From: an uncultured Candidatus Saccharibacteria bacterium
Lineage (GTDB): Bacteria; Patescibacteriota; Saccharimonadia; Saccharimonadales; Saccharimonadaceae
Direction of reading: 5' to 3'
Assembly: GCA_937858705.1 (NCBI GenBank)
Contig: CALLZM010000021.1
Location: 1 to 64,000, forward strand
DNA length: 64,000 nucleotides
Shown here: positions 1 to 64,000 of the stretch, one piece after another
How positions within the stretch are numbered: position 1 is the first letter of the stretch
Layout of the letters: each line of letters starts with the position of its first letter
Translations under genes and position numbers: made by a program
Notes under the pieces: model-generated
The model's input: only the letters and a program-made list of their open reading frames with translations
Databases searched by the model: none
Told to the model about the DNA's origin: nothing

Positions 1-41
1 GCTCCTAAGGCATGCGTGTCTACCAATTCCACCACATCCGC
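1..41 (-). tRNA. tRNA-Leu (anticodon TAG), 5' part only
   Basis: Read on the minus strand, the sequence starts GCGGATGTGGTGGAATTGG and continues through a D-arm into CCTTAGG, which gives a TAG anticodon. The gene runs off the left edge of the window, so the long variable arm and 3' end are not visible. It shares its acceptor stem and D-arm with the complete tRNA-Leu(CAG) at 3298-3384. Confidence 0.85.
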
Positions 42-74
42 AAATCTTTTGTGATTGAATGTATCCTAGGGCGT

Positions 75-80
75 ATTATA
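75..80 (-). promoter_or_regulatory. Extended -10 box of the tRNA-Leu(TAG) gene
   Basis: On the minus strand TGCTATAAT lies 33 nt before the tRNA 5' end. This is a perfect -10 with an extended TG element. I see no convincing -35. Confidence 0.5.
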
Positions 81-149
81 GCATAACAATTCTCGTTCTT
101 TCTATATTTTTCGTATTTTCAATACCGTATCAGTTAATGATACAAGTGA

Positions 150-189
150 GCTTCGCCGCCTGTTGCCAAGAGTGAACAAGCAGCGAAGC
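150..189. other. 15-bp hairpin downstream of the 228-776 gene
   Basis: A 15-bp stem (two G-U pairs when read on the minus strand) closes a 10-nt loop. Outer arms are GCTTCGC and GCGAAGC, inner arms GCTTGTT and AACAGGC. It lies about 40 nt past the stop codon of the leftward gene at 228-776. There is no T tract on either side, so it is not a standard intrinsic terminator. It may stabilise the mRNA 3' end. Confidence 0.6.
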
Positions 190-227
190 ATGATTTTAGG
201 AGCGAATCGTGATAGCGGCAGTAATTC

Positions 228-776
228 TTACTGGATTGATTGCAGCTGGGTAAACTGTTGTTTAAACCAATTAGTTATCTCGGTACGGTATTCACTCACA
301 TCACCACACCCCTCACCATTTGGCAGAATAAATAGATAATCTTTGCCATGAAGGGTTACTTTGGCTCCCATCGTAAGGCCGGCTAATGGCAATGGTTCAT
401 CGGTGACATATCCAAGCTGGCCTTCTGGATGTGCTGCATCGGCATCGCACTTGGTAGATAAGGCCTTGGATATAATGATGTGGTCTTGCTGCATTGCTAC
501 TTGATAGGGGTTATCGGCTAGCGGTATTTCAACTCCATATTCTGTTATTTTTAGTACCGCATCATTGGTCTTTGTAGATACAGTTTCGTCTGTCTTTGAA
601 TTGATAGTATTGACAGCCTTTGGCTGCTCTGTCGTTTTATGTGCTTCAGTTAGAGTATGAGCGGTAGTTGATTGTTGCTGATTGACTGCGGCATATGTCG
701 CCCAACCTGCTATTGCCAGGAGCACTACTGCAAGAATAATAAACGGTGTGCGCATATTCGTTCTGGTTGTATTCAT
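228..776 (-). CDS. Hypothetical exported, membrane-anchored protein (182 aa)
   Basis: I do not recognise the family. The protein has a short basic N-terminus and one hydrophobic segment at about residues 9-31, consistent with a signal anchor that leaves about 150 residues outside. A Thr/Ser/Gln/Lys-rich linker (about 33-70) precedes a compact C-terminal domain with two cysteines (in CDADAAHPEG and EGCGDVSEYR) that could form a disulfide. The ATG at 776 has a good AAGGAG Shine-Dalgarno. About 75 nt upstream lies an ECF-type promoter identical in motif and spacing to the one before the truncated sigma gene, so it was probably a target of that sigma factor. Confidence 0.75.
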   Translation of the reverse strand: MNTTRTNMRTPFIILAVVLLAIAGWATYAAVNQQQSTTAHTLTEAHKTTEQPKAVNTINSKTDETVSTKTNDAVLKITEYGVEIPLADNPYQVAMQQDHIIISKALSTKCDADAAHPEGQLGYVTDEPLPLAGLTMGAKVTLHGKDYLFILPNGEGCGDVSEYRTEITNWFKQQFTQLQSIQ

Positions 777-850
777 AATTATTCTCCTTGCCTCACTTGG
801 AGGCTTATTAATTGTTGTGGCGTACAGGCCTCTCTCTTTGCCCGTACTAC

Positions 851-881
851 TATATACGAATGAAGCCGAGAAAAGGTTACA
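851..881 (-). promoter_or_regulatory. ECF-sigma-type promoter of the 228-776 gene
   Basis: On the minus strand TGTAACCTTTT (871-881) is followed by 12 nt and CGTATATA (851-858). The same 11-mer, same 12-nt spacing and same 8-mer occur at 1450-1480 before the sigma gene. An AAC-containing -35 and CGT-type -10 are characteristic of ECF sigma factors. Confidence 0.7.
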
Positions 882-892
882 AAAAAGAGTGG

Positions 893-1037
893 TTATCTTT
901 CACTCTCACAATATCCGCTTGTATCTGTGCCACAAGGAACTACACGAACGAAATCTTTACCATAGCTGCTGCTGTAGTTTTCATAGTAGGCGACGGTATT
1001 ATCCGAATTCTTGATAAATGCCAGCACCTTGCTATCA
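893..1037 (-). pseudogene. C-terminal remnant of an unknown secreted protein
   Basis: Directly after the sigma stop, in the +1 frame, an open stretch of 48 codons reads NDSKVLAFIKNSDNTVAYYE and continues with a Tyr/Ser-rich run and two cysteines to a TAA at 893-895. It has no start codon or ribosome binding site of its own. The composition resembles the tail of a small exported protein such as its neighbour at 228-776. I infer that a deletion joined the sigma gene to the 3' end of another gene. Confidence 0.45.
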
Positions 1038-1445
1038 TTACAAACCGATGACCACCTGATAGCGCGGCCTAAGTTCGGCTACGGCGCGGTAGAGTTCGGC
1101 ATACTCGGCACTTGTCTGTGGGCTGATGCCTTCGCCGACGATCCGTGCGGTCAGCTCATCGGTCAGCGGTGTCTGGTGCTTGGCATGGCGTAAGTGGTCG
1201 AGCGCGGTATTGGTAACGATACGAAACAGCCATGTGCTGAGTTTTTTCGTGGGGTCAAAGGTATGAAGCTTGTCATACGCCTTGATAAACGCCACTTGGT
1301 TGATATCTTCTGCTTCGTCTTCGTCGCGCACCAACCGATAGGCATGACGGTATAGTGCATCTTTGTATCGCTCGATAATCTCGCCATAACACGCCGTTTC
1401 ACCTGCGAGTACTCGGCTCACTATTTCCGTCTCATCTGCTAGCAT
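1038..1445 (-). CDS. ECF sigma factor lacking region 4 (truncated, 135 aa)
   Basis: This is an ECF (group 4) sigma-70 relative. Region 2 is complete: DALYRHAYRLVRDEDEAED matches the core-binding and -10 recognition helices, and STWLFRIVTNTALDHLR ends the domain. A linker follows, but the frame stops right after RPRYQVVIGL, where region 4, the -35-binding helix-turn-helix, should begin. ECF sigmas are normally about 160-190 aa. Without region 4 the product should not recognise a -35 by itself. The start ATG is 4 nt after an ECF-type -10, so the mRNA would be leaderless or nearly so and self-activated. It is most likely a decaying gene. Confidence 0.75.
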   Translation of the reverse strand: MLADETEIVSRVLAGETACYGEIIERYKDALYRHAYRLVRDEDEAEDINQVAFIKAYDKLHTFDPTKKLSTWLFRIVTNTALDHLRHAKHQTPLTDELTARIVGEGISPQTSAEYAELYRAVAELRPRYQVVIGL

Positions 1446-1449
1446 ACTT

Positions 1450-1480
1450 TATATACGCTCCCATCCAACAAAAGGTTACA
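1450..1480 (-). promoter_or_regulatory. ECF-sigma-type promoter of the sigma gene
   Basis: TGTAACCTTTT (1470-1480), 12 nt, CGTATATA (1450-1457) on the minus strand. It is identical to the motif at 851-881, which suggests autoregulation plus control of the neighbouring exported protein. Confidence 0.7.
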
Positions 1481-1556
1481 ATTTGTACTAGATAAAATGA
1501 TACCATAAGCAAATTTCTTGTGGTATCATAGAAGAAAAGAGAGGGAAGATGTTTCG

Positions 1557-3161
1557 ATGAGTAAAGTTGCAAAATATTTACAGGGCCACATTCTAGGAGA
1601 AATCACTACAAGGGAAGATGTTCGACAGAGCGCGTCATTTGATCATGGTGTGCTCACGAAAACACCAGAAATGGTAGCATATCCAAAAGCGACAGGTGAT
1701 ATCCGTAAAATTGCACGGTTTGCGTGGCAATTGGCAGAAAAAGGCCACACCCTACAAATTCACCCAGCTGGTACCGGTCTTTCAAGCACCGGTGCGTCAC
1801 TCGGTAAAGGCCTCAAGATTCTACTCTCCAAGCATATGAATAAGGTACTTGAATTCGATGCCAAACAAAAGCTTGTTCGCTTACAACCAGGTGCCTCTGT
1901 CGACTCTTTGCAGAGTGCACTTCGTCTTCATGGTCTGGCGCTTCCAACCTTATTGGGTCAAACTGGCACGATAGGCGGTGCGGTGGCAGATGATGTCGGT
2001 GGTATTTTTGCTGGTAAATATGGCACTGTGCGTCAATGGGTGGCGCAGCTCGAAGTGGTGCTCGATAATGGCGAAGTTATTCAAACTGAGCGAATTAGTA
2101 AATATGAGTTAAGTAAACGAAAAGGCATTCAAGGACGGATCGGGGATATTTATCGGGGTATCGATATTATCTTAGAAGAACATGCCGATTATATCCGTAA
2201 AATGCCGCCCGAGACGGTGCTCGACAGGAGCGGCTATCCTGGCATATTTGATGTAAAGCGAAAAGGTGGATCATTTGACCTCACGCCACTATTGGTGGGA
2301 AGTCAAGGAACGCTGGGCGTGGTGAGCGAAATGATATTAAAGACTGATTTTGTGCCCAAAGAATATACTATGGCTGCGCTGGCTTTTAGCAGCGAAGATG
2401 AAGCGCACGATGCTATCGATGTGTTGCGATCTACAAATCCAGGATTCTTGGAGTATTATGACGGATCGCTTTTCGCAAAAGCCCTGGAGCAAGGCAAGAC
2501 ATACGCTTGGCTGGGCGATAGTAAAAAAGTGGCAGCAGTGACGGTGATTGGATTTGATGATTTTAGTGAAAAGTCCAGAGAGCGAAAGCTTAAAAAAGTA
2601 CTAAAATCTCTCGAAAAAATGAAATGTGCATCTGTCACAAACCTAAAAAGTGAAGAAACACTACAACTACAGGCATTGCTTGATATTGTAAACTATACTG
2701 CGCTTCCAACTGATCAGGGAGATCTTTTCGGTAGCGAACTTATCAGTAATTTTTATATTCCACCAGTTAGTTTTAGTGAATTTACCAGAGAGCTTAAAGC
2801 ATTGAGTGAGTCCTTGCATACGGAACTACCGCTCTATGGTTCGCCTCTCTCTAATGTATACGCTATTCGCCCACAACTATCTATGAAAAAGGTAAGCGAC
2901 AAGCAGAAGATATTCAAAATTATCGACAGAGTCAATGCGCTTATCATGCAGCTGCGAGGAGAATTAGTGGCGGCTGGTGGCGAGGGCAGATTGTTGTCTC
3001 GATTCGCTCGCGCAAACTGGGATGATGAGTATACGCAAATCGTAGAAAAGATCAAAAATGTATTTGATCCGCACGGCATATTTAACCCCGAAGTGAAATC
3101 AACGGTCGAACTAAAAGAATTAGTCGCCGAACTTCGCAAAGACAATTCTATCGGCATGTGA
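1557..3161 (+). CDS. FAD-linked oxidase / GlcD-like dehydrogenase
   Basis: 534 aa. An N-terminal FAD-binding domain of the VAO/PCMH type (about residues 45-235) is shown by HPAGTGLSSTGASLG and GQTGTIGGAVADDVGG. A C-terminal FAD-oxidase domain ends in the typical FDPHGIFNPEVK. Relatives oxidise 2-hydroxy acids such as lactate or glycolate and pass electrons to a membrane acceptor. The substrate cannot be read from the sequence, and no Fe-S partner subunit lies alongside. An upstream TTG at 1518 also opens the frame, but the ATG at 1557 is preceded by GAGGGA at a suitable distance. It is a single-gene unit ending just before the tRNA-Leu region. Confidence 0.85.
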   Translation: MSKVAKYLQGHILGEITTREDVRQSASFDHGVLTKTPEMVAYPKATGDIRKIARFAWQLAEKGHTLQIHPAGTGLSSTGASLGKGLKILLSKHMNKVLEFDAKQKLVRLQPGASVDSLQSALRLHGLALPTLLGQTGTIGGAVADDVGGIFAGKYGTVRQWVAQLEVVLDNGEVIQTERISKYELSKRKGIQGRIGDIYRGIDIILEEHADYIRKMPPETVLDRSGYPGIFDVKRKGGSFDLTPLLVGSQGTLGVVSEMILKTDFVPKEYTMAALAFSSEDEAHDAIDVLRSTNPGFLEYYDGSLFAKALEQGKTYAWLGDSKKVAAVTVIGFDDFSEKSRERKLKKVLKSLEKMKCASVTNLKSEETLQLQALLDIVNYTALPTDQGDLFGSELISNFYIPPVSFSEFTRELKALSESLHTELPLYGSPLSNVYAIRPQLSMKKVSDKQKIFKIIDRVNALIMQLRGELVAAGGEGRLLSRFARANWDDEYTQIVEKIKNVFDPHGIFNPEVKSTVELKELVAELRKDNSIGM

Positions 3162-3187
3162 TAGAATAGACATGTAACCTGTAAGGT

Positions 3188-3246
3188 GTATATGCGGATG
3201 TGGCGGCTGCGTGAAACGCAAATCAATCGTAGACGCGGCGCGCTAA
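3188..3246 (+). pseudogene. Broken 5' copy of tRNA-Leu
   Basis: The 19-mer at 3188-3206 (GTATATGCGGATGTGGCGG) is repeated exactly at 3292-3310, where it starts the intact tRNA-Leu. GTAGACGCG and a GCTA stretch follow in both copies, but here the D-arm is replaced by about 20 unrelated bases and no anticodon arm follows. It looks like a duplicated and disrupted tRNA 5' half. Confidence 0.55.
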
Positions 3247-3297
3247 CTGTCCTCGAAAGACACTAAACTTACGGATACAATACTTACTCTAGTATAT

Positions 3298-3384
3298 GCG
3301 GATGTGGCGGAATTGGTAGACGCGCTAGCTTCAGGTGCTAGTGCCAGCAATGGCGTGAAGGTTCAAGTCCTTTTATCCGCACCA
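3298..3384 (+). tRNA. tRNA-Leu (anticodon CAG)
   Basis: A complete class II tRNA with acceptor GCGGATG paired to TATCCGC, anticodon stem CTAGC/GCTAG with loop TTCAGGT, a long variable arm, a T-arm with GTTCAAGT and an encoded CCA. Its last 22 bases are also the end of the leftward recombinase gene, so this tRNA 3' end is the likely attachment site of the adjoining island. Confidence 0.95.
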
Positions 3385-4967
3385 GAATTGATAACTCTAC
3401 TTTTCAGTAGTGTCGCAAAGGGCTCTTTCCAGAGGTAGGAAGGGGCTCTTTCGTTATCTAAATGAATGTTCAAAAATAATTTCCTTGCAATGATGTCTTT
3501 TTCTACTGGAGTACCTGCTCTCATCTTGTCAGCGATAGAATTTGTTAAGTTCAAAAACTCTTCTTTAGATAGCTTAATTGCATTAGAATTGTTTAATTTA
3601 TTGGTTATTTTCTCGATCCCTTCCTCTATGTCTACTCTCGATCCTTGTAGATTTTCTAGATCTTTATTTAGCGTACTCAGTACTGAAGCAGGAGCGTCTT
3701 TCTGATCAACTAAGCTAGCATACTGCCTAGACTTGCTCTCTATATTAGCCTTGTAATGCTTTAGCTCACCCTCTAGGCTACGCCTTCTTGTACGAAGTTC
3801 TAATATCTTCTCTTCGGTATATTCATCTATCTTCTTGCTGTATTGAAGGAATTCTTTGTCTGTGAATTTTAGTCGGTCCAGTTTTTCGTATAAATCATCA
3901 AAGATATATCTAGCTCTGACGCTTTTTACTTTTCTTGTGCACATTTTGTTGTCGCACCTGTATGTTAGCTTGTGAGTTCCATCGCCTGATCTATTTTTTC
4001 CGACTCGCATAGGATCTGAGCTATTACAAACACCGCAATAAACAAGCCCCCTAAGAGGGTAGAAAGTCTTCTTTTGACTATATATAGGGACTTTTGATCT
4101 ACTACGCCCCAGCACTTGGACTGCATCATACATCTCTTCGCTGATCATTGGTACGAAGTTCGTAATCTCATTCAAGTCCACTTCTTGATCGTTTTGTAGC
4201 AATATCCCGAAATAGAAAGGGTCGCTAAATATATTTGAAGCAATTTGCTTAGAGATCGTGATTTTACGGATCTTCTTATTCTTACGACTAATCTTTGTCA
4301 TTCGGTGAACATTATTCTTTTTCCAGAAGTCTACAATCTCATTCTGAGTTATTCCCTCAGCTCTCATTTGCCAACCCTGTTTTATAAGATCAAAATTCTC
4401 TGGACTTGGCTCGTAATGATGAGTAACCTCATTCCTGACATAACCCCACTTATATGCGGATGACTTACCTTGTTCAAAGTTAGTTCCTACTCCTCTTGTG
4501 ATACTCTCGCTAAGATGTTCGGAGTATTGCTTAGACATTGCAAATAATATGTTCAGGAGTAATTTACCGCTAGCGTCATTTGTAAAGTGTAGAGTAGGAA
4601 ACTTTAGGTCCTTGATAACTTTACTATCCAGCATATCTACTATCATTCCACCCTCAAGTGAATTTCTAGCTAGCCTATCAGGGTGATAGGACAATATTCC
4701 ATCATATTTACCTGCACTTACTGCCTCTAACATCTTGCTAAACAGGGGTCGGTTTCCAGACTTTTTAGCAGATTTGGCCTCTTTAATCGTGCTAATAATC
4801 TGCAGGCCTTCTCGTTCTGCATACTCCTCGCAGTATTTGATTTGGTCTGGAATAGATTTTTCTTGTGCACCTTCGCCCTCTGAGGACTTACGGACATACA
4901 TCACATATCTATAAGGCCTCTGGGGGTCTTCGGTAGGTGTATAAATTCGCCGTAGCTTTTTACCCAT
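3363..4967 (-). CDS. Large serine recombinase (integrase)
   Basis: 534 aa. The N-terminal resolvase domain contains YVMYVRKSS, with the likely nucleophile Ser28, and the conserved YHPDRLARN. A recombinase domain (about 190-300) and a zinc ribbon (CGVCNSSDPM and CDNKMCTRK, four cysteines) follow, then a long coiled coil (about 390-480). This is the usual layout of large serine integrases that insert and excise phages or conjugative elements without host factors. The TGA stop lies at 3363-3365 inside the tRNA-Leu gene, and the last residues GADKRT are encoded by tRNA antisense. A 43-aa ORF precedes it by 20 nt. All key residues are present, so it is probably functional. Confidence 0.9.
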   Translation of the reverse strand: MGKKLRRIYTPTEDPQRPYRYVMYVRKSSEGEGAQEKSIPDQIKYCEEYAEREGLQIISTIKEAKSAKKSGNRPLFSKMLEAVSAGKYDGILSYHPDRLARNSLEGGMIVDMLDSKVIKDLKFPTLHFTNDASGKLLLNILFAMSKQYSEHLSESITRGVGTNFEQGKSSAYKWGYVRNEVTHHYEPSPENFDLIKQGWQMRAEGITQNEIVDFWKKNNVHRMTKISRKNKKIRKITISKQIASNIFSDPFYFGILLQNDQEVDLNEITNFVPMISEEMYDAVQVLGRSRSKVPIYSQKKTFYPLRGLVYCGVCNSSDPMRVGKNRSGDGTHKLTYRCDNKMCTRKVKSVRARYIFDDLYEKLDRLKFTDKEFLQYSKKIDEYTEEKILELRTRRRSLEGELKHYKANIESKSRQYASLVDQKDAPASVLSTLNKDLENLQGSRVDIEEGIEKITNKLNNSNAIKLSKEEFLNLTNSIADKMRAGTPVEKDIIARKLFLNIHLDNERAPSYLWKEPFATLLKSRVINSGADKRT

Positions 4968-4987
4968 ACTTTTCGTTTTATGTAAGT

Positions 4988-5119
4988 CTAGAATTCTACA
5001 GGGTTACCTTCATTATCTAGCATATGACTTTCATTTTGCTTAATCACTGACGGGCTTACCTCTATAGTGCTGAGTATCTCAACCAGCTCAATTAGATCTT
5101 CTCCTATGGTCTCTTGCAT
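4988..5119 (-). CDS. Small acidic ORF (43 aa) upstream of the recombinase
   Basis: The reading begins MQETIGEDLIELVEILSTIE and ends GNPVEF. It is strongly acidic and probably helical, with no known domain. It ends 20 nt before the recombinase start on the same strand, so the two would be co-transcribed. No clear Shine-Dalgarno is visible. Serine integrases often work with a small recombination directionality factor encoded nearby, but assigning that role here is a guess. It may also be chance. Confidence 0.4.
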   Translation of the reverse strand: MQETIGEDLIELVEILSTIEVSPSVIKQNESHMLDNEGNPVEF

Positions 5120-5125
5120 AGTAAA

Positions 5126-5146
5126 TTACGCTTTCAATTTGCGTAA
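5126..5146. promoter_or_regulatory. Palindrome upstream of the small ORF and recombinase
   Basis: TTACGC, 9 nt, GCGTAA forms a perfect 6-bp inverted repeat just upstream of the ATG at 5119. The position suits an operator controlling the recombinase transcript. It differs from the palindrome in the MerR-like gene's own promoter. Confidence 0.4.
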
Positions 5147-5196
5147 CTATCCAAGTACCTCTTGATCTAATTACTGGTTAGAATAAATGATTTATA

Positions 5197-5238
5197 TTAG
5201 CGGTCAACTTGCCGTTTCTGGCTACTGGCCACCGCTAA
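5197..5238 (-). other. Inverted repeat at the 3' end of the MerR-like gene
   Basis: TTAGCGGT (5197-5204) and ACCGCTAA (5231-5238) pair across 26 nt and include the stop codon of the regulator gene. No T run follows, so it is at best a weak terminator or an mRNA 3' stabiliser. Confidence 0.35.
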
Positions 5239-6122
5239 TTTGTTTCAAGTTTCTCAGTGTAGTTCTTTTTTAGACTCACCACCTTCCTATCCTTGAGGGA
5301 TACGGTTAGATCACAATAGCCCTCATCAACCAGAGAGCTTAGGCTTTGAACGATTTCATTATCAACTGACATATTGCCACTATAACCTAGCAGTATAGAA
5401 TTATCTTTTAGTCGCCTGAGCGTAATACTTTTTCCTTCGCCGTGCTCTAGGTTTTTAGTAGCTTCAAGTAGCTTTTTCTCGTATTTCTTAAGCCCACCAC
5501 TAGTAGGATTTGATCTATTGATTGGTAGGGAGTACTGAATCATAGGCTTAGGTTTACCAATAAGGCCCAGTGCGTAGCTTGTAAAGACGGATAGCTTTAG
5601 CTGTATCTCTCCATTGTCTCGGCGTGGTATAACATCTGGTAAAAATGACTCATCTTCATAAAGCCCTAAAAAGGTAGGGTCAAGCATAGCGCAGAACCCA
5701 TTAGGCTTAAATATCATAATAACTTCGTGTCCTGCCAGTATCGCAAACAATGCATAAAGTGAATATTCTTCATATAGCTCTTTGAAGTTTTTTAACACAT
5801 CAGACTTGAGTCCATACCTTCGCAGTTCTAGTAATACGGATATATAAACATACTCTGACAGTCCTAGCTTCCTCCAACCTACGCCTTTTTGATCCCTGGC
5901 ATCATTTATAAGCCCTGTAGCCTCAAGGTAGTTAATAGTGCGGTATTTCTTACCTAGATCCGACACCCTAAAAAGGGGCTCATTTAGAAAGGTGTCTATT
6001 TTATCCTTTGTTTTTTTGTTCGTGTGCTTGATACCAGATTTTACAATGCTGGACATACCGAAAAAGCTCTTCGTGTCTTCGGTTATCTTTGGTAATAGTA
6101 GGCTATCTAGAACACCTTGCAT
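5235..6122 (-). CDS. MerR-like DNA-binding regulator of the island
   Basis: 295 aa. Residues about 50-120 look like a MerR-type winged helix: the stretch LFRVSDLGKKYRTINYLEATGLIN is followed by GWRKLGLSEYVYISVLLELR, matching helix-turn-helix, wing and second-helix spacing. The C-terminal 170 residues are unfamiliar and may sense a ligand or partner. The ATG lies 7 nt after a TATAAT -10, so the mRNA is probably leaderless. A 7-bp palindrome sits across the spacer and -10 of this promoter, which suggests autoregulation. It probably controls excision or the rightward operon. The DNA-binding call is moderately firm, the targets are inferred. Confidence 0.6.
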   Translation of the reverse strand: MQGVLDSLLLPKITEDTKSFFGMSSIVKSGIKHTNKKTKDKIDTFLNEPLFRVSDLGKKYRTINYLEATGLINDARDQKGVGWRKLGLSEYVYISVLLELRRYGLKSDVLKNFKELYEEYSLYALFAILAGHEVIMIFKPNGFCAMLDPTFLGLYEDESFLPDVIPRRDNGEIQLKLSVFTSYALGLIGKPKPMIQYSLPINRSNPTSGGLKKYEKKLLEATKNLEHGEGKSITLRRLKDNSILLGYSGNMSVDNEIVQSLSSLVDEGYCDLTVSLKDRKVVSLKKNYTEKLETN

Positions 6123-6129
6123 ATTATTT

Positions 6130-6159
6130 ATTATACATCGTTGTATAAAAATAAGACAA
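6130..6159 (-). promoter_or_regulatory. Promoter and palindromic operator of the MerR-like gene
   Basis: On the minus strand TTGTCT (6154-6159), 18 nt, TATAAT (6130-6135). The inverted repeat TTATACA-TCGT-TGTATAA at 6131-6148 overlaps the -10 and the spacer, the classic place for a MerR-family operator. Confidence 0.55.
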
Positions 6160-6197
6160 TAGTATTATTTGATATTACATAACATCATTATTAATGC

Positions 6198-6362
6198 TAC
6201 AATAAGAACTGTCCTAAGCTTCACATTTGAGTAATGCAACTCTTTTTGTGTTTGCACGATAAAGACCTGAAAAGGGCATCGTGTGAAACAAATGGGCTTT
6301 ATCGCTCAAATGTGGATAAAAAGGCTTAGAACACCTACACGGTGTCCTTTTTATTTGGACAC
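6198..6362 (+). ncRNA. Structured leader or small RNA with terminator/anti-terminator
   Basis: A TACAAT -10 at 6198-6203 predicts transcription from about 6210. Pairings: CTAAGC 6214-6219 with GCTTAG 6324-6329; CACATTTGAG 6222-6231 with CTCAAATGTG 6305-6314; CGATAAAG 6257-6264 with CTTTATCG 6297-6304. A competing helix is CACGAT 6255-6260 with ATCGTG 6278-6283. An intrinsic terminator follows: ACACC 6331-6335, GGTGT 6341-6345, then CTTTTTATTT. GTGTCC 6342-6347 can instead pair with GGACAC 6357-6362 and break it. The island operon starts 15 nt later. It may be a riboswitch-like leader or a free small RNA. I do not recognise the family. Confidence 0.6.
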
Positions 6363-6376
6363 AGAAAGAGCAAGAA

Positions 6377-7075
6377 ATGGCAAAGCATTATCAGATAAGA
6401 CATCCATTTACGATTGACATTGGTGCTGCTGGGCTAGTGAGCACTTCAAAGCACAACTCAATACTTAAAGAGCGTTATGGCGTAGAAGATTGGCAGGATT
6501 TGCCTGACTCAGAGAAGAGTGCGTTTAAGGCTAAAGCGAGAAATCTAAGTCTTACCGTCAAGTATATCCCTGCTGGCAATCAAGACATCTTCTTTACCAA
6601 AAATTGGCACAATGAAACAGACCTTACCTACCTAGCTGGAATGCGTACACAGCCCTTATATACCAGGTCTCTCGTAGGAGATTCTTTTGACATTGGTTTT
6701 GGTGAGGGTAGTCATACATATTATACAGTTGATTTCCACCAAGATTGTTGCGACGATAAAGGTAAAATAATGAATATCCCTAAGGATTCCTGGAGAAAGA
6801 CTGCTGACTCAAGAAATAACTTATCCGCCTATAACTTTTTGAGAATAGCCATCATTAAGGATACGGGTCCAAAGAGTTATGAGTGGTACGAAGAGCATAG
6901 GTTAGAAATACTTAACGAGGTTCTTATTCCCATAATGGTAGATGTTGACACTCAAAGACAGATACTACAAGTGAATTATGGCAATGATTTTGAGGAGCCC
7001 AAATGGAGTGAATATGCCGATATTAACACTTGGGACTTTACCATTTATAATGATTTACATATAACGATCAAATAA
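6377..7075 (+). CDS. Hypothetical island protein (232 aa)
   Basis: I do not recognise the family. The protein is soluble, rich in aromatic and charged residues, and has no signal peptide or membrane segment. Paired cysteines occur in DFHQDCCDDKG. It is the first gene of the rightward island operon, behind the structured leader, with an AAAGAGCAAG sequence before the ATG. Ten nt separate it from the FtsK-gamma gene. Codon use (AGA/AGG Arg) is unlike the ribosomal genes of this window. Confidence 0.7.
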   Translation: MAKHYQIRHPFTIDIGAAGLVSTSKHNSILKERYGVEDWQDLPDSEKSAFKAKARNLSLTVKYIPAGNQDIFFTKNWHNETDLTYLAGMRTQPLYTRSLVGDSFDIGFGEGSHTYYTVDFHQDCCDDKGKIMNIPKDSWRKTADSRNNLSAYNFLRIAIIKDTGPKSYEWYEEHRLEILNEVLIPIMVDVDTQRQILQVNYGNDFEEPKWSEYADINTWDFTIYNDLHITIK

Positions 7076-7085
7076 AATTAGTATT

Positions 7086-7421
7086 ATGAATAAAGATCTA
7101 CTACAACAAGAAATAGACCAACTACTAAAACTTTATGATAAAGGTGATCTAACATCATCAGGTTTTACATCTAAATTAATCTCCTTTATAAATAACCAGC
7201 TAGATGGCGATCCTGTTTACTCAGATACACTCGGTGTTGATGATGAATTGTATAGTGAAGTAAAAGAATATATCGGTACATTGAAGGCCGTGTCAACATC
7301 AGCTATTCAGAGACGGTTTAAGATAGGATACGCAAAAGCTAGCAGACTGATAGATAAACTTGAGGAAGATGAGCTTATTAGCCCATATAACGGCCTTAGT
7401 GAGCCTAGAAAGGTATTGTAG
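7086..7421 (+). CDS. Free-standing FtsK-gamma-like winged-helix protein
   Basis: 111 aa. Residues about 50-111 match the FtsK/SpoIIIE gamma domain. The pattern AIQRRFKIGYAKASRLIDKL followed by EED, then PRKVL, corresponds to the QRRFRIGYNRAARLIDxLE and KPREVL signatures of the family. In FtsK this domain reads oriented octamers (KOPS/SRS) and activates XerD at dif. Here there is no motor domain, only about 50 N-terminal helical residues. It may direct the element to host sequences, regulate the operon or interfere with host FtsK. Its stop overlaps the GTG start of the next gene by one base, so the pair is translationally coupled. Confidence 0.75.
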   Translation: MNKDLLQQEIDQLLKLYDKGDLTSSGFTSKLISFINNQLDGDPVYSDTLGVDDELYSEVKEYIGTLKAVSTSAIQRRFKIGYAKASRLIDKLEEDELISPYNGLSEPRKVL

Positions 7422-8335
7422 TGCAACTAGGCGGTAAACCATCAAAACGAAGTAATAGCCTGTTTGATGAGGATTTTGCTTCAGGATTTGAGGATAGCAG
7501 ATTTGATAAAGCCAAGCCTTTCATTAAGGTATTCGTAGCTATACTCGTAATAGCAGGTCTAGGTGTTGGTGGATTATATTATTTTGGCAATAATAACAGT
7601 AATCAATCTTCTCATAGCCAAGCAAGCACTACACACGAGTCAGAAGACTCAAATCAATTCTCAGATGAGGAAGTTGAAGATATTCAAAAGTTCTCGGACT
7701 GCACCAGTAAAGCGTCTAGTACCGCAGACAACATAAATACAAGTAGCTCTGATTTTTATAAAAAGCTTATTGCAAACTATGATGATTGGCTCGCTTGCTA
7801 TGATAAGTATCCTGATGTAGCAAAGGATGCTAGCCCTAGTAAGTCATCGCTAGAGCTAGCTAGAAAAAACGCCATTGATAGTTCTGGAAAGTATAAAGAT
7901 ACCTATCTGTCTAGTAATTCTTATAGCTACACCCCCAGCACATATAGGCCATCATATAATTCATATAGCACCGATAACTCTAGTAGCAAGCCTAACGCCC
8001 CTAGTAGCAGTACGCCAAGCCAGCCACCACAAGCCAATACTGTTGATGTTGCGTGGTGTAGTGCAAAGAAGAGTGAGGTTAATAGCTTGTACTCACAGTA
8101 CCAGACAGCACGAAACGCAGTAGACGCATTAAACACTAAAATATCTACGGTTGATCAAACTATAAATCAGCAATATGGCGGTACAGGACTGACTGAGAGC
8201 CAAAGACAGAGAGCAAGGGCTAGTATGATGAGTGAGTACAGCGCACTTATGCCGAATCTGATGGCTCAACAAAACACAGCCAAGTCTAAATACGACTCCG
8301 CCCAAAGAGAATACTCCAGCAAAGGCTGCTACTAG
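7421..8335 (+). CDS. Membrane-anchored Ser-rich surface protein of the island
   Basis: 304 aa from a GTG start overlapping the previous stop. An N-terminal cytoplasmic tail of about 33 residues precedes one membrane segment (about 34-56, VFVAILVIAGLGVGGLYYF). The outside part has a Ser/Thr/Asn-rich linker, a helical domain with cysteines in SDCTSK and LACYDK, a Ser/Pro/Tyr-rich spacer (about 165-205), and a C-terminal coiled coil with further cysteines in AWCSAK and SKGCY. I do not recognise the family. Architecture suggests an envelope or surface role, perhaps in contact with a host cell or in exclusion of related elements. That role is inference. Confidence 0.7.
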   Translation: MQLGGKPSKRSNSLFDEDFASGFEDSRFDKAKPFIKVFVAILVIAGLGVGGLYYFGNNNSNQSSHSQASTTHESEDSNQFSDEEVEDIQKFSDCTSKASSTADNINTSSSDFYKKLIANYDDWLACYDKYPDVAKDASPSKSSLELARKNAIDSSGKYKDTYLSSNSYSYTPSTYRPSYNSYSTDNSSSKPNAPSSSTPSQPPQANTVDVAWCSAKKSEVNSLYSQYQTARNAVDALNTKISTVDQTINQQYGGTGLTESQRQRARASMMSEYSALMPNLMAQQNTAKSKYDSAQREYSSKGCY

Positions 8336-8382
8336 TGTAAATCGCCCAGCGTATTCTCCTGCTTATAGTTTAGACTAGCTAT

Positions 8383-8808
8383 ATGAGTACAGCATACAAA
8401 GATAGCACCAATAGGTCTGTATCGGTCCGAGGTAGCAATGGTAGATTTGCGAAAGGTAACAAGCCTACTAACGGTTTTGATAAAAGACCAGAGGACCGTA
8501 GCCACGGATGTTGGAATAAGTCCAGCACTCCTCGTGGAAAGCTTGAGAAGATGATGACTTTCACTGAAGATGAGCTACTTGTTGTGTCTAATGACAATAA
8601 TGCCCCAATGTTTGAGCGTAGAATAGCAAATATTATACTTGATGCAACCTGGGCGGTTCTAAGGGATATGATTGATCAGGTGTACGGCAAGCCCAAAGAG
8701 AGTGTTGATATAAAAGACAAATCCGAGAACGATCCAATAATAAAAGGTTTTGTTATTCCCACTCTGCCCAGCGATTTTATTAAAATAGACGAAGATCATT
8801 TAAGTTAA
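8383..8808 (+). CDS. Phage-like small protein, DUF5681 or small-terminase type
   Basis: 141 aa. An N-terminal basic, Gly/Asn-rich stretch (RFAKGNKPTNGF) is followed by helices, then AVLRDMIDQVYGKPKESVDI. A short basic leader plus a 'VYGKP' helix end is common in phage proteins annotated as DUF5681 or lying beside terminase genes. It is not a clear small terminase, and no large terminase is present. A TAGACT -10 six nt before the ATG indicates a separate leaderless transcript. It supports a phage ancestry for the island. Confidence 0.5.
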   Translation: MSTAYKDSTNRSVSVRGSNGRFAKGNKPTNGFDKRPEDRSHGCWNKSSTPRGKLEKMMTFTEDELLVVSNDNNAPMFERRIANIILDATWAVLRDMIDQVYGKPKESVDIKDKSENDPIIKGFVIPTLPSDFIKIDEDHLS

Positions 8809-8849
8809 GTTCAGCGTATTAGTTCAAATATACTTAGTTAGTTATAATA

Positions 8850-9661
8850 TCAGTAACAGTAATTCGCTTGTTTCATCTGTTGCTGCCTCTGTTCTATTGT
8901 CATTCTAGGCATCCTAAATAAGTCCTTCGCATTGTTATCAAATAGCCACTCAGCTATAATACAGATGTGTTCAAAGGTAGTCGCTTCTGTTGCACCAAAG
9001 GTATTTTTACGAGCTGTAACAAGCGTAGCAAAGGGTTCTCTCCAGATAAAGGAGGGAACTCTTTTGTCATCTATATACAGGTTCAAACACATTTTTCGTA
9101 GTATTATGTCCTTTTCAACTGGCGAGCCAGCCAACACCTTGTCGTAAGCAGAATTAGCTAAGTTCAAAACTCATCTTTAGTAAGTTTAATTTTGCTCACA
9201 TTAGTTAATTTGGCGGTAATTTTGTTAACCTCGGTATCTAGGTCTATGATTTCATTTTGTAGGTCTAGCAAGTCCTGCTCGTTAGTGCCATACGCTGGCG
9301 AGTGCTTGTCTAGGTTAGTATCAACGCCACGCTTTACCATTTCACTTAAATGCTCGGAGAATTGCGTAGCTAGTGAAAATAGCACCGCCAGCGTTAGGCG
9401 TCCGCTACTATCATTGGCGTATTGGACTGTAGGGAACGCCATATTTTTAATAAGGGCATTATCAGGGTTAAGCATATCTATGATTACGCCAGCGTCTCGC
9501 ATATTGCGAGCGATACGGTCAGGGTGATATGCCAAAAGCCCGTCGTAGCGTTTTGGGAACTCGGACAACATCTCTAAGAATAAAGGGCGATTATTAGCCT
9601 TTTTAGCAGACTTTTCCTCTTTGATTATTGGGGTCCATCGCCAAACATTACAATCGACCAC
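8850..9661 (-). pseudogene. Decayed second serine recombinase
   Basis: Two overlapping frames, joined by a one-base deletion in a T run near 9167 (TKDEF / NLANSAYDK), align with the intact recombinase at 3363-4967. The upstream frame keeps EEKSAKKANNRPLF, YHPDRIARN and the helix around HLSEMVKRGVDTN. It lacks the first 60 residues with the catalytic serine, and jumps from NLDKHSPAYG straight into the coiled coil, losing the recombinase domain and zinc ribbon. The downstream frame keeps SPVEKDIILRK and WREPFATLV. It is clearly non-functional and marks an older element in the same place. Confidence 0.8.
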
Positions 9662-9777
9662 AATAGGCGATACGCGCTTCGCTCACTCGGGGCAGCTGGC
9701 GTAGGGTTGGCGAAGTACCTGGAGGGGTGATAGATTTTGTAGAGGTCAAAAGAGGTAAGTTGAAGACAGCGGTGTAA
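9640..9777 (+). pseudogene. Possible nuclease-like gene remnant
   Basis: Between the recombinase remnant and the next gene, short frames read RRYALRSLGAAGVGLAKYLEG, then after a shift VIDFVEVKRGKLKTAV to a TAA. The FVEVK.GK pattern resembles the core strand of PD-(D/E)xK nucleases. It is too short to be sure, and no intact version exists in the window. Confidence 0.2.
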
Positions 9778-9788
9778 TATGGTATATT
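9760..9788 (+). promoter_or_regulatory. Promoter of the 9809 gene
   Basis: TTGAAG (9760-9765), 17 nt, TATATT (9783-9788). The predicted start of transcription at about 9795 lies downstream of the ATG at 9779, which is why the ATG at 9809 is preferred. Confidence 0.6.
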
Positions 9789-9808
9789 TTCAATACATCA
9801 ATAAACTC

Positions 9809-10465
9809 ATGAGAATATATATACCAGAGATCCATAGCGTGCTTCCTTCGATAGGCTCGAAAGATGGATTTGAGTTGGGCACGGGCGAAACAAGAGCCGA
9901 AGTAAAGGAAGCATTGTGTCGAGATGTAGATATGCTGCTCGATGTATTCTACTCAGCCCTCAGCACATCACCGAACACTGTTCCTGGCAAATCAGCCATC
10001 ATTCAGGGTGCGAAAAGAGACATAAACAGTGGATATAGTGGTGAGCATTGGCATAGGGTGATGGCACTCGATGCCGTATCGATTGAAATGACGCGGGACA
10101 CTAAAACTAGGACATGTCCTGTCGATCCATCAGGTAATCCGATGCGCATTATCGAGGAGCAGCTCTACTGCTCTCGAGAAGATGCTGACACTCATCGAGA
10201 AGCATCGGCCGGACTAGTACGGATAACTTCTGCGATTGGAGAGATAGCTACGCGCGGTGCCGAATTCTTGCATGCTGAGGTGAGGTTATTTTGTAACACA
10301 TTAGGGGAAGAAGAGTTGGTGGCCCGCATGAATACCACTGGTGGCGTTACTGTAAAGCGCAGCAAGCAAGAAATAGCCATTGTCACCGAGCCAACGAGGC
10401 GCAAACTGGTAGAATCAGCAAAACTCTTTGCACTTGCTCTTGATGAAATGCGTAAACCCGAATAA
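9809..10465 (+). CDS. Hypothetical protein (218 aa)
   Basis: I do not recognise the family. The protein is soluble and mostly helical, with a few cysteines and histidines and no membrane segment. The promoter at 9760-9788 places the mRNA start between two in-frame ATGs, favouring MRIYIPEIHS as the N-terminus. The gene at 10489 follows after 23 nt with a strong AAGGAGG site, so the two form an operon. Codon use returns to the CGA/CGC style of the host, marking the end of the island. Confidence 0.65.
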   Translation: MRIYIPEIHSVLPSIGSKDGFELGTGETRAEVKEALCRDVDMLLDVFYSALSTSPNTVPGKSAIIQGAKRDINSGYSGEHWHRVMALDAVSIEMTRDTKTRTCPVDPSGNPMRIIEEQLYCSREDADTHREASAGLVRITSAIGEIATRGAEFLHAEVRLFCNTLGEEELVARMNTTGGVTVKRSKQEIAIVTEPTRRKLVESAKLFALALDEMRKPE

Positions 10466-10488
10466 CATAATAAGTAAGGAGGTCTCGG

Positions 10489-10911
10489 ATGAGTAAAAAC
10501 ATATCAAGGCTACAATGGGTGGTTGGTGGGCTATGCCTTATGGTGGCGGTGCTTGTCGCGTTTATCGTCCTGCTTCTTATGCGGCAACCAGTCGCGGTGA
10601 CGAATTTTGAACAATGCAAGGAAGCCGGAGGTGCCATATTGGAGTCCTATCCCGAGCAATGCCTCATTGATGGTGCGACATTCATAAATAGTACTCAGCA
10701 ATTGCCAGGGAATACAGATGAATTCATCGGTATGGCAGAAAAAGATGCGCTCCATAAAGCCGAACAATCTAACACGCCGGCTCGGGTGGTCGAGCGCGAT
10801 GGCGAGGCGCTATCTGTAACGATGGATTTTACATATTGGAGACATAACTTTTATATAAGAGACGGAGTGGTGTATAAAGTAGAAGTAGAGGGATTGTCGA
10901 CGAATAACTAG
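10489..10911 (+). CDS. Membrane-anchored protein with I78-like domain
   Basis: 140 aa. A membrane segment (about residues 10-31, VVGGLCLMVAVLVAFIVLLL) anchors an outside part. The first outside motif, FEQCKEAGGAILESYPEQC, is a short Cys-pair module seen in many small bacterial exported proteins. The C-terminal half (about 78-135; AEKDALHKAEQ, RVVERDGEALSVTMDF, DGVVYKVEVEG) resembles the I78/potato-inhibitor-like fold. A protease-inhibitor function is possible but not shown. AAGGAGG precedes the ATG. It is the second gene of an operon with 9809. Confidence 0.7.
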   Translation: MSKNISRLQWVVGGLCLMVAVLVAFIVLLLMRQPVAVTNFEQCKEAGGAILESYPEQCLIDGATFINSTQQLPGNTDEFIGMAEKDALHKAEQSNTPARVVERDGEALSVTMDFTYWRHNFYIRDGVVYKVEVEGLSTNN

Positions 10912-10912
10912 C

Positions 10913-11215
10913 CTATTTTTTAGCTTTTCTCTCGAGAATACCTTTGACTGAAGGGCTGATTTCTTTATCGGTGCGATGAATACAGCCAATCCAACAACAA
11001 GGCCGTCGAATACCTTCTTTGAGCTCTTCGACTACTCGTCTTGTGTGCTCATCGCGCGTTTTTTGCTGTTTTGGATATGTCGTCCAGCATATCCATTCGT
11101 TACGAGCGAGAGGCGTGATATCGTTCCACGCTGTCTGTGCCGCTGTATCTGCAAGAAGCGCAGCTTCTAAATCTCCAGGAATGGTGTCGTGAACGGTGCC
11201 AGCGGGAAGTTTCAT
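10913..11215 (-). CDS. YdeI/OmdA-type protein
   Basis: 100 aa. The stretch WNDITPLARNEWICWTT, followed by KTRDEHTRRVVEELKEGIRRPCCW, matches the YdeI/OmpD-associated family, sometimes called bacteriocin-protection proteins. The biochemical role is not established. It is convergent with the 10489 gene (one nt apart). A TACACT -10 lies 7 nt before the ATG, so the mRNA is probably leaderless. It is divergent from the methyltransferase gene. Confidence 0.8.
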   Translation of the reverse strand: MKLPAGTVHDTIPGDLEAALLADTAAQTAWNDITPLARNEWICWTTYPKQQKTRDEHTRRVVEELKEGIRRPCCWIGCIHRTDKEISPSVKGILERKAKK

Positions 11216-11252
11216 ACTTCATAGTGTACCACACGCGTTCGATCTCTTGTGC

Positions 11253-11258
11253 TACAAT
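11253..11258 (+). promoter_or_regulatory. -10 box of the SpoU methyltransferase gene
   Basis: TACAAT ends 6 nt before the ATG at 11265. Transcription should start at or next to the A of the ATG, giving a leaderless mRNA. This sets the start of the gene, although the frame is open further upstream. Confidence 0.6.
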
Positions 11259-11264
11259 TTACTC

Positions 11265-11789
11265 ATGCAAGATACCAGAAATGTCATCGATGAATTTAAG
11301 GGCAAGCCGGAAGAGGCTATCGTTGAACAACTAGACAAAACCGATCATGGCTTGGTGATTGCCCTCGAAAATACCGAAAGAGATTTCAATATGGGTACAA
11401 TTGTGCGGAGTGCCAATGCCTTTGGTGTGAGACATATTTTCATTATTGGTCGTCGCCAGTGGAACAAGCGCGGCGCGATGGCGACGGATAAGTATCTCCA
11501 CATTCATTTCGTTGCGACCACCGAAGAATTTATAGCGTTAATGCGGGCCGCAAACAGACAAATTATTGCTATCGACAACATACCCGGGAGCCTCAATCTC
11601 GCTCAAACAAGACTGCCACGAAATGCTGTATTGGTGTTCGGGCAGGAAGGGCCGGGTATCTCCGGGGAGATGATTGCCGCGGCAGATAGTATTGTTGCCA
11701 TTGAGCAATTTGGTTCCACTCGCTCCATAAATGTTGGTGCAGCCGCAACCGTGGCTATGTACGCTTGGCTGCAACAGCATGTATTGTAG
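11265..11789 (+). CDS. SpoU/TrmH-family RNA 2'-O-methyltransferase
   Basis: 174 aa. The three SPOUT motifs are visible: NMGTIVRSANAFGV (motif 1), LVFGQEGPGIS (motif 2, part of the trefoil knot) and RSINVGAAATVAMYAW (motif 3). The enzyme transfers a methyl group from S-adenosylmethionine to a ribose in tRNA or rRNA. The exact site cannot be told. The protein is the bare catalytic domain, without the N-terminal RNA-binding domain of RlmB-type members, and resembles short TrmH/TrmL forms. The ATG at 11265 follows a -10 box by 6 nt. hisS follows after 48 nt. Confidence 0.9.
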   Translation: MQDTRNVIDEFKGKPEEAIVEQLDKTDHGLVIALENTERDFNMGTIVRSANAFGVRHIFIIGRRQWNKRGAMATDKYLHIHFVATTEEFIALMRAANRQIIAIDNIPGSLNLAQTRLPRNAVLVFGQEGPGISGEMIAAADSIVAIEQFGSTRSINVGAAATVAMYAWLQQHVL

Positions 11790-11837
11790 ATGCTTATGCT
11801 TGCGTTTACACACCTAACATGACACAATAACTACTGT

Positions 11838-13184
11838 ATGAGCAAACTAACGACCGATCCGTACAAGGGAACGAGAGACTTCTTCCCAGAAGATATGTGG
11901 CGAAGAGACTATATTTTTGGTATTTGGCGACGAGTGATGCGCCGCTATGGCTATCAGGCGTACGATGCACCGCTACTCGAGCCGCTAGAATTGTACGCCG
12001 TCAAGAGCGGCGATGAGCTGGTGAATGAGCAGACCTATCAGTTTATCGATCGTGGAGATCGCAAAGTGGCTATTCGGCCAGAGATGACCCCGAGCGTCAG
12101 TCGTATGATTGCTGCTAAACGGCAAGAAACCGCCTATCCTGCCAGGTGGTTTAGTATCGCCCAATTTATGCGCTATGAACGACCTCAGCGAGGTCGTGAA
12201 CGCGAATTTTGGCAACTGAACGCCGATCTATTTGGAATAAACGGCATAGAAGCTGAAGCTGAGATTATCGGTATCGGCGATGAGACCCTGAAAGAATTTG
12301 GTGCCAAACCAGAGTTTTATGAAATTCGTATCAATAGTCGCCAGCTTATCGACCTTGTGATGACGAATTATCTACAGCTCGACACCATTCAGTCGCACCT
12401 GATGATCAAGCTCTTTGACCGAAAAAATAAGATTAGCCACGAACAATTTCGCGACCAAGCGATAGAGATATTTGGTGCTGAAACGGCACCAGAGGGATTG
12501 GCGCGACTAGCCGAACTATTGGGCGTGCGAACTATCGCTGAGCTTCCTGAGGCTATCCGCGACAGTGAAGCGGCAAAAGAGCTAGGACGGCTGATGGATA
12601 CGCTATCTGAACGAGCTATTTCGAGTGCCTCGTTTGACATCACGCTCATGCGTGGCTTCGACTACTATACTGGCGTGGTATTTGAATTTTTTGATACACA
12701 CCCCGACAATAATCGATCGCTGTTCGGCGGCGGTCGCTATGATGGCCTGGTCGGTCTATTTGGTGCCGATCCAGTAAGTGCAGTCGGATTTGCGCCAGGG
12801 TACAGCATGACTGAGCTATTTTTGGAAGTACATAATCTACTCCCGAAATTTAGCAGCACGACCGATGTGTATGTCGGTATATTGGAAGGTGCTGAAACGG
12901 GAGCCTTTGAGCTTGCCAGGCGACTTCGTAAAGAAGGCGTCAATGTCGAGCTAGACTTTACTGGCAGGAAGCTCGATAAGCAACTCAAAACAGCTATTAA
13001 AAAGCAAGTGAAGTATCTACTATTTGTGGGTGCGAATGAACTTGCCGAAGAACTGTATGCCCTGAAAAATCTCTCGACAAGCGAAGAGCAAAAGGTGAGC
13101 TTTGAGCGAATGGTGACGGTGTTGAAAGATCGTCGACACAAGCCGCAAGACGAAGATGATACTCTATTCGATTTAGAAATATAG
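11838..13184 (+). CDS. hisS: Histidyl-tRNA synthetase
   Basis: 448 aa, class II synthetase. It begins DPYKGTRDFFPEDMW, has motif 2 around RWFSIAQFMRYERPQRGR, and the histidine-specific LMRGFDYYTGVVFEFF and FGGGRYDGL. The C-terminal anticodon-binding domain (about 345-430) is complete. It charges tRNA-His with histidine. The likely -10 CACAAT lies 9 nt before the ATG. A strong leftward promoter at 13197-13225 points back into the 3' end, so antisense transcription is possible. Confidence 0.97.
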   Translation: MSKLTTDPYKGTRDFFPEDMWRRDYIFGIWRRVMRRYGYQAYDAPLLEPLELYAVKSGDELVNEQTYQFIDRGDRKVAIRPEMTPSVSRMIAAKRQETAYPARWFSIAQFMRYERPQRGREREFWQLNADLFGINGIEAEAEIIGIGDETLKEFGAKPEFYEIRINSRQLIDLVMTNYLQLDTIQSHLMIKLFDRKNKISHEQFRDQAIEIFGAETAPEGLARLAELLGVRTIAELPEAIRDSEAAKELGRLMDTLSERAISSASFDITLMRGFDYYTGVVFEFFDTHPDNNRSLFGGGRYDGLVGLFGADPVSAVGFAPGYSMTELFLEVHNLLPKFSSTTDVYVGILEGAETGAFELARRLRKEGVNVELDFTGRKLDKQLKTAIKKQVKYLLFVGANELAEELYALKNLSTSEEQKVSFERMVTVLKDRRHKPQDEDDTLFDLEI

Positions 13185-13196
13185 CCCTATCTTTTC

Positions 13197-13225
13197 ATTA
13201 TATCACACTTTTTAAATAAAGTCAA
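13197..13225 (-). promoter_or_regulatory. Leftward consensus promoter antisense to hisS
   Basis: On the minus strand TTGACT (13220-13225), 17 nt, TATAAT (13197-13202), with GTGTGA before the -10. It is nearly identical to the promoters of glgB and the 55746 gene, but no leftward gene follows. Transcription would enter hisS in antisense. Confidence 0.6.
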
Positions 13226-13230
13226 ACAAT

Positions 13231-13259
13231 TTGTCTTACTGTATGTATTTTGGTATAAT
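13231..13259 (+). promoter_or_regulatory. Promoter of tig-clpP
   Basis: TTGTCT (13231-13236), 17 nt, TATAAT (13254-13259). The ATG of tig lies 8 nt further on. The -35 box is 5 bp from the -35 of the leftward promoter, giving a back-to-back pair. Confidence 0.75.
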
Positions 13260-13267
13260 TTACAGAT

Positions 13268-14557
13268 ATGAAGATTAACCGAGAGACAATTTCTAAGACC
13301 AAAGTAAAACTAACTATTACACTTGATGCGAGTGAGCTGAAAGATGCCGAACAAGTAGCGCTCGTGCGAATTGCCAAGACATTAAAGGTGCCTGGTTTTC
13401 GTAAGGGTCGCATACCTGTGGCGGTTGCAGCTAAACATGCCAATCCAGCCGTTTTAGCTGAAGAGACGGCAAATACTGCTCTGTCGAAAGCTGTAGCTGA
13501 AGCATTTACTAGTGAGGATTTGCGAGCACTTGATCGACCAGAGGTTGAGGTGACAAAATTTGTACCGAGCCAAGAGCTGGAATTTACTGCTGAAACAGAA
13601 ATTATGCCAGATATCAAGCTTGGCAACTATAAAAAACTAAAGGTTGGCAAGCAGGACTCTACTAAAGTAGAGCAAGCCGAAATCGATGAAGTACTCGACC
13701 GTATTCGACAACAAATGGCAACTAAAAAAGAAGTCGAACGAAAAGCAAAAAATGGCGATGAGGTTATTATCGACTTTGTGGGCAAAAAAGATGGCGTTGC
13801 GTTTGATGGCGGCACGGGCAATGCCTATCCGCTGGCGCTTGGCTCACACTCATTTATTCCTGGTTTTGAAGAAGCAATCGTGGGCCATAAACCTGGCGAG
13901 TCATTCGACATTCCACTGTCGTTTCCAGAGGATTATCAGGCGAAGGATTTGGCCGGGCAAGCAGTTGTTTTTAGTGTTGAACTGAAAAAAGTCAATGAGC
14001 AAGTATTACCGGAAATTGACGATGAGCTAGCGGCAAAGGTTGGTCCATTTACCAGTGCCGATGAATTGCTGGCTGACATCACGAAAGAGTTGACGGCACA
14101 AAAAGAGCAGACCAATCGTCAGAAATTGCAAGATGAACTGGTCGAGCAATTGGTTGCGAAAAGCACCGTGCCAGTGCCAGAAATTTTGAAGAAAGATCGT
14201 CTAGAGTCGATTGAACGAGATGTGACGCAAAACTTACTCTACCAAGGCATGACGCAAGAAACATGGCTCGAGAAGCAAGGCTTTAAGGGTAAAGATGAAT
14301 GGCTCGAAAAAGACGCTGGGCCAATGGCTGAAAAGCAAGTGCAAGCAAGTCTGGTGTTGGCTGAATTAGCGAAAGCCGAGAATATTACTGCGACTGAAGA
14401 GGAACTCGCCGCTAAGCTACAGGAATTCAAAGAACAATATGGCCGCCAGCCAGAAATGGTCAAGCGCTTCGACGAGCCTGAAGTGCAGCGAAGTGTTGCG
14501 AACCAGATTTTGACCGAAAAAACCCTTGATTTGTTGGTGAAGGAAAATGTCAAGTAA
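13268..14557 (+). CDS. tig: Trigger factor
   Basis: 429 aa, the ribosome-bound chaperone and peptidyl-prolyl isomerase. The N-terminal ribosome-binding loop is PGFRKGRIPVAV (canonical GFRxGKxP). The FKBP-like PPIase domain (about 150-245) contains GDEVIIDFVGKKDGVAFDGG and ends before the C-terminal helical cradle. Length matches the family. The mRNA is almost leaderless. Its last codons overlap the clpP start by 11 nt, coupling a nascent-chain chaperone to the protease, as in many bacteria, but clpX is not next in line. Confidence 0.95.
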   Translation: MKINRETISKTKVKLTITLDASELKDAEQVALVRIAKTLKVPGFRKGRIPVAVAAKHANPAVLAEETANTALSKAVAEAFTSEDLRALDRPEVEVTKFVPSQELEFTAETEIMPDIKLGNYKKLKVGKQDSTKVEQAEIDEVLDRIRQQMATKKEVERKAKNGDEVIIDFVGKKDGVAFDGGTGNAYPLALGSHSFIPGFEEAIVGHKPGESFDIPLSFPEDYQAKDLAGQAVVFSVELKKVNEQVLPEIDDELAAKVGPFTSADELLADITKELTAQKEQTNRQKLQDELVEQLVAKSTVPVPEILKKDRLESIERDVTQNLLYQGMTQETWLEKQGFKGKDEWLEKDAGPMAEKQVQASLVLAELAKAENITATEEELAAKLQEFKEQYGRQPEMVKRFDEPEVQRSVANQILTEKTLDLLVKENVK

Positions 14558-15152
14558 TTATTTGGTACCTACCGTCATAGTCAAAACTCCCGATGGCGAG
14601 CGGGGCTATGATATTTACTCGCGATTGCTAGAGAATCGGATTATTTTCTTGGGCGATGAAGTAAATCATCAAACCGCCAATGTTGTCGTGGCGCAGCTGT
14701 TGCATCTTGCAAATGAAGATCCTTCAAAAGATATTTCACTCTATATCAATAGTCCCGGCGGAAGTGTCTATGACGGTCTGGCGATTCTTGACACCATGAA
14801 CCATATTCCGTGCCCTGTTGCTACCTACGGAGTAGGTTTACAGGCGAGTTTTGGTGCTGTATTGCTGGCGAGTGGTACGAAGGGCAAGCGCTTTTTGCTG
14901 CCAAATTCGAGGGTGATGATGCATCAGCCACATGGTGGACTGAGAGGGCAGATTACCGATCAAGAAATCAGCTTGCGCGAAGGAGTTCGTTTAAAAGAAT
15001 TACTGATAGACATCATGACCAAGGCGACTGGACAAAAACGAGCGAAAGTAAAAGAAGACATGGAGCGAGACTACTGGATGAATGCTGCTGAAGCGGTTGA
15101 ATATAGATTAGTCGATCAAGTGCTGGGTGGTACGGCCGCGGCAAAAAAATAG
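14547..15152 (+). CDS. clpP: ATP-dependent Clp protease proteolytic subunit
   Basis: 201 aa. The catalytic triad is readable as Ser101 (GVGLQASFGAV), His126 (MMHQPHGG) and Asp175 (ERDYWMNAAEA). The oxyanion motif SPGGSVYDGLAI is intact. It forms the 14-mer protease chamber fed by ClpX or ClpC-type unfoldases, which are not in this window. The start overlaps tig by 11 nt. A rich leader region, not a terminator, follows before rpoB. Confidence 0.96.
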   Translation: MSSNYLVPTVIVKTPDGERGYDIYSRLLENRIIFLGDEVNHQTANVVVAQLLHLANEDPSKDISLYINSPGGSVYDGLAILDTMNHIPCPVATYGVGLQASFGAVLLASGTKGKRFLLPNSRVMMHQPHGGLRGQITDQEISLREGVRLKELLIDIMTKATGQKRAKVKEDMERDYWMNAAEAVEYRLVDQVLGGTAAAKK

Positions 15153-15164
15153 GTTCATTTTTGC

Positions 15165-15193
15165 TTGACTTTTAGGTTAAGTGGCTCTACAAT
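15165..15193 (+). promoter_or_regulatory. Promoter of rpoBC
   Basis: TTGACT (15165-15170), 17 nt, TACAAT (15188-15193). Transcription from about 15200 gives a leader of about 200 nt. Confidence 0.75.
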
Positions 15194-15199
15194 GGAGTC

Positions 15200-15399
15200 T
15201 AATGAAGATAGTATAAATTGGGTTGACTATACACCACGCCCTTGGCGGGGGCTTTTTGGTGTCTAGACCTCGTTTAGTAAGCTTCGGCGCCGGCAAAACC
15301 ATAAAAAGCCTATAGAGCGGAGATGTAACTTGTCAACCCTACATCTCTTCCCTTGAGGCACACAACATCTTACTATCACTAATATCTGGAAGGAATGAT
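15200..15399 (+). promoter_or_regulatory. Structured attenuator-like leader of rpoBC
   Basis: The hairpin in CGCCCTTGGCGGGGGC runs into TTTTT (about 15238-15256), like an early intrinsic terminator enclosed by ACACCA/TGGTGT. Its T run, GGCTTTTT (15250-15257), can instead pair with AAAAAGCC (15303-15310), with GGT/ACC extending it, an anti-terminator arrangement. A second hairpin GAGATGTA/TACATCTC (15320-15327 with 15340-15347) has a 12-nt loop holding GTCAACCC (15332-15339). That loop is the exact complement of GGGTTGAC (15220-15227), so a long-range pseudoknot is possible. There is no rplJL upstream, so this is not an obvious L10 leader. It may sense RNA polymerase or growth state. Confidence 0.6.
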
Positions 15400-18300
15400 A
15401 TGGCTAAAACTACGCCTGCAACTACTTCGCAGCGCGTCTTTTTCACCGAAGACGATAAAACGCTTGAAGTCCCACAGCTCATTTCTCACCTGTCTAACTC
15501 TTGGCGTGATTTCGTCGAGACGGGGCTAGGAGAGATTTTTGCTGAAATCAACCCAATTGACGATTACACGGGTCAGAAATTGTCGCTCAATTTTAAAGAG
15601 TATCATTTTGAAGAGCCAAAGTTTTCAGATAAAGAGGCCAAAGAGAACAATCTTACTTTTGAAGCTCCACTGCATGTCACTGTAGAGCTAGTAAATAAGG
15701 TAACAGGGGAAGTAAAAGAGCAAGAAATCTACCTCGGCGATTATCCGTGGATGACGAGCAGGGGTACTTTTATCGTGAACGGTACAGAGCGAGTCGTTGT
15801 AAGCCAACTCATTCGCTCGGCTGGTATTTTCTTTACTGCCGATACCATCAATGGTCGCAACTACTATGGCGCAAAGCTTATTCCTGGTCGGGGCGCATGG
15901 CTCGAGTTTGAAACTGCCGCCAATGGTGCGATATATGTTAAGATTGACCGCCGCCGCAAGATACCAGTAACCACGCTACTGCGAGCGCTTGGTATCAGTA
16001 AGATTGGTGAGATCAAACAAGCATTCCAAGATATCGATACAGGGGACATCAAATACATTGAGGCAACTCTTGAAAAAGATACAACTCATGGCGCAAATGA
16101 GGCGCTCATTGAGGTATACCGCAAGCTTCGTCCGGGCGATCTGGCAACGGTTGACAATGCCCGCCAGATGATTGAACGCATGTTCTTTGACTTTAAACGG
16201 TTCGATTATAGTCGTGTCGGTCGCTACAAACTCAATCAACGACTTGGTATAGAAGTAGCAAACACCACTGAAAACCGAACTTTCCAGATGACTGATCTCG
16301 TGGCAATTATCCGCGAAATCATCCGTCTCAACAATACGCAGGGCCCTGTCGATGATATTGATGCGCTATCTAATCGCCGTATCAAGCTCGTCGGCGAATT
16401 GATTGCGCGACAATTCCGTGTCGGTATGCTTCGCATGCAGCGAAACATCATGGACCGCATGAGCATGAGCGATCTCGAAAGTGTTACGCCAAGCCAGCTC
16501 ATCAATGCACGACCAGTGGTTGCTGTGGTGCGCGAGTTCTTTGCAAGTTCACAGCTTTCACAGCTGCTCGATGAAGTAAACCCGCTTTCAGAACTAAGCC
16601 ATAAACGCCGCTTAAGCTCAATGGGCCCTGGTGGCTTGAGTCGTGAACGCGCTGGTTTCGATGTTCGTGACGCGCATCCAACCCACTATGGTCGTATTTG
16701 TTCGGTGGAAACCCCAGAGGGTGCCAACATTGGATTGGTGCTCAACCTTGCTGCGTATGCCAAAGTAAACGAATACGGCTTTATTGAAACGCCATATCGT
16801 AAGGTAAAAAACGGTCGTGTTACTGACGAAGTTGTGTATCTTGATGCAAGCCAAGAAATCGGCGAGGTTATCGCGGATGCTGGTGAACGAATCGATGAAA
16901 AAGGTACTTTTGTCGATGATCGCGTAAGCGCTCGTAAAGATCTTCGCCCAGAACAAGTCGATGCCAGCGAAGTAACGCTCATGGACGCTGCTCACAAGCA
17001 AATTCTCGGTTCGACTGCTGGCCTCGTGCCATTCATCGAGAAAAACCGTATCGACCGATCTTTGACTGGTTCAAACATGCAACGACAAGCTGTGCCACTT
17101 CTTACACCAGAAGCAGCAACAGTCGGCACTGGTATTGAGCATCAAGTAGCTATCGATTCGGGTCAACTTATCCTTGCTGAGGCCGATGGCGAAGTCGTTC
17201 GTGCCGATGGCGATATTGTCGAAGTGAAATACAAGGACGGCACCAAGAAATATGAGCCGATTCACTTTACAAAGTCGAATGACGATCGTTCGATCAACCA
17301 AAAAGTTCGAGTAGTTCGTGGCCAAAAAGTAAAGAAGGGCGATACACTCATCGAAGGCATGTCTGTTGCCGAAGGTGAACTGGCACTCGGTAAAGACTTA
17401 CTGGTGGCCTTCATGCCATGGGCTGGCTACAACATGGATGACGCTATTGTTTTGAGCAGTCGTTTAGTGCAAGATGATTCTCTGACAAGCATCAATATCA
17501 AGGACTTCACTGTTGAAGTTCGTGAGACCAAACTTGGTCCAGAGATTGTCACCAGAGACATTCCAAATGTGTCAGAAGATAGTCTCAGGCACCTCGATGA
17601 AGACGGTATAGTACAAATCGGTTCTGAAGTAAAAGCCGGCGATGTATTGGTGGGTAAAATTACACCAAAAGGCGAGCAAGAACTCTCAAGCGAAGAACGA
17701 CTGTTGCGCGCTATCTTTGGTGAAAAAGCCAAAGATGTTCGCGATACCTCACAGCGCATGAACAGTGCTGCTGGCGGTAAGGTTGTTGGCGTAAAAATCT
17801 TCAGCCGCGAAAATGGTCACGAGCTAAAAGCTGGTGTGCTGATGCAGATTCAGATATTTGTAGCGCAGCTTCGCAAGATCAGTGTTGGCGACAAACTCGC
17901 TGGCCGTCATGGAAATAAAGGTGTTATCGCGCGAATTCTTCCAGTTGAAGATATGCCGTACCTCGAAGACGGTACGCCAGTCGATATCGTTCTGAATCCA
18001 CTGGGTGTGCCAAGCCGTATGAACCTCGGACAGCTTTTTGAAACGCATCTTGGTATGGCTGCTCGGGCTCTTGGATACAAAGTAGCGACGCCGCCATTTA
18101 ACGGTGTTCCGGCAACTGTCATTGAAGAGCAGCTTGAAAAAGCTGGCATGAATAAAGATGGTAAAAGTCAGTTGTTTGATGGCCGAACTGGCGATCCATT
18201 TGAAGAGCGAACGACGGTCGGTGTGATGCACATGCTGAAACTTCACCACATGGTAAGTGATAAAATTCACGCTCGTTCGACCGGACCATACACTATGGTC

Positions 18301-18753
18301 ACCCAACAGCCACTTGGTGGTAAGGCGCAAAACGGTGGTCAGCGCTTTGGTGAAATGGAGGTGTGGGCATTGGAAGCATACGGCGCAGCATCTATTTTGC
18401 AGGAAATGCTTACCATTAAATCGGACGATGTCTACGGTCGCGCAAAAGCTTACGAATCGATCATTAAAGACGAACAAATTGTTGGTCCGAAGCTTCCAGA
18501 AAGTTTCAATGTTTTGGTAAAAGAGCTCCAAGGTCTCGGTCTTCGTGTTGACCTGATCGACGAAGGAGTCGAAGTAATTGATGCCGAGCAAGTGATCGCG
18601 TCTGCTGGCCCAGCCGATAAAACGGTACCAAGCTCAGTTATAAGTGACGATGATGACACGGAAACGGTACTAGATGAAGCTGACGATATCGATCTCGAAG
18701 AAGACGGTCTCAATATCGAAACAGCCGAAGAATTTAAGGAAGAGGAGGCCTAG
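15400..18753 (+). CDS. rpoB: RNA polymerase subunit beta
   Basis: 1117 aa, shorter than E. coli beta (1342) because lineage-specific insertions are absent. The rifampicin pocket (about residues 380-410) reads [17 protein letters not shown] then [20 protein letters not shown]. The key Asp, His and Ser are kept, with several nearby changes against E. coli. The C-terminal part has RHGNKGVI and [24 protein letters not shown], and the chain ends in a long acidic tail. The ATG is preceded by GGAAGGAATG. rpoC starts one nt after the stop. Confidence 0.98.
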
Positions 18754-18754
18754 A

Positions 18755-21700
18755 ATGGTACACTATACTTCAAACTCAGGTATAGCTGATTTCGATGCAG
18801 TCGGGCTGGCAGTTGCAAGTGCTGATGACATTCGCAAATGGAGTCATGGTGAAGTCACCAAACCTGAAACCATCAACTATCGAACGCAAAAACCAGAACG
18901 AGACGGTCTGTTTTGCGAACGAATCTTTGGCCCAGTCAAAGATATCAACCCGCACGATGGCAAACTCCGTGGCGTGCGTTCTCGTGAAGCTGCAGTCGAT
19001 AAGAACGGCGAAATTGTCACCAAAAGCATTGTTCGTCGTGAACGAATGGGTCACATTGAGCTAGCGACACCAGTTGCGCACATTTGGTTCATGCGTGGCA
19101 TGCCAAGTGCCATCGGTTTAGTACTAGGTATGACGGTGCGAAATCTTGAACGAATCGCTTACTTCGCAACCTATGTCATATTGTCTGTCGATGAAACCAA
19201 GCGAGACCAAATGCTCGCCGATCTCGAAGCCGAAACCGAGGCTGGCCGTGTAGCTATAAAGATGCGCTATGAGCGAGACGCTGGTGTTGAAGGCGCTGAT
19301 GTGAAGCAATTGGCTCAAGAGCAATCAAAAGAGCTTGAGGAACTGGAAGAAAGCTTTGCTTCTAAGAAATCTCAACTGGATAGTCTACAAAAACATGCGC
19401 TCATCAATGAAGCGGATTTCCGTGGATTACCAGAGGAATACGAAGAGTTAGTAGAAGTTGGCATGGGTGGTGCAGCGCTTGCACGAATGCTTGAAGAGGT
19501 TGATATGAGTGAGCTCATTGCTCGACTCACCGAAGAAGTTGAGTCAGCTAAAGGTCAGCGAGAAAAGAAACTATTCAAACGCCTTAAGCTTCTTGAGAGT
19601 ATGCATGCTGCTGGCATCAAACCAACTAGCTTGGTTATGACAGCCCTACCAGTCATTCCTCCAGATCTTCGCCCAATGGTGCAACTTACTGGTGGTCGCT
19701 TTGCTACCTCAGATCTTAACGATCTGTACCGAAGGGTCATCAACCGAAACAATCGTTTGAAAAAGCTTATTGAGCTCAACGCCCCTGAAGTCATCCGTCG
19801 CAACGAAATGCGCATGCTCCAAGAGGCGGTCGATAGTCTTATCGACAACAGTGCTGCTCGTGGTGGTCGAGCTGTCAATGCCACTGGCGGTCGCCGTCGC
19901 TTGAAGTCACTCAGCGATATGCTAAAGGGCAAACAAGGTCGCTTCCGCCAGAACCTGCTTGGTAAACGAGTTGACTATTCTGGTCGTTCGGTCATTGTCG
20001 TAGGTCCAAAACTCAAGATCCACCAGTGTGGACTGCCAAAACAAATGGCGCTTGAGCTGTTCAAGCCATTTGTTATCAGCTGGCTGATTCGCCACGATCA
20101 CGCGCACAATATCCGCAGCGCTACTCGACTTATCGATGCTGGCGAAGCAGTGGTATGGGACGCATTAGACGAAGTGATCGAAGGTAAGTATGTACTATTG
20201 AACCGTGCGCCATCGCTCCACCGTTTGTCTATCCAGGCATTCCAGCCGAAACTCGTTGAAGGTAAGGCTATCCAGCTGCATCCGTTAGTTGCAAATGGCT
20301 TCAACGCCGACTACGATGGCGACCAGATGGCGGTTCACTTGCCACTTTCTGATGAAGCACAGGCCGAAGCGAAGGAGCTGATGAGTGCAACCAACAACCT
20401 GCTGAAACCAGCTGATGGTTCGCCGGTGCTCAATATTGGTCAAGATGTTGTGCTCGGTAACTACTACCTTACCTATGAAAAACCAGGTGTATTCGATAAA
20501 GACGAAGTGAAAACATTTGCTAGCAGCTACGACGCAGAGCTGGCATACGACCTTGGTAAGCTGAAGCTACAAAGCCCAATTCGTGTACGAACCAAGGGCG
20601 AAATTCGCAACACTACACTTGGTCGCGTATTCTTTAACGAAATTTTGCCCGAAGATTTTCCGTACGATAACAGCGTGCAAAATAAGAAGCAACTCAAGCG
20701 AGTGCTGGCGAAGATCTTCGATAGGTACGGCGCTGAAGTAACTGCTCAAACAGCCGACCGCATGAAGGGGCTGGCTTTCCGTTTTGCGACGGTCGCAGCA
20801 GTATCGACGGGCAAAGACGATTATCCACATTTCGAAGAGGTGTCTGAATTCGTGGCTGAAGGTGACGCTAAGACAGCGCTCATCTCGAACCAATACGACG
20901 AGGGCCTCATTACCGAAGAAGAGCGATATAGTCTCACTGTTGCTGCATGGCGATCGGTCGACAACAAGGTCACCGACTTCCTGAAGGACAAGCTTGCGCA
21001 CATGGACACCAGCATTTCTGTTATGGTGAACTCTGGTGCTCGTGGTGATATCTCGAATGTGAAGCTCGCGAGCGCAATGATCGGTATTCAGGTGGACGCC
21101 ACTAACCGTGAAATTGAGCTGCCTGTTCGTTCAAGCTTCATCCAGGGTCTATCAAGCCTTGAGGCTTTCGTGGCTACTCGAGGTTCTCGAAAGGGACTCA
21201 TCGATACTGCTCTTAAAACCGCAGACTCCGGGTATCTTACTCGCCGCTTGGTCGATGTAAGCCAAGATGTCTTTACGGTTGAAGATGAAGCTGGAGATGA
21301 CGAAGGCTTTGCTGTGTATCGAAGCGAATCTGAAGATACGATGATCTCCTTTGGCAATCGCCTCTATGGTCGCTTTACGGCCGAAGCCGTACCAGGTCAT
21401 ATCGAAGCCGATACGCTCATCACGCGTGAAATAGCCGAGGCAATCGAAGCTGATCCAAGCATCGACGAAGTGAGAATCCAATCAGTACTATCGACCAACA
21501 ATCTTCGTGGTATTCCAAAGAAGAGCTACGGTATCGACATGGCGACCAATCAGCTTATCGAAGCCGACCAGCCAGTGGGTGTTATCGCTGCTCAGTCAGT
21601 CGGTGAGCCAGGTACGCAGCTCACGCTCCGAACTTTCCACAACTCCGGTGTGGCTGGTGGCGACATTACCCAGGGTCTGCCTCGAGTTGAAGAGCTCTTT

Positions 21701-22582
21701 GAAGCGCGAACACCAAAAGGCCAGGCGTATATTACGGAAGTGACCGGTTTGGTCGATGTGTGGGAAGACGGCAATAAGTACATCGTGCAAGTCACTCCAG
21801 AGTCTGGCAAAGTAGAGCGCATCCAGCTCGATGGCCGCAAGCCAATCGTCAAATCTGGCTCGGATATCAAAGTTGGTGACATTTTGGCTACGGGTGAGCA
21901 CGAAGCCAAGCCAATTGTTGCGCCGTTTGATGGCGTGGTCGAAATTGCCGAAGATACTTTGGTGCTTGCTGCCAACGCGAGTGCGCCAGCTCGCTACGAA
22001 ATTCCTGGCAATACTCAATTGGTCGTCAAGCCAAACGATGTTGTCGAAGCAGGCGACCGCCTCACTATTGGTTCATTGAACTTGCATGATCTCATGCGAC
22101 TCAAGGGAACAGAGGCGACACAGCGCTACATCATCAACGAAGTGCTCTATATCTACGCTGCGCAAGGTCAAGATGTGGCTGATAAGCACCTCGAGATCAT
22201 CGTGCGCCAGATGTTCAGCCGCGTGCAAATCGAAGATTCTGGTGACAGTAGCTTCGTGACAGGCGATATTGTATCGAAGGCAGCTGTAGTAGATGAGAAC
22301 AAGGAATTGGCGACTGAAGGTAAAGAGCCTGCGCAGTATAGCCAATTGCTTCTCGGTATCACCAAGGTGTCCATCTGGAGCGATAGCTGGCTCTCGGCTG
22401 CATCATTCCAAGATACAACTCGAGTGCTCATCAACGCCGCTACTAGCGGTCGCGCCGACCATCTCGAAGGCCTTAAGGAAAATGTGATCATTGGTCGCAA
22501 GATCCCTGTTGGCACAGGTGTCGTGAACGATGCCGCGCCTGAAGCCGATATCGAGGAAGAGTTTGAAGAAGTAGCTGCGTAA
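18755..22582 (+). CDS. rpoC: RNA polymerase subunit beta' without zinc sites
   Basis: 1275 aa. The catalytic loop [12 protein letters not shown] (about 517) holds the three Mg-binding aspartates, with Tyr in place of the usual Phe. The bridge and trigger region ([20 protein letters not shown]) and [13 protein letters not shown] are conserved. Both zinc sites have lost their ligands: the N-terminal zinc-binding domain reads [16 protein letters not shown] and [12 protein letters not shown] with no cysteine. The second site reads [19 protein letters not shown] where others have four Cys. The ATG at 18755 has GAGGAGG before it. An intrinsic terminator follows. Confidence 0.98.
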
Positions 22583-22605
22583 ATCTACTTCATCCAGACC
22601 CTACG

Positions 22606-22633
22606 AAACCCCGCTCGGAAGAAGCGGGGTTTT
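22606..22633 (+). terminator. Terminator of rpoBC
   Basis: AAACCCCGCT, 7-nt loop, AGCGGGGTTT followed by more T. Confidence 0.9.
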
Positions 22634-22715
22634 CGGCGCTTTCATGCCTTTTCACAACCGCTATATGTACTGCTCCCTGTGTCGTGCTTCATGAGTCTCA
22701 CAGCCAAGAATTGGG

Positions 22716-22744
22716 TAGACAAATGCAACTAACAGTGCTATACT
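22716..22744 (+). promoter_or_regulatory. Promoter of rpsL-rpsG
   Basis: TAGACA (22716-22721), 17 nt, TATACT (22739-22744). The leader of about 120 nt up to rpsL may carry control elements, but I see no strong hairpin. The stretch from the rpoC terminator to this promoter holds nothing else recognisable. Confidence 0.7.
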
Positions 22745-22871
22745 GTAAGAGAGTTTCCGTTTATTTATAGTGTGAAAAAGTGTACAAGACGCACCATAGA
22801 ATAAACATCAGGTCTTACGGATTGCTGCCGGATTGCCAAATCATTACTAAAATAAGGGAGTCATATTTCAT

Positions 22872-23285
22872 ATGCCTACAATTAACCAATTGGTACGAAA
22901 GCCTCGCCAGACTGCGAAAAAGAAGTCGAAGTCTCCAGCGCTTGGCCGTATTCACAACGCGCTGAAGGTTCGTTATTACGAGCAAAACGCTCCTCTCAAA
23001 CGAGGCGTTTGCGTAAAAGTCACCACTAAAACGCCGAAAAAGCCAAACTCTGCGCTTCGTAAAGTGGCTCGTGTCCGCCTGAACAATGGCCACGAAGTCT
23101 GGGCGTATATTGGCGGAGAAGGTCACAACCTCCAGGAACACGCTGTTGTGCTAATTCGTGGCGGTCGTGTGCCAGACCTTCCAGGTGTGCGCTACCATAT
23201 TGTTCGTGGTGCACTCGATCTCCAAGGTGTTCAGAAACGACAACAAGGCCGTTCAAAATACGGTACAAAGAAGGGCGGTAAATAA
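22872..23285 (+). CDS. rpsL: Ribosomal protein S12
   Basis: 137 aa, decoding-centre protein of the 30S subunit. [17 protein letters not shown] and [18 protein letters not shown] are typical. The loop normally reading RVKDLPGV is RVPDLPGV here: the lysine at E. coli position 87, where changes give streptomycin resistance, is a proline. A C-terminal extension of about 12 basic residues is present. It is first of an operon with rpsG. Confidence 0.98.
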
Positions 23286-23287
23286 TT

Positions 23288-23767
23288 ATGCCTAGGAAAG
23301 TAACCAAAAAACTACAACGAACGCTCAAGCCAGATCGTCGGTATCAGAGCGTTATGGTACAGCGACTTATCAATAAGTCGATGCTTGACGGCAAAAAACT
23401 GACTGCTGAACGAGCTGTTTATAGCGCCCTGGAGCAAGCTGCCAAAAAGCTTGACTCTGAAGATCCACTAGCGATTTTCGAGAAAGCCCTCAAAAATGTC
23501 TCACCAGACTTTGAGGTGAAATCTCGCCGTGTCGGTGGTGCGAACTACCAGATTCCTTTCCCAGTTCAGGGTCATCGTCAGCTTCATTATGCGTTTTCGT
23601 GGCTTGTTCAATCTGCCCGAGCTCGTAGTGGTATGCCGTATGCACAGCGCCTCGCACTTGAAATCGTCGATGCGCACAACCAAGCAGGCGCGGCCTACAA
23701 AAAGAAAGAAGACACGCACAAGATGGCAGAGGCTAACCGAGCATTTGCGCACTTTGCAAGAGGGTAA
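23288..23767 (+). CDS. rpsG: Ribosomal protein S7
   Basis: 159 aa. It nucleates folding of the 16S rRNA 3' domain. MPRKVTKKLQRTLKPDRRYQ and VGGANYQIPFPV are characteristic. It starts 2 nt after rpsL and is followed by a terminator, so fusA is not in this operon. Confidence 0.98.
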   Translation: MPRKVTKKLQRTLKPDRRYQSVMVQRLINKSMLDGKKLTAERAVYSALEQAAKKLDSEDPLAIFEKALKNVSPDFEVKSRRVGGANYQIPFPVQGHRQLHYAFSWLVQSARARSGMPYAQRLALEIVDAHNQAGAAYKKKEDTHKMAEANRAFAHFARG

Positions 23768-23790
23768 GACTCATTATTCTCTCTATAATA

Positions 23791-23817
23791 AATACTCCGT
23801 TTCGGCGGGGTATTTTA
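23791..23817 (+). terminator. Terminator of rpsL-rpsG
   Basis: AATACTCCG and CGGGGTATT (9 bp, one G-T pair), then TT. Confidence 0.75.
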
Positions 23818-23879
23818 ATTGCGTGCGAATTGACTGCTAGTCCAGAGCTAGTGATATAATGTAACTAAGGAGTAAATAT

Positions 23880-24374
23880 ATGCCCAGTTTTTCATTTGAT
23901 ATCGTTTCAGAAATTGACAAAGCCGAGATGAACAATGTATTCATGCAGGTGGAAAAAGAAATCAGTACTCGCTACGATTTTCGTGGTACAGCCGCCAATG
24001 TGGAGTGGCTCGATGATAAAAAAGGCTTCAAAATCACTGGCGATAACGAATGGCAAGTTGAAGCGGTGCTGGATATCGTCCGCAAGAAACTAGCCGCCAG
24101 AGAACAATCGAGTAAATCTCTCGACTTGACTCGCGAAAAAATAGTCGCCAACCTCAAGACTACCTGGGATATTCCGTTTAAAGCTGGCCTCGCACAAGAT
24201 ATCGCCAAAAAGATGGCTGCTGATATTCGCGCAGAAGTGCCAAAAGCCAAGCCGCAAATACAAGGCGAAGCGGTACGCGTCACCTCTGGAAGCAAAGATG
24301 ATCTTCAAAAAGTCATCGCCTATCTACGACAACAAGACTACGACACACCTTTGCAGTTCATAAACTATCGGTAA
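23880..24374 (+). CDS. yajQ: YajQ family nucleotide-binding protein
   Basis: 164 aa. The family pattern is clear from [29 protein letters not shown] and the C-terminal [15 protein letters not shown]. Two ferredoxin-like domains bind nucleotides; some relatives bind cyclic di-GMP and act in gene control. The role here is unknown. It is a single-gene unit with AAGGAG at the start, placed between rpsG and fusA. Confidence 0.93.
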
Positions 24375-24498
24375 AAAATCTTTTCGCCATTTTCATTTTT
24401 CGTCATCATCTGATACAATAGACCTAAGTCTAGTTTTTTGGTGTCTTGAAAACAGTATCAAAAACTTGAAATATCATTTAAGAAAAGGAATAGAATCC

Positions 24499-26589
24499 AT
24501 GGCTGACGCAACCGTCTCGCTTAAAAATTTTAGAAATATTGGTATCATTGCGCATATCGATGCTGGTAAAACTACCACTACTGAAGGTATTTTGTATCGC
24601 ACGGGCCTAACGCACAAAATTGGCGTCGTGAAGGGTGACGGCGATGGCGCTACGACCGACTGGATGGAGCAAGAGAAAGAGCGAGGAATTACTATTACCT
24701 CTGCGGCAGTCACCTGTTTTTGGAAGGGTCACAAGGTCAATATCATTGACACGCCGGGTCACATCGACTTTACGGCAGAGGTTGAGCGCTCGTTGCGCGT
24801 GCTTGACGGTGCCGTAACGGTATTTGACGGCAAAATGGGCGTTGAAGCTCAGTCTGAAACTGTCTGGCGACAGGCGAATAAGTATGGCGTGCCGCGAATC
24901 TGCTTCATCAACAAAATTAACCAAACTGGCGGTGATTTCTGGAAGTCGCTTGAGTCAATCCATACTCGCCTCAGCAAGCAAGCATTTCCTGTGCACATTC
25001 CGATCGGTTTTGAAAAGGATATTAACGGTGTTGTCGACCTCATTGAAATGAAAGCATACACTTACAACGATTATTCTGATCACGAGCTCATCGAGGGCGA
25101 AATTCCAGCCGATATGCTCGAAAAATGTACCAATGCTCGTAGCCTCTTGGTTGAAAATGCCGTTGAAGCCGACGATGAACTGATGATGAAGTTCCTCGAC
25201 GAAGGCGAAGCGGCTATCTCGAAAGATGAGCTGAAAGCTGCCTTGCGACAACGCGTGCTAGCGGGCGATTTCTACCTAGTGACAGGTGGTGATGGCCGCG
25301 GTGTGATCGTCGAAAAACTTCTCGACCTCATGGTAGACTTTTTGCCAAGCCCACTTGATGTCGATGCCATTTGGGGCCAAAACCCGAAGACAGGCGACGA
25401 AGTAAGTCGTAAGCCAGACGCAGGCGAACCTATGTCGGCGCTGGCGTTCAAAATCGCGACCGATCCATTTGTTGGCAAGCTTATCTTTGTTCGTGTCTAC
25501 TCTGGTGTCCTGAAATCGGGTAGCTATGTCTTGAACACAACAACGGGTGAAAAAGAGCGAATCGGCCGCATCGTGCGAATGCATGCCGATAAGCGAGAAG
25601 ATATCGATAGCATTAGTGCTGGTGACATCGCGGCCGTTGTAGGGCTAAAGCAGACTTCTACCGGTAACACTTTATCTGATCCTGCTCATCCAATTGCTCT
25701 CGAGAGTATTTCGTTCCCAGAACCACCGGTATCCATCGCTGTTGAGCCGAAGTCAAAAGCCGATCAAGAAAAGATGGCTCTTGCTTTGCAGCGACTATCT
25801 GAAGAAGATCCAACATTCCGCATTCACACCGACGACGAGACTGGCCAGACCATCATGTCTGGTATGGGTGAGCTTCACCTCGATATTCTCATCGAACGCA
25901 TGAAGCGTGAATTTAAGGTAGAAGCAAATGTTGGTGAACCGCAAGTTGCTTTCCGCGAAACTATCAAGAAAGTACACGAGCAGCAGGGCAAGCACGCCAA
26001 ACAGTCTGGTGGTCGTGGTCAGTACGGCGATGTGTGGATCCGATTTGAGCCAAATGAGCCAGGTAAGGGCTTTGAGTTCTTCGATGAAATCAAGGGCGGC
26101 GTGGTTCCTCAGGAATATCGCCCAGCAGTCATGAAGGGTATCCGAGAAACGCTTGAGGGGGGTGTTATCGCTGGTTATCCAGTGGTTGATGTCAAGGCAA
26201 CCCTCTACGATGGTAGCTATCACGATGTCGACTCCAGCGAACTTGCGTTCAACCTAGCTGGCGCGTTGGCGACTCGTGAGGGCGTAAAAGCAGCGAGCCC
26301 AGCATTGCTGGAGCCAGTTATGCGCGTTGAGGTCACTACGCCAGAAGAGTTCATGGGTGACATCATCGGCGACCTCAACTCTCGCCGTGGACGAATCGAA
26401 GCTATGGAAGACCTCATGGGTGGCGCAAAGCTCATCAAAGCATTTGTGCCGCTTGCGCAAATGTTCGGCTACACCGGCGATATTCGCTCAATGAGCCAAG
26501 GCCGCGCTGCTTCAACGATGGAACTTGCTCAGTATGAAGAAGTACCGCCAAATGTTGCACAGGAAATTATCGAGAAGCGCTCGAAATAA
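24499..26589 (+). CDS. fusA: Elongation factor G with altered guanine-binding motifs
   Basis: 696 aa. It catalyses ribosome translocation. G1 [10 protein letters not shown]2 RGITIT and G3 DTPGH are normal. The G4 motif, NKMD in nearly all EF-G, is NKIN (138-141), so the aspartate that reads the guanine base is an asparagine. The G5 motif, normally SAFKNKG, is TGGDGRG (262-268). Domains III-V are complete ([41 protein letters not shown]). The ATG at 24499 is preceded by AGAAAAGGA; an upstream start at 24466 is less likely. It is a monocistronic unit with its own terminator, and tuf lies 8 kb away. Confidence 0.97.
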
Positions 26590-26606
26590 TTCTGCCTAAT
26601 GCACAG

Positions 26607-26636
26607 AAACTACCCCGTCCAACAGGGGTAGTTTTT
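26607..26636 (+). terminator. Terminator of fusA
   Basis: AAACTACCCC, 8-nt loop, GGGGTAGTTT plus TT. Confidence 0.9.
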
Positions 26637-26667
26637 ATGTACTATTGCTATTTTATGCAATATGTGA

Positions 26668-26673
26668 TATAAT
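26668..26673 (+). promoter_or_regulatory. -10 box of the 26680 gene
   Basis: TATAAT six nt before the ATG, predicting a leaderless mRNA. Confidence 0.6.
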
Positions 26674-26679
26674 GAAAAG

Positions 26680-27945
26680 ATGAGCTCAGAATTATCGTCG
26701 CCACTCACAGAAGGCACACGCTATTCATATGCGCCAAATCAGGTTCAGTTCATAGCCCAGGACTATCTGAAACACTTTGGATCGGAGAGGTCCCGCGAGC
26801 TTGCAGATACCATGTGCGACAGCGACCGCTCTATCGCTAAGACTATCGTGTTCACTCCAGTGTTGGCTACTGAGAGTAGTGAGCAGCTGGAAAGAACACT
26901 GGCCTTGTATACAAATCAGCGAGACTGCGCGCCGTTTACAGTACTACTCCACTTCAATGCTCCAATGGCTGCTGGGATTAATGGCATAACGGCGGAGTTT
27001 GAGGGTATCGTGAAGCAAGCTTCTCTCGTGGGGCTTGATGTGCGTAGTTGTTTTTCATCGTATGACGACCCGACTATAGGCGAGATTCGTAAAGATATAT
27101 GGGATGCGGGCATACGGCTCGCTGAGCGGGATGGATTATTCAAGCCAGGCGAGACGAACGACGTTATTGGCGTAAATCAAGACATTGACCTCGAAGCAAT
27201 GAGTCCGCACTATATAAAGCACATTCAGGCACACTATGACGAAGAAAAAAGCCGAAGTAATGATAGTATATGGCTCAGTGCCGCATCAACTTCTACGAGT
27301 CATCGGTATCCTTTTGATAGCCATCCAAATACTGCGCTTGGTATCTTTTATGCTGACTTGACATACCGACAAGGAGGCGTTGGATATGAGGCTGGTCTCA
27401 CGGTGCCATTAGCGATGTATATGCTGAGCGGTGGGTTTAATCCGAAGGACCAATTGAAAGAAACGCACGCAATCGTCGATGGCTCAGTGAACTACAGTAT
27501 TCCCTTAGCACACGCCAAAACCTCACCGAGACGCTACATCGATAGGTTCCCTCGTAATGGCTATGACGAGCTATGGACGGCTGATAGTTTTGGGCCGGAC
27601 GACCCTTGTCGAGTCTCTGATCTTAGTCGCAGAGACGCGAATCCCGAAGAGCTGCGAGAGCATGTCTCCTCATTTTTGGGGAACAATGTGCTGAAGGTTC
27701 TTGGCTATTCAAGGCACTTCATTCAAGATGATACTCCACGCAACAGTCTAGATGATAGGGCCAATGGGTTGCTGGCGCACCTACAGCGGCTCGCAATCAA
27801 TCGTCGAGCGCTTGGTAGGATATGTGATGTGGTGGGAGATATGACTTTACTAGACCAACACGATGAAATATTCAGGCCCACGCTGGAAAGATATAGGGAG
27901 ATAGAGAAAAAGTTGCGAAGTATTGCGGGATCTAAAAATATCTAA
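26680..27945 (+). CDS. Hypothetical protein, possibly GT-A glycosyltransferase-like
   Basis: 421 aa, soluble. The first 170 residues have alternating strands and helices (AKTIVFTPVLA, FTVLLHFNAPM) leading to DVIGVNQDIDLEAMSP. That Asp-x-Asp after a hydrophobic strand resembles the metal-binding DxD of GT-A glycosyltransferases. The C-terminal part is unfamiliar. I do not assign a function with confidence. The gene is convergent with glgB (7 nt between stops). The link to glucan metabolism is only positional. Confidence 0.65.
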   Translation: MSSELSSPLTEGTRYSYAPNQVQFIAQDYLKHFGSERSRELADTMCDSDRSIAKTIVFTPVLATESSEQLERTLALYTNQRDCAPFTVLLHFNAPMAAGINGITAEFEGIVKQASLVGLDVRSCFSSYDDPTIGEIRKDIWDAGIRLAERDGLFKPGETNDVIGVNQDIDLEAMSPHYIKHIQAHYDEEKSRSNDSIWLSAASTSTSHRYPFDSHPNTALGIFYADLTYRQGGVGYEAGLTVPLAMYMLSGGFNPKDQLKETHAIVDGSVNYSIPLAHAKTSPRRYIDRFPRNGYDELWTADSFGPDDPCRVSDLSRRDANPEELREHVSSFLGNNVLKVLGYSRHFIQDDTPRNSLDDRANGLLAHLQRLAINRRALGRICDVVGDMTLLDQHDEIFRPTLERYREIEKKLRSIAGSKNI

Positions 27946-27952
27946 ATCTTCC

Positions 27953-29908
27953 CTAATCGATCTTCTGAAACACCGTTGCCGTGCGGGCTGGTAAGTAGGC
28001 TCTGATGAACTGGATATTTCCTTGTGGCTCGGTAAGGAACTTTGTTTTGTGGTCGATTCGACCTTGTCCGCCAAATTGAAGATCATCAGTACTTAACAGC
28101 ACTTCGTATGAGCCGGTTGGTGCCATAAGCTGATGGTTGGTAAGTGAGGTGGTCGGCGAAAAATTGAAGGCAAACAAATAGCCATCACGATAAAAACTGA
28201 TGAGTCGATTGTGCTCATTTATTTCGACGAAATGCTGCATTGATTCGGTGATAGACGGCAATAGATGTGCCATATGACGATCGAAATCTCCTAGCCATTC
28301 ATATTGTAAAAGATCACTGTCTGCCAGACTCCACTGGCGGCGAGCATGTTGGTATGACCAGTCATTACCTTCTCTTGGAAAATCAATCCATTCCGGATGC
28401 CCAAACTCATTGCCCATAAAGTTGAGATAACCACCGCCGTGAAGGCTGGCTGTTAGCAGACGAATCATTTTATGTAAAGCTACGCCGCGCTCAACCACTA
28501 GATGCTTGTCGGTTTTTTGCATATGCCAGTACATTGCTTTGTCGAGTAAGCGAAAAATGAGTGTCTTATCGCCAACTAAAGCCTGGTCATGACTTTCGGT
28601 ATAGGAAATAACCTTTTCTTCGGGACGGTGCGAACTGAGCGTGTGGAATAGATAGCCAAGATCCCATTCTTCATCGGTGCGCTCTTTGAGTGTCTTTATC
28701 CAGAGGTCAGGTGTACCCATGGCGAGACGATAGTCAAATCCAAGTCCGTCATGTTCAATCGGCCCAGCAACTCCCGGCAGGCCGCTCATTTCTTCGGCAA
28801 CGGTCAATGCATCGGGCCGGACGCGGTGAATGAGCTGATTTGCTAGCCGAAGATAGGTGAGTGCGTCCTTGTCGATATCTTTTCGATAATAATCATCGTA
28901 GCCAGTGAAAGATTTTTCCAGCCCGTGGTGTGTGTAGAGCATGCTCGTTACGCCATCGAAGCGAAAGCCATCGATGCGGTATTCGTCCAGCCAAAAGCGG
29001 CAGTTACTGAGCAAAAAATGCATGACTTCAGGTTTGCCGTAGTCGAATATCCGCGAATCCCACGCTGGGTGGTCACCCTTAAAGTACTGCGTCAGGGTAC
29101 CGTCAAACCGACTCAGGCCCTCAGCCTCGTTCTTGACAGCGTGCGAGTGAACGATATCGATGATGACACGCAAGCCCAATTTATGTGCAATATCGACGAG
29201 CTTCTTAAAATCATCTGGCGTGCCAAAGCGCGAGCTGACAGCGAAAAAGTTCGAGACATGGTAGCCAAAACTGCCGTAATAGGGGTGCTCCTGGATGGCC
29301 ATGAGCTGAACGGTATTGTAGCCGGCTTTTTTGATGCGTGGCAAAACATCCTTCGTAAAATCTTTGAAGCTCGACACTTTTGGCTCTTCTGAGCTCATGC
29401 CGACATGGGCTTCGTAGATGAGTGGCACTTCTGGGGCTGGCGGGGCGTCATATCTCATTTCATACGGCTTCGTGGGTACCCACACCTCAGCAGAAAAATC
29501 ATGCGTTTCGGGGTCTTGAACGACCCGTGTAGCATAGGATGGAATCCGCCAACCGTCGCCGCGGTCCCAGTAAACGCGAAACTTGTACTTCTGACCGTGT
29601 TTTATTGCCGAAAAGGGAAATTTACCATACCATTGGCCATGCTTAGTGGGTTTCAGCGCAAATTCATCGAGCTCCTGCCAGTTAGTAAAATCACCGACCA
29701 GCACAATTTTCGTCGCATTTGGCGCCCATTCTCGAAAAATCCAGCCATCATCTGCCTTGTGTAACCCAAAATGCTGAAACCCCAGCGCAAAAGAGGCGAG
29801 AGAGTTATCGCCCAGCACTTCCTCGGTCTTTTTCTTCATATACCGCTCTCGTGCCGAAATGACGGCTTTATGCGGCTCTAGCCACAGATCGATATCGATT
29901 AAGCTCAT
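27953..29908 (-). CDS. glgB: 1,4-alpha-glucan branching enzyme, eukaryote-like GH13_8
   Basis: 651 aa. A CBM48 domain (about 50-145; IFREWAPNATKIVLVGDF) precedes the (beta/alpha)8 catalytic domain. Signature stretches are GSFGYHVSNFFAVSSRFGTP, DEYRIDGFRFDGVTSMLY (nucleophile Asp), LTVAEEMSGLPG (acid/base Glu) and YTESHDQALVGDKT. These match the GH13_8 group of eukaryotic and some bacterial branching enzymes, not the E. coli type GH13_9. It forms alpha-1,6 branches in a glycogen-like polymer. The start follows a TATAAT by 7 nt, with a second consensus promoter just upstream. The GT4/GH57/GH15 cluster 30 kb away probably serves the same pathway. Confidence 0.95.
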   Translation of the reverse strand: MSLIDIDLWLEPHKAVISARERYMKKKTEEVLGDNSLASFALGFQHFGLHKADDGWIFREWAPNATKIVLVGDFTNWQELDEFALKPTKHGQWYGKFPFSAIKHGQKYKFRVYWDRGDGWRIPSYATRVVQDPETHDFSAEVWVPTKPYEMRYDAPPAPEVPLIYEAHVGMSSEEPKVSSFKDFTKDVLPRIKKAGYNTVQLMAIQEHPYYGSFGYHVSNFFAVSSRFGTPDDFKKLVDIAHKLGLRVIIDIVHSHAVKNEAEGLSRFDGTLTQYFKGDHPAWDSRIFDYGKPEVMHFLLSNCRFWLDEYRIDGFRFDGVTSMLYTHHGLEKSFTGYDDYYRKDIDKDALTYLRLANQLIHRVRPDALTVAEEMSGLPGVAGPIEHDGLGFDYRLAMGTPDLWIKTLKERTDEEWDLGYLFHTLSSHRPEEKVISYTESHDQALVGDKTLIFRLLDKAMYWHMQKTDKHLVVERGVALHKMIRLLTASLHGGGYLNFMGNEFGHPEWIDFPREGNDWSYQHARRQWSLADSDLLQYEWLGDFDRHMAHLLPSITESMQHFVEINEHNRLISFYRDGYLFAFNFSPTTSLTNHQLMAPTGSYEVLLSTDDLQFGGQGRIDHKTKFLTEPQGNIQFIRAYLPARTATVFQKID

Positions 29909-29915
29909 GCTACTA

Positions 29916-29967
29916 ATTATAGCATCCCTATCTCTTCATTATATCACAGTTATGGCTATCCTGTCAA
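29916..29967 (-). promoter_or_regulatory. Tandem promoters of glgB
   Basis: Distal: TTGACA (29962-29967), 18 nt, TATAAT (29938-29943), with GTGTGA-like sequence before the -10. Proximal: TATAAT (29916-29921), 7 nt before the ATG. The proximal one gives a leaderless mRNA, the distal one a leader of about 25 nt. Confidence 0.7.
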
Positions 29968-29969
29968 GT

Positions 29970-30710
29970 TTATCTCTGCTGTTCCTCGAATAACTCCTTC
30001 AAAAAACTACCTGGGCTGTTCAGGAAGTCACGGGTCAAATTAACATGATCGAGTTCATTAAAGCGAGTGGCCTGTACGCCCAGCCGAGTGAACTCATATA
30101 TTTGAGCGCCCGGATATGCGAGCAGAATAGGAGAATGTGTCGCAATGATACATTGTGAGCCTTGTCTGACTAACGCGTGAATCCGAACCATTAGTTGCAA
30201 TAGGCGCTGTGGTGACAGGGCTGATTCTGGTTCATCAAACAGAAAGAGACCTGGCTGAAAATTTTTTACTATTGCCATAAACGCCTCGCCATGTGACTGT
30301 TGGTGCATAGGTTTGCCGTCAAAAAAGAGTGGAACCGGCGTGTCGTCCAGGGGAAAAGTACCTTTCTCGGTGTAGTTGGCGGTGGTATAAAAACTCTCTG
30401 CGCGGAGAAAGAAGCCGGATTTTTCACGCCTCGCCCCTCGTATAAGCGTTAAGGTATTCGCGAGCTCTGAAGTTGAGTTTTCGGTTGAAAAGTTGTAATT
30501 CTTTGTGCCTCCCTCTGCGTTGAAACCAGCCGTGACGGCGATTGCTTCAAGGACGGTTGATTTACCCGAGCCGTTTTCTCCGACGAAAAACGCGACAGGG
30601 GAGCTGAAGGTGATGGACTCGATATCGTGAACCGCAGGAATATCGTACGGATACATAGCGTCATCTGCTATCTTTGCATGTTTTAGGCCACGAATAAATA
30701 ACTCATTCAT
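29970..30710 (-). CDS. AAA/ABC-type ATPase (COG3910-like)
   Basis: 246 aa. Walker A is GENGSGKST (44-52), the signature-like region is QQSHGEAF, Walker B is GLFLFDEPESALS, and the switch histidine is in IATHSPIL. Stand-alone ATPases of this SMC/ABC-like type have no assigned substrate; some belong to defence or repair systems. No toxin or nuclease partner lies beside it. A TATGAT -10 lies 6 nt before the ATG. Confidence 0.88.
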   Translation of the reverse strand: MNELFIRGLKHAKIADDAMYPYDIPAVHDIESITFSSPVAFFVGENGSGKSTVLEAIAVTAGFNAEGGTKNYNFSTENSTSELANTLTLIRGARREKSGFFLRAESFYTTANYTEKGTFPLDDTPVPLFFDGKPMHQQSHGEAFMAIVKNFQPGLFLFDEPESALSPQRLLQLMVRIHALVRQGSQCIIATHSPILLAYPGAQIYEFTRLGVQATRFNELDHVNLTRDFLNSPGSFLKELFEEQQR

Positions 30711-30768
30711 ACAACGATCATAGCAAAGAGTGCTGTAAACTCATACGGTACGACCCTAAGCATCGCTC

Positions 30769-32926
<2,158 letters not shown>

Positions 32927-32974
32927 CGCGCCAGTGCTTGTCAATATTGAGGTCATTGCGGCACAATAGAGTCT

Positions 32975-34327
32975 ATGGAAAGAACTGGCGGCTCCGAAGG
33001 TCCTCAAATAGATTTACTTTCACGGCTTGAAGATGATGCGTATGAGGAAGGATGGCTGCAACTTGCCGCCTTACAACAAGTACTCAATGGCGAGCGCGCA
33101 CAGGAAAATATCCCTGAAATTATCGAAGCAGCATATAGACTATTCGGCACAAAAGAATATATCGGAGAAAAAATAGACATCAACGCTTGGTCGTTAGGTC
33201 CGAATGGAAGAGTTGGATACGGTCTTTATAAGGGCCAGTATGAAGGTATAGTAGCCATTCCACTCAACGGGTCAGAAGTGCTAGGATTTATCGACGATAT
33301 TCCTTTTGATGCTAAAACTATGAAAACTATTCTCGCAATTCATCTTATCCAACGGGGCACCACACAAAATAAAGAGACCTTTATACCCCTTGTCCGTGAA
33401 GCTATCCATAGCTTTTCTGTGCATGAAGAGAAAGAACCAGGCCGGGCGCTTTTAATTGTACTACGCCGTATGGCCCAGTCTATTCAGTCCGGACATTCAA
33501 GCACACTGGGAGTTTCGGTAGAGGATGAGCGAGAAATGTGCGAAACTCAGATGAATGTTTTGCTGAACAATTTTATTTCCAGTTACGCTGAGGGGGGGGG
33601 ATTCTTTGTTGTTACCAATGAGTCTTCGCTTCTTTCGTCCAATCATGATATACCAGTGACTGAGCAATCGCGCAATATCATATTGTATGGTGAATCAGGG
33701 AAGATTGTCATCGATGACGACAATGAGAGCAGTCTCATTGTGCGTGCAAGCGATGCACTTCCTCGGAGGGTGCCGATCATTGCCATTAGTGATATATACC
33801 CTGTAGCTGATGAAGTCATCGAGACGACAGATCTTCTTGATACCGTGTTTAATGAGGAATTTTGGACAACCGCTGATTCACTCTCTGAAAAGTTGCTCAC
33901 TCTCCAGCGACAGGGCATCGGCGAGCAACAGATGATCGATGCTTGCGTAAAGGCTGGCGGTATGCTTGAAAAACAAGTACCACTATCCGTTAGAAATACT
34001 TCAGCATATCTCAAGATGAGCGGTGTAGCGTACGAGTACGATCAGCGCGGTAATTTGCAGCAGACGCTCCTCTCAATCGACAGCATCGACGATAGGGGCG
34101 ATATTGTAACTGAATGCCGAGGGTTTGATTTTTACTTCGTAGGAGACAGGTTTATTCCATTGCTTGAGATCCATATCTACACTATCAATCAAGGTGATTT
34201 AGTAGTAGATGAGGGTCTAAAACAAGGGTGGCAAAAATGGCATCCATCGAAAGAATATGGCAATCAAAGAACTGTCTACGCCATGCCGCACAAGAATGAA
34301 CTCGTCGAATTTGAAGCTGCTATCTAA
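32975..34327 (+). CDS. Hypothetical protein (450 aa) with a G9 tract
   Basis: I do not recognise the family. The protein is soluble, acidic and without membrane segments or cysteine clusters. A run of nine G at 33592-33600 encodes the Gly run in EGGGFFVV near residue 207; gain or loss of one G would end the protein early. The C-terminal half alternates strands and helices. A CACAAT -10 lies 9 nt before the ATG. It stands between tgt and tuf on the same strand but with its own promoter. Confidence 0.7.
   Translation: MERTGGSEGPQIDLLSRLEDDAYEEGWLQLAALQQVLNGERAQENIPEIIEAAYRLFGTKEYIGEKIDINAWSLGPNGRVGYGLYKGQYEGIVAIPLNGSEVLGFIDDIPFDAKTMKTILAIHLIQRGTTQNKETFIPLVREAIHSFSVHEEKEPGRALLIVLRRMAQSIQSGHSSTLGVSVEDEREMCETQMNVLLNNFISSYAEGGGFFVVTNESSLLSSNHDIPVTEQSRNIILYGESGKIVIDDDNESSLIVRASDALPRRVPIIAISDIYPVADEVIETTDLLDTVFNEEFWTTADSLSEKLLTLQRQGIGEQQMIDACVKAGGMLEKQVPLSVRNTSAYLKMSGVAYEYDQRGNLQQTLLSIDSIDDRGDIVTECRGFDFYFVGDRFIPLLEIHIYTINQGDLVVDEGLKQGWQKWHPSKEYGNQRTVYAMPHKNELVEFEAAI
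33592..33600 (+). repeat. Homopolymer of nine G inside a coding region
   Basis: Nine consecutive G, preceded by GA and followed by ATT. Tracts of this length are prone to slippage in replication and sequencing. Confidence 0.95.
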
Positions 34328-34333
34328 AAGATC

Positions 34334-34362
34334 TTTACAGGACGGTCCGTTATGCGTATAAT
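34334..34362 (+). promoter_or_regulatory. Promoter of tuf
   Basis: TTTACA (34334-34339), 17 nt, TATAAT (34357-34362). The leader is about 90 nt. Confidence 0.75.
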
Positions 34363-34457
34363 TAAACTCATACGCCGTGGGGTTGGTTTGCTAGCAATTG
34401 CTACAAAGCTCAGCTGCCCGCGTCAATATTAAAGTAATAATCAGGAGAAACTACCAA

Positions 34458-35642
34458 ATGGCAGATTTCGATCGAAGCAAACCGCACGTCAATGTGGGTA
34501 CAATGGGCCATGTTGACCACGGTAAAACAACATTAACAGCAGCTATTTCACATGTGCTTTCAAAGAAGCTCCCTAGTGATGTAAATAAGCCGCGCGATTA
34601 CGCAACTATCGACAACGCTCCAGAAGAGCGCGCTCGTGGTATCACCATTGCGTCATCACACATCGAGTACGAATCACCAAACCGACACTACGCTCATGTG
34701 GACATGCCAGGTCACGCCGACTATGTCAAGAACATGATCACTGGTGCTGCACAAATCGACGGCGCAATCCTTGTGGTTGCCGCAAACGATGGTCCATTGC
34801 CACAAACTCGCGAGCATGTTCTGCTTGCCAAGCAAGTTGGTGTGCCAAAGATCGTTGTGTTCCTCAACAAAATGGACCTTGCAGATCCAGAACTCGTTGA
34901 GCTTGTTGAAATGGATGTTCGTGAACTCCTTTCTAAGAATGGTTACGACGGCGACAACGCACCAATCATCAAGGGTTCAGCAACCAAGGCCATCGAAGGC
35001 GATGCTGATGCTGAAGCTGCTATCATGGAATTGGTTGAAGCAGTCGACAACTATGTCGATGAGCCAACTCGCGACCTAGACAAGCCATTCCTTATGCCTA
35101 TTGAAGATGTCTTTAGCATCAAGGGTCGAGGCACGGTTGCTACCGGACGAATCGAACAAGGTGTTATCAACATCAACGATCCAGTAGAAATCGTTGGCTT
35201 GAAAGATACTCAAACTTCAGTTGTAACTGGTATCGAAGCATTCAATAAGTCTCTCGACCGAGGTCAAGCTGGCGACAACGCTGGTCTATTGCTCCGCGGT
35301 ATCGAACGAGAGCAAATCGAGCGCGGTCAAGTTGTTGTGAAGCCAGGTAGCCTGACTCCACACACCGAGTTCGACGCTGAGGTATATATCCTTAAGAAGG
35401 AAGAAGGCGGTCGCCATACTCCATTCTCAAAGGGCTACAAGCCACAGTTCTACTTCCGAACTACCGATGTTACCGGTGAAGTTGAATTGCCAGCAGACAA
35501 AGAAATTGTCATGCCTGGTGACCAAGTTTCATTCAAGGTTAAGCTTCTTGCTCCTATCGCTATGGATAAGGGTCAAGACTTCGCTATCCGCGAAGGTGGC
35601 CGAACCGTCGGTGCTGGTGTTGTAACCAACATCATCAAATAG
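34458..35642 (+). CDS. tuf: Elongation factor Tu
   Basis: 394 aa. It delivers aminoacyl-tRNA to the ribosome as a GTP complex. G1 GHVDHGKT, G3 DMPGH, G4 NKMD and G5 GSATK are all regular, in contrast to EF-G in this window. The usual DCPGH is DMPGH here. The ATG at 34458 follows AGGAGA; the frame upstream is open but precedes the ribosome binding site. It is a single gene with promoter and terminator, not linked to fusA. Confidence 0.98.
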
Positions 35643-35664
35643 TTTGGTATAGTCTGAACTTACG

Positions 35665-35698
35665 AAACAACCCTCGTTTTCTTGGCGAGGGTTGTTTT
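35665..35698 (+). terminator. Terminator of tuf
   Basis: AAACAACCCTCG, 9-nt loop, CGAGGGTTGTTTT. Confidence 0.92.
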
Positions 35699-35747
35699 AT
35701 TGCGAAAATCATGCTATATTGAGTAAACAATATCATTGCTTTGACAA

Positions 35748-35781
35748 CTTGCGGAGGCGTGAGAAGATACGCCTCCGCAAG
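35748..35781 (+). promoter_or_regulatory. 13-bp hairpin in the rpsJ leader
   Basis: CTTGCGGAGGCGT and ACGCCTCCGCAAG form a perfect 13-bp stem around an 8-nt loop GAGAAGAT. No T run follows. A TATATT -10 at 35715-35720 would put it in the 5' leader of rpsJ. It is a candidate site for ribosomal-protein feedback or mRNA protection. Confidence 0.6.
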
Positions 35782-35833
35782 GTTACAAAGCCGTTAAGCT
35801 ATCGAACGATATCGTAGCATGGAGAAATTAACC

Positions 35834-36157
35834 ATGGCAGACAAAAATGCCCCAGGTCTCAAAATTCGTATTCGCCTCAAGGCATACGACCATAAGGTCA
35901 TCGACCAATCAGCAAAGCAAATCGTCGAGACAGCATTACGAACTGGCGCAACAGTAGCTGGTCCTATCCCACTACCAACCAGGCGAAGCACTTACACAGT
36001 CGTGAAAAGCCCGCATGTCTACAAAACTGGTGGTGAAAGCTTCGAGATGCGTGTTCATAAGCGCCTAATCGACATCACGAATGCTTCACCAAAAACCATC
36101 GACAACTTGCAAAACCTCAGCCTCCCTGCTGGTGTTGATGCAGAAATTCGTATGTAG
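35834..36157 (+). CDS. rpsJ: Ribosomal protein S10
   Basis: 107 aa. [20 protein letters not shown] and [20 protein letters not shown] are typical of this 30S head protein, which also binds NusB in antitermination. GGAGAAATTA precedes the ATG. Unusually it is followed at once by a strong terminator and is 1 kb from rplC, with two unrelated genes in between. In most bacteria it is the first gene of the S10 operon. Confidence 0.98.
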
Positions 36158-36172
36158 GCAGTCTTGAAATGT

Positions 36173-36202
36173 AAAAAGCCTCGTGTGTTGCGAGGCTTTT
36201 TT
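36173..36202 (+). terminator. Terminator of rpsJ
   Basis: AAAAAGCCTCG, 7-nt loop, CGAGGCTTTTTT. Confidence 0.93.
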
Positions 36203-36219
36203 AGCGGCAAATAGTTGGT

Positions 36220-36585
36220 TTATCGTTGTTTATTCTTCACTTGTTCTCGAAGAAGTTGAAGTTCTTTGGCGTCTAGCTCGCGCTGTTCAATGATACTTTG
36301 ATCGATTTGATCTTGGATTCGACTAATTTGATCATTGATGCTAATAACCCAAAGTCCAAGTGCAAGAACGAAAATAGAAAGAATAGCCCAGTAAGCAGTC
36401 TGAATGGTCACCCGAGTGGTCAAAAAGGACACATCTTGTTTATAGGCATGGAAAGACTCCATTTTCGCCTCTTTTTTGCGAGTGGTTTTAGTCGCAGACT
36501 TTTTAACCGGAGCTTGTTTGGCAGGTACTTTAGCCGGCTTTTTAGCAGTTGTCTTAGTAGTACTGGCTTTCTTGGTTGTTGCCAT
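36220..36585 (-). CDS. Lys/Ala-rich membrane protein with coiled coil
   Basis: 121 aa. Residues 1-40 are a Lys/Ala/Thr/Pro-rich tail like histone H1 or AlgP repeats. A membrane segment follows (about 64-83, AYWAILSIFVLALGLWVI) and then a coiled coil (about 84-118). The basic tail should be cytoplasmic and could bind DNA or RNA near the membrane. The family is unknown to me. AGGAGATACC precedes the ATG. It points against the ribosomal genes. Confidence 0.7.
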   Translation of the reverse strand: MATTKKASTTKTTAKKPAKVPAKQAPVKKSATKTTRKKEAKMESFHAYKQDVSFLTTRVTIQTAYWAILSIFVLALGLWVISINDQISRIQDQIDQSIIEQRELDAKELQLLREQVKNKQR

Positions 36586-36668
36586 GGTATCTCCTGTTTA
36601 GCTTACTTATCTACGATTATACTAAACTCATCTAGAAACACAAGCGTTTTCATGCTAGACTATCTAAT

Positions 36669-36989
36669 ATGGCGAAGAAAAAACGAACACGAACCTATGG
36701 TCGCAACAGAGAATACAGCCGTCGTGGCAACTTGAAGCGATTTGAATCTGATAGCACTTACTTTTTGAAGCTCATCATTGTCTTTTTGCTTGGCACACTT
36801 TGGATAAAGCTAAAAGCACCGATGTCCGTCGGGCCATTCCTCATCACAGGCCTGCCCATCGGCACAATCCTCGGCATCTTTCTTGTGAGCCGCTTTGAGC
36901 AATTTCAGTCTGATCGCAAGATATGGTATGCAGTACTCGTGGTAGTCACCATCTTGAGTTACTTCTTGCCGGCGGGAATTGTTTTTTAA
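36669..36989 (+). CDS. Small multi-pass membrane protein (106 aa)
   Basis: A basic N-terminus (MAKKKRTRTYGRNREYSRRG) precedes three hydrophobic segments at about 33-48, 54-73 and 83-102. I do not recognise the family. A TAGACT box about 7 nt before the ATG suggests a leaderless mRNA. Confidence 0.65.
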   Translation: MAKKKRTRTYGRNREYSRRGNLKRFESDSTYFLKLIIVFLLGTLWIKLKAPMSVGPFLITGLPIGTILGIFLVSRFEQFQSDRKIWYAVLVVVTILSYFLPAGIVF

Positions 36990-37029
36990 ACTACTTTCGC
37001 GCTATAAGTGATGAAATCCTCCAAAAGGG

Positions 37030-37175
37030 TTGACTTTTTATATCAATTCATGATACAATGAAATGGTAAATTTATTACAGTAATAATAACTTGTCCTTGG
37101 TGAATTAGCCAGTCTGAGCCATAAAAAGCGAAGAAACTACTAGCCACCGAGGGTTTTAAATGGGAGAAAAGGGCA
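37030..37175 (+). promoter_or_regulatory. Promoter and structured leader of the S10 operon
   Basis: TTGACT (37030-37035), 18 nt, TACAAT (37054-37059). The leader of about 110 nt can fold with CCTTGGTG (37095-37102) against CACCGAGG (37145-37152), ending next to the GGGAGAAAAGG ribosome binding region of rplC. The place suits autogenous control by a ribosomal protein such as L4. Confidence 0.6.
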
Positions 37176-37790
37176 ATGAAAGCACTTCTCGGTACCAAGA
37201 TTGGTATGACCCAAATCATCGGCGAAGATGGCGTAACTACTGCAGTGACGCTCATTCAAGCTGGCCCATGTACTGTCACTCAGGTGAAGTCTGTCGAAAC
37301 CGACGGCTACAATGCAGTACAGGTGGCATATGGTGAGGGTAAGAACCTGAGCAAGGCCGTGGCTGGTCATCTGAAAGAGGCCAAAGTGACGCCAAAGTTC
37401 ATTCGCGAATTCCGCGTCGATGAACTACCCGCCGACTTAAAAGTTGGCGATACAATAAATGTCTCGAGCTTTAGCTTGGGCGACATGGTCGATGCGACAG
37501 GTACAAGCAAAGGTAAAGGCTTTGCTGGTACAGTCAAGCGGCACAACTTTAACACGAGCAAAAAGACCCACGGTGGCAACGGCAATGTTCGCCGTGTTGG
37601 ATCAATTGGCTCGATGTACCCACAAAAAGTCTTCAAAGGCAAAAAAATGCCTGGTCGCATGGGCAACGAACAAGTAACTGTAAAAAATCTTCAAGTAGCC
37701 TATGTTTCACTTGAAGATAATCTTATTGGCCTCAAAGGTGCCGTTCCTGGCCCACGAAAAGGTCTGATAGTTTTGGGAGGTAACGCATAA
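37176..37790 (+). CDS. rplC: Ribosomal protein L3
   Basis: 204 aa. LGTKIGMTQI and GSIGSMYPQKVFKGKKMPGRMG are diagnostic; the latter loop reaches towards the peptidyl-transferase centre. It is the first gene of the long ribosomal operon here. The stop overlaps the rplD start by one base. Confidence 0.98.
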   Translation: MKALLGTKIGMTQIIGEDGVTTAVTLIQAGPCTVTQVKSVETDGYNAVQVAYGEGKNLSKAVAGHLKEAKVTPKFIREFRVDELPADLKVGDTINVSSFSLGDMVDATGTSKGKGFAGTVKRHNFNTSKKTHGGNGNVRRVGSIGSMYPQKVFKGKKMPGRMGNEQVTVKNLQVAYVSLEDNLIGLKGAVPGPRKGLIVLGGNA

Positions 37791-38413
37791 TGGCTACTGA
37801 TAGTCCTAAAACACCAGCGGCTAAAACGACGCTACCGAAAGAAGTATTTGCTGTAGAAGTGCCAAATCACGAGCTGCTGAAGCTTGCGTATGATGCGTAT
37901 CTTGCAAATAGCCGCCTCTCTAGCGCTACGACGCTAAAGCGAGGCGAAGTTCGCGGTGGCGGTAAAAAGCCATGGAAGCAAAAGGGCACTGGTCGGGCAC
38001 GATTCGGCTCTACTCGAAACCCAATTTGGCGCGGCGGCGGTGTCGTATTTGGCCCAAGCGGTAACGAAAACTACTCAAAGAAGTTATCGAAGACTTCGAA
38101 GCGAGTTGCCATCAAGCAAGCACTCAGCCTTGCTAACACCGCTAAAAAAGTATCCGTGAAAGATATCAAGACAACAGGCAAAACAGCTGACATGGCAAAA
38201 TTTTTGGCAGACAACAAACTATCTCGCAATGTTCTAATGGTTGTCGATGAAAAAACTCCAGAGTTGCTTCGTGGCACCAACAATATCCAGTCGGTAAAAC
38301 TCGTGAGCGCGCTGTACCTCAATGTCTACGACATCATGAATGCAGATGCAATCGTCTTCAATGCCGCAGCTATCAAAAAAGTTGAGCAGTGGCTCACTGG
38401 GGAGGAGGCATAA
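37790..38413 (+). CDS. rplD: Ribosomal protein L4
   Basis: 207 aa. The loop that lines the exit tunnel is present (GKKPWKQKGTGRARFGSTRNP). In E. coli L4 also represses its own operon. It overlaps both neighbours by one base. Confidence 0.98.
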   Translation: MATDSPKTPAAKTTLPKEVFAVEVPNHELLKLAYDAYLANSRLSSATTLKRGEVRGGGKKPWKQKGTGRARFGSTRNPIWRGGGVVFGPSGNENYSKKLSKTSKRVAIKQALSLANTAKKVSVKDIKTTGKTADMAKFLADNKLSRNVLMVVDEKTPELLRGTNNIQSVKLVSALYLNVYDIMNADAIVFNAAAIKKVEQWLTGEEA

Positions 38414-38733
38414 TGAATATTGTAAAAGCTACCCCAAGGGCAACAGAAAAGGCCTATCGCTTGTCGACCGTGCAGAATACCTATGTATTTGATGTTCCGC
38501 TATCGGCAAACAAGCAACAGATTGTTGCGGAAGTTGAAGCTCGTTACGGAGTAACGGTTGCGTCCATTAAGACGCTAGTGCAGAACGGTAAATCTGTTCG
38601 ATTCTCTCGAGGCAAAAACCGCTACCCAGGCACCACGACTCGTAAAGATGCTAAAAAAGCCTATGTCACCTTGGTCGAAGGCGACTCTATAAAGGTATTT
38701 GATAATCCTGAACAAGCAGAGGAGAAAAAGTAA
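38413..38733 (+). CDS. rplW: Ribosomal protein L23
   Basis: 106 aa from the ATG overlapping the rplD stop; GGAGGAGG lies just upstream. ATPRATEKAYRL and GRRxRFxRG-like VRFSRGKNRYPGTTTRKD mark the family. It lies at the tunnel exit and docks trigger factor and SRP. Confidence 0.97.
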   Translation: MNIVKATPRATEKAYRLSTVQNTYVFDVPLSANKQQIVAEVEARYGVTVASIKTLVQNGKSVRFSRGKNRYPGTTTRKDAKKAYVTLVEGDSIKVFDNPEQAEEKK

Positions 38734-39572
38734 TGCCAGTAAAAGCATACAATCCAACCACTCCAGCTCGTCGCGGCATGACCAGCCAAGACCTCAGTGA
38801 TATTACAACTCGCAAACCGCTGAAGTCGCTCATCAAGAGCAAAAAGCAGAATGCTGGTCGCAATAACACTGGTCGCATCACGGTTCGCCATCGCGGCGGC
38901 GGCGTTCGCAGGCATTATCGCTTGCTGAACCATCGTTTGGCAGCTGGCCTTACACTTACGGTTGAAGAAATCGAATACGATCCAAACCGATCGGCTCGTA
39001 TCGCACGCGTCAAAGACCAGCACGGTCTCTACCATTACATCTTGGCTGACACAAGCATGTCGAAAGGCAAGGTCATTAAGACCGGCGAAGATGCTCCAGT
39101 CGAAGCGTCGAACCGTATGCCGCTTGCAAATATTCCTGTTGGTACGCAAGTCTATGCCGTTGAACTTACTCCAGGCAAGGGTGCGCAAATGATGCGCAGT
39201 GCCGGAGCAAAAGCACAGCTCATGGCAAAAGAAGGCGACTATGCAACGCTTCGTCTGCCAAGCGGTGAAGTGCGAAAAATACGAGTTGAATGCGAAGCAA
39301 CCATCGGTGTTGTTGGCAATCTTCAGCATCAGAACATTAAAATTGGTTCAGCTGGACGCAATCGCCGCAAGGGCATTCGCCCAGGCGTTCGAGGTGTTGT
39401 TATGAACGCCGCAGATCACCCACACGGTGGTGGTGACGGTGGTCGTCATGGTTCTGGTAAACCACCACGAACTCCATGGGGCCAACTGACACTCGGCTAT
39501 CGCACACGAACCCGTAAGTCTACAAATAAGATGATTGTTCGCAGTCGTCACGAAGCAAAGAGGAAGAGGTAA
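38733..39572 (+). CDS. rplB: Ribosomal protein L2
   Basis: 279 aa. It holds the peptidyl-transferase region together. [16 protein letters not shown] and [18 protein letters not shown], with the conserved histidine, are clear. GAGGAGAAAAAG precedes the ATG, which overlaps rplW by one base. Confidence 0.98.
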
Positions 39573-39576
39573 TATA

Positions 39577-39843
39577 ATGAGTAGATCATTAAAGAAAGGC
39601 CCATTCGTCGACGCTAAACTGGCTGCCAAGGTAGCTAAACTCGCTAAAGACGACCGAACAGTCATCAAGACATGGGCTCGAGCTTCGACCATTACGCCAG
39701 AAATGGTTGGTCGAACAATCGCTGTTCACAACGGCCGCATGCATGTACCAGTGCTTATATCTGAAAACATGGTTGGTCACAAGTTGGGTGAATTTAGCCC
39801 AACCCGTAAGTTCCGCAAGCATGGTGGAAAGGACAAGAAGTAA
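39577..39843 (+). CDS. rpsS: Ribosomal protein S19
   Basis: 88 aa from the ATG at 39577 with AGAGGT upstream. [30 protein letters not shown] and [13 protein letters not shown] are typical. Confidence 0.98.
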
Positions 39844-39844
39844 G

Positions 39845-40255
39845 ATGGCAGACACACCTACCTACCTAGTTCGATCACAGGCGAAAAATGTTGACCTCGC
39901 ACCTCGCAAGGTAAGCATTGTCGCAAGCCTCGTTCGGGGTCGCAGCGTTGCTGACGCATTGGTTATTCTCGAGAACACTCCTCGTCGTAGTGCGAAACCT
40001 ATCGCGAAAGCCATCGCCAGCGCACAAGCAAACGCCGTCAATAACCACGGTCTTGACGCGAAAACACTTACTATCAGCACTATTAGTGTCACTGTTGGTA
40101 AGCGATTGAAGCGATTCAAGCCACACATGCGCGGCATGGCACTACCATTTCAAAAGAAATCAAGCCACATCTTAATTGAGGTGTCAGGCCAAGAGAAAGT
40201 CAAAAAGAAGCCGGCAGCTAAGCAAGCTACCGAAAAGAAAGAGAAGGAGGCATAA
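39845..40255 (+). CDS. rplV: Ribosomal protein L22
   Basis: 136 aa. SQAKNVDLAPRKVSIVASLVRG and KRFKPHMRGMALPFQKKSSH are diagnostic. A Lys/Ala/Glu-rich tail of about 20 residues extends the C-terminus. It starts one nt after rpsS. Confidence 0.97.
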   Translation: MADTPTYLVRSQAKNVDLAPRKVSIVASLVRGRSVADALVILENTPRRSAKPIAKAIASAQANAVNNHGLDAKTLTISTISVTVGKRLKRFKPHMRGMALPFQKKSSHILIEVSGQEKVKKKPAAKQATEKKEKEA

Positions 40256-40257
40256 CC

Positions 40258-40899
40258 ATGGGTCAAAAAGTAAACCCCATTAGCTTCCGCCTTCAAGTTC
40301 ACAAGAACTGGAGTTCTCGATGGTTTAACGCTGGTAAGCGCGATTTTGCGAAGTGGCTCGCCGAAGATGTAAAGGTCCGTGAGCTGATTGAAAGTAAATT
40401 TGCGTCACGACCAACGATTGATCGCATCGAGATCGAGCGGAGCGCTAACATGACTACAGTAACTATTCATACTGCCAAAGCCGGTGTTGTCATTGGTCGA
40501 GGCGGTGCAGGAGTTACCGAATTGAAGGCAGAGATTGAAAAAATCGTTGCCGGACCTGTTCGCATCAACATTGAAGAAGTGAAGCGACCCGAGCTATCAG
40601 CAAAGCTAGTAGCTGAAAACATCGCTCGACAGCTCGAACGCCGTATCAATTTCCGCCGAGCTATCAAGATGTCTGCTCAAAATACCATGAACGCTGGCGC
40701 TAAAGGTATCCGTATCCAGGTTGCTGGCCGTCTCAATAACGCCGAAATGGCTCGTCGCGAAAAGGTTATCGAAGGTTCGGTACCTCTTCATACACTTCGT
40801 GCTGACATCGACTTCCATACTGCGCGAGCAAATTGCCCAGGTGTTGGTATTGTTGGCGTGAAGGTGTGGATCTACAAGGGCGAAAGGAGAGATGCATAA
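40258..40899 (+). CDS. rpsC: Ribosomal protein S3
   Basis: 213 aa. [12 protein letters not shown], a KH domain with [12 protein letters not shown] and the C-terminal [13 protein letters not shown]-like motif ([20 protein letters not shown]) are present. It forms part of the mRNA entry helicase. GGAGGCATAACC precedes the start. Confidence 0.98.
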
Positions 40900-41312
40900 T
40901 GCTACTTCCTAAGAAAACCAAGTTCCGCAAAGTTCGTATTGGCAAAAATGAAGGTGTTGCGACCCGAGGTCACTATGTTGCTTTTGGCGACTATGGTCTC
41001 CAGAGCCTTGAAAACGAGCGAATTACTTCTCGTCAAATTGAGTCAGCCAGGCAGGCAATGACTCGCTACATCAAGCGCGGTGGTAAAATCTGGATTCGTA
41101 TCTTCCCTCATACGCCTGTAACCCGCAAACCACTTGGTCTCAAGATGGGTGGCGGCAAAGGCCAGCCGGAGTTTTTCGTTGCGAAAGTAAAGTCAGGTAC
41201 TGTACTGTTCGAGATGAAGGGTGTGACCGAGGAAATTGCTCGCGAAGCAATGCGACTCGCTAGCCACAAGCTTCCTGTTAAAACTCGTTTTGTAAAGAAA
41301 GAGGAGTTTTAG
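40899..41312 (+). CDS. rplP: Ribosomal protein L16
   Basis: 137 aa. The ATG at 40899 overlaps the rpsC stop by one base and has GAAAGGAGAG upstream. [31 protein letters not shown] and [12 protein letters not shown] are characteristic. It helps position A-site tRNA. Confidence 0.97.
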
Positions 41313-41313
41313 T

Positions 41314-41511
41314 ATGGCTACAAAAAAAGCAGTAGAAGTAAAGAGTCTTGTTGATCTTCAAAAAGAACTCGTTGAGAAGCGAAAAGAGCTGGCTGATGCT
41401 CGGTATTCACATACCGCTGGCGAGCTGGTCAATCCCCGCGTTCTTCGAGAACTTCGCCGATCAATCGCTCGACTACAGACCGCTATCAATAACAATAAGG
41501 AGGTGCAGTAA
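41314..41511 (+). CDS. rpmC: Ribosomal protein L29
   Basis: 65 aa, two long helices (SLVDLQKELVEKRKELADAR and ELRRSIARLQTAI). It lies at the tunnel exit with L23. It overlaps rpsQ by one base. Confidence 0.95.
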   Translation: MATKKAVEVKSLVDLQKELVEKRKELADARYSHTAGELVNPRVLRELRRSIARLQTAINNNKEVQ

Positions 41512-41816
41512 TGGCAGTACGAACCATAACTGGCATTGTCACGAGTGATTCTCGCGACAAAACCATTACCGTCACCGTCGCATCTCGTGAAACGCATCCG
41601 TTGTACGGTAAGAAGTTTACTAAAACTCGCAAATACACCGCTCACGATCCGAAGAACGATGCACGGGTCGGTGACCGAGTAGTAATCGTTGAAGTGAAGC
41701 CAGTTTCAAAGACCAAGTCGTTCCAACTATCTGAGGTAGTTGAGCGATCAAAGGGCTCGGTCAAGATGGAAGAAGTCGAAATTCCAGGACAAGAGGCCAA
41801 GGAGGACGAAGTATGA
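41511..41816 (+). CDS. rpsQ: Ribosomal protein S17
   Basis: 101 aa. [18 protein letters not shown] and [20 protein letters not shown] give the OB-fold family. An acidic tail extends the C-terminus. AAGGAGGTGCAGTA precedes it, and its stop overlaps rplN by 4 nt (ATGA). Confidence 0.97.
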
Positions 41817-42181
41817 TTCAGCAAGAATCTCGTCTAAAAGTTACCGACAACAGTGGTGCGAAGGAAATTCTTTGCATCCGTGTGCTTGGCGGTACAAAAC
41901 GCAAATATGCGCGCGTCGGTGATGTCATCGTTGCCAGTGTTAAAGACGCGAGCCCAACGGGCAATGTGAAGAAAAAATCAGTCGTTAAAGCCGTGGTAGT
42001 ACGAACTCGCAACCAAATCAAGCGAGCCGATGGCAGTACTATTGTTTTCGACGACAATGCAGCCGTCATCATTAACGAAGACAAGACACCAAAGGCAACT
42101 CGCGTATTTGGCCCAGTGCCTCGTGAGCTTCGTGATCTTGGATATAGCAAAATCATCAGCCTTGCGCCGGAGGTACTCTAA
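41813..42181 (+). CDS. rplN: Ribosomal protein L14
   Basis: 122 aa. [18 protein letters not shown] and [20 protein letters not shown] identify it. It forms intersubunit bridge B8. Confidence 0.98.
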
Positions 42182-42504
42182 TGTCAAGCCGAATTAAAAA
42201 AGATGATCTGGTGAAAATTATTGCTGGCAGCAACAAAGGTACAACCGGTAAAGTATTGGCAGTTATGCCAAGCGACAATACCGCCCTCGTAGAGGGAGTT
42301 GGTATGCGAACTCGCAAGATGAAACCAAGCCAGCTCAATCCTGCCGGTGGCGTAAAAGACATTCATGTCCCCATTTCACTATCTAAGCTCGCCTTAGTAA
42401 CAGATGAAAAAACGGGCAAAACTAGCCGTGTTGGCTACAAAGTAACCGCTGAAGGCGACAAAATGCGCGTTGCCACTCAGCAAAAAAACAAGGAGATTAA
42501 GTAA
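42181..42504 (+). CDS. rplX: Ribosomal protein L24
   Basis: 107 aa. A KOW motif (DDLVKIIAGSNKGTTGKVL) and PAGGVKDIHVPISLSKLAL are present. It is an assembly initiator of the 50S subunit. Confidence 0.96.
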   Translation: MSSRIKKDDLVKIIAGSNKGTTGKVLAVMPSDNTALVEGVGMRTRKMKPSQLNPAGGVKDIHVPISLSKLALVTDEKTGKTSRVGYKVTAEGDKMRVATQQKNKEIK

Positions 42505-43080
42505 ATGGCAGAAGCAGTAAAAGTGCCAGCTCCTCGTCTGAAAGCCCTCTTCAATACTCAGTACAAGAAGGAACTCCAGACCGAACTCGAACTCAAGAAT
42601 GTGCACCAAGTGCCATACCTAGAGAAAATTGTAGTAAGTGTAGGACTTGGCAAGCATAAAGACGACAAGCGATTTCACGAAGTCGTCAAAAATACCCTCG
42701 CAAAGGTAACTGGTCAAAGCTCGACCGACCGCCTGGCGAAAAAATCAATCGCTACTTTCAAAATCCGAAAAGGAATGGGTGCTCCAATCGGCGCACTTGT
42801 GACGCTTCGCGGCGCTCGTATGTATGAGTTCCTCGACAGATTCGTCAATACAGCGCTTCCTCGCGTTCGTGACTTCCACGGCGTTGGTATCAAGTTCGAT
42901 AAGGGCGGCAACTACAATCTCGGTGTCGTTGACCAATCTATCTTCCCAGAACTTACATTTGAAGAAACGCAAGTCGTTCATGGCATGCAGATTACCTTCA
43001 CTATCAAAAATGGTGATAAGGTCGCATCGAGGGCTTTGTTGGAAAAATTTGGCTTACCGTTCGAGAAAGGAGGCAAATAA
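42505..43080 (+). CDS. rplE: Ribosomal protein L5
   Basis: 191 aa. PYLEKIVVSVGLGKH, KKSIATFKIRKGMGAPIGA and YNLGVVDQSIFPEL are typical. It binds 5S rRNA and P-site tRNA. An N-terminal extension of about 15 residues is present. Confidence 0.97.
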   Translation: MAEAVKVPAPRLKALFNTQYKKELQTELELKNVHQVPYLEKIVVSVGLGKHKDDKRFHEVVKNTLAKVTGQSSTDRLAKKSIATFKIRKGMGAPIGALVTLRGARMYEFLDRFVNTALPRVRDFHGVGIKFDKGGNYNLGVVDQSIFPELTFEETQVVHGMQITFTIKNGDKVASRALLEKFGLPFEKGGK

Positions 43081-43350
43081 ATGGCGAAGAAATCTATGAT
43101 TGCGCGTGATAAAAAGCGCCAGAAAATGATTGCGAAATACGCTGTCAAACGAGCCGAGCTCAAAGAATTGGGCGACCAAGAAGGTTTGCAAAAACTTCCT
43201 CGCAACTCAAGTCCAGCTCGCCACAAAAACCGCGATGCCTTGAGTGGTCGACCAAGAGGCTATATGCGTAAGTTTGGCCTCAGCCGTATCAATTTCCGAA
43301 TCCTCGCCTCTGAAGGCAAGATTCCGGGCGTCAAAAAGAGTAGCTGGTAA
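43081..43350 (+). CDS. rpsN: Ribosomal protein S14, zinc-free form
   Basis: 89 aa, the long form without the CxxC pairs of the zinc type. [31 protein letters not shown] and [15 protein letters not shown] are diagnostic. GGAGGCAAATAA lies just before the ATG. Confidence 0.97.
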
Positions 43351-43370
43351 GAAGGAAAGGAGAAAAAATC

Positions 43371-43769
43371 ATGAGTTTACAATCTACTGACCCAATCGCC
43401 GACCTTCTTACGCGTATTCGAAACGCGAATATGGTAGGCAAAACAGAAGTTCGCGTACCAGCGAGCAAGCTGAAGCAAGTAGTTGCCGAGCAGCTAAAGA
43501 AAAACTTTTACCTCGCTGGCGTAGCCGTCGAGAAAGGTTCACCTCGAGACACTCTCGTTATCACCCTCAACCAGCCAGGCGAAGGTGATATCAACGAGAT
43601 TAAACGAGTATCAAAACCTGGTCGTCGCGTCTATGTTGGTGCAAACGACATTCCGAGGGTCAAGAATGGTCGAGGTATCGTTCTCGTCAGCACTTCAAAA
43701 GGTGTCATGACCGGTGGTGAAGCAATTAAAAATAAACTCGGTGGCGAATTGCTACTGCAGGTATATTAA
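43371..43769 (+). CDS. rpsH: Ribosomal protein S8
   Basis: 132 aa. DPIADLLTRIRNANMVGK, and GIVLVSTSKGVMTGGEA near the end, identify it. In E. coli S8 represses the spc operon. GAAAGGAGAAAAA precedes it. Confidence 0.97.
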   Translation: MSLQSTDPIADLLTRIRNANMVGKTEVRVPASKLKQVVAEQLKKNFYLAGVAVEKGSPRDTLVITLNQPGEGDINEIKRVSKPGRRVYVGANDIPRVKNGRGIVLVSTSKGVMTGGEAIKNKLGGELLLQVY

Positions 43770-43783
43770 TAGAAAGGTATAAC

Positions 43784-44323
43784 ATGAGTCTGAGTCGAAT
43801 CGGAAAACTACCAATCGAGATTCCGTCAGGTGTGACAATCACGGTTGACTCTGGTAATGTGACCGTCGAGGGGCCAAAGGGCAAACTCGTACAGTTCATC
43901 ACGCCAGCTGTCACTGTAGACATCAAGGACGGCGTTCTCACTGTCTCGCCAAAAGACGAGTCAAAAATAGCTCGCTCACAGCATGGTCTGATGCGAGCAC
44001 TCATCAACAACATGGTTGTTGGTGTTACCCAGGGTTATGAAAAGCGCCTCGAAGTCAACGGCGTTGGCTTCCGCGTTGCTTCAAGCAATAACGAACTTGA
44101 CATGGCGCTTGGTTTTAGCCATCCAGTCAAATACAAAGCCCCTGAGGGCGTAACTGTTACGAATGAGAAGATGACTATCGTTGTCAGCGGTATCAACAAG
44201 CAACAAGTGGGTCAAGTTGCAGCGGAAATTCGCGCTCTCAAGAAGCCTGAACCATACAAGGGCAAGGGTATTAAATATGCCGACGAGGTTATCCTCCGCA
44301 AGGCAGGAAAGACAGGTAAGTAA
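43784..44323 (+). CDS. rplF: Ribosomal protein L6
   Basis: 179 aa. MSLSRIGKLPIEIPSGV and the C-terminal KKPEPYKGKGIKYADE are diagnostic. It lies close to the GTPase centre. Confidence 0.98.
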   Translation: MSLSRIGKLPIEIPSGVTITVDSGNVTVEGPKGKLVQFITPAVTVDIKDGVLTVSPKDESKIARSQHGLMRALINNMVVGVTQGYEKRLEVNGVGFRVASSNNELDMALGFSHPVKYKAPEGVTVTNEKMTIVVSGINKQQVGQVAAEIRALKKPEPYKGKGIKYADEVILRKAGKTGK

Positions 44324-44325
44324 TT

Positions 44326-44679
44326 ATGACGAACTTAGATAAAAAATTACTCAACCGAACTCTTCGCAAAAACCGTGTTCGAGCAAAAATCAGTGGCACT
44401 GCTGAGCGACCTCGCCTGAGTGTGACTATTAGCAACACTCATGTGAGCGCTCAACTGATCGATGATATCAAGCAACACACTATAGCCGCAGCAACAACCG
44501 TAGGGAGCAAAACTACTGGTAGTATCACCGAGCAGGCTGCTGCAATTGGTGCTGATATCGCTAAGAAAGCCAAGAAATTAAAGATAACCGCAGTCGTCTT
44601 CGACCGCAATGGTCGCCAGTACGCTGGCCGGCTAAAAGCCCTCGCCGACGCTGCACGAAACGAAGGATTGGAGTTTTAG
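44326..44679 (+). CDS. rplR: Ribosomal protein L18
   Basis: 117 aa. RPRLSVTISNTHVSAQLIDD, and VVFDRNGRQYAGRLKALADA at the end, are typical. It binds 5S rRNA with L5. Confidence 0.96.
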   Translation: MTNLDKKLLNRTLRKNRVRAKISGTAERPRLSVTISNTHVSAQLIDDIKQHTIAAATTVGSKTTGSITEQAAAIGADIAKKAKKLKITAVVFDRNGRQYAGRLKALADAARNEGLEF

Positions 44680-44680
44680 T

Positions 44681-45256
44681 ATGGCAGAAGAAGCAAAGCC
44701 TACTACGCCTCGAGCTGATCGACCAGCAAGAGGTGCGCGCCGCGATGACCGACGCAAAAATCAAGTAGCAGAAGAGCCGAAGCAGTTCGAAGAAGTTGTC
44801 ATCAACATCGACCGAGTTGCTCGAGTCGTAAAAGGTGGTCGACGATTTCGCTTTAAAGCACTCGTTGTTGTCGGTGACCGCAAGCAGAAAGTCGGTGTTG
44901 GCGTAGCAAAGGGTGCTGATGTGCAAACTGCCATCGCCAAAGCGACCGATGTTGCTAAAAAACATCTGATCACTATTCCAGTCGTTAACGAGACTATTCC
45001 ACACGAAGCAGAAGTGAAGGTGAGCGGCGCTCATGTCCTCATCAAGCCAGCTGCTCCCGGTACTGGTGTTATTGCTGGCGGCGTGGTTCGTGCAGTTATT
45101 GGCGTGACTAGTATTCGCAACTTGCTGTCAAAGAGCCTCGGCTCAACTAATAAAGTAAACATTGCGTATGCAACCATCGATGCCCTCAAGAGCCTTGTGC
45201 CGAAGGAAGAATGGCGTAGCAATCAAAAAAAGGCCGCTAAAAAGGAGACTAAGTAA
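44681..45256 (+). CDS. rpsE: Ribosomal protein S5
   Basis: 191 aa. It has a double-stranded RNA-binding domain (VVINIDRVARVVKGGRRFRF) and APGTGVIAGGVVRAVIGVTS. An Arg/Asp-rich N-terminal extension and a basic tail are present. The next gene is rplO, one base of overlap, with no L30 gene between. Confidence 0.97.
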   Translation: MAEEAKPTTPRADRPARGARRDDRRKNQVAEEPKQFEEVVINIDRVARVVKGGRRFRFKALVVVGDRKQKVGVGVAKGADVQTAIAKATDVAKKHLITIPVVNETIPHEAEVKVSGAHVLIKPAAPGTGVIAGGVVRAVIGVTSIRNLLSKSLGSTNKVNIAYATIDALKSLVPKEEWRSNQKKAAKKETK

Positions 45257-45732
45257 TGAAATACAACGAGCTCCAAGCAACAGCCAATAAGTCTAAAAAA
45301 CGCGTAGGTCGTGGCATCTCAGCTGGTGGTGGTAAAACCGCTGGTCGTGGTACCAAGGGACAGAATTCTCGAACTGGTAAAAAGCTGCACGCTACTTTCC
45401 AGGGTGGACAGAACGCAATTATGTCTGCTGTTCCTAAAAAACGAGGCTTCAAAAGCAAGCGCGTACCAGCTCAGGTTGTGTATGCAGACCACTTGAATGC
45501 CCTCAAAGGCACTGTCGATAACTTTGCACTGTTTGAAGCCGGTCTTATCGCCACTCCGTTTCATCAAGTCAAGGTAATCGCTCGAGGCGAGCTGACAGCC
45601 AAAGTATCGCTAAAAACGCAAGGCGCATCAACGAGCGTTGTCGAAGCACTCAAAAAAGCTGGCGGCAGTTTCGAAAAGACTCCAGCCCCAACGCAGAAAA
45701 GCCAAAAAGAAGTTGAAGCTGACGATAAGTAG
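45256..45732 (+). CDS. rplO: Ribosomal protein L15
   Basis: 158 aa. KKRVGRGISAGGGKTAGRGTKGQ and SRTGKKLHATFQGGQ are family motifs. It ends the spc cluster; secY is separated by a terminator and a reversed gene. Confidence 0.96.
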   Translation: MKYNELQATANKSKKRVGRGISAGGGKTAGRGTKGQNSRTGKKLHATFQGGQNAIMSAVPKKRGFKSKRVPAQVVYADHLNALKGTVDNFALFEAGLIATPFHQVKVIARGELTAKVSLKTQGASTSVVEALKKAGGSFEKTPAPTQKSQKEVEADDK

Positions 45733-45751
45733 CTATATCTTCATCGATACC

Positions 45752-45788
45752 AAAAATCCCCGAACCACTGACAGTCCGGGGATTTTTT
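45752..45788 (+). terminator. Terminator of the S10-spc operon
   Basis: AAAAATCCCCG and CGGGGATTTTTT around a 14-nt loop. It also serves the convergent 45795 gene, since the hairpin carries A runs on the other side. Confidence 0.9.
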
Positions 45789-45794
45789 AGTGTG

Positions 45795-46580
45795 TTATAT
45801 ATGCAACAACTCAGAGCCTACAGCATCCTCAACGGATTGCATATATGCCTCAAGGCCCCTGGTGAGCGGCTGTACCTGGCAGTATTGTTCTGGTCTTTCA
45901 GAAAAGAGAATATCTACTTCTCTCGAAAGAGGCAGCCCTCTCAAAATGTTTCGCAAAGCTTTTCTGGTGGGAACATAGCCATGCACATTGGTCATGCTCA
46001 GTAGTGAGCAGGCCGTGTTTCCTATCTTAGCTCTTTTACGGAGCTCTGTCTGAAACTTGGTATTTGCAATATCTGCGCTGACAATTGCTATCGCGCCAGT
46101 CTCGCATACCTCTCTTGCACAGTCGTAGTTATCTTTATATGACCAATGAGTCGTACTGCGACTTTGTATTTCGCATGCAAAATCGAATTCCAAGTCTCTT
46201 GGAAACAGGCCCATCCTGCCGCGTCTTTCATCAGACGAGAAGAGCGTTTCAAATCTAGTTCTGATTTCCTTGAGCGCTTTATCTGGCGTAGCGCTGTTCA
46301 ATATAGCCTCTCGTGTCACAGTGGAGACCTTGGTGACATTCGGGTTCTGATCTACGCAAATAGTGAAGGACTCTTTCCTGGAATGAGCTAGAGACAGGGC
46401 GTTGCCTAAGCCGCCTACCGCAATAATAAAACCGTAGCTGTCGCCGCCTTTGTAGCACTGTTTGAGAATCGACAAAGGATCATAGTCATTCGAGAACGGA
46501 TAATCGTGAGGAAAAGGACATGCGCCATAATATTTGGGTCTCGCCGCAATATTCTCTTCAAAATTCATGAATGACTTCAT
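45795..46580 (-). CDS. Hypothetical protein, possibly Rossmann-fold
   Basis: 261 aa. GGDSYGFIIAVGGLGNALSL followed by ESFTICVDQNPNV resembles a Rossmann strand, Gly-rich loop and acidic strand end, as in S-adenosylmethionine- or NAD-dependent enzymes. The motifs are not strong enough for an assignment. Several cysteines are scattered. A TAAAAT -10 six nt before the ATG predicts a leaderless mRNA. It interrupts the usual rplO-secY pair. Confidence 0.6.
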   Translation of the reverse strand: MKSFMNFEENIAARPKYYGACPFPHDYPFSNDYDPLSILKQCYKGGDSYGFIIAVGGLGNALSLAHSRKESFTICVDQNPNVTKVSTVTREAILNSATPDKALKEIRTRFETLFSSDERRGRMGLFPRDLEFDFACEIQSRSTTHWSYKDNYDCAREVCETGAIAIVSADIANTKFQTELRKRAKIGNTACSLLSMTNVHGYVPTRKALRNILRGLPLSREVDILFSERPEQYCQVQPLTRGLEAYMQSVEDAVGSELLHI

Positions 46581-46650
46581 TAGGATATTTTACCACGAAA
46601 CAGCATCTTTTGCAATAACCGCACACTTCTCTACGCATGGGGAATTAATT

Positions 46651-46680
46651 TTGTGAAATCATCGCAGTTTGATGTATAAT
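46651..46680 (+). promoter_or_regulatory. Promoter of secY
   Basis: TTGTGA (46651-46656), 18 nt, TATAAT (46675-46680). Confidence 0.7.
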
Positions 46681-46721
46681 GGTAGAGAATATTCCGAGAT
46701 GTAAGAGAGGCTTTAAGTAAC

Positions 46722-48131
46722 ATGAACTGGAAAATTATCTTCAAATCACTAAAAAACCGCGACATGCTGCGCAATTTAGGCATAGTATTGGGCCTCATTG
46801 TTGCTTATCGTTTTTTGGCGCATATACCAATCCCTATCGCCGAGCCAACTCAGCTAAAGACTATCGTCAATAGCCTCGTTAGTGGCAATGATTTCGGCAA
46901 TTTCCTCAATCTCATGTCTGGTGGCGCCCTCGCGAGTTTTTCGATCGTCCTCATCGGTCTGTCGCCCTTCATTACCGCAAGTATCATCTCGCAGCTGCTC
47001 ACTAAAGCCATTCCTCGCCTTGAAGAGCTTCATAAAGACGGCGAGTCGGGTCGGCGAAAAATCCAGCAATGGACAAGGATCGCCAGTGTTCCACTCGCTA
47101 TCCTTCAGTCAATTGCTATTATTTATGTATTGAGACAAAGCGTTCTCGCGGGCGCTACTACTGGTGCACTCGACTCATCACTCATGGATTGGGTGGTTGC
47201 TGTTACTGCTATGACAGCGGGCGCTACACTTCTTATGTGGTTTGGCGAGCTCATTACTGAGCAAAGTGTCGGCAACGGTATCAGTCTTCTCATTTTTGCC
47301 GGTATCATTAGTCAGTTGCCGCAAACGCTAGGGACCATTATCGGCTCGTTGCTCGATACCAGCGCTGGTGGCCTCAGTGTCTTTGGTTGGTTTACGCTAC
47401 CGATCAATCCCACTGCCTTCTGGGTGGTTCTCTCTCTAGCAATAGTCGGTTTGATTGCGCTGTATCTGCTGGTGAAGATCAATGAGTCTCAACGCATTAT
47501 CACCATCAACTATGCCAAGAGGGTCGGTGGCAACAGCGCATACGGTGGTATCAAAAGCATCCTACCGCTTAAACTTATCGCTGCTGGTGTTATCCCAATC
47601 ATTTTTGCCGTTGCGTTCCTCAGCCTTCCGGCTTTTCTTGGACAAGTATTGAAAGCTACAGGCAATGAAGCATACGCTGGTGTGGCGAACAATCTCACGA
47701 CCTGGTTCCAATCGCCAGATGCTACTGCTTTCGCAAATGGCGGCTGGGAAGTTGCCATTTATCCCGCAGCGTACTTCCTGCTTGTCGTAGCGTTTACCTT
47801 CTTCTATACAGGTATCGTCTTTAACTCAAAAGAGATATCTGAGAACCTCCAGAAGCAAGGCGGATTTATCGAGGGTGTTCGACCTGGTATACAAACCGAA
47901 AAATATCTCACACAGACCATGAATCGTCTTGTGCTCTTTGGCTCCATTGCCCTCGGCTTGATTGCAATATTGCCTTACACAATTGAGTTCGTCTTTGCCC
48001 AGCTCGGCATTCAGGCGCAAGGCCTCGCTATCGGTGGTACTGGACTCCTCATTGTCGTATCGGTTGGTCTTGAAACGCTGCGACAGATCAATTCGCGGGC
48101 GCTCATGGTCACTTACGACGAATATAAATAG
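46722..48131 (+). CDS. secY: Protein translocase subunit SecY
   Basis: 469 aa with ten predicted membrane segments. The plug region (NDFGNFLNLMSGGALASFSI), LGLSPFITASI-type motif IGLSPFITASIISQLL, and the cytoplasmic loop GFIEGVRPG are recognisable. It forms the Sec channel. AAGAGAGGCTTTAAG precedes the ATG. adk and map, often next in line, are absent. A leftward promoter lies past its stop. Confidence 0.98.
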   Translation: MNWKIIFKSLKNRDMLRNLGIVLGLIVAYRFLAHIPIPIAEPTQLKTIVNSLVSGNDFGNFLNLMSGGALASFSIVLIGLSPFITASIISQLLTKAIPRLEELHKDGESGRRKIQQWTRIASVPLAILQSIAIIYVLRQSVLAGATTGALDSSLMDWVVAVTAMTAGATLLMWFGELITEQSVGNGISLLIFAGIISQLPQTLGTIIGSLLDTSAGGLSVFGWFTLPINPTAFWVVLSLAIVGLIALYLLVKINESQRIITINYAKRVGGNSAYGGIKSILPLKLIAAGVIPIIFAVAFLSLPAFLGQVLKATGNEAYAGVANNLTTWFQSPDATAFANGGWEVAIYPAAYFLLVVAFTFFYTGIVFNSKEISENLQKQGGFIEGVRPGIQTEKYLTQTMNRLVLFGSIALGLIAILPYTIEFVFAQLGIQAQGLAIGGTGLLIVVSVGLETLRQINSRALMVTYDEYK

Positions 48132-48188
48132 AGAAGTGCAGACTGCCCCTCAAAGGTAAACCCTCGAATACAATAGGCATATCTTTTC

Positions 48189-48218
48189 ATTATAGCATAA
48201 GCTGTATATATTTGTCAA
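48189..48218 (-). promoter_or_regulatory. Leftward consensus promoter antisense to secY
   Basis: On the minus strand TTGACA (48213-48218), 18 nt, TATAAT (48189-48194), followed by GAAAAGATA as at 13197. No leftward gene follows; transcription would run into secY in antisense. Confidence 0.55.
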
Positions 48219-48243
48219 TAGAGAAAAAACTCATGAAAACCCC

Positions 48244-48272
48244 TTGTACTCTACCAGAAATTGCTGTATAAT
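48244..48272 (+). promoter_or_regulatory. Promoter of the infA-alpha operon
   Basis: TTGTAC (48244-48249), 17 nt, TATAAT (48267-48272). The leader is very short (about 9 nt) before infA. Confidence 0.7.
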
Positions 48273-48287
48273 TAACAATTGTAACTT

Positions 48288-48512
48288 ATGGCGAGTCAAA
48301 AGGAAGTAATTCGGTTGCAAGGTAAGGTAGTGGAAGCACTGCCTAATACTCAATTCCGGGTTGAACTAGAGAATGGCCTTAGTATCATCGCCCACATTAG
48401 CGGTAAGATGCGCAAGCATTATATCCGTCTTGTGCCAGGCGATCGCGTGGAAGTAGAGCTAACCCCTTACGATCTCACGAAGGGCAGAATCGTCTTCCGC
48501 GCAAAAGAGTAA
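48288..48512 (+). CDS. infA: Translation initiation factor IF-1
   Basis: 74 aa OB-fold protein: [36 protein letters not shown] and [11 protein letters not shown] are typical. It blocks the A site during initiation. It has no clear Shine-Dalgarno. It heads the alpha operon. Confidence 0.98.
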
Positions 48513-48555
48513 TAAACGATAATGGGTTTTACCCAGGAAGGATTTTTAAGAACTC

Positions 48556-48672
48556 ATGAAAGTTCGTGCGAGTGTCAAAAAAATCAGTCCCGATGACCAA
48601 TTGGTTCGCCGCAAAGGCCGCCTCCGCGTCATCAACAAGAAAAAACCTAAGAATAAGCAAAGGCAGGGTTAA
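48556..48672 (+). CDS. rpmJ: Ribosomal protein L36, zinc-free form
   Basis: 38 aa, beginning [10 protein letters not shown] and ending [10 protein letters not shown]. The zinc ligands of the usual form (C11, C14, C27 and H32) are Ser, Asp/Gln, Asn and Asn here. CAGGAAGGATTT precedes the ATG. The place between infA and rpsM is the classical one. Confidence 0.95.
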
Positions 48673-48674
48673 GC

Positions 48675-49061
48675 ATGGCTCGAATTGCTGGGGTAGTTAT
48701 CCCATCAGAGAAGCAAGTGCAAATCGCTCTTACCTATATATATGGTATTGGGCCGAAGCACGCTTCGAGCATCCTTGCGGCGGCTAAAATAGAGCCGACC
48801 ACTCGGGTGAAAGATCTCACCGAGGCTGAAGAACAAAAGCTACGCGATATTATCGACAGCGAATACACCGTGGAAGGTGATCTCCAGCGCTTGGTAACAA
48901 ATAATATTAAGCGCTTGAAAGATGTGAACGCCTATCGCGGTCTTCGCCACAAATCAGGGCTCCCAACCAGGGGCCAGCGAACCCGAACGAACGCACGAAC
49001 TCGTAAGGGTAGAGCCGTCGCTGTTGGCGGCGCGCAACCTAAAGCAGCAAGTAAGACATAA
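48675..49061 (+). CDS. rpsM: Ribosomal protein S13
   Basis: 128 aa. [21 protein letters not shown] and [20 protein letters not shown] are diagnostic. It forms bridges with the 50S subunit. Confidence 0.98.
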
Positions 49062-49076
49062 AGAAAGGATATTGAT

Positions 49077-49469
49077 ATGGCAGAAGCAAAAGTTTCAACC
49101 AAGAAAAAACAGCGCCGATCAGTTCCATCTGGTCAGCTGCATATTCAAGCAACATTTAACAACACCATCGTGACATTCGCCGATAAAAAAGGCAATGTCC
49201 TCACCGCTTCGAGCGCTGGTGCGTGCGGATTCCGCGGCTCAAAGAAAGGCACTGCGTATGCGGCACAAGTTGCTGCTGAAAAAGCTGCCGAAGCAGCCAA
49301 ATCGCAGTATGGCCTGAGCTCAGTTGATGTTTTCGTAAAAGGCATAGGACTTGGTCGCGATGCAGCCATCCGTGCCGTGAACGGCCTCGACATGGCTGTC
49401 AATAGCATCAAAGATGTAACTGGTGTACCTCACGGTGGCGTACGACCACGAAAGGCAAGGAGGGCGTAA
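49077..49469 (+). CDS. rpsK: Ribosomal protein S11
   Basis: 130 aa. IQATFNNTIVTFADKKGNVL, and the end PHGGVRPRKARRA with the usual Arg-rich tail, identify it. GAAAGGATATTGAT precedes it. Confidence 0.98.
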   Translation: MAEAKVSTKKKQRRSVPSGQLHIQATFNNTIVTFADKKGNVLTASSAGACGFRGSKKGTAYAAQVAAEKAAEAAKSQYGLSSVDVFVKGIGLGRDAAIRAVNGLDMAVNSIKDVTGVPHGGVRPRKARRA

Positions 49470-49471
49470 TC

Positions 49472-50089
49472 ATGGCTAGAGATACTTCACCAATCGTCAA
49501 ACAAAGCCGTCGTGAAGGCTATGCGCTTCATCCGAAGGCACATAAAGTTATGGCTCGCAAGAGCGGCATTCCAGGCCAGCATGGTCAAGGCCGTCAAGGC
49601 AAAATGAGCATGTACGCAACGCAGCTTCGTGAAAAGCAAAAAGTTCGACGAACTTACGGTCTTCTCGAAAAGCAATTTGCTAAACTCATGAAAGAAGCGA
49701 GCAAGCGACAGGGCTTGGCAGGCGAAAACTTGCTGGAACTACTTGAGCGCCGGCTCGACAATGCCGTCTACCGCGCAGGGTTTGCAACCAGCCGCCGTGG
49801 AGCTCGACAACTCGTGAGCCACGGTCACTTCCTGCTGAATGGTCGCCGTGTTGACATTCCGTCAATTCGCTTGAATCCTGGCGATAAAATTGCCGTCCGG
49901 CCAAAAAGCACTAAGTCTGGCTACTTTACGCAAATCGACACCGTCTACGGCAACACTTCACAGCAGCCGCTCAGCTGGCTAAAAAGCGATGTTAAGAAGC
50001 TTGCAATCGAAGTGACTGGCAAACCAAAACGCGAAGAAGCCGAGCCAGATATCAATGAACAGCTAATCGTTGAGTATTACTCACGCTAA
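49472..50089 (+). CDS. rpsD: Ribosomal protein S4, zinc-free form
   Basis: 205 aa. MARDTSPIVKQSRREGYAL replaces the Cys-x2-Cys of zinc-binding S4 with Val and Ser. The S4 RNA-binding domain (RLDNAVYRAGFATSRRGARQ, VSHGHFLLNGRRVDIPS) is complete. It nucleates 16S assembly and may repress the alpha operon. Confidence 0.98.
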   Translation: MARDTSPIVKQSRREGYALHPKAHKVMARKSGIPGQHGQGRQGKMSMYATQLREKQKVRRTYGLLEKQFAKLMKEASKRQGLAGENLLELLERRLDNAVYRAGFATSRRGARQLVSHGHFLLNGRRVDIPSIRLNPGDKIAVRPKSTKSGYFTQIDTVYGNTSQQPLSWLKSDVKKLAIEVTGKPKREEAEPDINEQLIVEYYSR

Positions 50090-50111
50090 AATAGGGTAAG
50101 GAGATTTACAC

Positions 50112-51035
50112 ATGTCTACACTAATTCACAACCCAGCGCTAGCTCGCATTGATGATATCGACACCAATACTGCATCGTTCGTCATCGAACCTTTGCAGGC
50201 GGGCTATGGCAACACTCTTGGCAACAGCCTCCGTCGTGTTTTGCTTTCAAGCATCGAGGGCGCTTCTATTGTTGCATTCAAAATCGAAGGAGTCACACAC
50301 GAGTTCACTACTGTGCCGGGTGTTAAAGAAGATGTCATTGACATCATGCTAAACCTTAAGGGCGTTGACTTTGTCTTGCATAGCGAGAACGCAGTCGAAC
50401 TACAGATCGTCAAGAAAGGCGCAGGAGAGGTTAAGGCAAGCGATATTCAAACAACAGCCGATGTTGAAGTCGTCAACCAAGACCATGTCATCTGTACTAT
50501 CGACGATCCAAAGCAGTCGATGAACATGACTATCGTTGTCGAAAATGGCCGCGGATACAAGACTATCGAAGAAGCCAGCACTGACCGGCTTCACAGCGAT
50601 ATGATCGCGCTTGACGCTATGTTCAACCCAGTGCAGCGCGTCCGCTACAAGGTGGACAACACTCGAGTTGGTCAAGAAACCGACCTCGACAAGCTAGAGC
50701 TGACTGTTGAAACAAATGGCGCTATTAGTCCAAGAGACGCATTTGAGCAAGCTGCTGCTATCTTGGTGAACCAATATACAGCACTCGCCGGCAGCACAAC
50801 TGTTGCTGCTGCACCAGCGCTTGGTCAAGATGACGAAAGCGATGACAGCAACCTGAACATGCCTATCGAAGACCTCAATTTGAGCGCACGCACAGCTAAC
50901 GCGCTTGTCAATAATGACATTCGCACTGTTCACGATCTTGTTACTCTAAGCGAGCAAGATCTTCGCGAACTAAAGGGCTTTGGCTCAAAAGCATTCGACG
51001 AAGTGCGAGATAAGCTCGCGGAGTTGGAGTTCTAA
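50112..51035 (+). CDS. rpoA: RNA polymerase subunit alpha
   Basis: 307 aa. The N-terminal dimerisation domain has GYGNTLGNSLRRVLLSSIEG and VTHEFTTVPGVKEDV. A linker with acidic residues leads to the C-terminal domain (about 250-307; LNLSARTANALVNNDIRTV, with the Arg that contacts UP elements). GGAGATTTACAC precedes the ATG. Confidence 0.98.
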   Translation: MSTLIHNPALARIDDIDTNTASFVIEPLQAGYGNTLGNSLRRVLLSSIEGASIVAFKIEGVTHEFTTVPGVKEDVIDIMLNLKGVDFVLHSENAVELQIVKKGAGEVKASDIQTTADVEVVNQDHVICTIDDPKQSMNMTIVVENGRGYKTIEEASTDRLHSDMIALDAMFNPVQRVRYKVDNTRVGQETDLDKLELTVETNGAISPRDAFEQAAAILVNQYTALAGSTTVAAAPALGQDDESDDSNLNMPIEDLNLSARTANALVNNDIRTVHDLVTLSEQDLRELKGFGSKAFDEVRDKLAELEF

Positions 51036-51036
51036 T

Positions 51037-51426
51037 ATGCATAGACACGGATACAAAGGGCGAAAGTTCGGCCGCGAGCGAGATCAGCGCAAGGCGCTTA
51101 TCAAAGGGCTTGCGACGAGCTTGGTCCTTCACGGTAAAATCGAGACCACTTTCCCGAAAGCGAAAGAACTCGTTCGCTATATAGAAAAACTAATCACCAA
51201 GGCTAAAAAGGGCGACCTTGCCAACCGTCGAGCAGTCATTGCTGGGCTTAGCACGCAAGAAGCTGCCTTCAAACTCGTTGACGAAATCGCACCTCAGCTT
51301 ACCGCTCGCAATAGTGGTCATGTACGAGTAAAGCGAACCCGACTTCGCGTTGGTGACGCTGCGCAGATGGCAACCATTGAGTTTGTCGACGAGCTCAAGC
51401 CAAGCGAGAAAGGAGAAGGTAAATAA
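51037..51426 (+). CDS. rplQ: Ribosomal protein L17
   Basis: 129 aa from the ATG one nt past the rpoA stop. MHRHGYKGRKFGRERDQRKAL and LVLHGKIETTFPKAKELV are typical. Confidence 0.97.
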   Translation: MHRHGYKGRKFGRERDQRKALIKGLATSLVLHGKIETTFPKAKELVRYIEKLITKAKKGDLANRRAVIAGLSTQEAAFKLVDEIAPQLTARNSGHVRVKRTRLRVGDAAQMATIEFVDELKPSEKGEGK

Positions 51427-51858
51427 ATGAAAACCTTTTCTCAAAAACCTGCCGATGTTTCGAGGCGCTGGATTCTCATTGATGCATCTACTGCTCCTCT
51501 TGGACGAGTAGCTACTGAGATTGCCAAATACCTCATCGGTAAATATAAGCCAACCTACACTCCGCATGTAGATGGCGGCGACTATGTTGTTGTTATCAAC
51601 GCCGCTAAAGTTCCAGCGACTGGCGACAAAGAGCTTCAGAAAAAGTATTACCGACACAGTGGTTTCCCTGGTGGTATTTACGACGCGCGACTTGAAGAAG
51701 TTCGCGAGAAACATCCAGAGCGAATTATCGAAGCAGCTGTTAAGGGTATGATTCCGAAAAACAAACTTGCAGCAGAGCGCCTAAAGCGACTACGCATCTT
51801 TGCCGACGATAATCACGCTCATACAGCACAACAACCAGAGAAAGTAGAGGTACAGTAA
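51427..51858 (+). CDS. rplM: Ribosomal protein L13
   Basis: 143 aa. RRWILIDASTAPLGRVATEI, and KYYRHSGFPGGIYDARLEE, identify it. GAGAAAGGAGAAGG lies upstream. Confidence 0.97.
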   Translation: MKTFSQKPADVSRRWILIDASTAPLGRVATEIAKYLIGKYKPTYTPHVDGGDYVVVINAAKVPATGDKELQKKYYRHSGFPGGIYDARLEEVREKHPERIIEAAVKGMIPKNKLAAERLKRLRIFADDNHAHTAQQPEKVEVQ

Positions 51859-51859
51859 T

Positions 51860-52258
51860 ATGGCAACCGCATCTTATTTCTACGGTCTTGGTAGGCGAAA
51901 AAGTGCCACCGCTCGCGCTCGACTACTGAAGGGCAAGGGCGCTATCACCATCAACGATAAGCCAGCTGAGGCCTATCTCGATGGCAACAAAACGCTTCTT
52001 GCTGAAATCACCGATCCTCTTGCGCTTGCAGGCAAGCAAAAAGAGTTCGATGTAACTATCCGCGTAAATGGTGGTGGCCTGAGCGGGCAAGTCGATGCTA
52101 TCAAGATGGCAATCGCAAAAGCACTCACTGTTTCAGCACCAGACCTACGAACAAGCCTAAAGAAAGCCGAACTCCTTCGCCGCGATCCTCGCGAAAAAGA
52201 GCGAAAGAAATACGGTCTTCGCAGCGCCCGAAAGCGCGAACAATACTCAAAGCGTTAA
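51860..52258 (+). CDS. rpsI: Ribosomal protein S9
   Basis: 132 aa. YFYGLGRRKSATARARLLKG and the tail KKYGLRSARKREQYSKR, which touches P-site tRNA, are diagnostic. It ends the operon. Confidence 0.98.
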   Translation: MATASYFYGLGRRKSATARARLLKGKGAITINDKPAEAYLDGNKTLLAEITDPLALAGKQKEFDVTIRVNGGGLSGQVDAIKMAIAKALTVSAPDLRTSLKKAELLRRDPREKERKKYGLRSARKREQYSKR

Positions 52259-52278
52259 TCCGCTTCGAGAAAAAGTAC

Positions 52279-52308
52279 AAAAAAGGGAGCCACGACGGCT
52301 CCTTTTTT
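52279..52308 (+). terminator. Terminator of the alpha operon
   Basis: AAAAAAGGGAGCC, loop ACGA, CGGCTCCTTTTTT. The A/T flanks make it work in both directions, serving also the convergent 52320 gene. Confidence 0.92.
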
Positions 52309-52319
52309 GTTGAGATACT

Positions 52320-53036
52320 TTATTTCGGCTGGGGCCAAGTGATATCTTGGTTTAGATACTCTAGGGCGGCCACTACGGGCAATACATCTAGCGGATGTTC
52401 AAAGTCATAGTGCGTATTAGCTTTCCATTCTTCCCAATATTGAGATATATCCTCAGGATTACCGTTTCTGAATACAACTAAACGACCAAGTCCGTGAACT
52501 AAAGCAGTGCGGGCCTCATCTCTGTAGCCCCTCAAGATACTTTCCATTTTCTCCTCTTTATCGACACGACACATACGATATTCACCTGTGCCAACTATTT
52601 GCGTTTCTGGAAGGGTTATGGACTCTGGGTACGGAATATAGTCTTCCCACCATGAAGACAGTCTATCAGATATGGCCATTGCAAGTAGGTGAGTAGGTAT
52701 ATTAGGATTTCCGGTTCTATCCCCCCAGGCAGTAATGATCAGATTCTTTTCATTGCCTTTGTCTATTTGTGATAAAACGAAGGCTGCGACATCATCCTCT
52801 ACTACGCGACTCTCCCTGTCCTGCCTCCTAAATGTTCTCAGTCCGTAATGATACATCATTCGATATATCTCTGAATCATCATCCGGAATAGTCCCTGAAA
52901 CGGCATCAGGGTAGTTTTCAGCAAATGCAGCGATAGCCCCTATGTCAGATATGTACTTCGCCGCATGCTCACCGCCAGAGTCATAAGTATAGAAGCCCCC
53001 CCTATCTCTTTCCGTCAATGGTAGGATTTTTAGCAT
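52320..53036 (-). CDS. Hypothetical protein (238 aa)
   Basis: I do not recognise the family. It is a soluble, acidic, Tyr/Trp-rich protein without membrane segments. A TATATT -10 lies 6 nt before the ATG, predicting a leaderless mRNA. It is convergent with the ribosomal operon and divergent from the pseudouridine synthase. Confidence 0.65.
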   Translation of the reverse strand: MLKILPLTERDRGGFYTYDSGGEHAAKYISDIGAIAAFAENYPDAVSGTIPDDDSEIYRMMYHYGLRTFRRQDRESRVVEDDVAAFVLSQIDKGNEKNLIITAWGDRTGNPNIPTHLLAMAISDRLSSWWEDYIPYPESITLPETQIVGTGEYRMCRVDKEEKMESILRGYRDEARTALVHGLGRLVVFRNGNPEDISQYWEEWKANTHYDFEHPLDVLPVVAALEYLNQDITWPQPK

Positions 53037-53088
53037 TCCCTAAATATACCACCTATTAGCAAAAATAGCAATAGTCGTTCATCTCTGC

Positions 53089-53094
53089 TATAAT
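53089..53094 (+). promoter_or_regulatory. -10 box of the pseudouridine synthase gene
   Basis: TATAAT six nt before the ATG. An AAGGAG lies directly against the start codon, too close to act as a normal Shine-Dalgarno, and would be mostly outside the mRNA. Confidence 0.6.
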
Positions 53095-53100
53095 AAGGAG

Positions 53101-54261
53101 ATGAAAATCCATACGAGCGATGTATTTAGCGTCTTGAAGAAGTTTCAGATTGCTTCAAGTGACCATACTCAGAAAGACATCGACCAGCTAATCGTCAAGC
53201 ATCCTAGCCCTATCAACACTGGGGCGAAGTTTCGTTTTCTCAAAAAGCAGTTTTTGCTACTATTTGACGAAACTGCCGAAGACGATGAGCAGTACATAGA
53301 AAACGAGCTCAAAAAACTTGAGCCAAACTTATATGGTGAATTGCTTGCAAATCCTACGACCGACATTGCGACCCACGGGCTGCCGTATAAAGGCAAGCAC
53401 TGCTACCTGTTTCGTCAAGACAATCAAAAAGTACGGCTCGACCAATACCTTAGTCAACACCACCCGCAGTGGTCAAGAAGTAGTTGGCAAAAACTCATCA
53501 AAAACGGTAAAGTAACTGTCGACGACAAGCAAGTCCTATCACCAAGCTACGAGATAGCGCCAGAAAGTATTGTTGCGTTTGAAGAGCCGAGTGTACATGA
53601 CACTGAAAATAAAGCGTTTCCTATTTTGGAGAAAAACGACCATATTATCGCTATGAATAAGCCTGTCGGAACCTTAACGCATCGTAAAAATGAGCTGAAT
53701 GATGAGTTTACTGTCGCCGATTTTTTCCGAAATTACACAACCGCCGAGCTTGATACCGACCGGCCAGGCATCGTTCATCGTCTCGATCGCGATACTAGCG
53801 GCGTCATCGTTGGTGCACGCGACCAAGCCGCGTTCGACTTGCTAAAAAAAGCGTTCGCCGGCCGCACTGTCACCAAAACTTACTATGCTATCACCGACGG
53901 CATACCTTCGCAATCGCATTTCGTCATAGACTTACCAATTCTTCGCAATAGTAACAAGCCCGGTTCATTCATGGTGCACCCGAGCGGCAAACCCGCTATC
54001 ACTACCGTAAAAGTGCTCGCCACCAAAGATAACCTCAGCCTTTTGCAACTTACGCCAAAAACCGGCCGCACTCATCAGCTACGAGTTCACCTTGCCTATA
54101 TCGGTACACCGATTCATGGCGATCGCCTGTATGGCACGCCGGCTGAGCGAATGTATCTTCATGCGTATTCTCTCGAATTTCCCACGCTAGACGGTAAGCG
54201 CCAGACTGTTGTCGCAGAATTGCCAGAAGAATTTAACGATATAGTACCGTCTCATGAATAA
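53101..54261 (+). CDS. RluD-family pseudouridine synthase with N-terminal extension
   Basis: 386 aa. An S4 domain (about 110-160; VRLDQYLSQHHPQWSRSSWQ) precedes the catalytic domain with HRLDRDTSGVIVGARDQAAF, where the first Asp after HRL is catalytic, and TGRTHQLRVHLAYIGTPIHGD. It isomerises uridines in rRNA or tRNA. About 105 residues at the N-terminus, including an acidic helix, are unlike standard RluD or RluC. The stop overlaps the next gene by 8 nt. Confidence 0.9.
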   Translation: MKIHTSDVFSVLKKFQIASSDHTQKDIDQLIVKHPSPINTGAKFRFLKKQFLLLFDETAEDDEQYIENELKKLEPNLYGELLANPTTDIATHGLPYKGKHCYLFRQDNQKVRLDQYLSQHHPQWSRSSWQKLIKNGKVTVDDKQVLSPSYEIAPESIVAFEEPSVHDTENKAFPILEKNDHIIAMNKPVGTLTHRKNELNDEFTVADFFRNYTTAELDTDRPGIVHRLDRDTSGVIVGARDQAAFDLLKKAFAGRTVTKTYYAITDGIPSQSHFVIDLPILRNSNKPGSFMVHPSGKPAITTVKVLATKDNLSLLQLTPKTGRTHQLRVHLAYIGTPIHGDRLYGTPAERMYLHAYSLEFPTLDGKRQTVVAELPEEFNDIVPSHE

Positions 54262-55081
54262 TTTACTCCTTCGCCCTGAGTTTGAAAAGTCGCTTGCTCG
54301 CCTGCATACCCAATTGCCGCAAAGCATACTGCTGCATGGAATTTCAGGCGTTGGCCTCCGCACAATTGCCTCCTCACTCGCACCAAAAAGCCATATTTTG
54401 ATTCAACCTATCACGAGCAAGGGCGACATAGACGACACATTCGGTACTATTAGTATTGAGAAGATTCGTCATCTTCAAGAACAAGTGAAAGGGAAGTCTA
54501 GGCAGACTCAAGTCGTTATCATCGATGATGCCGATCGCATGAGCCACGGTGCGCAAAACGCCTTTTTGAAGCTACTCGAAGAGCCAAATACTTCGACTCG
54601 GTTCATTCTCACTTCACACAACAGAGAAAAACTCCTCCCCACCGTACGGTCAAGAGTGCACACCGTATTTGTGCCGCCAATCACTACGGCTCAATCAGCT
54701 GCATATCTCGAACAACTTCGCATACAAGATGCTCGCACCAAGCAACAACTACTGTTTATTGCCAAAGGTCGGCCTGCCGAGCTCTACCGTCTGTCACGAA
54801 GCCCGAAAGAACTATCGATCCTCGCAGAGTCTATACAAGATGCTCGCAGTTTTTTAGGCGCTACTATGTATGAAAAGCTCATTATTACAAAGAAATACGC
54901 TACAAATCGCCAAACGGCCCTACGATTCACGCACGCATTACTGCAACTCCTTTCGTTTACGATTTATAGCTCGCCGAAACTATCAGCAATACAGTTTGCC
55001 GATAAGGTAATAGCAACCAGTGAACGCCTCATGCAAAATGCCAACCCCAAATTACAATTACTGACGCTTGTGGTACAATAG
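54254..55081 (+). CDS. holB: DNA polymerase III delta-prime-like clamp loader subunit
   Basis: 275 aa. The AAA+ fold shows HGISGVGLRTIASSLA where the P-loop has lost its Lys, QVVIIDDADRMSHGAQNAFLKLLEEP (Walker B, delta-prime style) and SRVHTVF with an SRC-like arginine motif. Such ATP-non-binding subunits open the sliding clamp together with gamma/tau and delta. No zinc-finger cysteines are present. It is coupled to the upstream gene by overlap. Confidence 0.82.
   Translation: MNNLLLRPEFEKSLARLHTQLPQSILLHGISGVGLRTIASSLAPKSHILIQPITSKGDIDDTFGTISIEKIRHLQEQVKGKSRQTQVVIIDDADRMSHGAQNAFLKLLEEPNTSTRFILTSHNREKLLPTVRSRVHTVFVPPITTAQSAAYLEQLRIQDARTKQQLLFIAKGRPAELYRLSRSPKELSILAESIQDARSFLGATMYEKLIITKKYATNRQTALRFTHALLQLLSFTIYSSPKLSAIQFADKVIATSERLMQNANPKLQLLTLVVQ
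55074..55079 (+). promoter_or_regulatory. -10 box of the TPR gene
   Basis: TACAAT 9 nt before the ATG at 55089, inside the last codons of the delta-prime gene. Confidence 0.5.
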
Positions 55082-55088
55082 AGCTTGT

Positions 55089-55745
55089 ATGTTAGGCATT
55101 CTATTACTCGCCCTTCTCGCTGGCTGGATCATCTGGCGTGAATTTAGCCCCGAGCAAGAGACAGTCGATATTCCCGAGCGACTATCGGATAAGCTTGATA
55201 AATTATGGAATATTGCCCAAGAATCACTTCGAGATCGTAAATATCTACGAGCCGAAAAGGCACTCCTTACTATTCTCCGCGTCGATGAACGAAATGCTAC
55301 GGCCTATAATCGGCTCGGTATTTTATACGCTAAGCAAAAAGCGTTCCGTGACGCCATAGAATGCTTCGAAATCGCACAAAGCCTCGAATCAAATGCATCG
55401 AGCCTTCACAATGTTGGCCTTATCTACTTTGAAACGGGACAATACGATAAGGCAGCGTTGGCGTTTGAGCAAGCACTCGAAATAGATGGCGAGCATGCTT
55501 CGAGGCACATTGCCTATGCCAAAGTGCAAGAAAAACTTGGTTCGACGAAAAAGACGATTGCCTCGCTAGAAGAAGCAGTGCGGCTTGAGCCAAGTATCCA
55601 GTCGTATAACATTCTTGCCGATGCATACGAACGAGCCGGGAGACACGAAGAGGCCATCGCCATCAAAACCAAGCTTGAACGCGTCATCGCCAAGCAAAAC
55701 ACCACGCCGAAGCGCATGGTGCAAAAACGAAAAGTGATTATGTAG
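55089..55745 (+). CDS. Membrane-anchored TPR protein
   Basis: 218 aa. An N-terminal membrane segment (MLGILLLALLAGWIIWREF) is followed by four or more tetratricopeptide repeats between about 45 and 205 (ATAYNRLGILYAKQKAFRDA, SSLHNVGLIYFETGQYDKAA, SYNILADAYERAGRHEEAIA). The tail is basic. Such proteins scaffold envelope or secretion complexes. The partner is unknown. Confidence 0.85.
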   Translation: MLGILLLALLAGWIIWREFSPEQETVDIPERLSDKLDKLWNIAQESLRDRKYLRAEKALLTILRVDERNATAYNRLGILYAKQKAFRDAIECFEIAQSLESNASSLHNVGLIYFETGQYDKAALAFEQALEIDGEHASRHIAYAKVQEKLGSTKKTIASLEEAVRLEPSIQSYNILADAYERAGRHEEAIAIKTKLERVIAKQNTTPKRMVQKRKVIM

Positions 55746-56027
55746 CTACTTCTTCTTTGTAGTAGCTTTTGGCTTGGTATTATTGCCGAGGCGTATCAAG
55801 ACAAGACCGTTCAGAAGAGCCCATGCGATAGCATTGAAGACAAATACACCAAGACATACAAACGATATCGTTACCAGTGTTTGGCCCACTTCGTATCGAA
55901 CGAGTCCGACCAATCCAGCGACAATAATACCAACGATAGCCAGCGCCATATACGCATGCTGTAATTTTATACGAGTATCTGTTTCCTGGTACCATTTGTT
56001 GAGTGAAGACACTATAAACTTGTTCAT
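55746..56027 (-). CDS. Small membrane protein (93 aa)
   Basis: Two hydrophobic segments (about 27-44 and 50-78) and a Lys-rich tail. The family is unknown to me. It is convergent with the TPR gene with no space between. A consensus promoter gives a leaderless mRNA (TATAAT, 6 nt, ATG). Confidence 0.7.
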   Translation of the reverse strand: MNKFIVSSLNKWYQETDTRIKLQHAYMALAIVGIIVAGLVGLVRYEVGQTLVTISFVCLGVFVFNAIAWALLNGLVLIRLGNNTKPKATTKKK

Positions 56028-56033
56028 AATTTC

Positions 56034-56063
56034 ATTATATCACACTATATGCGCTTTTGTCAA
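56034..56063 (-). promoter_or_regulatory. Consensus promoter of the 55746 gene
   Basis: On the minus strand TTGACA (56058-56063), 18 nt, TATAAT (56034-56039), with GTGTGA before the -10 as in the hisS-antisense copy. It is divergent from the pilin-like gene's promoter. Confidence 0.75.
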
Positions 56064-56100
56064 GTCAAATTCGATAGAGGCATCGTTCATTCAATAAAAT

Positions 56101-56132
56101 TTGACTCAGTATAGGGGGGGGGGTGCTATAAT
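56101..56132 (+). promoter_or_regulatory. Promoter with a G10 tract in its spacer
   Basis: TTGACT (56101-56106), a 20-nt spacer containing ten G (56114-56123), and TATAAT (56127-56132). Both boxes are near consensus, but the spacing is 2-3 nt too long. Loss of two or three G would bring it to the 17-18 nt optimum. This is the layout of slippage-controlled promoters. Confidence 0.75.
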
Positions 56133-56162
56133 ACAAGGCATAACTAATATGAAAGGAAGTGC

Positions 56163-56774
56163 ATGAAAAAACGGTCAGAACGAGGTTTTGGGGTAGTCGA
56201 GGTTATCCTCGTCATTATCATAGTCGCCCTCATTGGCGCACTGGGCTGGCTTTTTTGGGGGCGATCGAATAGCGCATCGACCGAAACAAGTGATACGAGC
56301 AAAACAGAAGAACAAAAACCTTCAAAAAATGACACCAAAGAAGAGGTTAAGACGACAACTGTTTCAAACCAGTATTTCTCTGTTGTGCTACCAGAAGACT
56401 GGAAAGAAGTCGAATGGAAATCGGAAGTAGGCGCACCCAAAGCCTCATACCAGTACGCAAATGAGACTGGAACAGAAATAAGCATATTGGTAGGCTATGG
56501 CGGTTTTGGCAGCGGCGGAGCAGACGGCTCGGCTTCATTTACTATCGCTGGCAACAAGTTTGTCCTCGATAAGACCTACAAACCGTGCGCCACTGTAGAA
56601 GGGCAAAATAACGGCTGTACGCAAGGTGACGGCAAACTCACTCTTGATGCAATAAATTACGATGCAACCTATAACGGCAATAACTACCTCTTCAGATTCG
56701 CAGACACCAAATCTGAGAGCCAAGAAGCCTACAAAGCAATGGCTGCCATAGTTGAAAGCATTGAGCTAAAATAA
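56163..56774 (+). CDS. Type IV pilin-like surface protein
   Basis: 203 aa. The N-terminus KKRSERG/FGVVEVILVIIIVALI has a prepilin-peptidase site: basic leader, Gly, then Phe, and Glu at mature position 5, followed by a hydrophobic helix. After a Ser/Thr/Lys-rich linker (about 38-65) a globular domain of about 135 residues follows, with a Cys pair (KPCATVEGQNNGC) likely forming a disulfide. It may be a minor pilin or a surface protein assembled by pilus machinery, none of which lies in the window. AAGGAAG precedes the ATG. A G10 tract in the promoter suggests on/off expression. Confidence 0.75.
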   Translation: MKKRSERGFGVVEVILVIIIVALIGALGWLFWGRSNSASTETSDTSKTEEQKPSKNDTKEEVKTTTVSNQYFSVVLPEDWKEVEWKSEVGAPKASYQYANETGTEISILVGYGGFGSGGADGSASFTIAGNKFVLDKTYKPCATVEGQNNGCTQGDGKLTLDAINYDATYNGNNYLFRFADTKSESQEAYKAMAAIVESIELK

Positions 56775-56797
56775 CGCCACAAAAAGAAGCTCAAACG

Positions 56798-56831
56798 CTA
56801 AAATAACTGGAGTAAAATCCAGTTATTTTAG
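56798..56831. terminator. Bidirectional hairpin terminator
   Basis: CTAAAATAACTGGA, loop GTAAAA, TCCAGTTATTTTAG: a perfect 14-bp stem with A/T-rich ends. It separates the pilin-like gene from the leftward tRNAs. Confidence 0.8.
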
Positions 56832-56846
56832 TATACAAATACCACT

Positions 56847-56932
56847 TGGTGCTGGGAGCAGGATTCGAACCTGCGAAGGCGAATGCCAACAGATTTACAG
56901 TCTGTCGTGTTTGACCGCTTCACTATCCCAGC
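56847..56932 (-). tRNA. tRNA-Tyr (anticodon GTA)
   Basis: On the minus strand GCTGGGATAGTGAAGCGG to CCCAGC plus ACCA, with anticodon arm ACAGACTGTAAATCTGT and a long variable arm. It is the second of two leftward tRNA genes, 3 nt after tRNA-Thr(TGT). Confidence 0.95.
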
Positions 56933-56935
56933 GTT

Positions 56936-57012
56936 TGGAGCCGCTTTACGGATTCGAACCGTAGACCTACTGTTTACAAAACAGTTGCTCTAACCAGCTG
57001 AGCTAAAGCGGC
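56936..57012 (-). tRNA. tRNA-Thr (anticodon TGT)
   Basis: On the minus strand GCCGCTTTAGCTCAGCTGG, anticodon arm CTGTTTTGTAAACAG, T-arm GGTTCGAATCC, acceptor AAGCGGC and TCCA. A complete cloverleaf. Confidence 0.95.
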
Positions 57013-57091
57013 AAAAATAAATATGAGAGGTACGAAGACCATTGTATCGAAAAAAGCCATATTTAACAACCCCGACATAAGCCAGAAATGG

Positions 57092-57097
57092 TACAAT
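57092..57097 (+). promoter_or_regulatory. -10 box of the kinase gene
   Basis: TACAAT overlaps an in-frame ATG at 57096, so the start must be the next ATG at 57105, 7 nt past the box. Confidence 0.55.
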
Positions 57098-57104
57098 GAT
57101 AGAG

Positions 57105-57890
57105 ATGAAGAAAGATCTGTTAGTCATAAAAGTCGGCACCAATGTGCTAGCAAGCACTGCGGAAGGGAAAGACAGGCTTCGCCTAACCTCATTTCGCTCT
57201 ATAGCAAGCGACATCCGTGCATTGCAAAAACGAGGATACGGCATCATACTAGTGTCTTCAGCAGCAATCACTGCCGGTTCTATAGAAGATGGCGTTGAAC
57301 GACATACCGTATCAAATACTGTTGAAGAACAGCGACTTGCTGCAAGAGGCTGGGACATTATCGTCCAGAAATGGAAAAAAGCCATGGGTAGAAAACATAT
57401 TAGTTCGGCTCTCATTACCAAACACGACTTAACAACGCACAATACGAGAAAAAAGCTTCTCCAGGTTATTTCTTGCTGCCTTGGACATAGCGATGTCTTC
57501 TTGGTAAATGAGAACGATTGTCTCACCGATGATGAGATAAAATTTGGCGATAACGATATACTATCTGCTATGCTCGCTGCCACTTGCGCAACGCATGGTG
57601 ATTTCAATTCGGTCGCATTGATTCTCCTTACAAATAAAAATGGTCTCAATAGAGTAGTTGAGGATGATGCTACGATCATTCGAACTGTGGAGAATATCGA
57701 TGCGATACGGAGATATGCCGGTGAGTCAACCAGCCAGCACTCCAGAGGCGGTATGATAAGCAAAATTATGGCAGCTGACATCGCTACTAACGCTGGCGTG
57801 CCGATGTATATCGCAAACGGCCACTCATCAAACCCAGCATCAAACGCGCTCGATGTAAAGACGGGAACTTACTTTGCTCCAAAGAAGTAG
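57105..57890 (+). CDS. proB: Glutamate 5-kinase-like amino acid kinase
   Basis: 261 aa. The amino acid kinase fold is shown by LLVIKVGTNVL, IILVSSAAITAG, VNENDCLTDDEIKFGDND and SRGGMISKIMAADIATNAGV, which fit glutamate 5-kinase, the first step to proline. The PUA domain of many ProB proteins is missing, as in the short forms. proA and proC are not nearby, so it may work alone or on another substrate. The start is fixed by the -10 box. A tRNA-Thr follows. Confidence 0.8.
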   Translation: MKKDLLVIKVGTNVLASTAEGKDRLRLTSFRSIASDIRALQKRGYGIILVSSAAITAGSIEDGVERHTVSNTVEEQRLAARGWDIIVQKWKKAMGRKHISSALITKHDLTTHNTRKKLLQVISCCLGHSDVFLVNENDCLTDDEIKFGDNDILSAMLAATCATHGDFNSVALILLTNKNGLNRVVEDDATIIRTVENIDAIRRYAGESTSQHSRGGMISKIMAADIATNAGVPMYIANGHSSNPASNALDVKTGTYFAPKK

Positions 57891-57929
57891 CGTTATTGCG
57901 CCAAATTTGGTATACTTTTTAGGTAGTTT

Positions 57930-58005
57930 GCCGCGATAGCTCAGTCGGTAGAGCGCATCCATGGTAAGGATGAGGTCTCGGGTTCAAATCCCGATCGCGG
58001 CTCCA
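57930..58005 (+). tRNA. tRNA-Thr (anticodon GGT)
   Basis: GCCGCGATAGCTCAGTCGG, anticodon arm CATCCATGGTAAGGATG, T-arm GGGTTCAAATCCC, acceptor TCGCGGC and TCCA. TATACT at 57910-57915 is a likely -10. Confidence 0.96.
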
Positions 58006-58006
58006 T

Positions 58007-58042
58007 AAAAAAATCACCCCTATAAACAGAGGTGATTTTTTT
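58007..58042 (+). terminator. Terminator after tRNA-Thr
   Basis: AAATCACC and GGTGATTTTTTT around a short loop. Confidence 0.88.
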
Positions 58043-58063
58043 ATGACATAGTTTTTGAATATT

Positions 58064-58411
58064 TTATCGGCAAGCATATCGAAGAGAATCGATCAGCCAA
58101 CCCCATGAATCACGATGCTGACAAAGCGCTTCCATGTTGATAGCTCCATCTGCCGCTGCAGTTGCAAGGATTGACAAGACCCAAATAGCAACCATCGTCA
58201 TGATAATCATCGTGAGAACTGCGACAATCATTCCCCATACTGCAAGCGTTGTAGGCATCCCCGTTCTACGAGCCCAGATGAATGTTGCAACACTCGCAAC
58301 AAGACCTACTGGCGGATTAACAATAGCGAGTACGATGCTAGCGATACCAGCTCCTTTGACCAAGCTATTCGTTTACACTTCGGACTTTTTCTCTGTACTC
58401 GAATCTTTCAT
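58064..58411 (-). pseudogene. Small membrane protein gene with in-frame stop at codon 13
   Basis: The ATG at 58411 has a GAGGAG ribosome binding site and reads MKDSSTEKKSEV, then TAA (58373-58375), then in the same frame TNSLVKGAGIASIVLAIV and a further 90 residues. The rest has two or three membrane segments (GIASIVLAIVNPPVGLVAS, MIVAVLTMIIMTMVAIWVL) as in DUF4190-like proteins. A TTG at 58363 could restart translation, without a Shine-Dalgarno. It is a nonsense mutation, a restart, a sequencing error or readthrough. Confidence 0.6.
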
Positions 58412-58557
58412 GGCACGCTCCTCATTATGTTATGGAATAACTATACTATAAAACTCTTGTCATTGATATATTCAGAATTAAGGCTAAGGAATAGACTAGC
58501 GTGAACAGTCATCTTATGCTACAATAGTTTAGATAAGAAAATAGTAAAGGTAAGGGA

Positions 58558-58767
58558 ATGGCGAAGAAAAGCAATACCAAGCGAAAAATTGTTGCGTTAG
58601 TGAGCCAGCTCACTGGTCATCGAACTTATGTGACACGCAAGAATACGCAAAATACCCCAGATAAGCTTGAGCTCATGAAGTACGACCCAAAGGCTCGTCG
58701 ACATGTAAAGTATGTCGAGACCAAGAAGAACCTCGGTCGAAATGAAGTGAAGCCACGAAAAGGGTAA
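58558..58767 (+). CDS. rpmG: Ribosomal protein L33, zinc-free form
   Basis: 69 aa. TGHRTYVTRKNTQNTPDKLE, and LMKYDPKARRHVKYVETKK, match L33 without the CxxC pairs. A basic tail of about 12 residues extends it beyond the usual 50-55. AAGGTAAGGG precedes the ATG. It stands alone with its own terminator. Confidence 0.95.
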   Translation: MAKKSNTKRKIVALVSQLTGHRTYVTRKNTQNTPDKLELMKYDPKARRHVKYVETKKNLGRNEVKPRKG

Positions 58768-58776
58768 TAGCGCAAG

Positions 58777-58806
58777 AAATGACCTACCGTACGGGGGTCA
58801 TTTTTT
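58777..58806 (+). terminator. Terminator of rpmG
   Basis: AAATGACC and GGTCATTTTTT. It overlaps the 3' end of the convergent 58805 gene and can serve both. Confidence 0.85.
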
Positions 58807-59497
58807 ATTGGTAGATTGTCGGTGCGACGGTATCGATAGTTTTTGCTAGCCAAACACCATTCATAAGCATTCGTTCCAACAGTTGTTTTGATGGATGTTT
58901 TTCTGGGGCGTAGAGATAGAGAGTGTCATCGACAAGTTCGATACTCATATCTTTAAAATAGGTCATGATGCCTTGCGAAAGATGCTGGTTGATGAGCTGC
59001 TGAACTTCTATCGCTTGCGTCATATTCGCATACACAGTATAGGTAGTCGAAAAATCATTACCTGTAGGTGCTTGCGTGCCAGTAATGAGCGGTGTCATTT
59101 GTGTATATCTGGCGAGTAATTGCTCTTTAGCCCGTTGGTGGGTCAAGTAAAATGGCGGTATATCGTGAGTTGTATGCAGATCAACTGTCAGAATTGTCCA
59201 AAAATGATCTTTCAGCCGTCGATCAGGGTACTCAAGCGTATCTCTGCGAACTGTCAGCGCGATATCGTAGCTATCGAAAGTGCCGACTGTATAATGATGG
59301 TCGGTATGGCTTTTTGAAGTAGTAATACCTCTTAACAAACGATGTTCGTCGTCTCGTTGGTTCACAAAGCCAAAATAGACAAATCCAAGCCGATCGGCAA
59401 ATTGCTTTACCGAGCGCCTCGTTCGTTGTTCGCGCATAAGATGCCCTGGCAAGCTTTTATGAACAATGTTTTTCGCTGTGTGAAACGCTTTATTCAT
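58805..59497 (-). CDS. Hypothetical protein in the glucan operon (230 aa)
   Basis: I do not recognise the family. It is a soluble, His/Thr/Tyr-rich protein with basic N-terminus and no signal peptide. It is the last gene of the leftward GT4-GH57-GH15 operon and overlaps the GH15 gene by 8 nt, so it is coupled to it. The position suggests a glucan-related or regulatory role, not more. Confidence 0.7.
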   Translation of the reverse strand: MNKAFHTAKNIVHKSLPGHLMREQRTRRSVKQFADRLGFVYFGFVNQRDDEHRLLRGITTSKSHTDHHYTVGTFDSYDIALTVRRDTLEYPDRRLKDHFWTILTVDLHTTHDIPPFYLTHQRAKEQLLARYTQMTPLITGTQAPTGNDFSTTYTVYANMTQAIEVQQLINQHLSQGIMTYFKDMSIELVDDTLYLYAPEKHPSKQLLERMLMNGVWLAKTIDTVAPTIYQ

Positions 59498-61358
59498 ATC
59501 GTGCGTGTATCTCCGTCATGCTATCGAGAAGGGCGGTGATATATTCAGCGTGGCTCCAAACAGAAGGGCATTCGAATAAAGTATTGTCACATGACGAGAC
59601 TTTATCGGGCAGTAAGTTTGTTGAGCTTGCGCAACTCTCAACCCACGAAAGTATTATTTCGGCAGTCTGTTCGTCGCCTTTCTCTAGACAGTATTCAGCG
59701 TACCATAGGGTTGGCACAATCCATCGCTCTGGAGAGTCATTGCGAGCATCTCCTCTCGCGTATTTCGCGAGACCGCATTGACCTGAAGCGTTAAATAGTT
59801 CGACAGCTTGCTCTACGGATTGCTGCAGCTTGGGGTTATCGACTGAAGTAAGGCCAAAAATGAAACTCCCAAATATATCAGCAGCATCTATAGTATTAAA
59901 TCCGTACAAACGATCATCCATCTGTTTTTGCGCTGATTCATATATTTCATCAGCAATTGTTCGCCATGATACCACTTTTACCTGATCATCCATCTCTTCG
60001 GCTATATCGGCCGCCACTCCAAGCGCAGCATACACCACTGAAGTAGTGTACACACTTGACTCATTCGGTTCATTCCATATATTATAGCGAGTCTTCGGTA
60101 AACCAGATTGCCTATCAAGCGACGAAGCTAAGTAGTCGGCGATGGGGGCAACCAATTTTTTGTAGTAAGTTTGCAGTAGTTTACTATCATCATGAAAACG
60201 ATGGTATTCTGAGAATAAAAAGAGGACGACAGCCGCCTGATCAAGAGCCGTTGGATCAACCGCCTTGCCATTTTCTATCCGGGCAAAGCTACTTGACCCT
60301 GGCGAACCATCAGCATGATATCGCTCTAAGAAATATCCCTCGGGTCGTAAAGTGCGCAGACAAAAATCAAAAAATCGCAGTGGTTCGTCAGTATAACCAA
60401 GGCGTATAAGTGGCCACAGCGCAAAAGCTCCCACTCGAGGCCATGCATAAAACTGATCACTTCCTACTTTGTGGTTTGACAATGACATCACCGCGCCCCT
60501 CGTATCAGTATGAGCTCGAACTATCATTGCGCTCAATAAAAATCGCTGGCGCCTATCAGCCGGTAAACCGTCAGTCACCGCCATAGCAGGAGTCAGCCAA
60601 TTATGCCACCATTTGGCAGTCTCATGAAATCGCTCCAATATGCCGTTCTTCACAATTTTTCGATGAGCATACAGCGCCTCTCGCTCTGATTTGCCAGCAG
60701 CTAGCCAATAATGCACCCTCGTCGAGCTATAGCCTGCAATCTCAAGCGTAAAGCCGACAGTTGAGTCAACTCGGCCCACTTCAATGGCATGAAATGATAA
60801 CTTACCGTCATCGGCATCACGCCAAGTTCCTTCAAGACCATCGCCGTAGGCCCCGACGGTGTACTCGCTAAAAGCGTGTTTGTCGTGCATAGCACCAATC
60901 GCGAAACATCGTGCTCCGTAATGGTGAACAATCGCCGTATCTGCTGGCAAATAATATGCAGTGTCGTCAGGATGCTGTTCGTCGCTGATAAGAAATTGTT
61001 GGTGCAAAAAAAGCTTTATTTCCCGCCATTCACTCGCTTGATTGATGACATGAATATTTCTGAGAAATACACTGAGGTCACTATCGACCGTATCATCAAA
61101 TTCGAGCACTATATGGAGGTCTGTATTTTTAGCAACCGTATGCGCTATCAGCGCTGTATGAGGATACCGTTGGTCAATATCCCAAGTGCCATCATCGAGC
61201 CACGACATGTTGCCATCGATCCACACACCCAAACGGTGCTTCGTTTCAGGCGTGGTATGAATATTTTTTCCAACATACGGATAAGACAAAAGGGATACGG
61301 CGTTCGTTTCGTCAAGTCCAACAAAGAGCTCACCGTTTGATAGTACGACACTCCTCAT
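59490..61358 (-). CDS. GH15 glucoamylase-like hydrolase
   Basis: 622 aa. An N-terminal beta-sandwich domain (about 1-230) is followed by the (alpha/alpha)6 catalytic barrel. GSDQFYAWPRVGAFALWPLI corresponds to the GH15 WPRD region, though the Asp is Val here. RYNIWNEPNESSVYTTSVVY is where the acid Glu lies (usual WEE, here WNE), and CPSVWSHAEYITALL holds the base Glu. Relatives release glucose from alpha-1,4/1,6-glucans or cleave trehalose. No signal peptide, so it probably works on an internal polymer. It starts 3 nt after the GH57 gene. Confidence 0.85.
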   Translation of the reverse strand: MRSVVLSNGELFVGLDETNAVSLLSYPYVGKNIHTTPETKHRLGVWIDGNMSWLDDGTWDIDQRYPHTALIAHTVAKNTDLHIVLEFDDTVDSDLSVFLRNIHVINQASEWREIKLFLHQQFLISDEQHPDDTAYYLPADTAIVHHYGARCFAIGAMHDKHAFSEYTVGAYGDGLEGTWRDADDGKLSFHAIEVGRVDSTVGFTLEIAGYSSTRVHYWLAAGKSEREALYAHRKIVKNGILERFHETAKWWHNWLTPAMAVTDGLPADRRQRFLLSAMIVRAHTDTRGAVMSLSNHKVGSDQFYAWPRVGAFALWPLIRLGYTDEPLRFFDFCLRTLRPEGYFLERYHADGSPGSSSFARIENGKAVDPTALDQAAVVLFLFSEYHRFHDDSKLLQTYYKKLVAPIADYLASSLDRQSGLPKTRYNIWNEPNESSVYTTSVVYAALGVAADIAEEMDDQVKVVSWRTIADEIYESAQKQMDDRLYGFNTIDAADIFGSFIFGLTSVDNPKLQQSVEQAVELFNASGQCGLAKYARGDARNDSPERWIVPTLWYAEYCLEKGDEQTAEIILSWVESCASSTNLLPDKVSSCDNTLFECPSVWSHAEYITALLDSMTEIHARYE

Positions 61359-61361
61359 ACA

Positions 61362-62585
61362 CTAACTACTCAGTTTACGACTAGCTTCTATTGCTCGGTA
61401 GCGAATATCGTGAAGAGCATTCATGTAGTAAAGAAACGCGTCATACGGCGATTTGTAGGGACTGAAATATTGATGAACAGTGCCGTCTTCTGATTGTTTT
61501 GTTGACATATAGTATACATGGTCAGATAGCTGCATATGTCGCCAGTCGCTGATGATGTCGATGTCTTCCGAATCGAGTACTGTTTTTTCGAGACTATACA
61601 GATACCGCAAAGCTTCTCGTTGTAATGAATTTCCCATCCAGGCGCTTAAGTCGCGCTCACGATCAGCCCAGGTTACCACAGACGGCACGCTGAGCGAACC
61701 TTGTGGTTCATTGCGCCAAGCCGCTTCGCTAATGGTATAAAATGTCCGCTCTTCATGTGCCAGCCAGTCTTTCACAAACTCACCAAAAAATTCAAATATT
61801 CCCGTATTGGCCCATTGATGCTCGCCAAATGTTTCATAATCCATGAAAAGATTCACTGTCTGCGCACCGTCAGCCAAAGAATCAGTCAGCCATCCTATGT
61901 ATTTTTCAGAGGTAAGCGGGTAATCATTCCACGATTTGTTGCTAAAACGAAAAGCGATATCGTCACTTAACCGATAGTTCTTCAGGAGCAAACGAATATG
62001 CTCGGTATTTGCGGGAGTGTAGACGAAATTCGGACTGCGCCAGCCCAAGAAGCTGTCCCAACCTTCGGTGATGATGGTACTAAATCCAGCTTGCTCGGCC
62101 CAGGCAGCAAGTTCATCATTGTACGCCAATTCCGTATTGCGAAAAGCCGATACTTCAACGCCAAACACCTCGCGAATCTTTTGGCGATGCGATTCTACCT
62201 GCGCTTCAAATTCTGAACGAGAGTAAAAGAATGACAAACTATGATAGTAGGTTTCCGCAACTATTTCAACGCGTCCCGTCTGCACCATTCGCCGAAAGCT
62301 TTCGAGAACATCTGGAGCCCATTGCTGTGCCTGCTCGATAAATACACCAGTAATACTCAGTGAGAGTCTAAACTCAGGTTGCTCGTTCAATAATTGTTCC
62401 AGCAGCCTATTCATAGGTCTGTATGACTTATCGGCTACTTTCTTGAAGATTGTTTGATTGTCGTGTTCCGCTAAACCATCTGGCAGAAAATAATCATGTC
62501 TCGATGCGGTGTCAAAAACAGTATAGCGCTGAACTCGCCATGGTTGATGGACATGTAGATAGAGGGTTACGCCTTGCTTATTCAT
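61362..62585 (-). CDS. GH57 alpha-amylase family enzyme
   Basis: 407 aa. GH57 motifs: HVHQPWR (11-17), RNTELAYND with the nucleophile Glu152, and MDYETFGEHQW with the acid/base Asp249. Members include alpha-amylases, branching enzymes and 4-alpha-glucanotransferases; the short C-terminal part here is closest to the amylase type. It is cytoplasmic. Its ATG overlaps the stop of the GT4 gene by 4 nt (ATGA). Confidence 0.88.
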   Translation of the reverse strand: MNKQGVTLYLHVHQPWRVQRYTVFDTASRHDYFLPDGLAEHDNQTIFKKVADKSYRPMNRLLEQLLNEQPEFRLSLSITGVFIEQAQQWAPDVLESFRRMVQTGRVEIVAETYYHSLSFFYSRSEFEAQVESHRQKIREVFGVEVSAFRNTELAYNDELAAWAEQAGFSTIITEGWDSFLGWRSPNFVYTPANTEHIRLLLKNYRLSDDIAFRFSNKSWNDYPLTSEKYIGWLTDSLADGAQTVNLFMDYETFGEHQWANTGIFEFFGEFVKDWLAHEERTFYTISEAAWRNEPQGSLSVPSVVTWADRERDLSAWMGNSLQREALRYLYSLEKTVLDSEDIDIISDWRHMQLSDHVYYMSTKQSEDGTVHQYFSPYKSPYDAFLYYMNALHDIRYRAIEASRKLSS

Positions 62586-63763
62586 GATCCGGCTCCTCCT
62601 TGCAACATTCGATAGTTATAGATACACTTTTTCGCGACATCACTCCAAGAAATTTGTGCATATTCATTGCGAACTCCTTGTTTGAGTGACTCCATAAGCT
62701 CAGGATTTGTTGCTACGGCAACAAGCTGATCGGCTAGCGCATCGGTATCCCAAAAATCATAACGAAGAATACTATGAAGCAGCTCACTTACACCAGATTG
62801 ATTACTGATGATGAGTGCTGTATCATGGTGCGCCGCCTCAAGAGCAGTCAGACCAAATGGTTCACTAATAGAACTCATCACAAATATGTCAGAGACGCAG
62901 TAGGCATCACGCCATTGTTTTCCTCGAACAAAACCAGTAAACAATACTCTGTCGCTAATACCAAGATCTGCCGCTAGCTGTATAAGCTCTTCTCGCTGTT
63001 CACCATCACCAGCGATAAGTAGTACGAACTTATCATGTTGCTCGGTAGCTTTTGCAACAGCCTGCACTAGGTAGGTAAGGCCTTTTTGAATTGTCAGCCG
63101 AGATATCGCCGATACGACAGTGTAGCCCTCTGATTTTAAAAACTCGAGGTAATTATATGTCTGGTAGTCGTAATTGTGAGAGCCAAGTCGACCAACATCC
63201 AGGGCATTGTAGACAACTTCGATTTTATCGGCTGGTATGCCATATTTTTGTATGATAATCGCTTTTGTAATATTGCTCACCGCAAATATACGGTCCGCCA
63301 TCATCAATCCATGATATTCTATCTCATGAATAATCGGGTTGCCTTCGTCTGAACCCGAGCGATCAAACTCTGTTGCATGTACATGGACGATGAGCGGAGC
63401 GCCAGACACTTCTTTGGCTCGTACGCCAGCTTCCATCGTCAGCCAATCGTGAGCATGGATGACATCTGGGGTATTTTCCTCGGCAAATTTTTCAACAAAT
63501 GATACATAGGAGGCCTGTAGCTTACGAATATCTTCATAGATACCACTGTATGCCATCATAGTATAGCGGCGTTCGTCTGCCTCCATCTTATCCGTCGAAT
63601 GAATATTCATCCATTCGGTATCAGGATGATGTGCAGAATAGGGGAGTACAAAGTCGATGTTAGCACCTTCATCGGCAAGAGCTTTCGCCAAATGATAGCA
63701 GGCAACTCCCAAGCCGCCGCTATTATGCGGTGGCAATTCCCACCCTAACATCAATAATTTCAT
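62582..63763 (-). CDS. GT4 glycosyltransferase, glycogen synthase-like
   Basis: 393 aa GT-B enzyme. The N-terminal domain opens MKLLMLGWELPPHNSGGLGV, as in starch/glycogen synthases and other GT4 enzymes, and has DVIHAHDWLTMEAG. The C-terminal domain has SRLTIQKGLTYLVQA and SEPFGLTALEAAHHDTALI, the nucleotide-sugar site. It probably extends an alpha-1,4-glucan from ADP- or UDP-glucose, given its operon partners GH57 and GH15 and glgB elsewhere. No glgC lies in the window. Confidence 0.85.
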   Translation of the reverse strand: MKLLMLGWELPPHNSGGLGVACYHLAKALADEGANIDFVLPYSAHHPDTEWMNIHSTDKMEADERRYTMMAYSGIYEDIRKLQASYVSFVEKFAEENTPDVIHAHDWLTMEAGVRAKEVSGAPLIVHVHATEFDRSGSDEGNPIIHEIEYHGLMMADRIFAVSNITKAIIIQKYGIPADKIEVVYNALDVGRLGSHNYDYQTYNYLEFLKSEGYTVVSAISRLTIQKGLTYLVQAVAKATEQHDKFVLLIAGDGEQREELIQLAADLGISDRVLFTGFVRGKQWRDAYCVSDIFVMSSISEPFGLTALEAAHHDTALIISNQSGVSELLHSILRYDFWDTDALADQLVAVATNPELMESLKQGVRNEYAQISWSDVAKKCIYNYRMLQGGAGS

Positions 63764-63830
63764 GTTTACTCTACGCCGGAAATCCGGGCTACCCCTTCAT
63801 TTTCATACATTGGTCTTTATCTCTCCACTC

Positions 63831-63860
63831 ATTATAGCCCTAATGGTTAAAAAAACACAA
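63831..63860 (-). promoter_or_regulatory. Promoter of the glucan operon
   Basis: On the minus strand TTGTGT (63855-63860), 18 nt, TATAAT (63831-63836). It leaves a leader of about 60 nt before the GT4 gene. Confidence 0.6.
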
Positions 63861-64000
63861 CATATCAGACGAGGAAGTTTTCCACAGTTTTTAGCTTTTC
63901 TACCTCTATAAAAATAAACTCGGGTATATTGCAATGGCTACGAAAGAAAAGTGATTTTTGTAAATAGTAGCGCATCTTCATTGCCTTCATTTCTGTGAAA
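63861..64000. other. Right-edge stretch without a gene
   Basis: AT-rich, no open frame of note. One DnaA-box-like nonamer TTTTCCACA lies at 63878-63886. It may belong to the control region of a gene beyond the window. Confidence 0.4.

Follow-up and report, generated by a model that had tools for sequence, protein, structure and literature searches.

Candidate phase-variable promoters with G tracts upstream of predicted surface protein genes in a Saccharibacteria genome

Promoter and gene at positions 56101 to 56774

The window, i.e., the whole stretch of 64 kb analysed here, belongs to a 66.6-kb contig of a draft assembly (G000) comprising 910 kb in 31 contigs. Positions 56101-56132 on the plus strand read TTGACT CAGTATA GGGGGGGGGG TGC TATAAT. 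The -35 element TTGACT (56101..56106) and the -10 hexamer TATAAT (56127-56132) enclose a spacer of 20 nt, in which a G10 homopolymer tract occupies positions 56114..56123. The arrangement of TTGACT and TATAAT around ten G in a 20-nt spacer, as given in a preliminary description, was confirmed, but the TGC preceding the hexamer had been overlooked there; it creates an extended -10 element, TGC-TATAAT (TGCTATAAT, 56124..56132), which could lessen the importance of spacing at this promoter. The exact -35/tract/-10 pattern occurs a single time in the genome, and the looser architecture about 14 times. The leader of the downstream gene is predicted to be about 24 nt long and carries the Shine-Dalgarno-like ribosome site AAAGGAAG (56152..56159, plus strand). 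On the minus strand, a divergent gene for a 93-aa membrane protein (55746..56027) has a tract-free promoter, TTGACA-N18-TATAAT (56034..56063), which offers a natural fixed-spacer comparison.

The gene at 56163..56774 (plus strand) encodes a prepilin-type-anchored protein of 203 aa, with a hydrophobic helix, a Ser/Thr-rich linker and a beta-rich C-terminal domain behind its N-terminus. The N-terminus contains the prepilin-type motif RGFGVVEVILVIII; in RGFGVVEVILVIIIVALIGAL the G|F....E5 motif of a class III signal is visible by eye, and Pfam N_methyl scores 16.6-19.6 bits, below the curated cut-off of 21.2. A prepilin peptidase (Peptidase_A24, above cut-off) is encoded at C6:33473-33802. Most family homologues of the protein retain GF..VE, their helix ends in a GW/GY aromatic, and behind it come a linker rich in Ser/Thr and C-terminal domains that vary. 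The AF2 model consists of a lone helix (residues 9-36), a linker and a separate beta-rich domain. Among solved structures in the PDB, the model most resembles PsbP proteins at low significance (all E-values ≥5e-3), and a weak hit of the sequence to Pfam PsbP_2 points the same way. The model does not show the pilin arrangement of a long N-terminal alpha helix lying against a globular head, and pilins are absent from its top 50 PDB matches; because the mean pLDDT is 67.7, this fold comparison is not a strong test of a pilin head. Of the "pilin-like gene" named in the preliminary description, the prepilin-type N-terminus stands, just under the Pfam cut-off, and the C-terminal domain looks PsbP-like instead of pilin-like. 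We describe the product as a surface protein with a prepilin-type anchor and a probable PsbP-like domain rather than as a proven pilin; it is predicted to be extracellular and surface exposed through a prepilin-type or membrane anchor.

Long G and C runs across the genome

The window contains 54 runs of G4, 5 of G5, 1 of G6, none of G7 or G8, and 1 each of G9 and G10; the two long runs lie outside the tail of the run-length distribution. In the assembly, 42 G/C runs of ≥8 nt were counted, whereas base composition with independent positions predicts 11.7 and the run-length decay of the window about 0.3; for runs of ≥10 nt, the expectation is 0.63 at most. The majority of these 42 lie within or antisense to open reading frames. 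On the G strand, TTGAC lies 3-12 nt upstream of 9 of the genome's 38 tracts considered, compared with 0.46 expected (p = 6e-10; background, 1.2% of random positions). About 14 tracts are placed between a -35 and a -10 element, at least nine of these at prepilin-type genes and the others at genes for collagen-like and membrane-anchored proteins. Of the 30 loci recognised as prepilin-like by Pfam N_methyl, 10 carry a tract ≤60 bp upstream (p about 1e-14; expectation, 0.22 within 150 bp upstream). No tract occurs in the cluster of prepilin genes that surrounds the prepilin peptidase (C6:31933-34602); the tracts are mostly found at orphan, accessory prepilins. The sequence around the tracts hence corrects the earlier picture of a single phase-variable promoter, since the locus in the window is one of about 14, and true pilin genes at other loci bear clearer tract promoters than the window gene.

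Pilin genes are preceded by TTGACA-N9-G9-TATACT at C2:40398 and on C30 (spacer of 18 nt each), TTGACG-N8-G10-A-TACACT at C6:114643, TTGATT-N8-G11-TATACT at C18:754 and TTGACA-N9-G10-TATACT at the C26/C28 contig junction (19 nt each), and TTGACA-N8-G12-TATACT on C31 (20 nt). The promoters of two collagen-like genes read TTGACA-N9-G10-TACCAT (C6:51450) and TTGACA-N9-G10-TATACT (C16, a possibly mis-binned contig), both with 19 nt, and those of a membrane protein at C6:251131 and of a membrane-anchored paralogue of the window protein at C20:15021 read TTGACG-N7-G10-TGC-TATACT (20 nt) and TTGACA-N9-G11-TGC-TATTAT (23 nt), respectively. Poly-C takes the place of poly-G at prepilin genes on C23 (TTGACA-C10-TGGAAG-TAAAAT, 16 nt) and C14 (TTGCAC-C8-ATTCAGTGC-TATCAT, 17 nt); with these two pilin promoters, a strict rule of G on the sense strand (9 versus 0) was dropped. 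A G10 tract with a weaker -35 element at C25:21727 precedes a gene whose 472-aa product weakly matches Fib_succ_major. At C9:12900, TTGACG-N8-G14 without a -10 element beside the tract runs into probable collagen-family coding sequence, which is similar (KLDGTLKDNSV) to internal parts of the collagen-like genes; this may stem from a mis-assembly or from G tracts having rearranged with each other.

In several prepilin genes behind a tract, the ATG follows 6-7 nt after the -10 element, and their transcripts should therefore be leaderless or nearly so. The tract at C23:11159 separates two divergent prepilin genes. In a row of prepilin genes at C14:13000-20200, two tandem genes (starts 16154 and 15531) are near-duplicates and have promoter and leader in common. 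At equal spacing, C9 in one of them corresponds to the interrupted CCTCCTCCC in the other, so that a pure tract can naturally be compared with an interrupted one.

Some of the remaining tracts are intragenic. In the window, G9 at 33592-33600 lies, currently in frame, inside the open reading frame 32975-34324 (plus strand; 450 aa, no Pfam match), a candidate for translational phase variation by frameshifting. In the C6:112416 region (L099), G9 marks the junction of a 200-aa (2514-3113) and a 280-aa (1688-2527) frame, both on the minus strand, the latter with a kinase-like GVVHGDFKLKNIG motif; together they look like one gene in a frameshifted state. At C6:72912 (L097), G13 stands where a reverse-transcriptase fragment begins (2074-2499, minus strand; RVT_1 just below cut-off), as if G13 had frameshifted a reverse transcriptase gene. 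Tracts at L096, L100, L101, L102, L103 and L094 lie inside glycosyltransferase family 2 genes and genes for a GDSL lipase, an M23 peptidase, a GFO/IDH/MocA oxidoreductase and an autoinducer-synthase-like protein. The intragenic tracts are thus candidates for a second, translational set of phase-variable genes.

That the tracts are sequencing or assembly artefacts, e.g., poly-G calls of two-colour chemistry, is conceivable for a draft genome of 31 contigs in which two tracts sit at the overlapping ends of C26 and C28. Moreover, the 2,681 bp at C16:1731-4411, including the collagen-like gene and its G10 promoter, are 100% identical to contig C14 of a genome from a different genus (G164). The C16 promoter is therefore no independent replicate, and its identity may reflect mis-binning or a very recent transfer. 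However, the tract in the window lies deep inside its contig with ordinary sequence on either side, tract placement is non-random relative to promoters, and the same architecture is present in independently assembled, named genomes, all of which makes an artefact extremely unlikely.

Spacer length and tract variation

The tract-free TTGAC...TATAHT pairs of the genome peak at spacers of 17 nt (6 of 19) and 18 nt (5 of 19), compared with 0.4-0.6 expected per length, and the spacer of the divergent neighbour promoter at 56063-56034 (18 nt) falls within this peak. The 20-nt spacer in the window is therefore 2-3 nt off the optimum, as the preliminary description had assumed, and predicts a weak state. 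The spacers of the genome's own tract promoters are 16, 17, 18 (two), 19 (five), 20 (three) and 23 nt, which resembles a mixture of strong and weak states. When related genomes are included, the spacers range from 12 to 25 nt with 30 of 42 at 15-19 nt, a spread as expected for freely changing tracts. The lengths of these tracts are concentrated at 9-10 nt and are not compensated by the remainder of the spacer (rho = +0.34); selection on total spacing is therefore not visible.

Spacing would matter less if the tract only modestly tuned basal output while the extended -10 TGCTATAAT carried the promoter, with no real OFF state. TGC-TATAAT in the window and TGC-TATACT at C6:251131 favour such tuning, and Helicobacter pylori sabA provides a precedent for a promoter-proximal tract (PMC4081817), whereas TATACT directly abuts the tract, without a TG extended motif, in most pilin tract promoters. 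We regard this tuning as a tentative option for the repertoire; the promoter in the window itself may perhaps be a rheostat instead of an on/off switch owing to its extended -10 element. A rheostat is a mode of slippage and not its opposite.

MutS_V was absent from all 61 genomes of the order that were searched (our genome and 60 relatives), with 11 of 14 control genomes positive. One related genome (G517) has the promoter TTGACAYGCGCATGA[Gn]TATACT with n = 8, 9 and 10 between nearly constant flanks, and another (G304) has promoter copies with n = 16 and 17 and otherwise closely matching flanks. Such near-identical copies in relatives, which differ by 1-2 G, can be read as direct evidence of tract length change. 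They speak against a structural or protein-binding promoter element of constant length that does not switch. The recurrence of the architecture and the concentration of tract lengths at 9-10 nt would suit an element of this kind, but besides the variation among G8/G9/G10 and G16/G17 copies, two pilin genes have poly-C in place of poly-G and one tandem duplicate has CCTCCTCCC instead of C9, so the tract need be neither pure nor made of a particular base; a fixed element is very unlikely.

Relatives, known systems and proposed surface variation

In the family, TTGAC-N5-14-G8+ was found in 84 of 394 genomes and 22 of 61 genera, compared with 10 genomes for a reversed-pattern control. The presence of tracts is patchy within the genus (42 in our genome, 0 and 2 in the congeners G001 and G002). 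A G tract followed by TGCTATAAT is also present in G008, G030 and G036. The signal weakens at the level of the phylum, where 32 of 380 genomes, own family included, match, versus 13 with the reversed control, although G446, G517, G571 and G617 carry several tract promoters each. The architecture recurs in related genomes, but conservation of the particular switch at the window gene was not seen: 34 of 35 homologous open reading frames inspected lack the tract, the exception being the paralogue on C20 of the same genome. No homologue of the window gene was detectable in the two congeners, and no relative was found among viral contigs searched for a second allele of the species.

The genes downstream of tract promoters in relatives, judged by N-terminal sequence and not by family search, mostly encode predicted secreted or signal-peptide proteins, repeat surface proteins, pilins and collagen-like proteins. 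This distribution bears on the explanation that G runs simply grow where they are tolerated in a lineage without mismatch repair, e.g., in promoter spacers because their sequence is unconstrained, and that their lengths vary without any selected function. The absence of MutS across the order and the many tracts within or antisense to open reading frames are in line with such a neutral expansion. However, most relatives also lack MutS and yet have 0-3 tracts, the tracts of our genome occur at spacers and prepilin genes far beyond chance, and the downstream genes in relatives are mainly those of secreted or surface proteins. Neutral expansion is hence rather unlikely.

A wider scan for TTGAC-N8-14-G8-TATAMT, with one genome per species, returned many Clostridia and Bacilli among the matches listed, as well as Streptobacillus, Streptococcus, Helicobacter and also Saccharibacteria; the architecture is therefore not peculiar to this phylum. 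In these genomes of gut Firmicutes, Streptobacillus, Streptococcus and Helicobacter, the DNA architecture is the same and several cases precede predicted secreted or outer-membrane proteins, but the phyla are others and the genes unrelated. In Streptobacillus notomytis (LJRV01000165.1, positions 3086 and 4296), the neighbouring promoters TTGACAAAATAATGA-G10-TATAAT and TTGACAAAATATC-G11-TATAAT precede related small predicted secreted or outer-membrane proteins. No description of the TTGAC-N-G8+-TATAMT promoters of these other-phylum genomes was encountered in the papers found.

Phase-variable promoters with poly-C or poly-G between -35 and -10 have been reported for fetA, opc and porA of Neisseria (PMC5320596; van der Ende 1995, as cited therein; Sarkari 1994, as cited in PMC4081817). 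The promoter in the window has a homopolymer between sigma-70-type -35 and -10 elements and shares with them the G/C tract in the core-promoter spacer of a predicted surface protein gene. Unlike in Neisseria, a different phylum, about 14 such promoters are present in a 0.9-Mb genome, compared with three cases of transcriptional phase variation listed for the gonococcus. The tract often abuts the -10 element here, the targets are mostly prepilin genes, several ATGs follow the -10 by 6-7 nt in a leaderless-like fashion, and switching is proposed from sequence. In Haemophilus influenzae, a variable combined promoter lies between the divergent fimbrial genes of hif (van Ham 1993, as cited in PMC11868660). 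This is comparable to the tract between the two divergent prepilin genes at C23:11159, and fimbria-type surface genes are concerned in both cases. The hif region has a dinucleotide repeat and encodes chaperone-usher fimbriae, in contrast to the mononucleotide G/C tracts and type IV-type prepilins described here. In H. pylori, another small genome with few regulators, a promoter-linked T-tract tunes the adhesin SabA as a rheostat (PMC4081817); that tract adjoins the -35 element on its upstream side, whereas those of our genome lie within the spacer.

Type IV pili have been shown to drive the binding of cultivated Saccharibacteria to their hosts (PMC12206443). No description of phase variation or homopolymers in Saccharibacteria, Patescibacteria or CPR was found in the open-licence full-text literature, consistent with the preliminary statement that no phase-variable pilin-like promoter is known from Saccharibacteria-like organisms; the nearest published case is a hypervariable repeat gene of a Gracilibacterium, in which the repeat is coding and not part of a promoter (PMC6851277). 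The mechanism is of a known kind, and its use in Saccharibacteria appears unreported.

Taken together, we consider it probable that the genome harbours a repertoire of slipped-strand phase-variable core promoters like those of Neisseria porA, opc and fetA. The G10 tract would act as a hypermutable spacer of a sigma-70-type core promoter, in which slipped-strand mispairing during replication adds or removes Gs that stay uncorrected because the lineage lacks MutS. Each gain or loss would shift the distance and the helical phasing between -35 and -10, so that G10 (20 nt) may give a weak promoter borne mainly by the extended -10, and G7-G8 (17-18 nt) a strong one. The same device would operate in front of about 14 genes, chiefly those for orphan prepilins, collagen-like and membrane-anchored proteins, and a clonal population would therefore be a mosaic of surface compositions, with a possible benefit in host-cell contact or in the evasion of phage or host. 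Switching in the organism, its rate, its effect on transcription and its benefit are inferred. The initial proposal of a phase-variable promoter is partly supported: promoter anatomy, the enrichment of tracts at spacers and prepilin genes, the spacer optimum of the genome, the lack of detectable MutS and the copies of one promoter with unequal tracts in a relative speak for it in kind, but it is better put for the genome than for a lone locus. The farther-reaching view that independent tract promoters in a MutS-less cell amount to combinatorial surface switching, each cell having its own pilin and adhesin set and the population being pre-adapted to hosts and phages, has about an even chance of being correct.

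Probably, slippage at these tracts lets the cell raise and lower the output of its surface proteins in the manner of Neisseria. If the combinatorial view holds, no phase-variation repertoire would have been reported from Patescibacteria before; a repertoire of phase-variable pilin and adhesin promoters would be a concrete, testable source of cell-to-cell surface diversity in very small genomes. The consensus sequence of a draft genome would then capture one state per switch, which is relevant for annotation, and clonal cultures would have to be read as mosaics. Such a repertoire would bear on how Saccharibacteria vary their host range and host attachment.

Follow-up and report, generated by a model that had tools for sequence, protein, structure and literature searches.

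The window, a 64,000-nt stretch of DNA from an uncultured Candidatus Saccharibacteria bacterium, contains at 56101-56132 a promoter in which ten consecutive G residues lie between the -35 and -10 hexamers, upstream of a gene first annotated as pilin-like. This raises the question of whether the tract is a phase-variable switch and whether it stands alone in the genome.

The promoter at 56101-56132 and the gene behind it

The sequence was read directly as TTGACT-CAGTATA-GGGGGGGGGG-TGC-TATAAT, with consensus matches of 5/6 at -35 and 6/6 at -10 and with an uninterrupted G10 (Table 1). The initial annotation had described two near-consensus hexamers 20 nt apart with ten G in the spacer, which direct reading confirms, and its expectation that loss of two or three G would bring the spacer to 17-18 nt agrees with the 20 nt found. 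The promoter is predicted from consensus only, and sigma specificity is unmeasured in this lineage. Since the -10 is extended (TGC), transcription may depend less on spacing, and slippage at this promoter may modulate expression in a graded manner rather than switch it. The gene starts 30 nt after the end of TATAAT, and no T-run terminator was called after it.

Table 1. Features of the G10 promoter locus in the window
Feature	Coordinates	Strand	Basis
-35 hexamer TTGACT	56101..56106	+	sequence and pattern match
Spacer, 20 nt, CAGTATA-G10-TGC	56107..56126	+	sequence
G10 homopolymer tract, proposed slippage site	56114..56123	+	
Extended -10, TGC-TATAAT	56124..56132	+	sequence
Putative Shine-Dalgarno aaaggaag (AAAGGAAG)	~56152-56159	+	sequence, inference
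203-aa protein gene, ATG at 56163	56163..56774	+	
14-bp perfect inverted repeat 3' of the 203-aa gene, possible bidirectional terminator	56798..56831	.	
Promoter of divergent neighbour, TTGACA-18-TATAAT, perfect consensus, without tract	56034..56063	-	
93-aa membrane protein, divergent, conserved in two congeners	55746..56027	-	

Coupling of the tract to the divergent 93-aa gene was considered and rejected because that gene has its own perfect, tract-free promoter, which provides an internal contrast to the G10 promoter.

The 203-aa product has a prepilin-like N-terminus (ERG/FGVVEVILVIIIVALIGALGWLFW), a low-complexity linker and a C-terminal beta-rich domain with a weak PsbP-like match. A class III signal is present ([KR]..G/F at +1, E at +5; ERG/FGVVE), with a hydrophobic helix at residues 11-31. 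A single-sequence structure model of low confidence (mean pLDDT 48.6) contains this helix, a disordered linker at 34-73 and a poorly resolved beta-rich domain. Of the prepilin-type N-terminus claimed at first, the motif RG/FGVVE and the helix hold up, whereas the Pfam N_methyl model (PF07963) reached only 16.6 bits against a cut-off of 21.2. The gene is thus a weak, borderline pilin candidate, and the other tract-associated members are clear pilins. Short proteins related to the product occur in 43 of the 61 genomes searched, its own included, mostly aligning to the first 60-80 residues; among the homologues inspected in other genomes, none had a G-tract upstream.

Both congeners keep the order of a DNA polymerase III subunit-like gene, a TPR protein, the small divergent membrane protein, tRNA-Thr and tRNA-Tyr, and at this conserved locus both lack the 203-aa gene and its tract promoter. 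In one (G001) the tRNAs directly follow the small divergent gene; in the other (G002) the gap is occupied by an unrelated reverse-strand gene. As the order is kept without the gene, the tract promoter and the 203-aa gene are, judged from gene order, a lineage-specific cassette that was either gained here or lost in both congeners, which is consistent with accessory surface genes.

G- and C-tract promoters across the genome

The 910-kb genome, assembled in 31 contigs and presumably a MAG, contains 35 maximal G/C runs of at least 9 nt and 19 of at least 10. From a first-order Markov model of the window, 0.58 and 0.11 would be expected, respectively. Two of the 35, lying where contigs C26 and C28 end, represent a single locus. 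A G7 pattern matched the window 8 times, compared with 1.38 +/- 1.45 in shuffled sequences (largest 7). Genome-wide, the -35/G-tract/-10 pattern gave 7 matches, one of which (C16) was set aside as a likely binning artefact, and the reversed-pattern control gave 0. At least 10 tracts lie between -35 and -10 hexamers, and a -35 with at most one mismatch was found at the right position for 11/33 tracts versus 1 at a control offset. The locus at 56101-56132 thus satisfies two criteria for spacer-type transcriptional phase variation by simple sequence repeats: a pure repeat tract separates the two hexamers, and the tract is far longer than chance would give and recurs at this promoter position.

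Tracts are also concentrated upstream of prepilin genes, which about 10 of 34 precede (P ~2e-8, assuming 25 prepilin genes among 900). In 454 kb of the genome's own sequence, 21 prepilin genes were recognised by motif and 10 of these had a G/C run of at least 9 nt no more than 130 nt upstream. This fraction is an upper estimate, as the stretches were picked around tracts.

Roughly half of the tracts are in coding sequence or at other sites unrelated to promoters, and those in ordinary coding genes are mostly G9. Because so many are found inside ordinary coding genes, part of the excess may represent neutral expansion in the absence of mismatch repair. One such run in the window, a G9 at 33592-33600, lies off any promoter within a 450-aa forward ORF. 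Three genes carry tracts of 10-11 G/C among their first 30 codons (C6:106095, C6:146289 and C25:32561), one of 365 aa, one resembling Gfo/Idh/MocA oxidoreductases and one resembling lipoproteins, and these could be candidates for translational phase variation.

Tracts of this kind could in principle be produced by two-colour poly-G sequencing error, by misjoins at tracts or by contaminant contigs. The genome is fragmented into 31 contigs, several tracts in relatives are close to contig ends, the ends of C26 and C28 share a 55-mer containing the tract, 2680 bp of C16 match a contig of another genus with 100% identity, and a G14 tract on C9 is followed immediately by an internal part of a collagen-like gene. 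The window tract, however, lies inside a 66-kb contig and between exactly placed promoter hexamers; the geometry is repeated at independent loci and in genomes of few contigs (such as G012), and an artefact would favour neither -35/-10 spacers nor one orientation. An artefactual origin was therefore rejected for the window locus, where we find it scarcely credible, and retained for small contigs, namely C16 and the C9 fusion.

Contig C16 is 4.4 kb long, and the 2680 bp in question are identical to contig C14 of genome G164. Binning contamination or very recent transfer is the likely cause; the contig is doubtful and was not counted as the genome's own. The C9 junction may be either a misjoin or a real deletion. 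The break between C26 and C28 was rejected as proof of length heterogeneity, since the shared 55-mer extends 5' of the tract and the fork must be located elsewhere.

The main form of the tract promoter is TTGAC(A)-N8/9-G9..12-TATACT, with the start codon 12-14 nt after the tract. It is found on C2 (40392), C6 (114643), C18, C26/C28, C30 and C31, with a less clear -10 at the C6 site and a weaker -35 (TTGATT) on C18. The products of all main-form sites have N-termini typical of type IV pilins (for example, MHKTKTGFTIVELLIVIVVVAIL). Six tract-associated prepilin genes (on C2, C6, C18, C30, C31 and the minus strand of C23) pass the N_methyl cut-off. In a second form the tract is followed by TGC (TTGAC-G10/11-TGC-TATAMT or TATTAT); it is found before the 203-aa gene at 56163, before C6:251130, which encodes a 333-aa membrane protein, and before a gene on C20 for a 253-aa paralogue-like protein. 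Two pilins have a C-tract in the spacer instead, TTGACA-C10-TGGAAG-TAAAAT on C23 and TTGCAC-C8-ATTCAGTGC-TATCAT on C14. The own-genome copies range from G9 to G12.

Tract-bearing pilins are orphan type IV pilin genes located away from the core pilus machinery. The exception is C14, where a single pilin of the cluster carries a tract; the pilins clustered with type IV pilus (T4P) machinery on C6 (30-50 kb) are tract-free. Surface genes lie behind tracts on C6, C20 and C21, including a collagen-repeat protein at C6:51450 (Pfam Collagen, 2.7e-25), and the doubtful contig C16 carries a further collagen-repeat protein behind a tract.

At C23 11124-11188, two divergent pilin genes have one G10/C10 tract in common within an intergenic region of ~60 nt, an arrangement reminiscent of the divergent hifA/hifB region of Haemophilus influenzae.

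Reverse transcriptase genes were met twice near tracts. On C27:13200-16200 there is a diversity-generating retroelement (DGR; positions 117-300, 401-1510 and 1729-1912 of that stretch) with an RVT_1 reverse transcriptase (1.3e-11) between two 187-nt repeats that are 72% alike and whose mismatches are concentrated at template A (21, versus 5 at G). Its reverse transcriptase gene has a G11 tract at the 3' end. A 466-aa Fib_succ_major-like surface protein on C25 has a related variable end (2961-3267 of C25:20000-39999), and a G10 tract lies ~100 nt ahead of its gene. Another reverse transcriptase gene (C6:71416-74425) breaks into two frames precisely at a G13 (C6:72912-72924), with an in-frame TGA just upstream, and is either phase-variable or decaying.

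Relatives, spacer lengths and mismatch repair

The initial annotation had suggested looking for the same tract in related genomes. The pattern TTGAC-N7..12-G8-N0..7-TATAMT, searched in 295 genomes of the family, was listed at 42 places in 19 genomes and 12/61 genera, against 1 for the reversed-pattern control, so the architecture does recur in relatives, although the two congeners had no pattern match and no G10 tract at all. The family is placed by a member genome, G267, of which 3027 bp match JAFWHT010000036.1 (Candidatus Saccharibacteria bacterium) without a difference. Genes behind tracts in the relatives encode pilins (two in G036), secreted or TIG-like repeat proteins, collagen-like proteins and membrane proteins. 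Outside the family, a search of 287 genomes of the phylum added only G418, with four near-identical promoters of the form TTGACAcGCGCaTGA-Gn-TATACT (n = 10, 9, 8, 10). In G418 the module tttttTTGACACGCGCATGA-G8..10-TATACT stands before four different genes, one of them ABC-transporter-like.

Among the matches listed in a GTDB genome scan were Streptobacillus, a Helicobacter and many gut Clostridia and Bacilli, the last two groups with frequent matches in MAGs of uncultured members. Restriction of the architecture to Saccharibacteria was accordingly rejected, and promoters with poly-G spacers are apparently an under-described class of phase variation in gut bacteria. Also among the matches listed was a Candidatus Ancillula MAG with the pattern on three contigs, and viral contigs gave 8 pattern matches.

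MutS (PF00488) is absent from the genome under study and from 20 relatives, and was found in 11/14 control genomes. Its absence would leave slippage uncorrected by that route. It also suits neutral growth, in which G-runs merely drift to 9-14 nt wherever they are tolerated, in promoter spacers as elsewhere, with no selected switch; the many tracts at promoter-unrelated sites point the same way. Neutral growth of this kind nevertheless does not predict the fixed TTGAC-N8/9-G geometry, the concentration on pilins and surface genes, or the bias to G (C8 in the same geometry occurs in 0 of the 295 family genomes), and the relatives are equally without MutS, yet most of them, the two congeners included, have no G10. 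We regard it as an unlikely account of the tract promoters.

Spacer lengths bear on whether a G-rich spacer could instead be kept at constant length. In 333 kb of the genome's own sequence, ordinary tract-free promoters (TTGACn-N-TATAMT) had spacers of 17-18 nt in 19/25 cases. Tract promoters (45, comprising those of the family and G418 and excluding C16) had spacers of 15-23 nt, only 17/45 of them at 17-18 nt (Fisher P 0.003 versus ordinary promoters). A constant spacer that keeps the promoter weak or serves as a regulator's binding site, and does not switch length, would agree with the preserved -35 flank and -10 despite non-optimal spacing and with the identical G10 length of three promoters in G262. 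It is contradicted by the G8-G14 range between otherwise similar promoters and by lengths on both sides of the optimum, and a pure run of ten identical bases is in general a poor binding site and inherently unstable. We consider this reading very unlikely.

Spacers of the genome's own tract promoters are mostly 18-20 nt, so that most of the assembled states would be weak or off. In most of them loss of 1-3 G would restore the optimum, and the 15-nt class seen in relatives would need to gain two G.

Proposed switching and comparison with known systems

From the sequence we think it highly likely that the G10 tract would act as a contingency element, giving slippage-driven transcriptional phase variation as part of a multi-locus surface "phasome". 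DNA polymerase would slip on the homopolymer and add or remove G residues; the changed count would shift the -35/-10 spacing, from the 20 nt assembled to 17-18 nt after loss of two or three G; and the promoter of the prepilin-like surface gene would thereby become stronger or weaker, in a reversible way and randomly from cell to cell. Slippage and length variation within the population are inferred, as is the effect on transcription. The phase-variable reading put forward at first is supported by the recurring geometry, the difference in tract length between copies, the off-optimum spacer and the absence of MutS. Its notion of a single such promoter has to be revised: the switch architecture is present at 56101-56132, and the tract is not isolated, being presumably one member of a genome-wide set of G-tract and some C-tract promoters that would cover orphan type IV pilins, collagen-like and other surface proteins.

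A promoter of this design is known from the porA gene of Neisseria meningitidis, in which slippage in a poly-G between -35 and -10 changes spacing and transcription. The G-homopolymer in the spacer is as here, whereas porA is a single locus encoding an outer-membrane porin in an unrelated phylum, and we are dealing with many pilin loci in a Patescibacterium. A repeat in the spacer of the hifA/hifB fimbrial promoter of Haemophilus influenzae reportedly controls pilin, with divergent genes and a variable combined promoter region; the repeat is a TA dinucleotide. The likeness lies in a promoter-spacer repeat controlling pilin and perhaps, for C23, in the divergent arrangement; the difference lies in a TA repeat serving chaperone-usher fimbriae at one locus, as opposed to homopolymers before type IV pilin-like genes at ~10 loci. 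The hifA/hifB work (van Ham et al. 1993) is among the references of PMC11868660.

Campylobacter jejuni NCTC11168 has 29 loci with a poly-G/C tract of at least seven (PMC4965091), and its phasome resembles the present set in having many G-tracts in a small genome, surface genes and combinatorial phase states. The switching that PMC4965091 describes works through tracts inside reading frames, in contrast to the promoter spacers that dominate here, with N-terminal coding tracts in the minority. Within the CPR, Gracilibacterium BD1-5 has a hypervariable repeat gene for which slipped-strand mispairing was cited (PMC6851277); this too is repeat-driven variation, but of a coding 9-mer repeat in one gene and not of promoter homopolymers in a set. 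The saccharibacterium Nanosynbacter lyticus TM7x also has type IV pili, with two T4P systems and 12 putative pilins, and these pili mediate host binding and twitching; the part of PMC12206443 available for these statements describes no homopolymer promoters or phase variation.

Our literature search on Patescibacteria and Saccharibacteria found no phase-variable homopolymer promoter and only the BD1-5 coding repeat (PMC6851277), in line with the earlier remark that no phase-variable pilin-like promoter is known to have been described in Saccharibacteria-like organisms. The mechanism is thus of a known kind; the novelty, within the literature searched, lies in the lineage that carries it, in how many loci there are and in their concentration on pilins.

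Saccharibacteria live attached to other bacteria, and with tract promoters at 10 or more pilin or pilin-like genes and several other surface-protein genes, the arrangement suggests random variation of the host-contacting surface. Sibling cells would then present different surfaces for host-cell contact, a role that is inferred. In its widest form, ~10 orphan pilins, the collagen-like proteins and perhaps a surface protein diversified by the DGR would each have their own slippable G/C-tract promoter. Each cell would then have a random pilus and surface, and chance would help organisms without mismatch repair to reach, retain or exchange their hosts; we find this combinatorial pilin phasome in a Patescibacterial epibiont plausible and could as readily be wrong about it. 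The genome-wide set is in any case more interesting than one promoter. If it operates as proposed, cells of one clonal population would differ in the structures on which host contact depends, which could bear on host range, the course of host-cell infections and phage resistance; judging by the literature searched, no homopolymer phasome would have been described earlier for this phylum.
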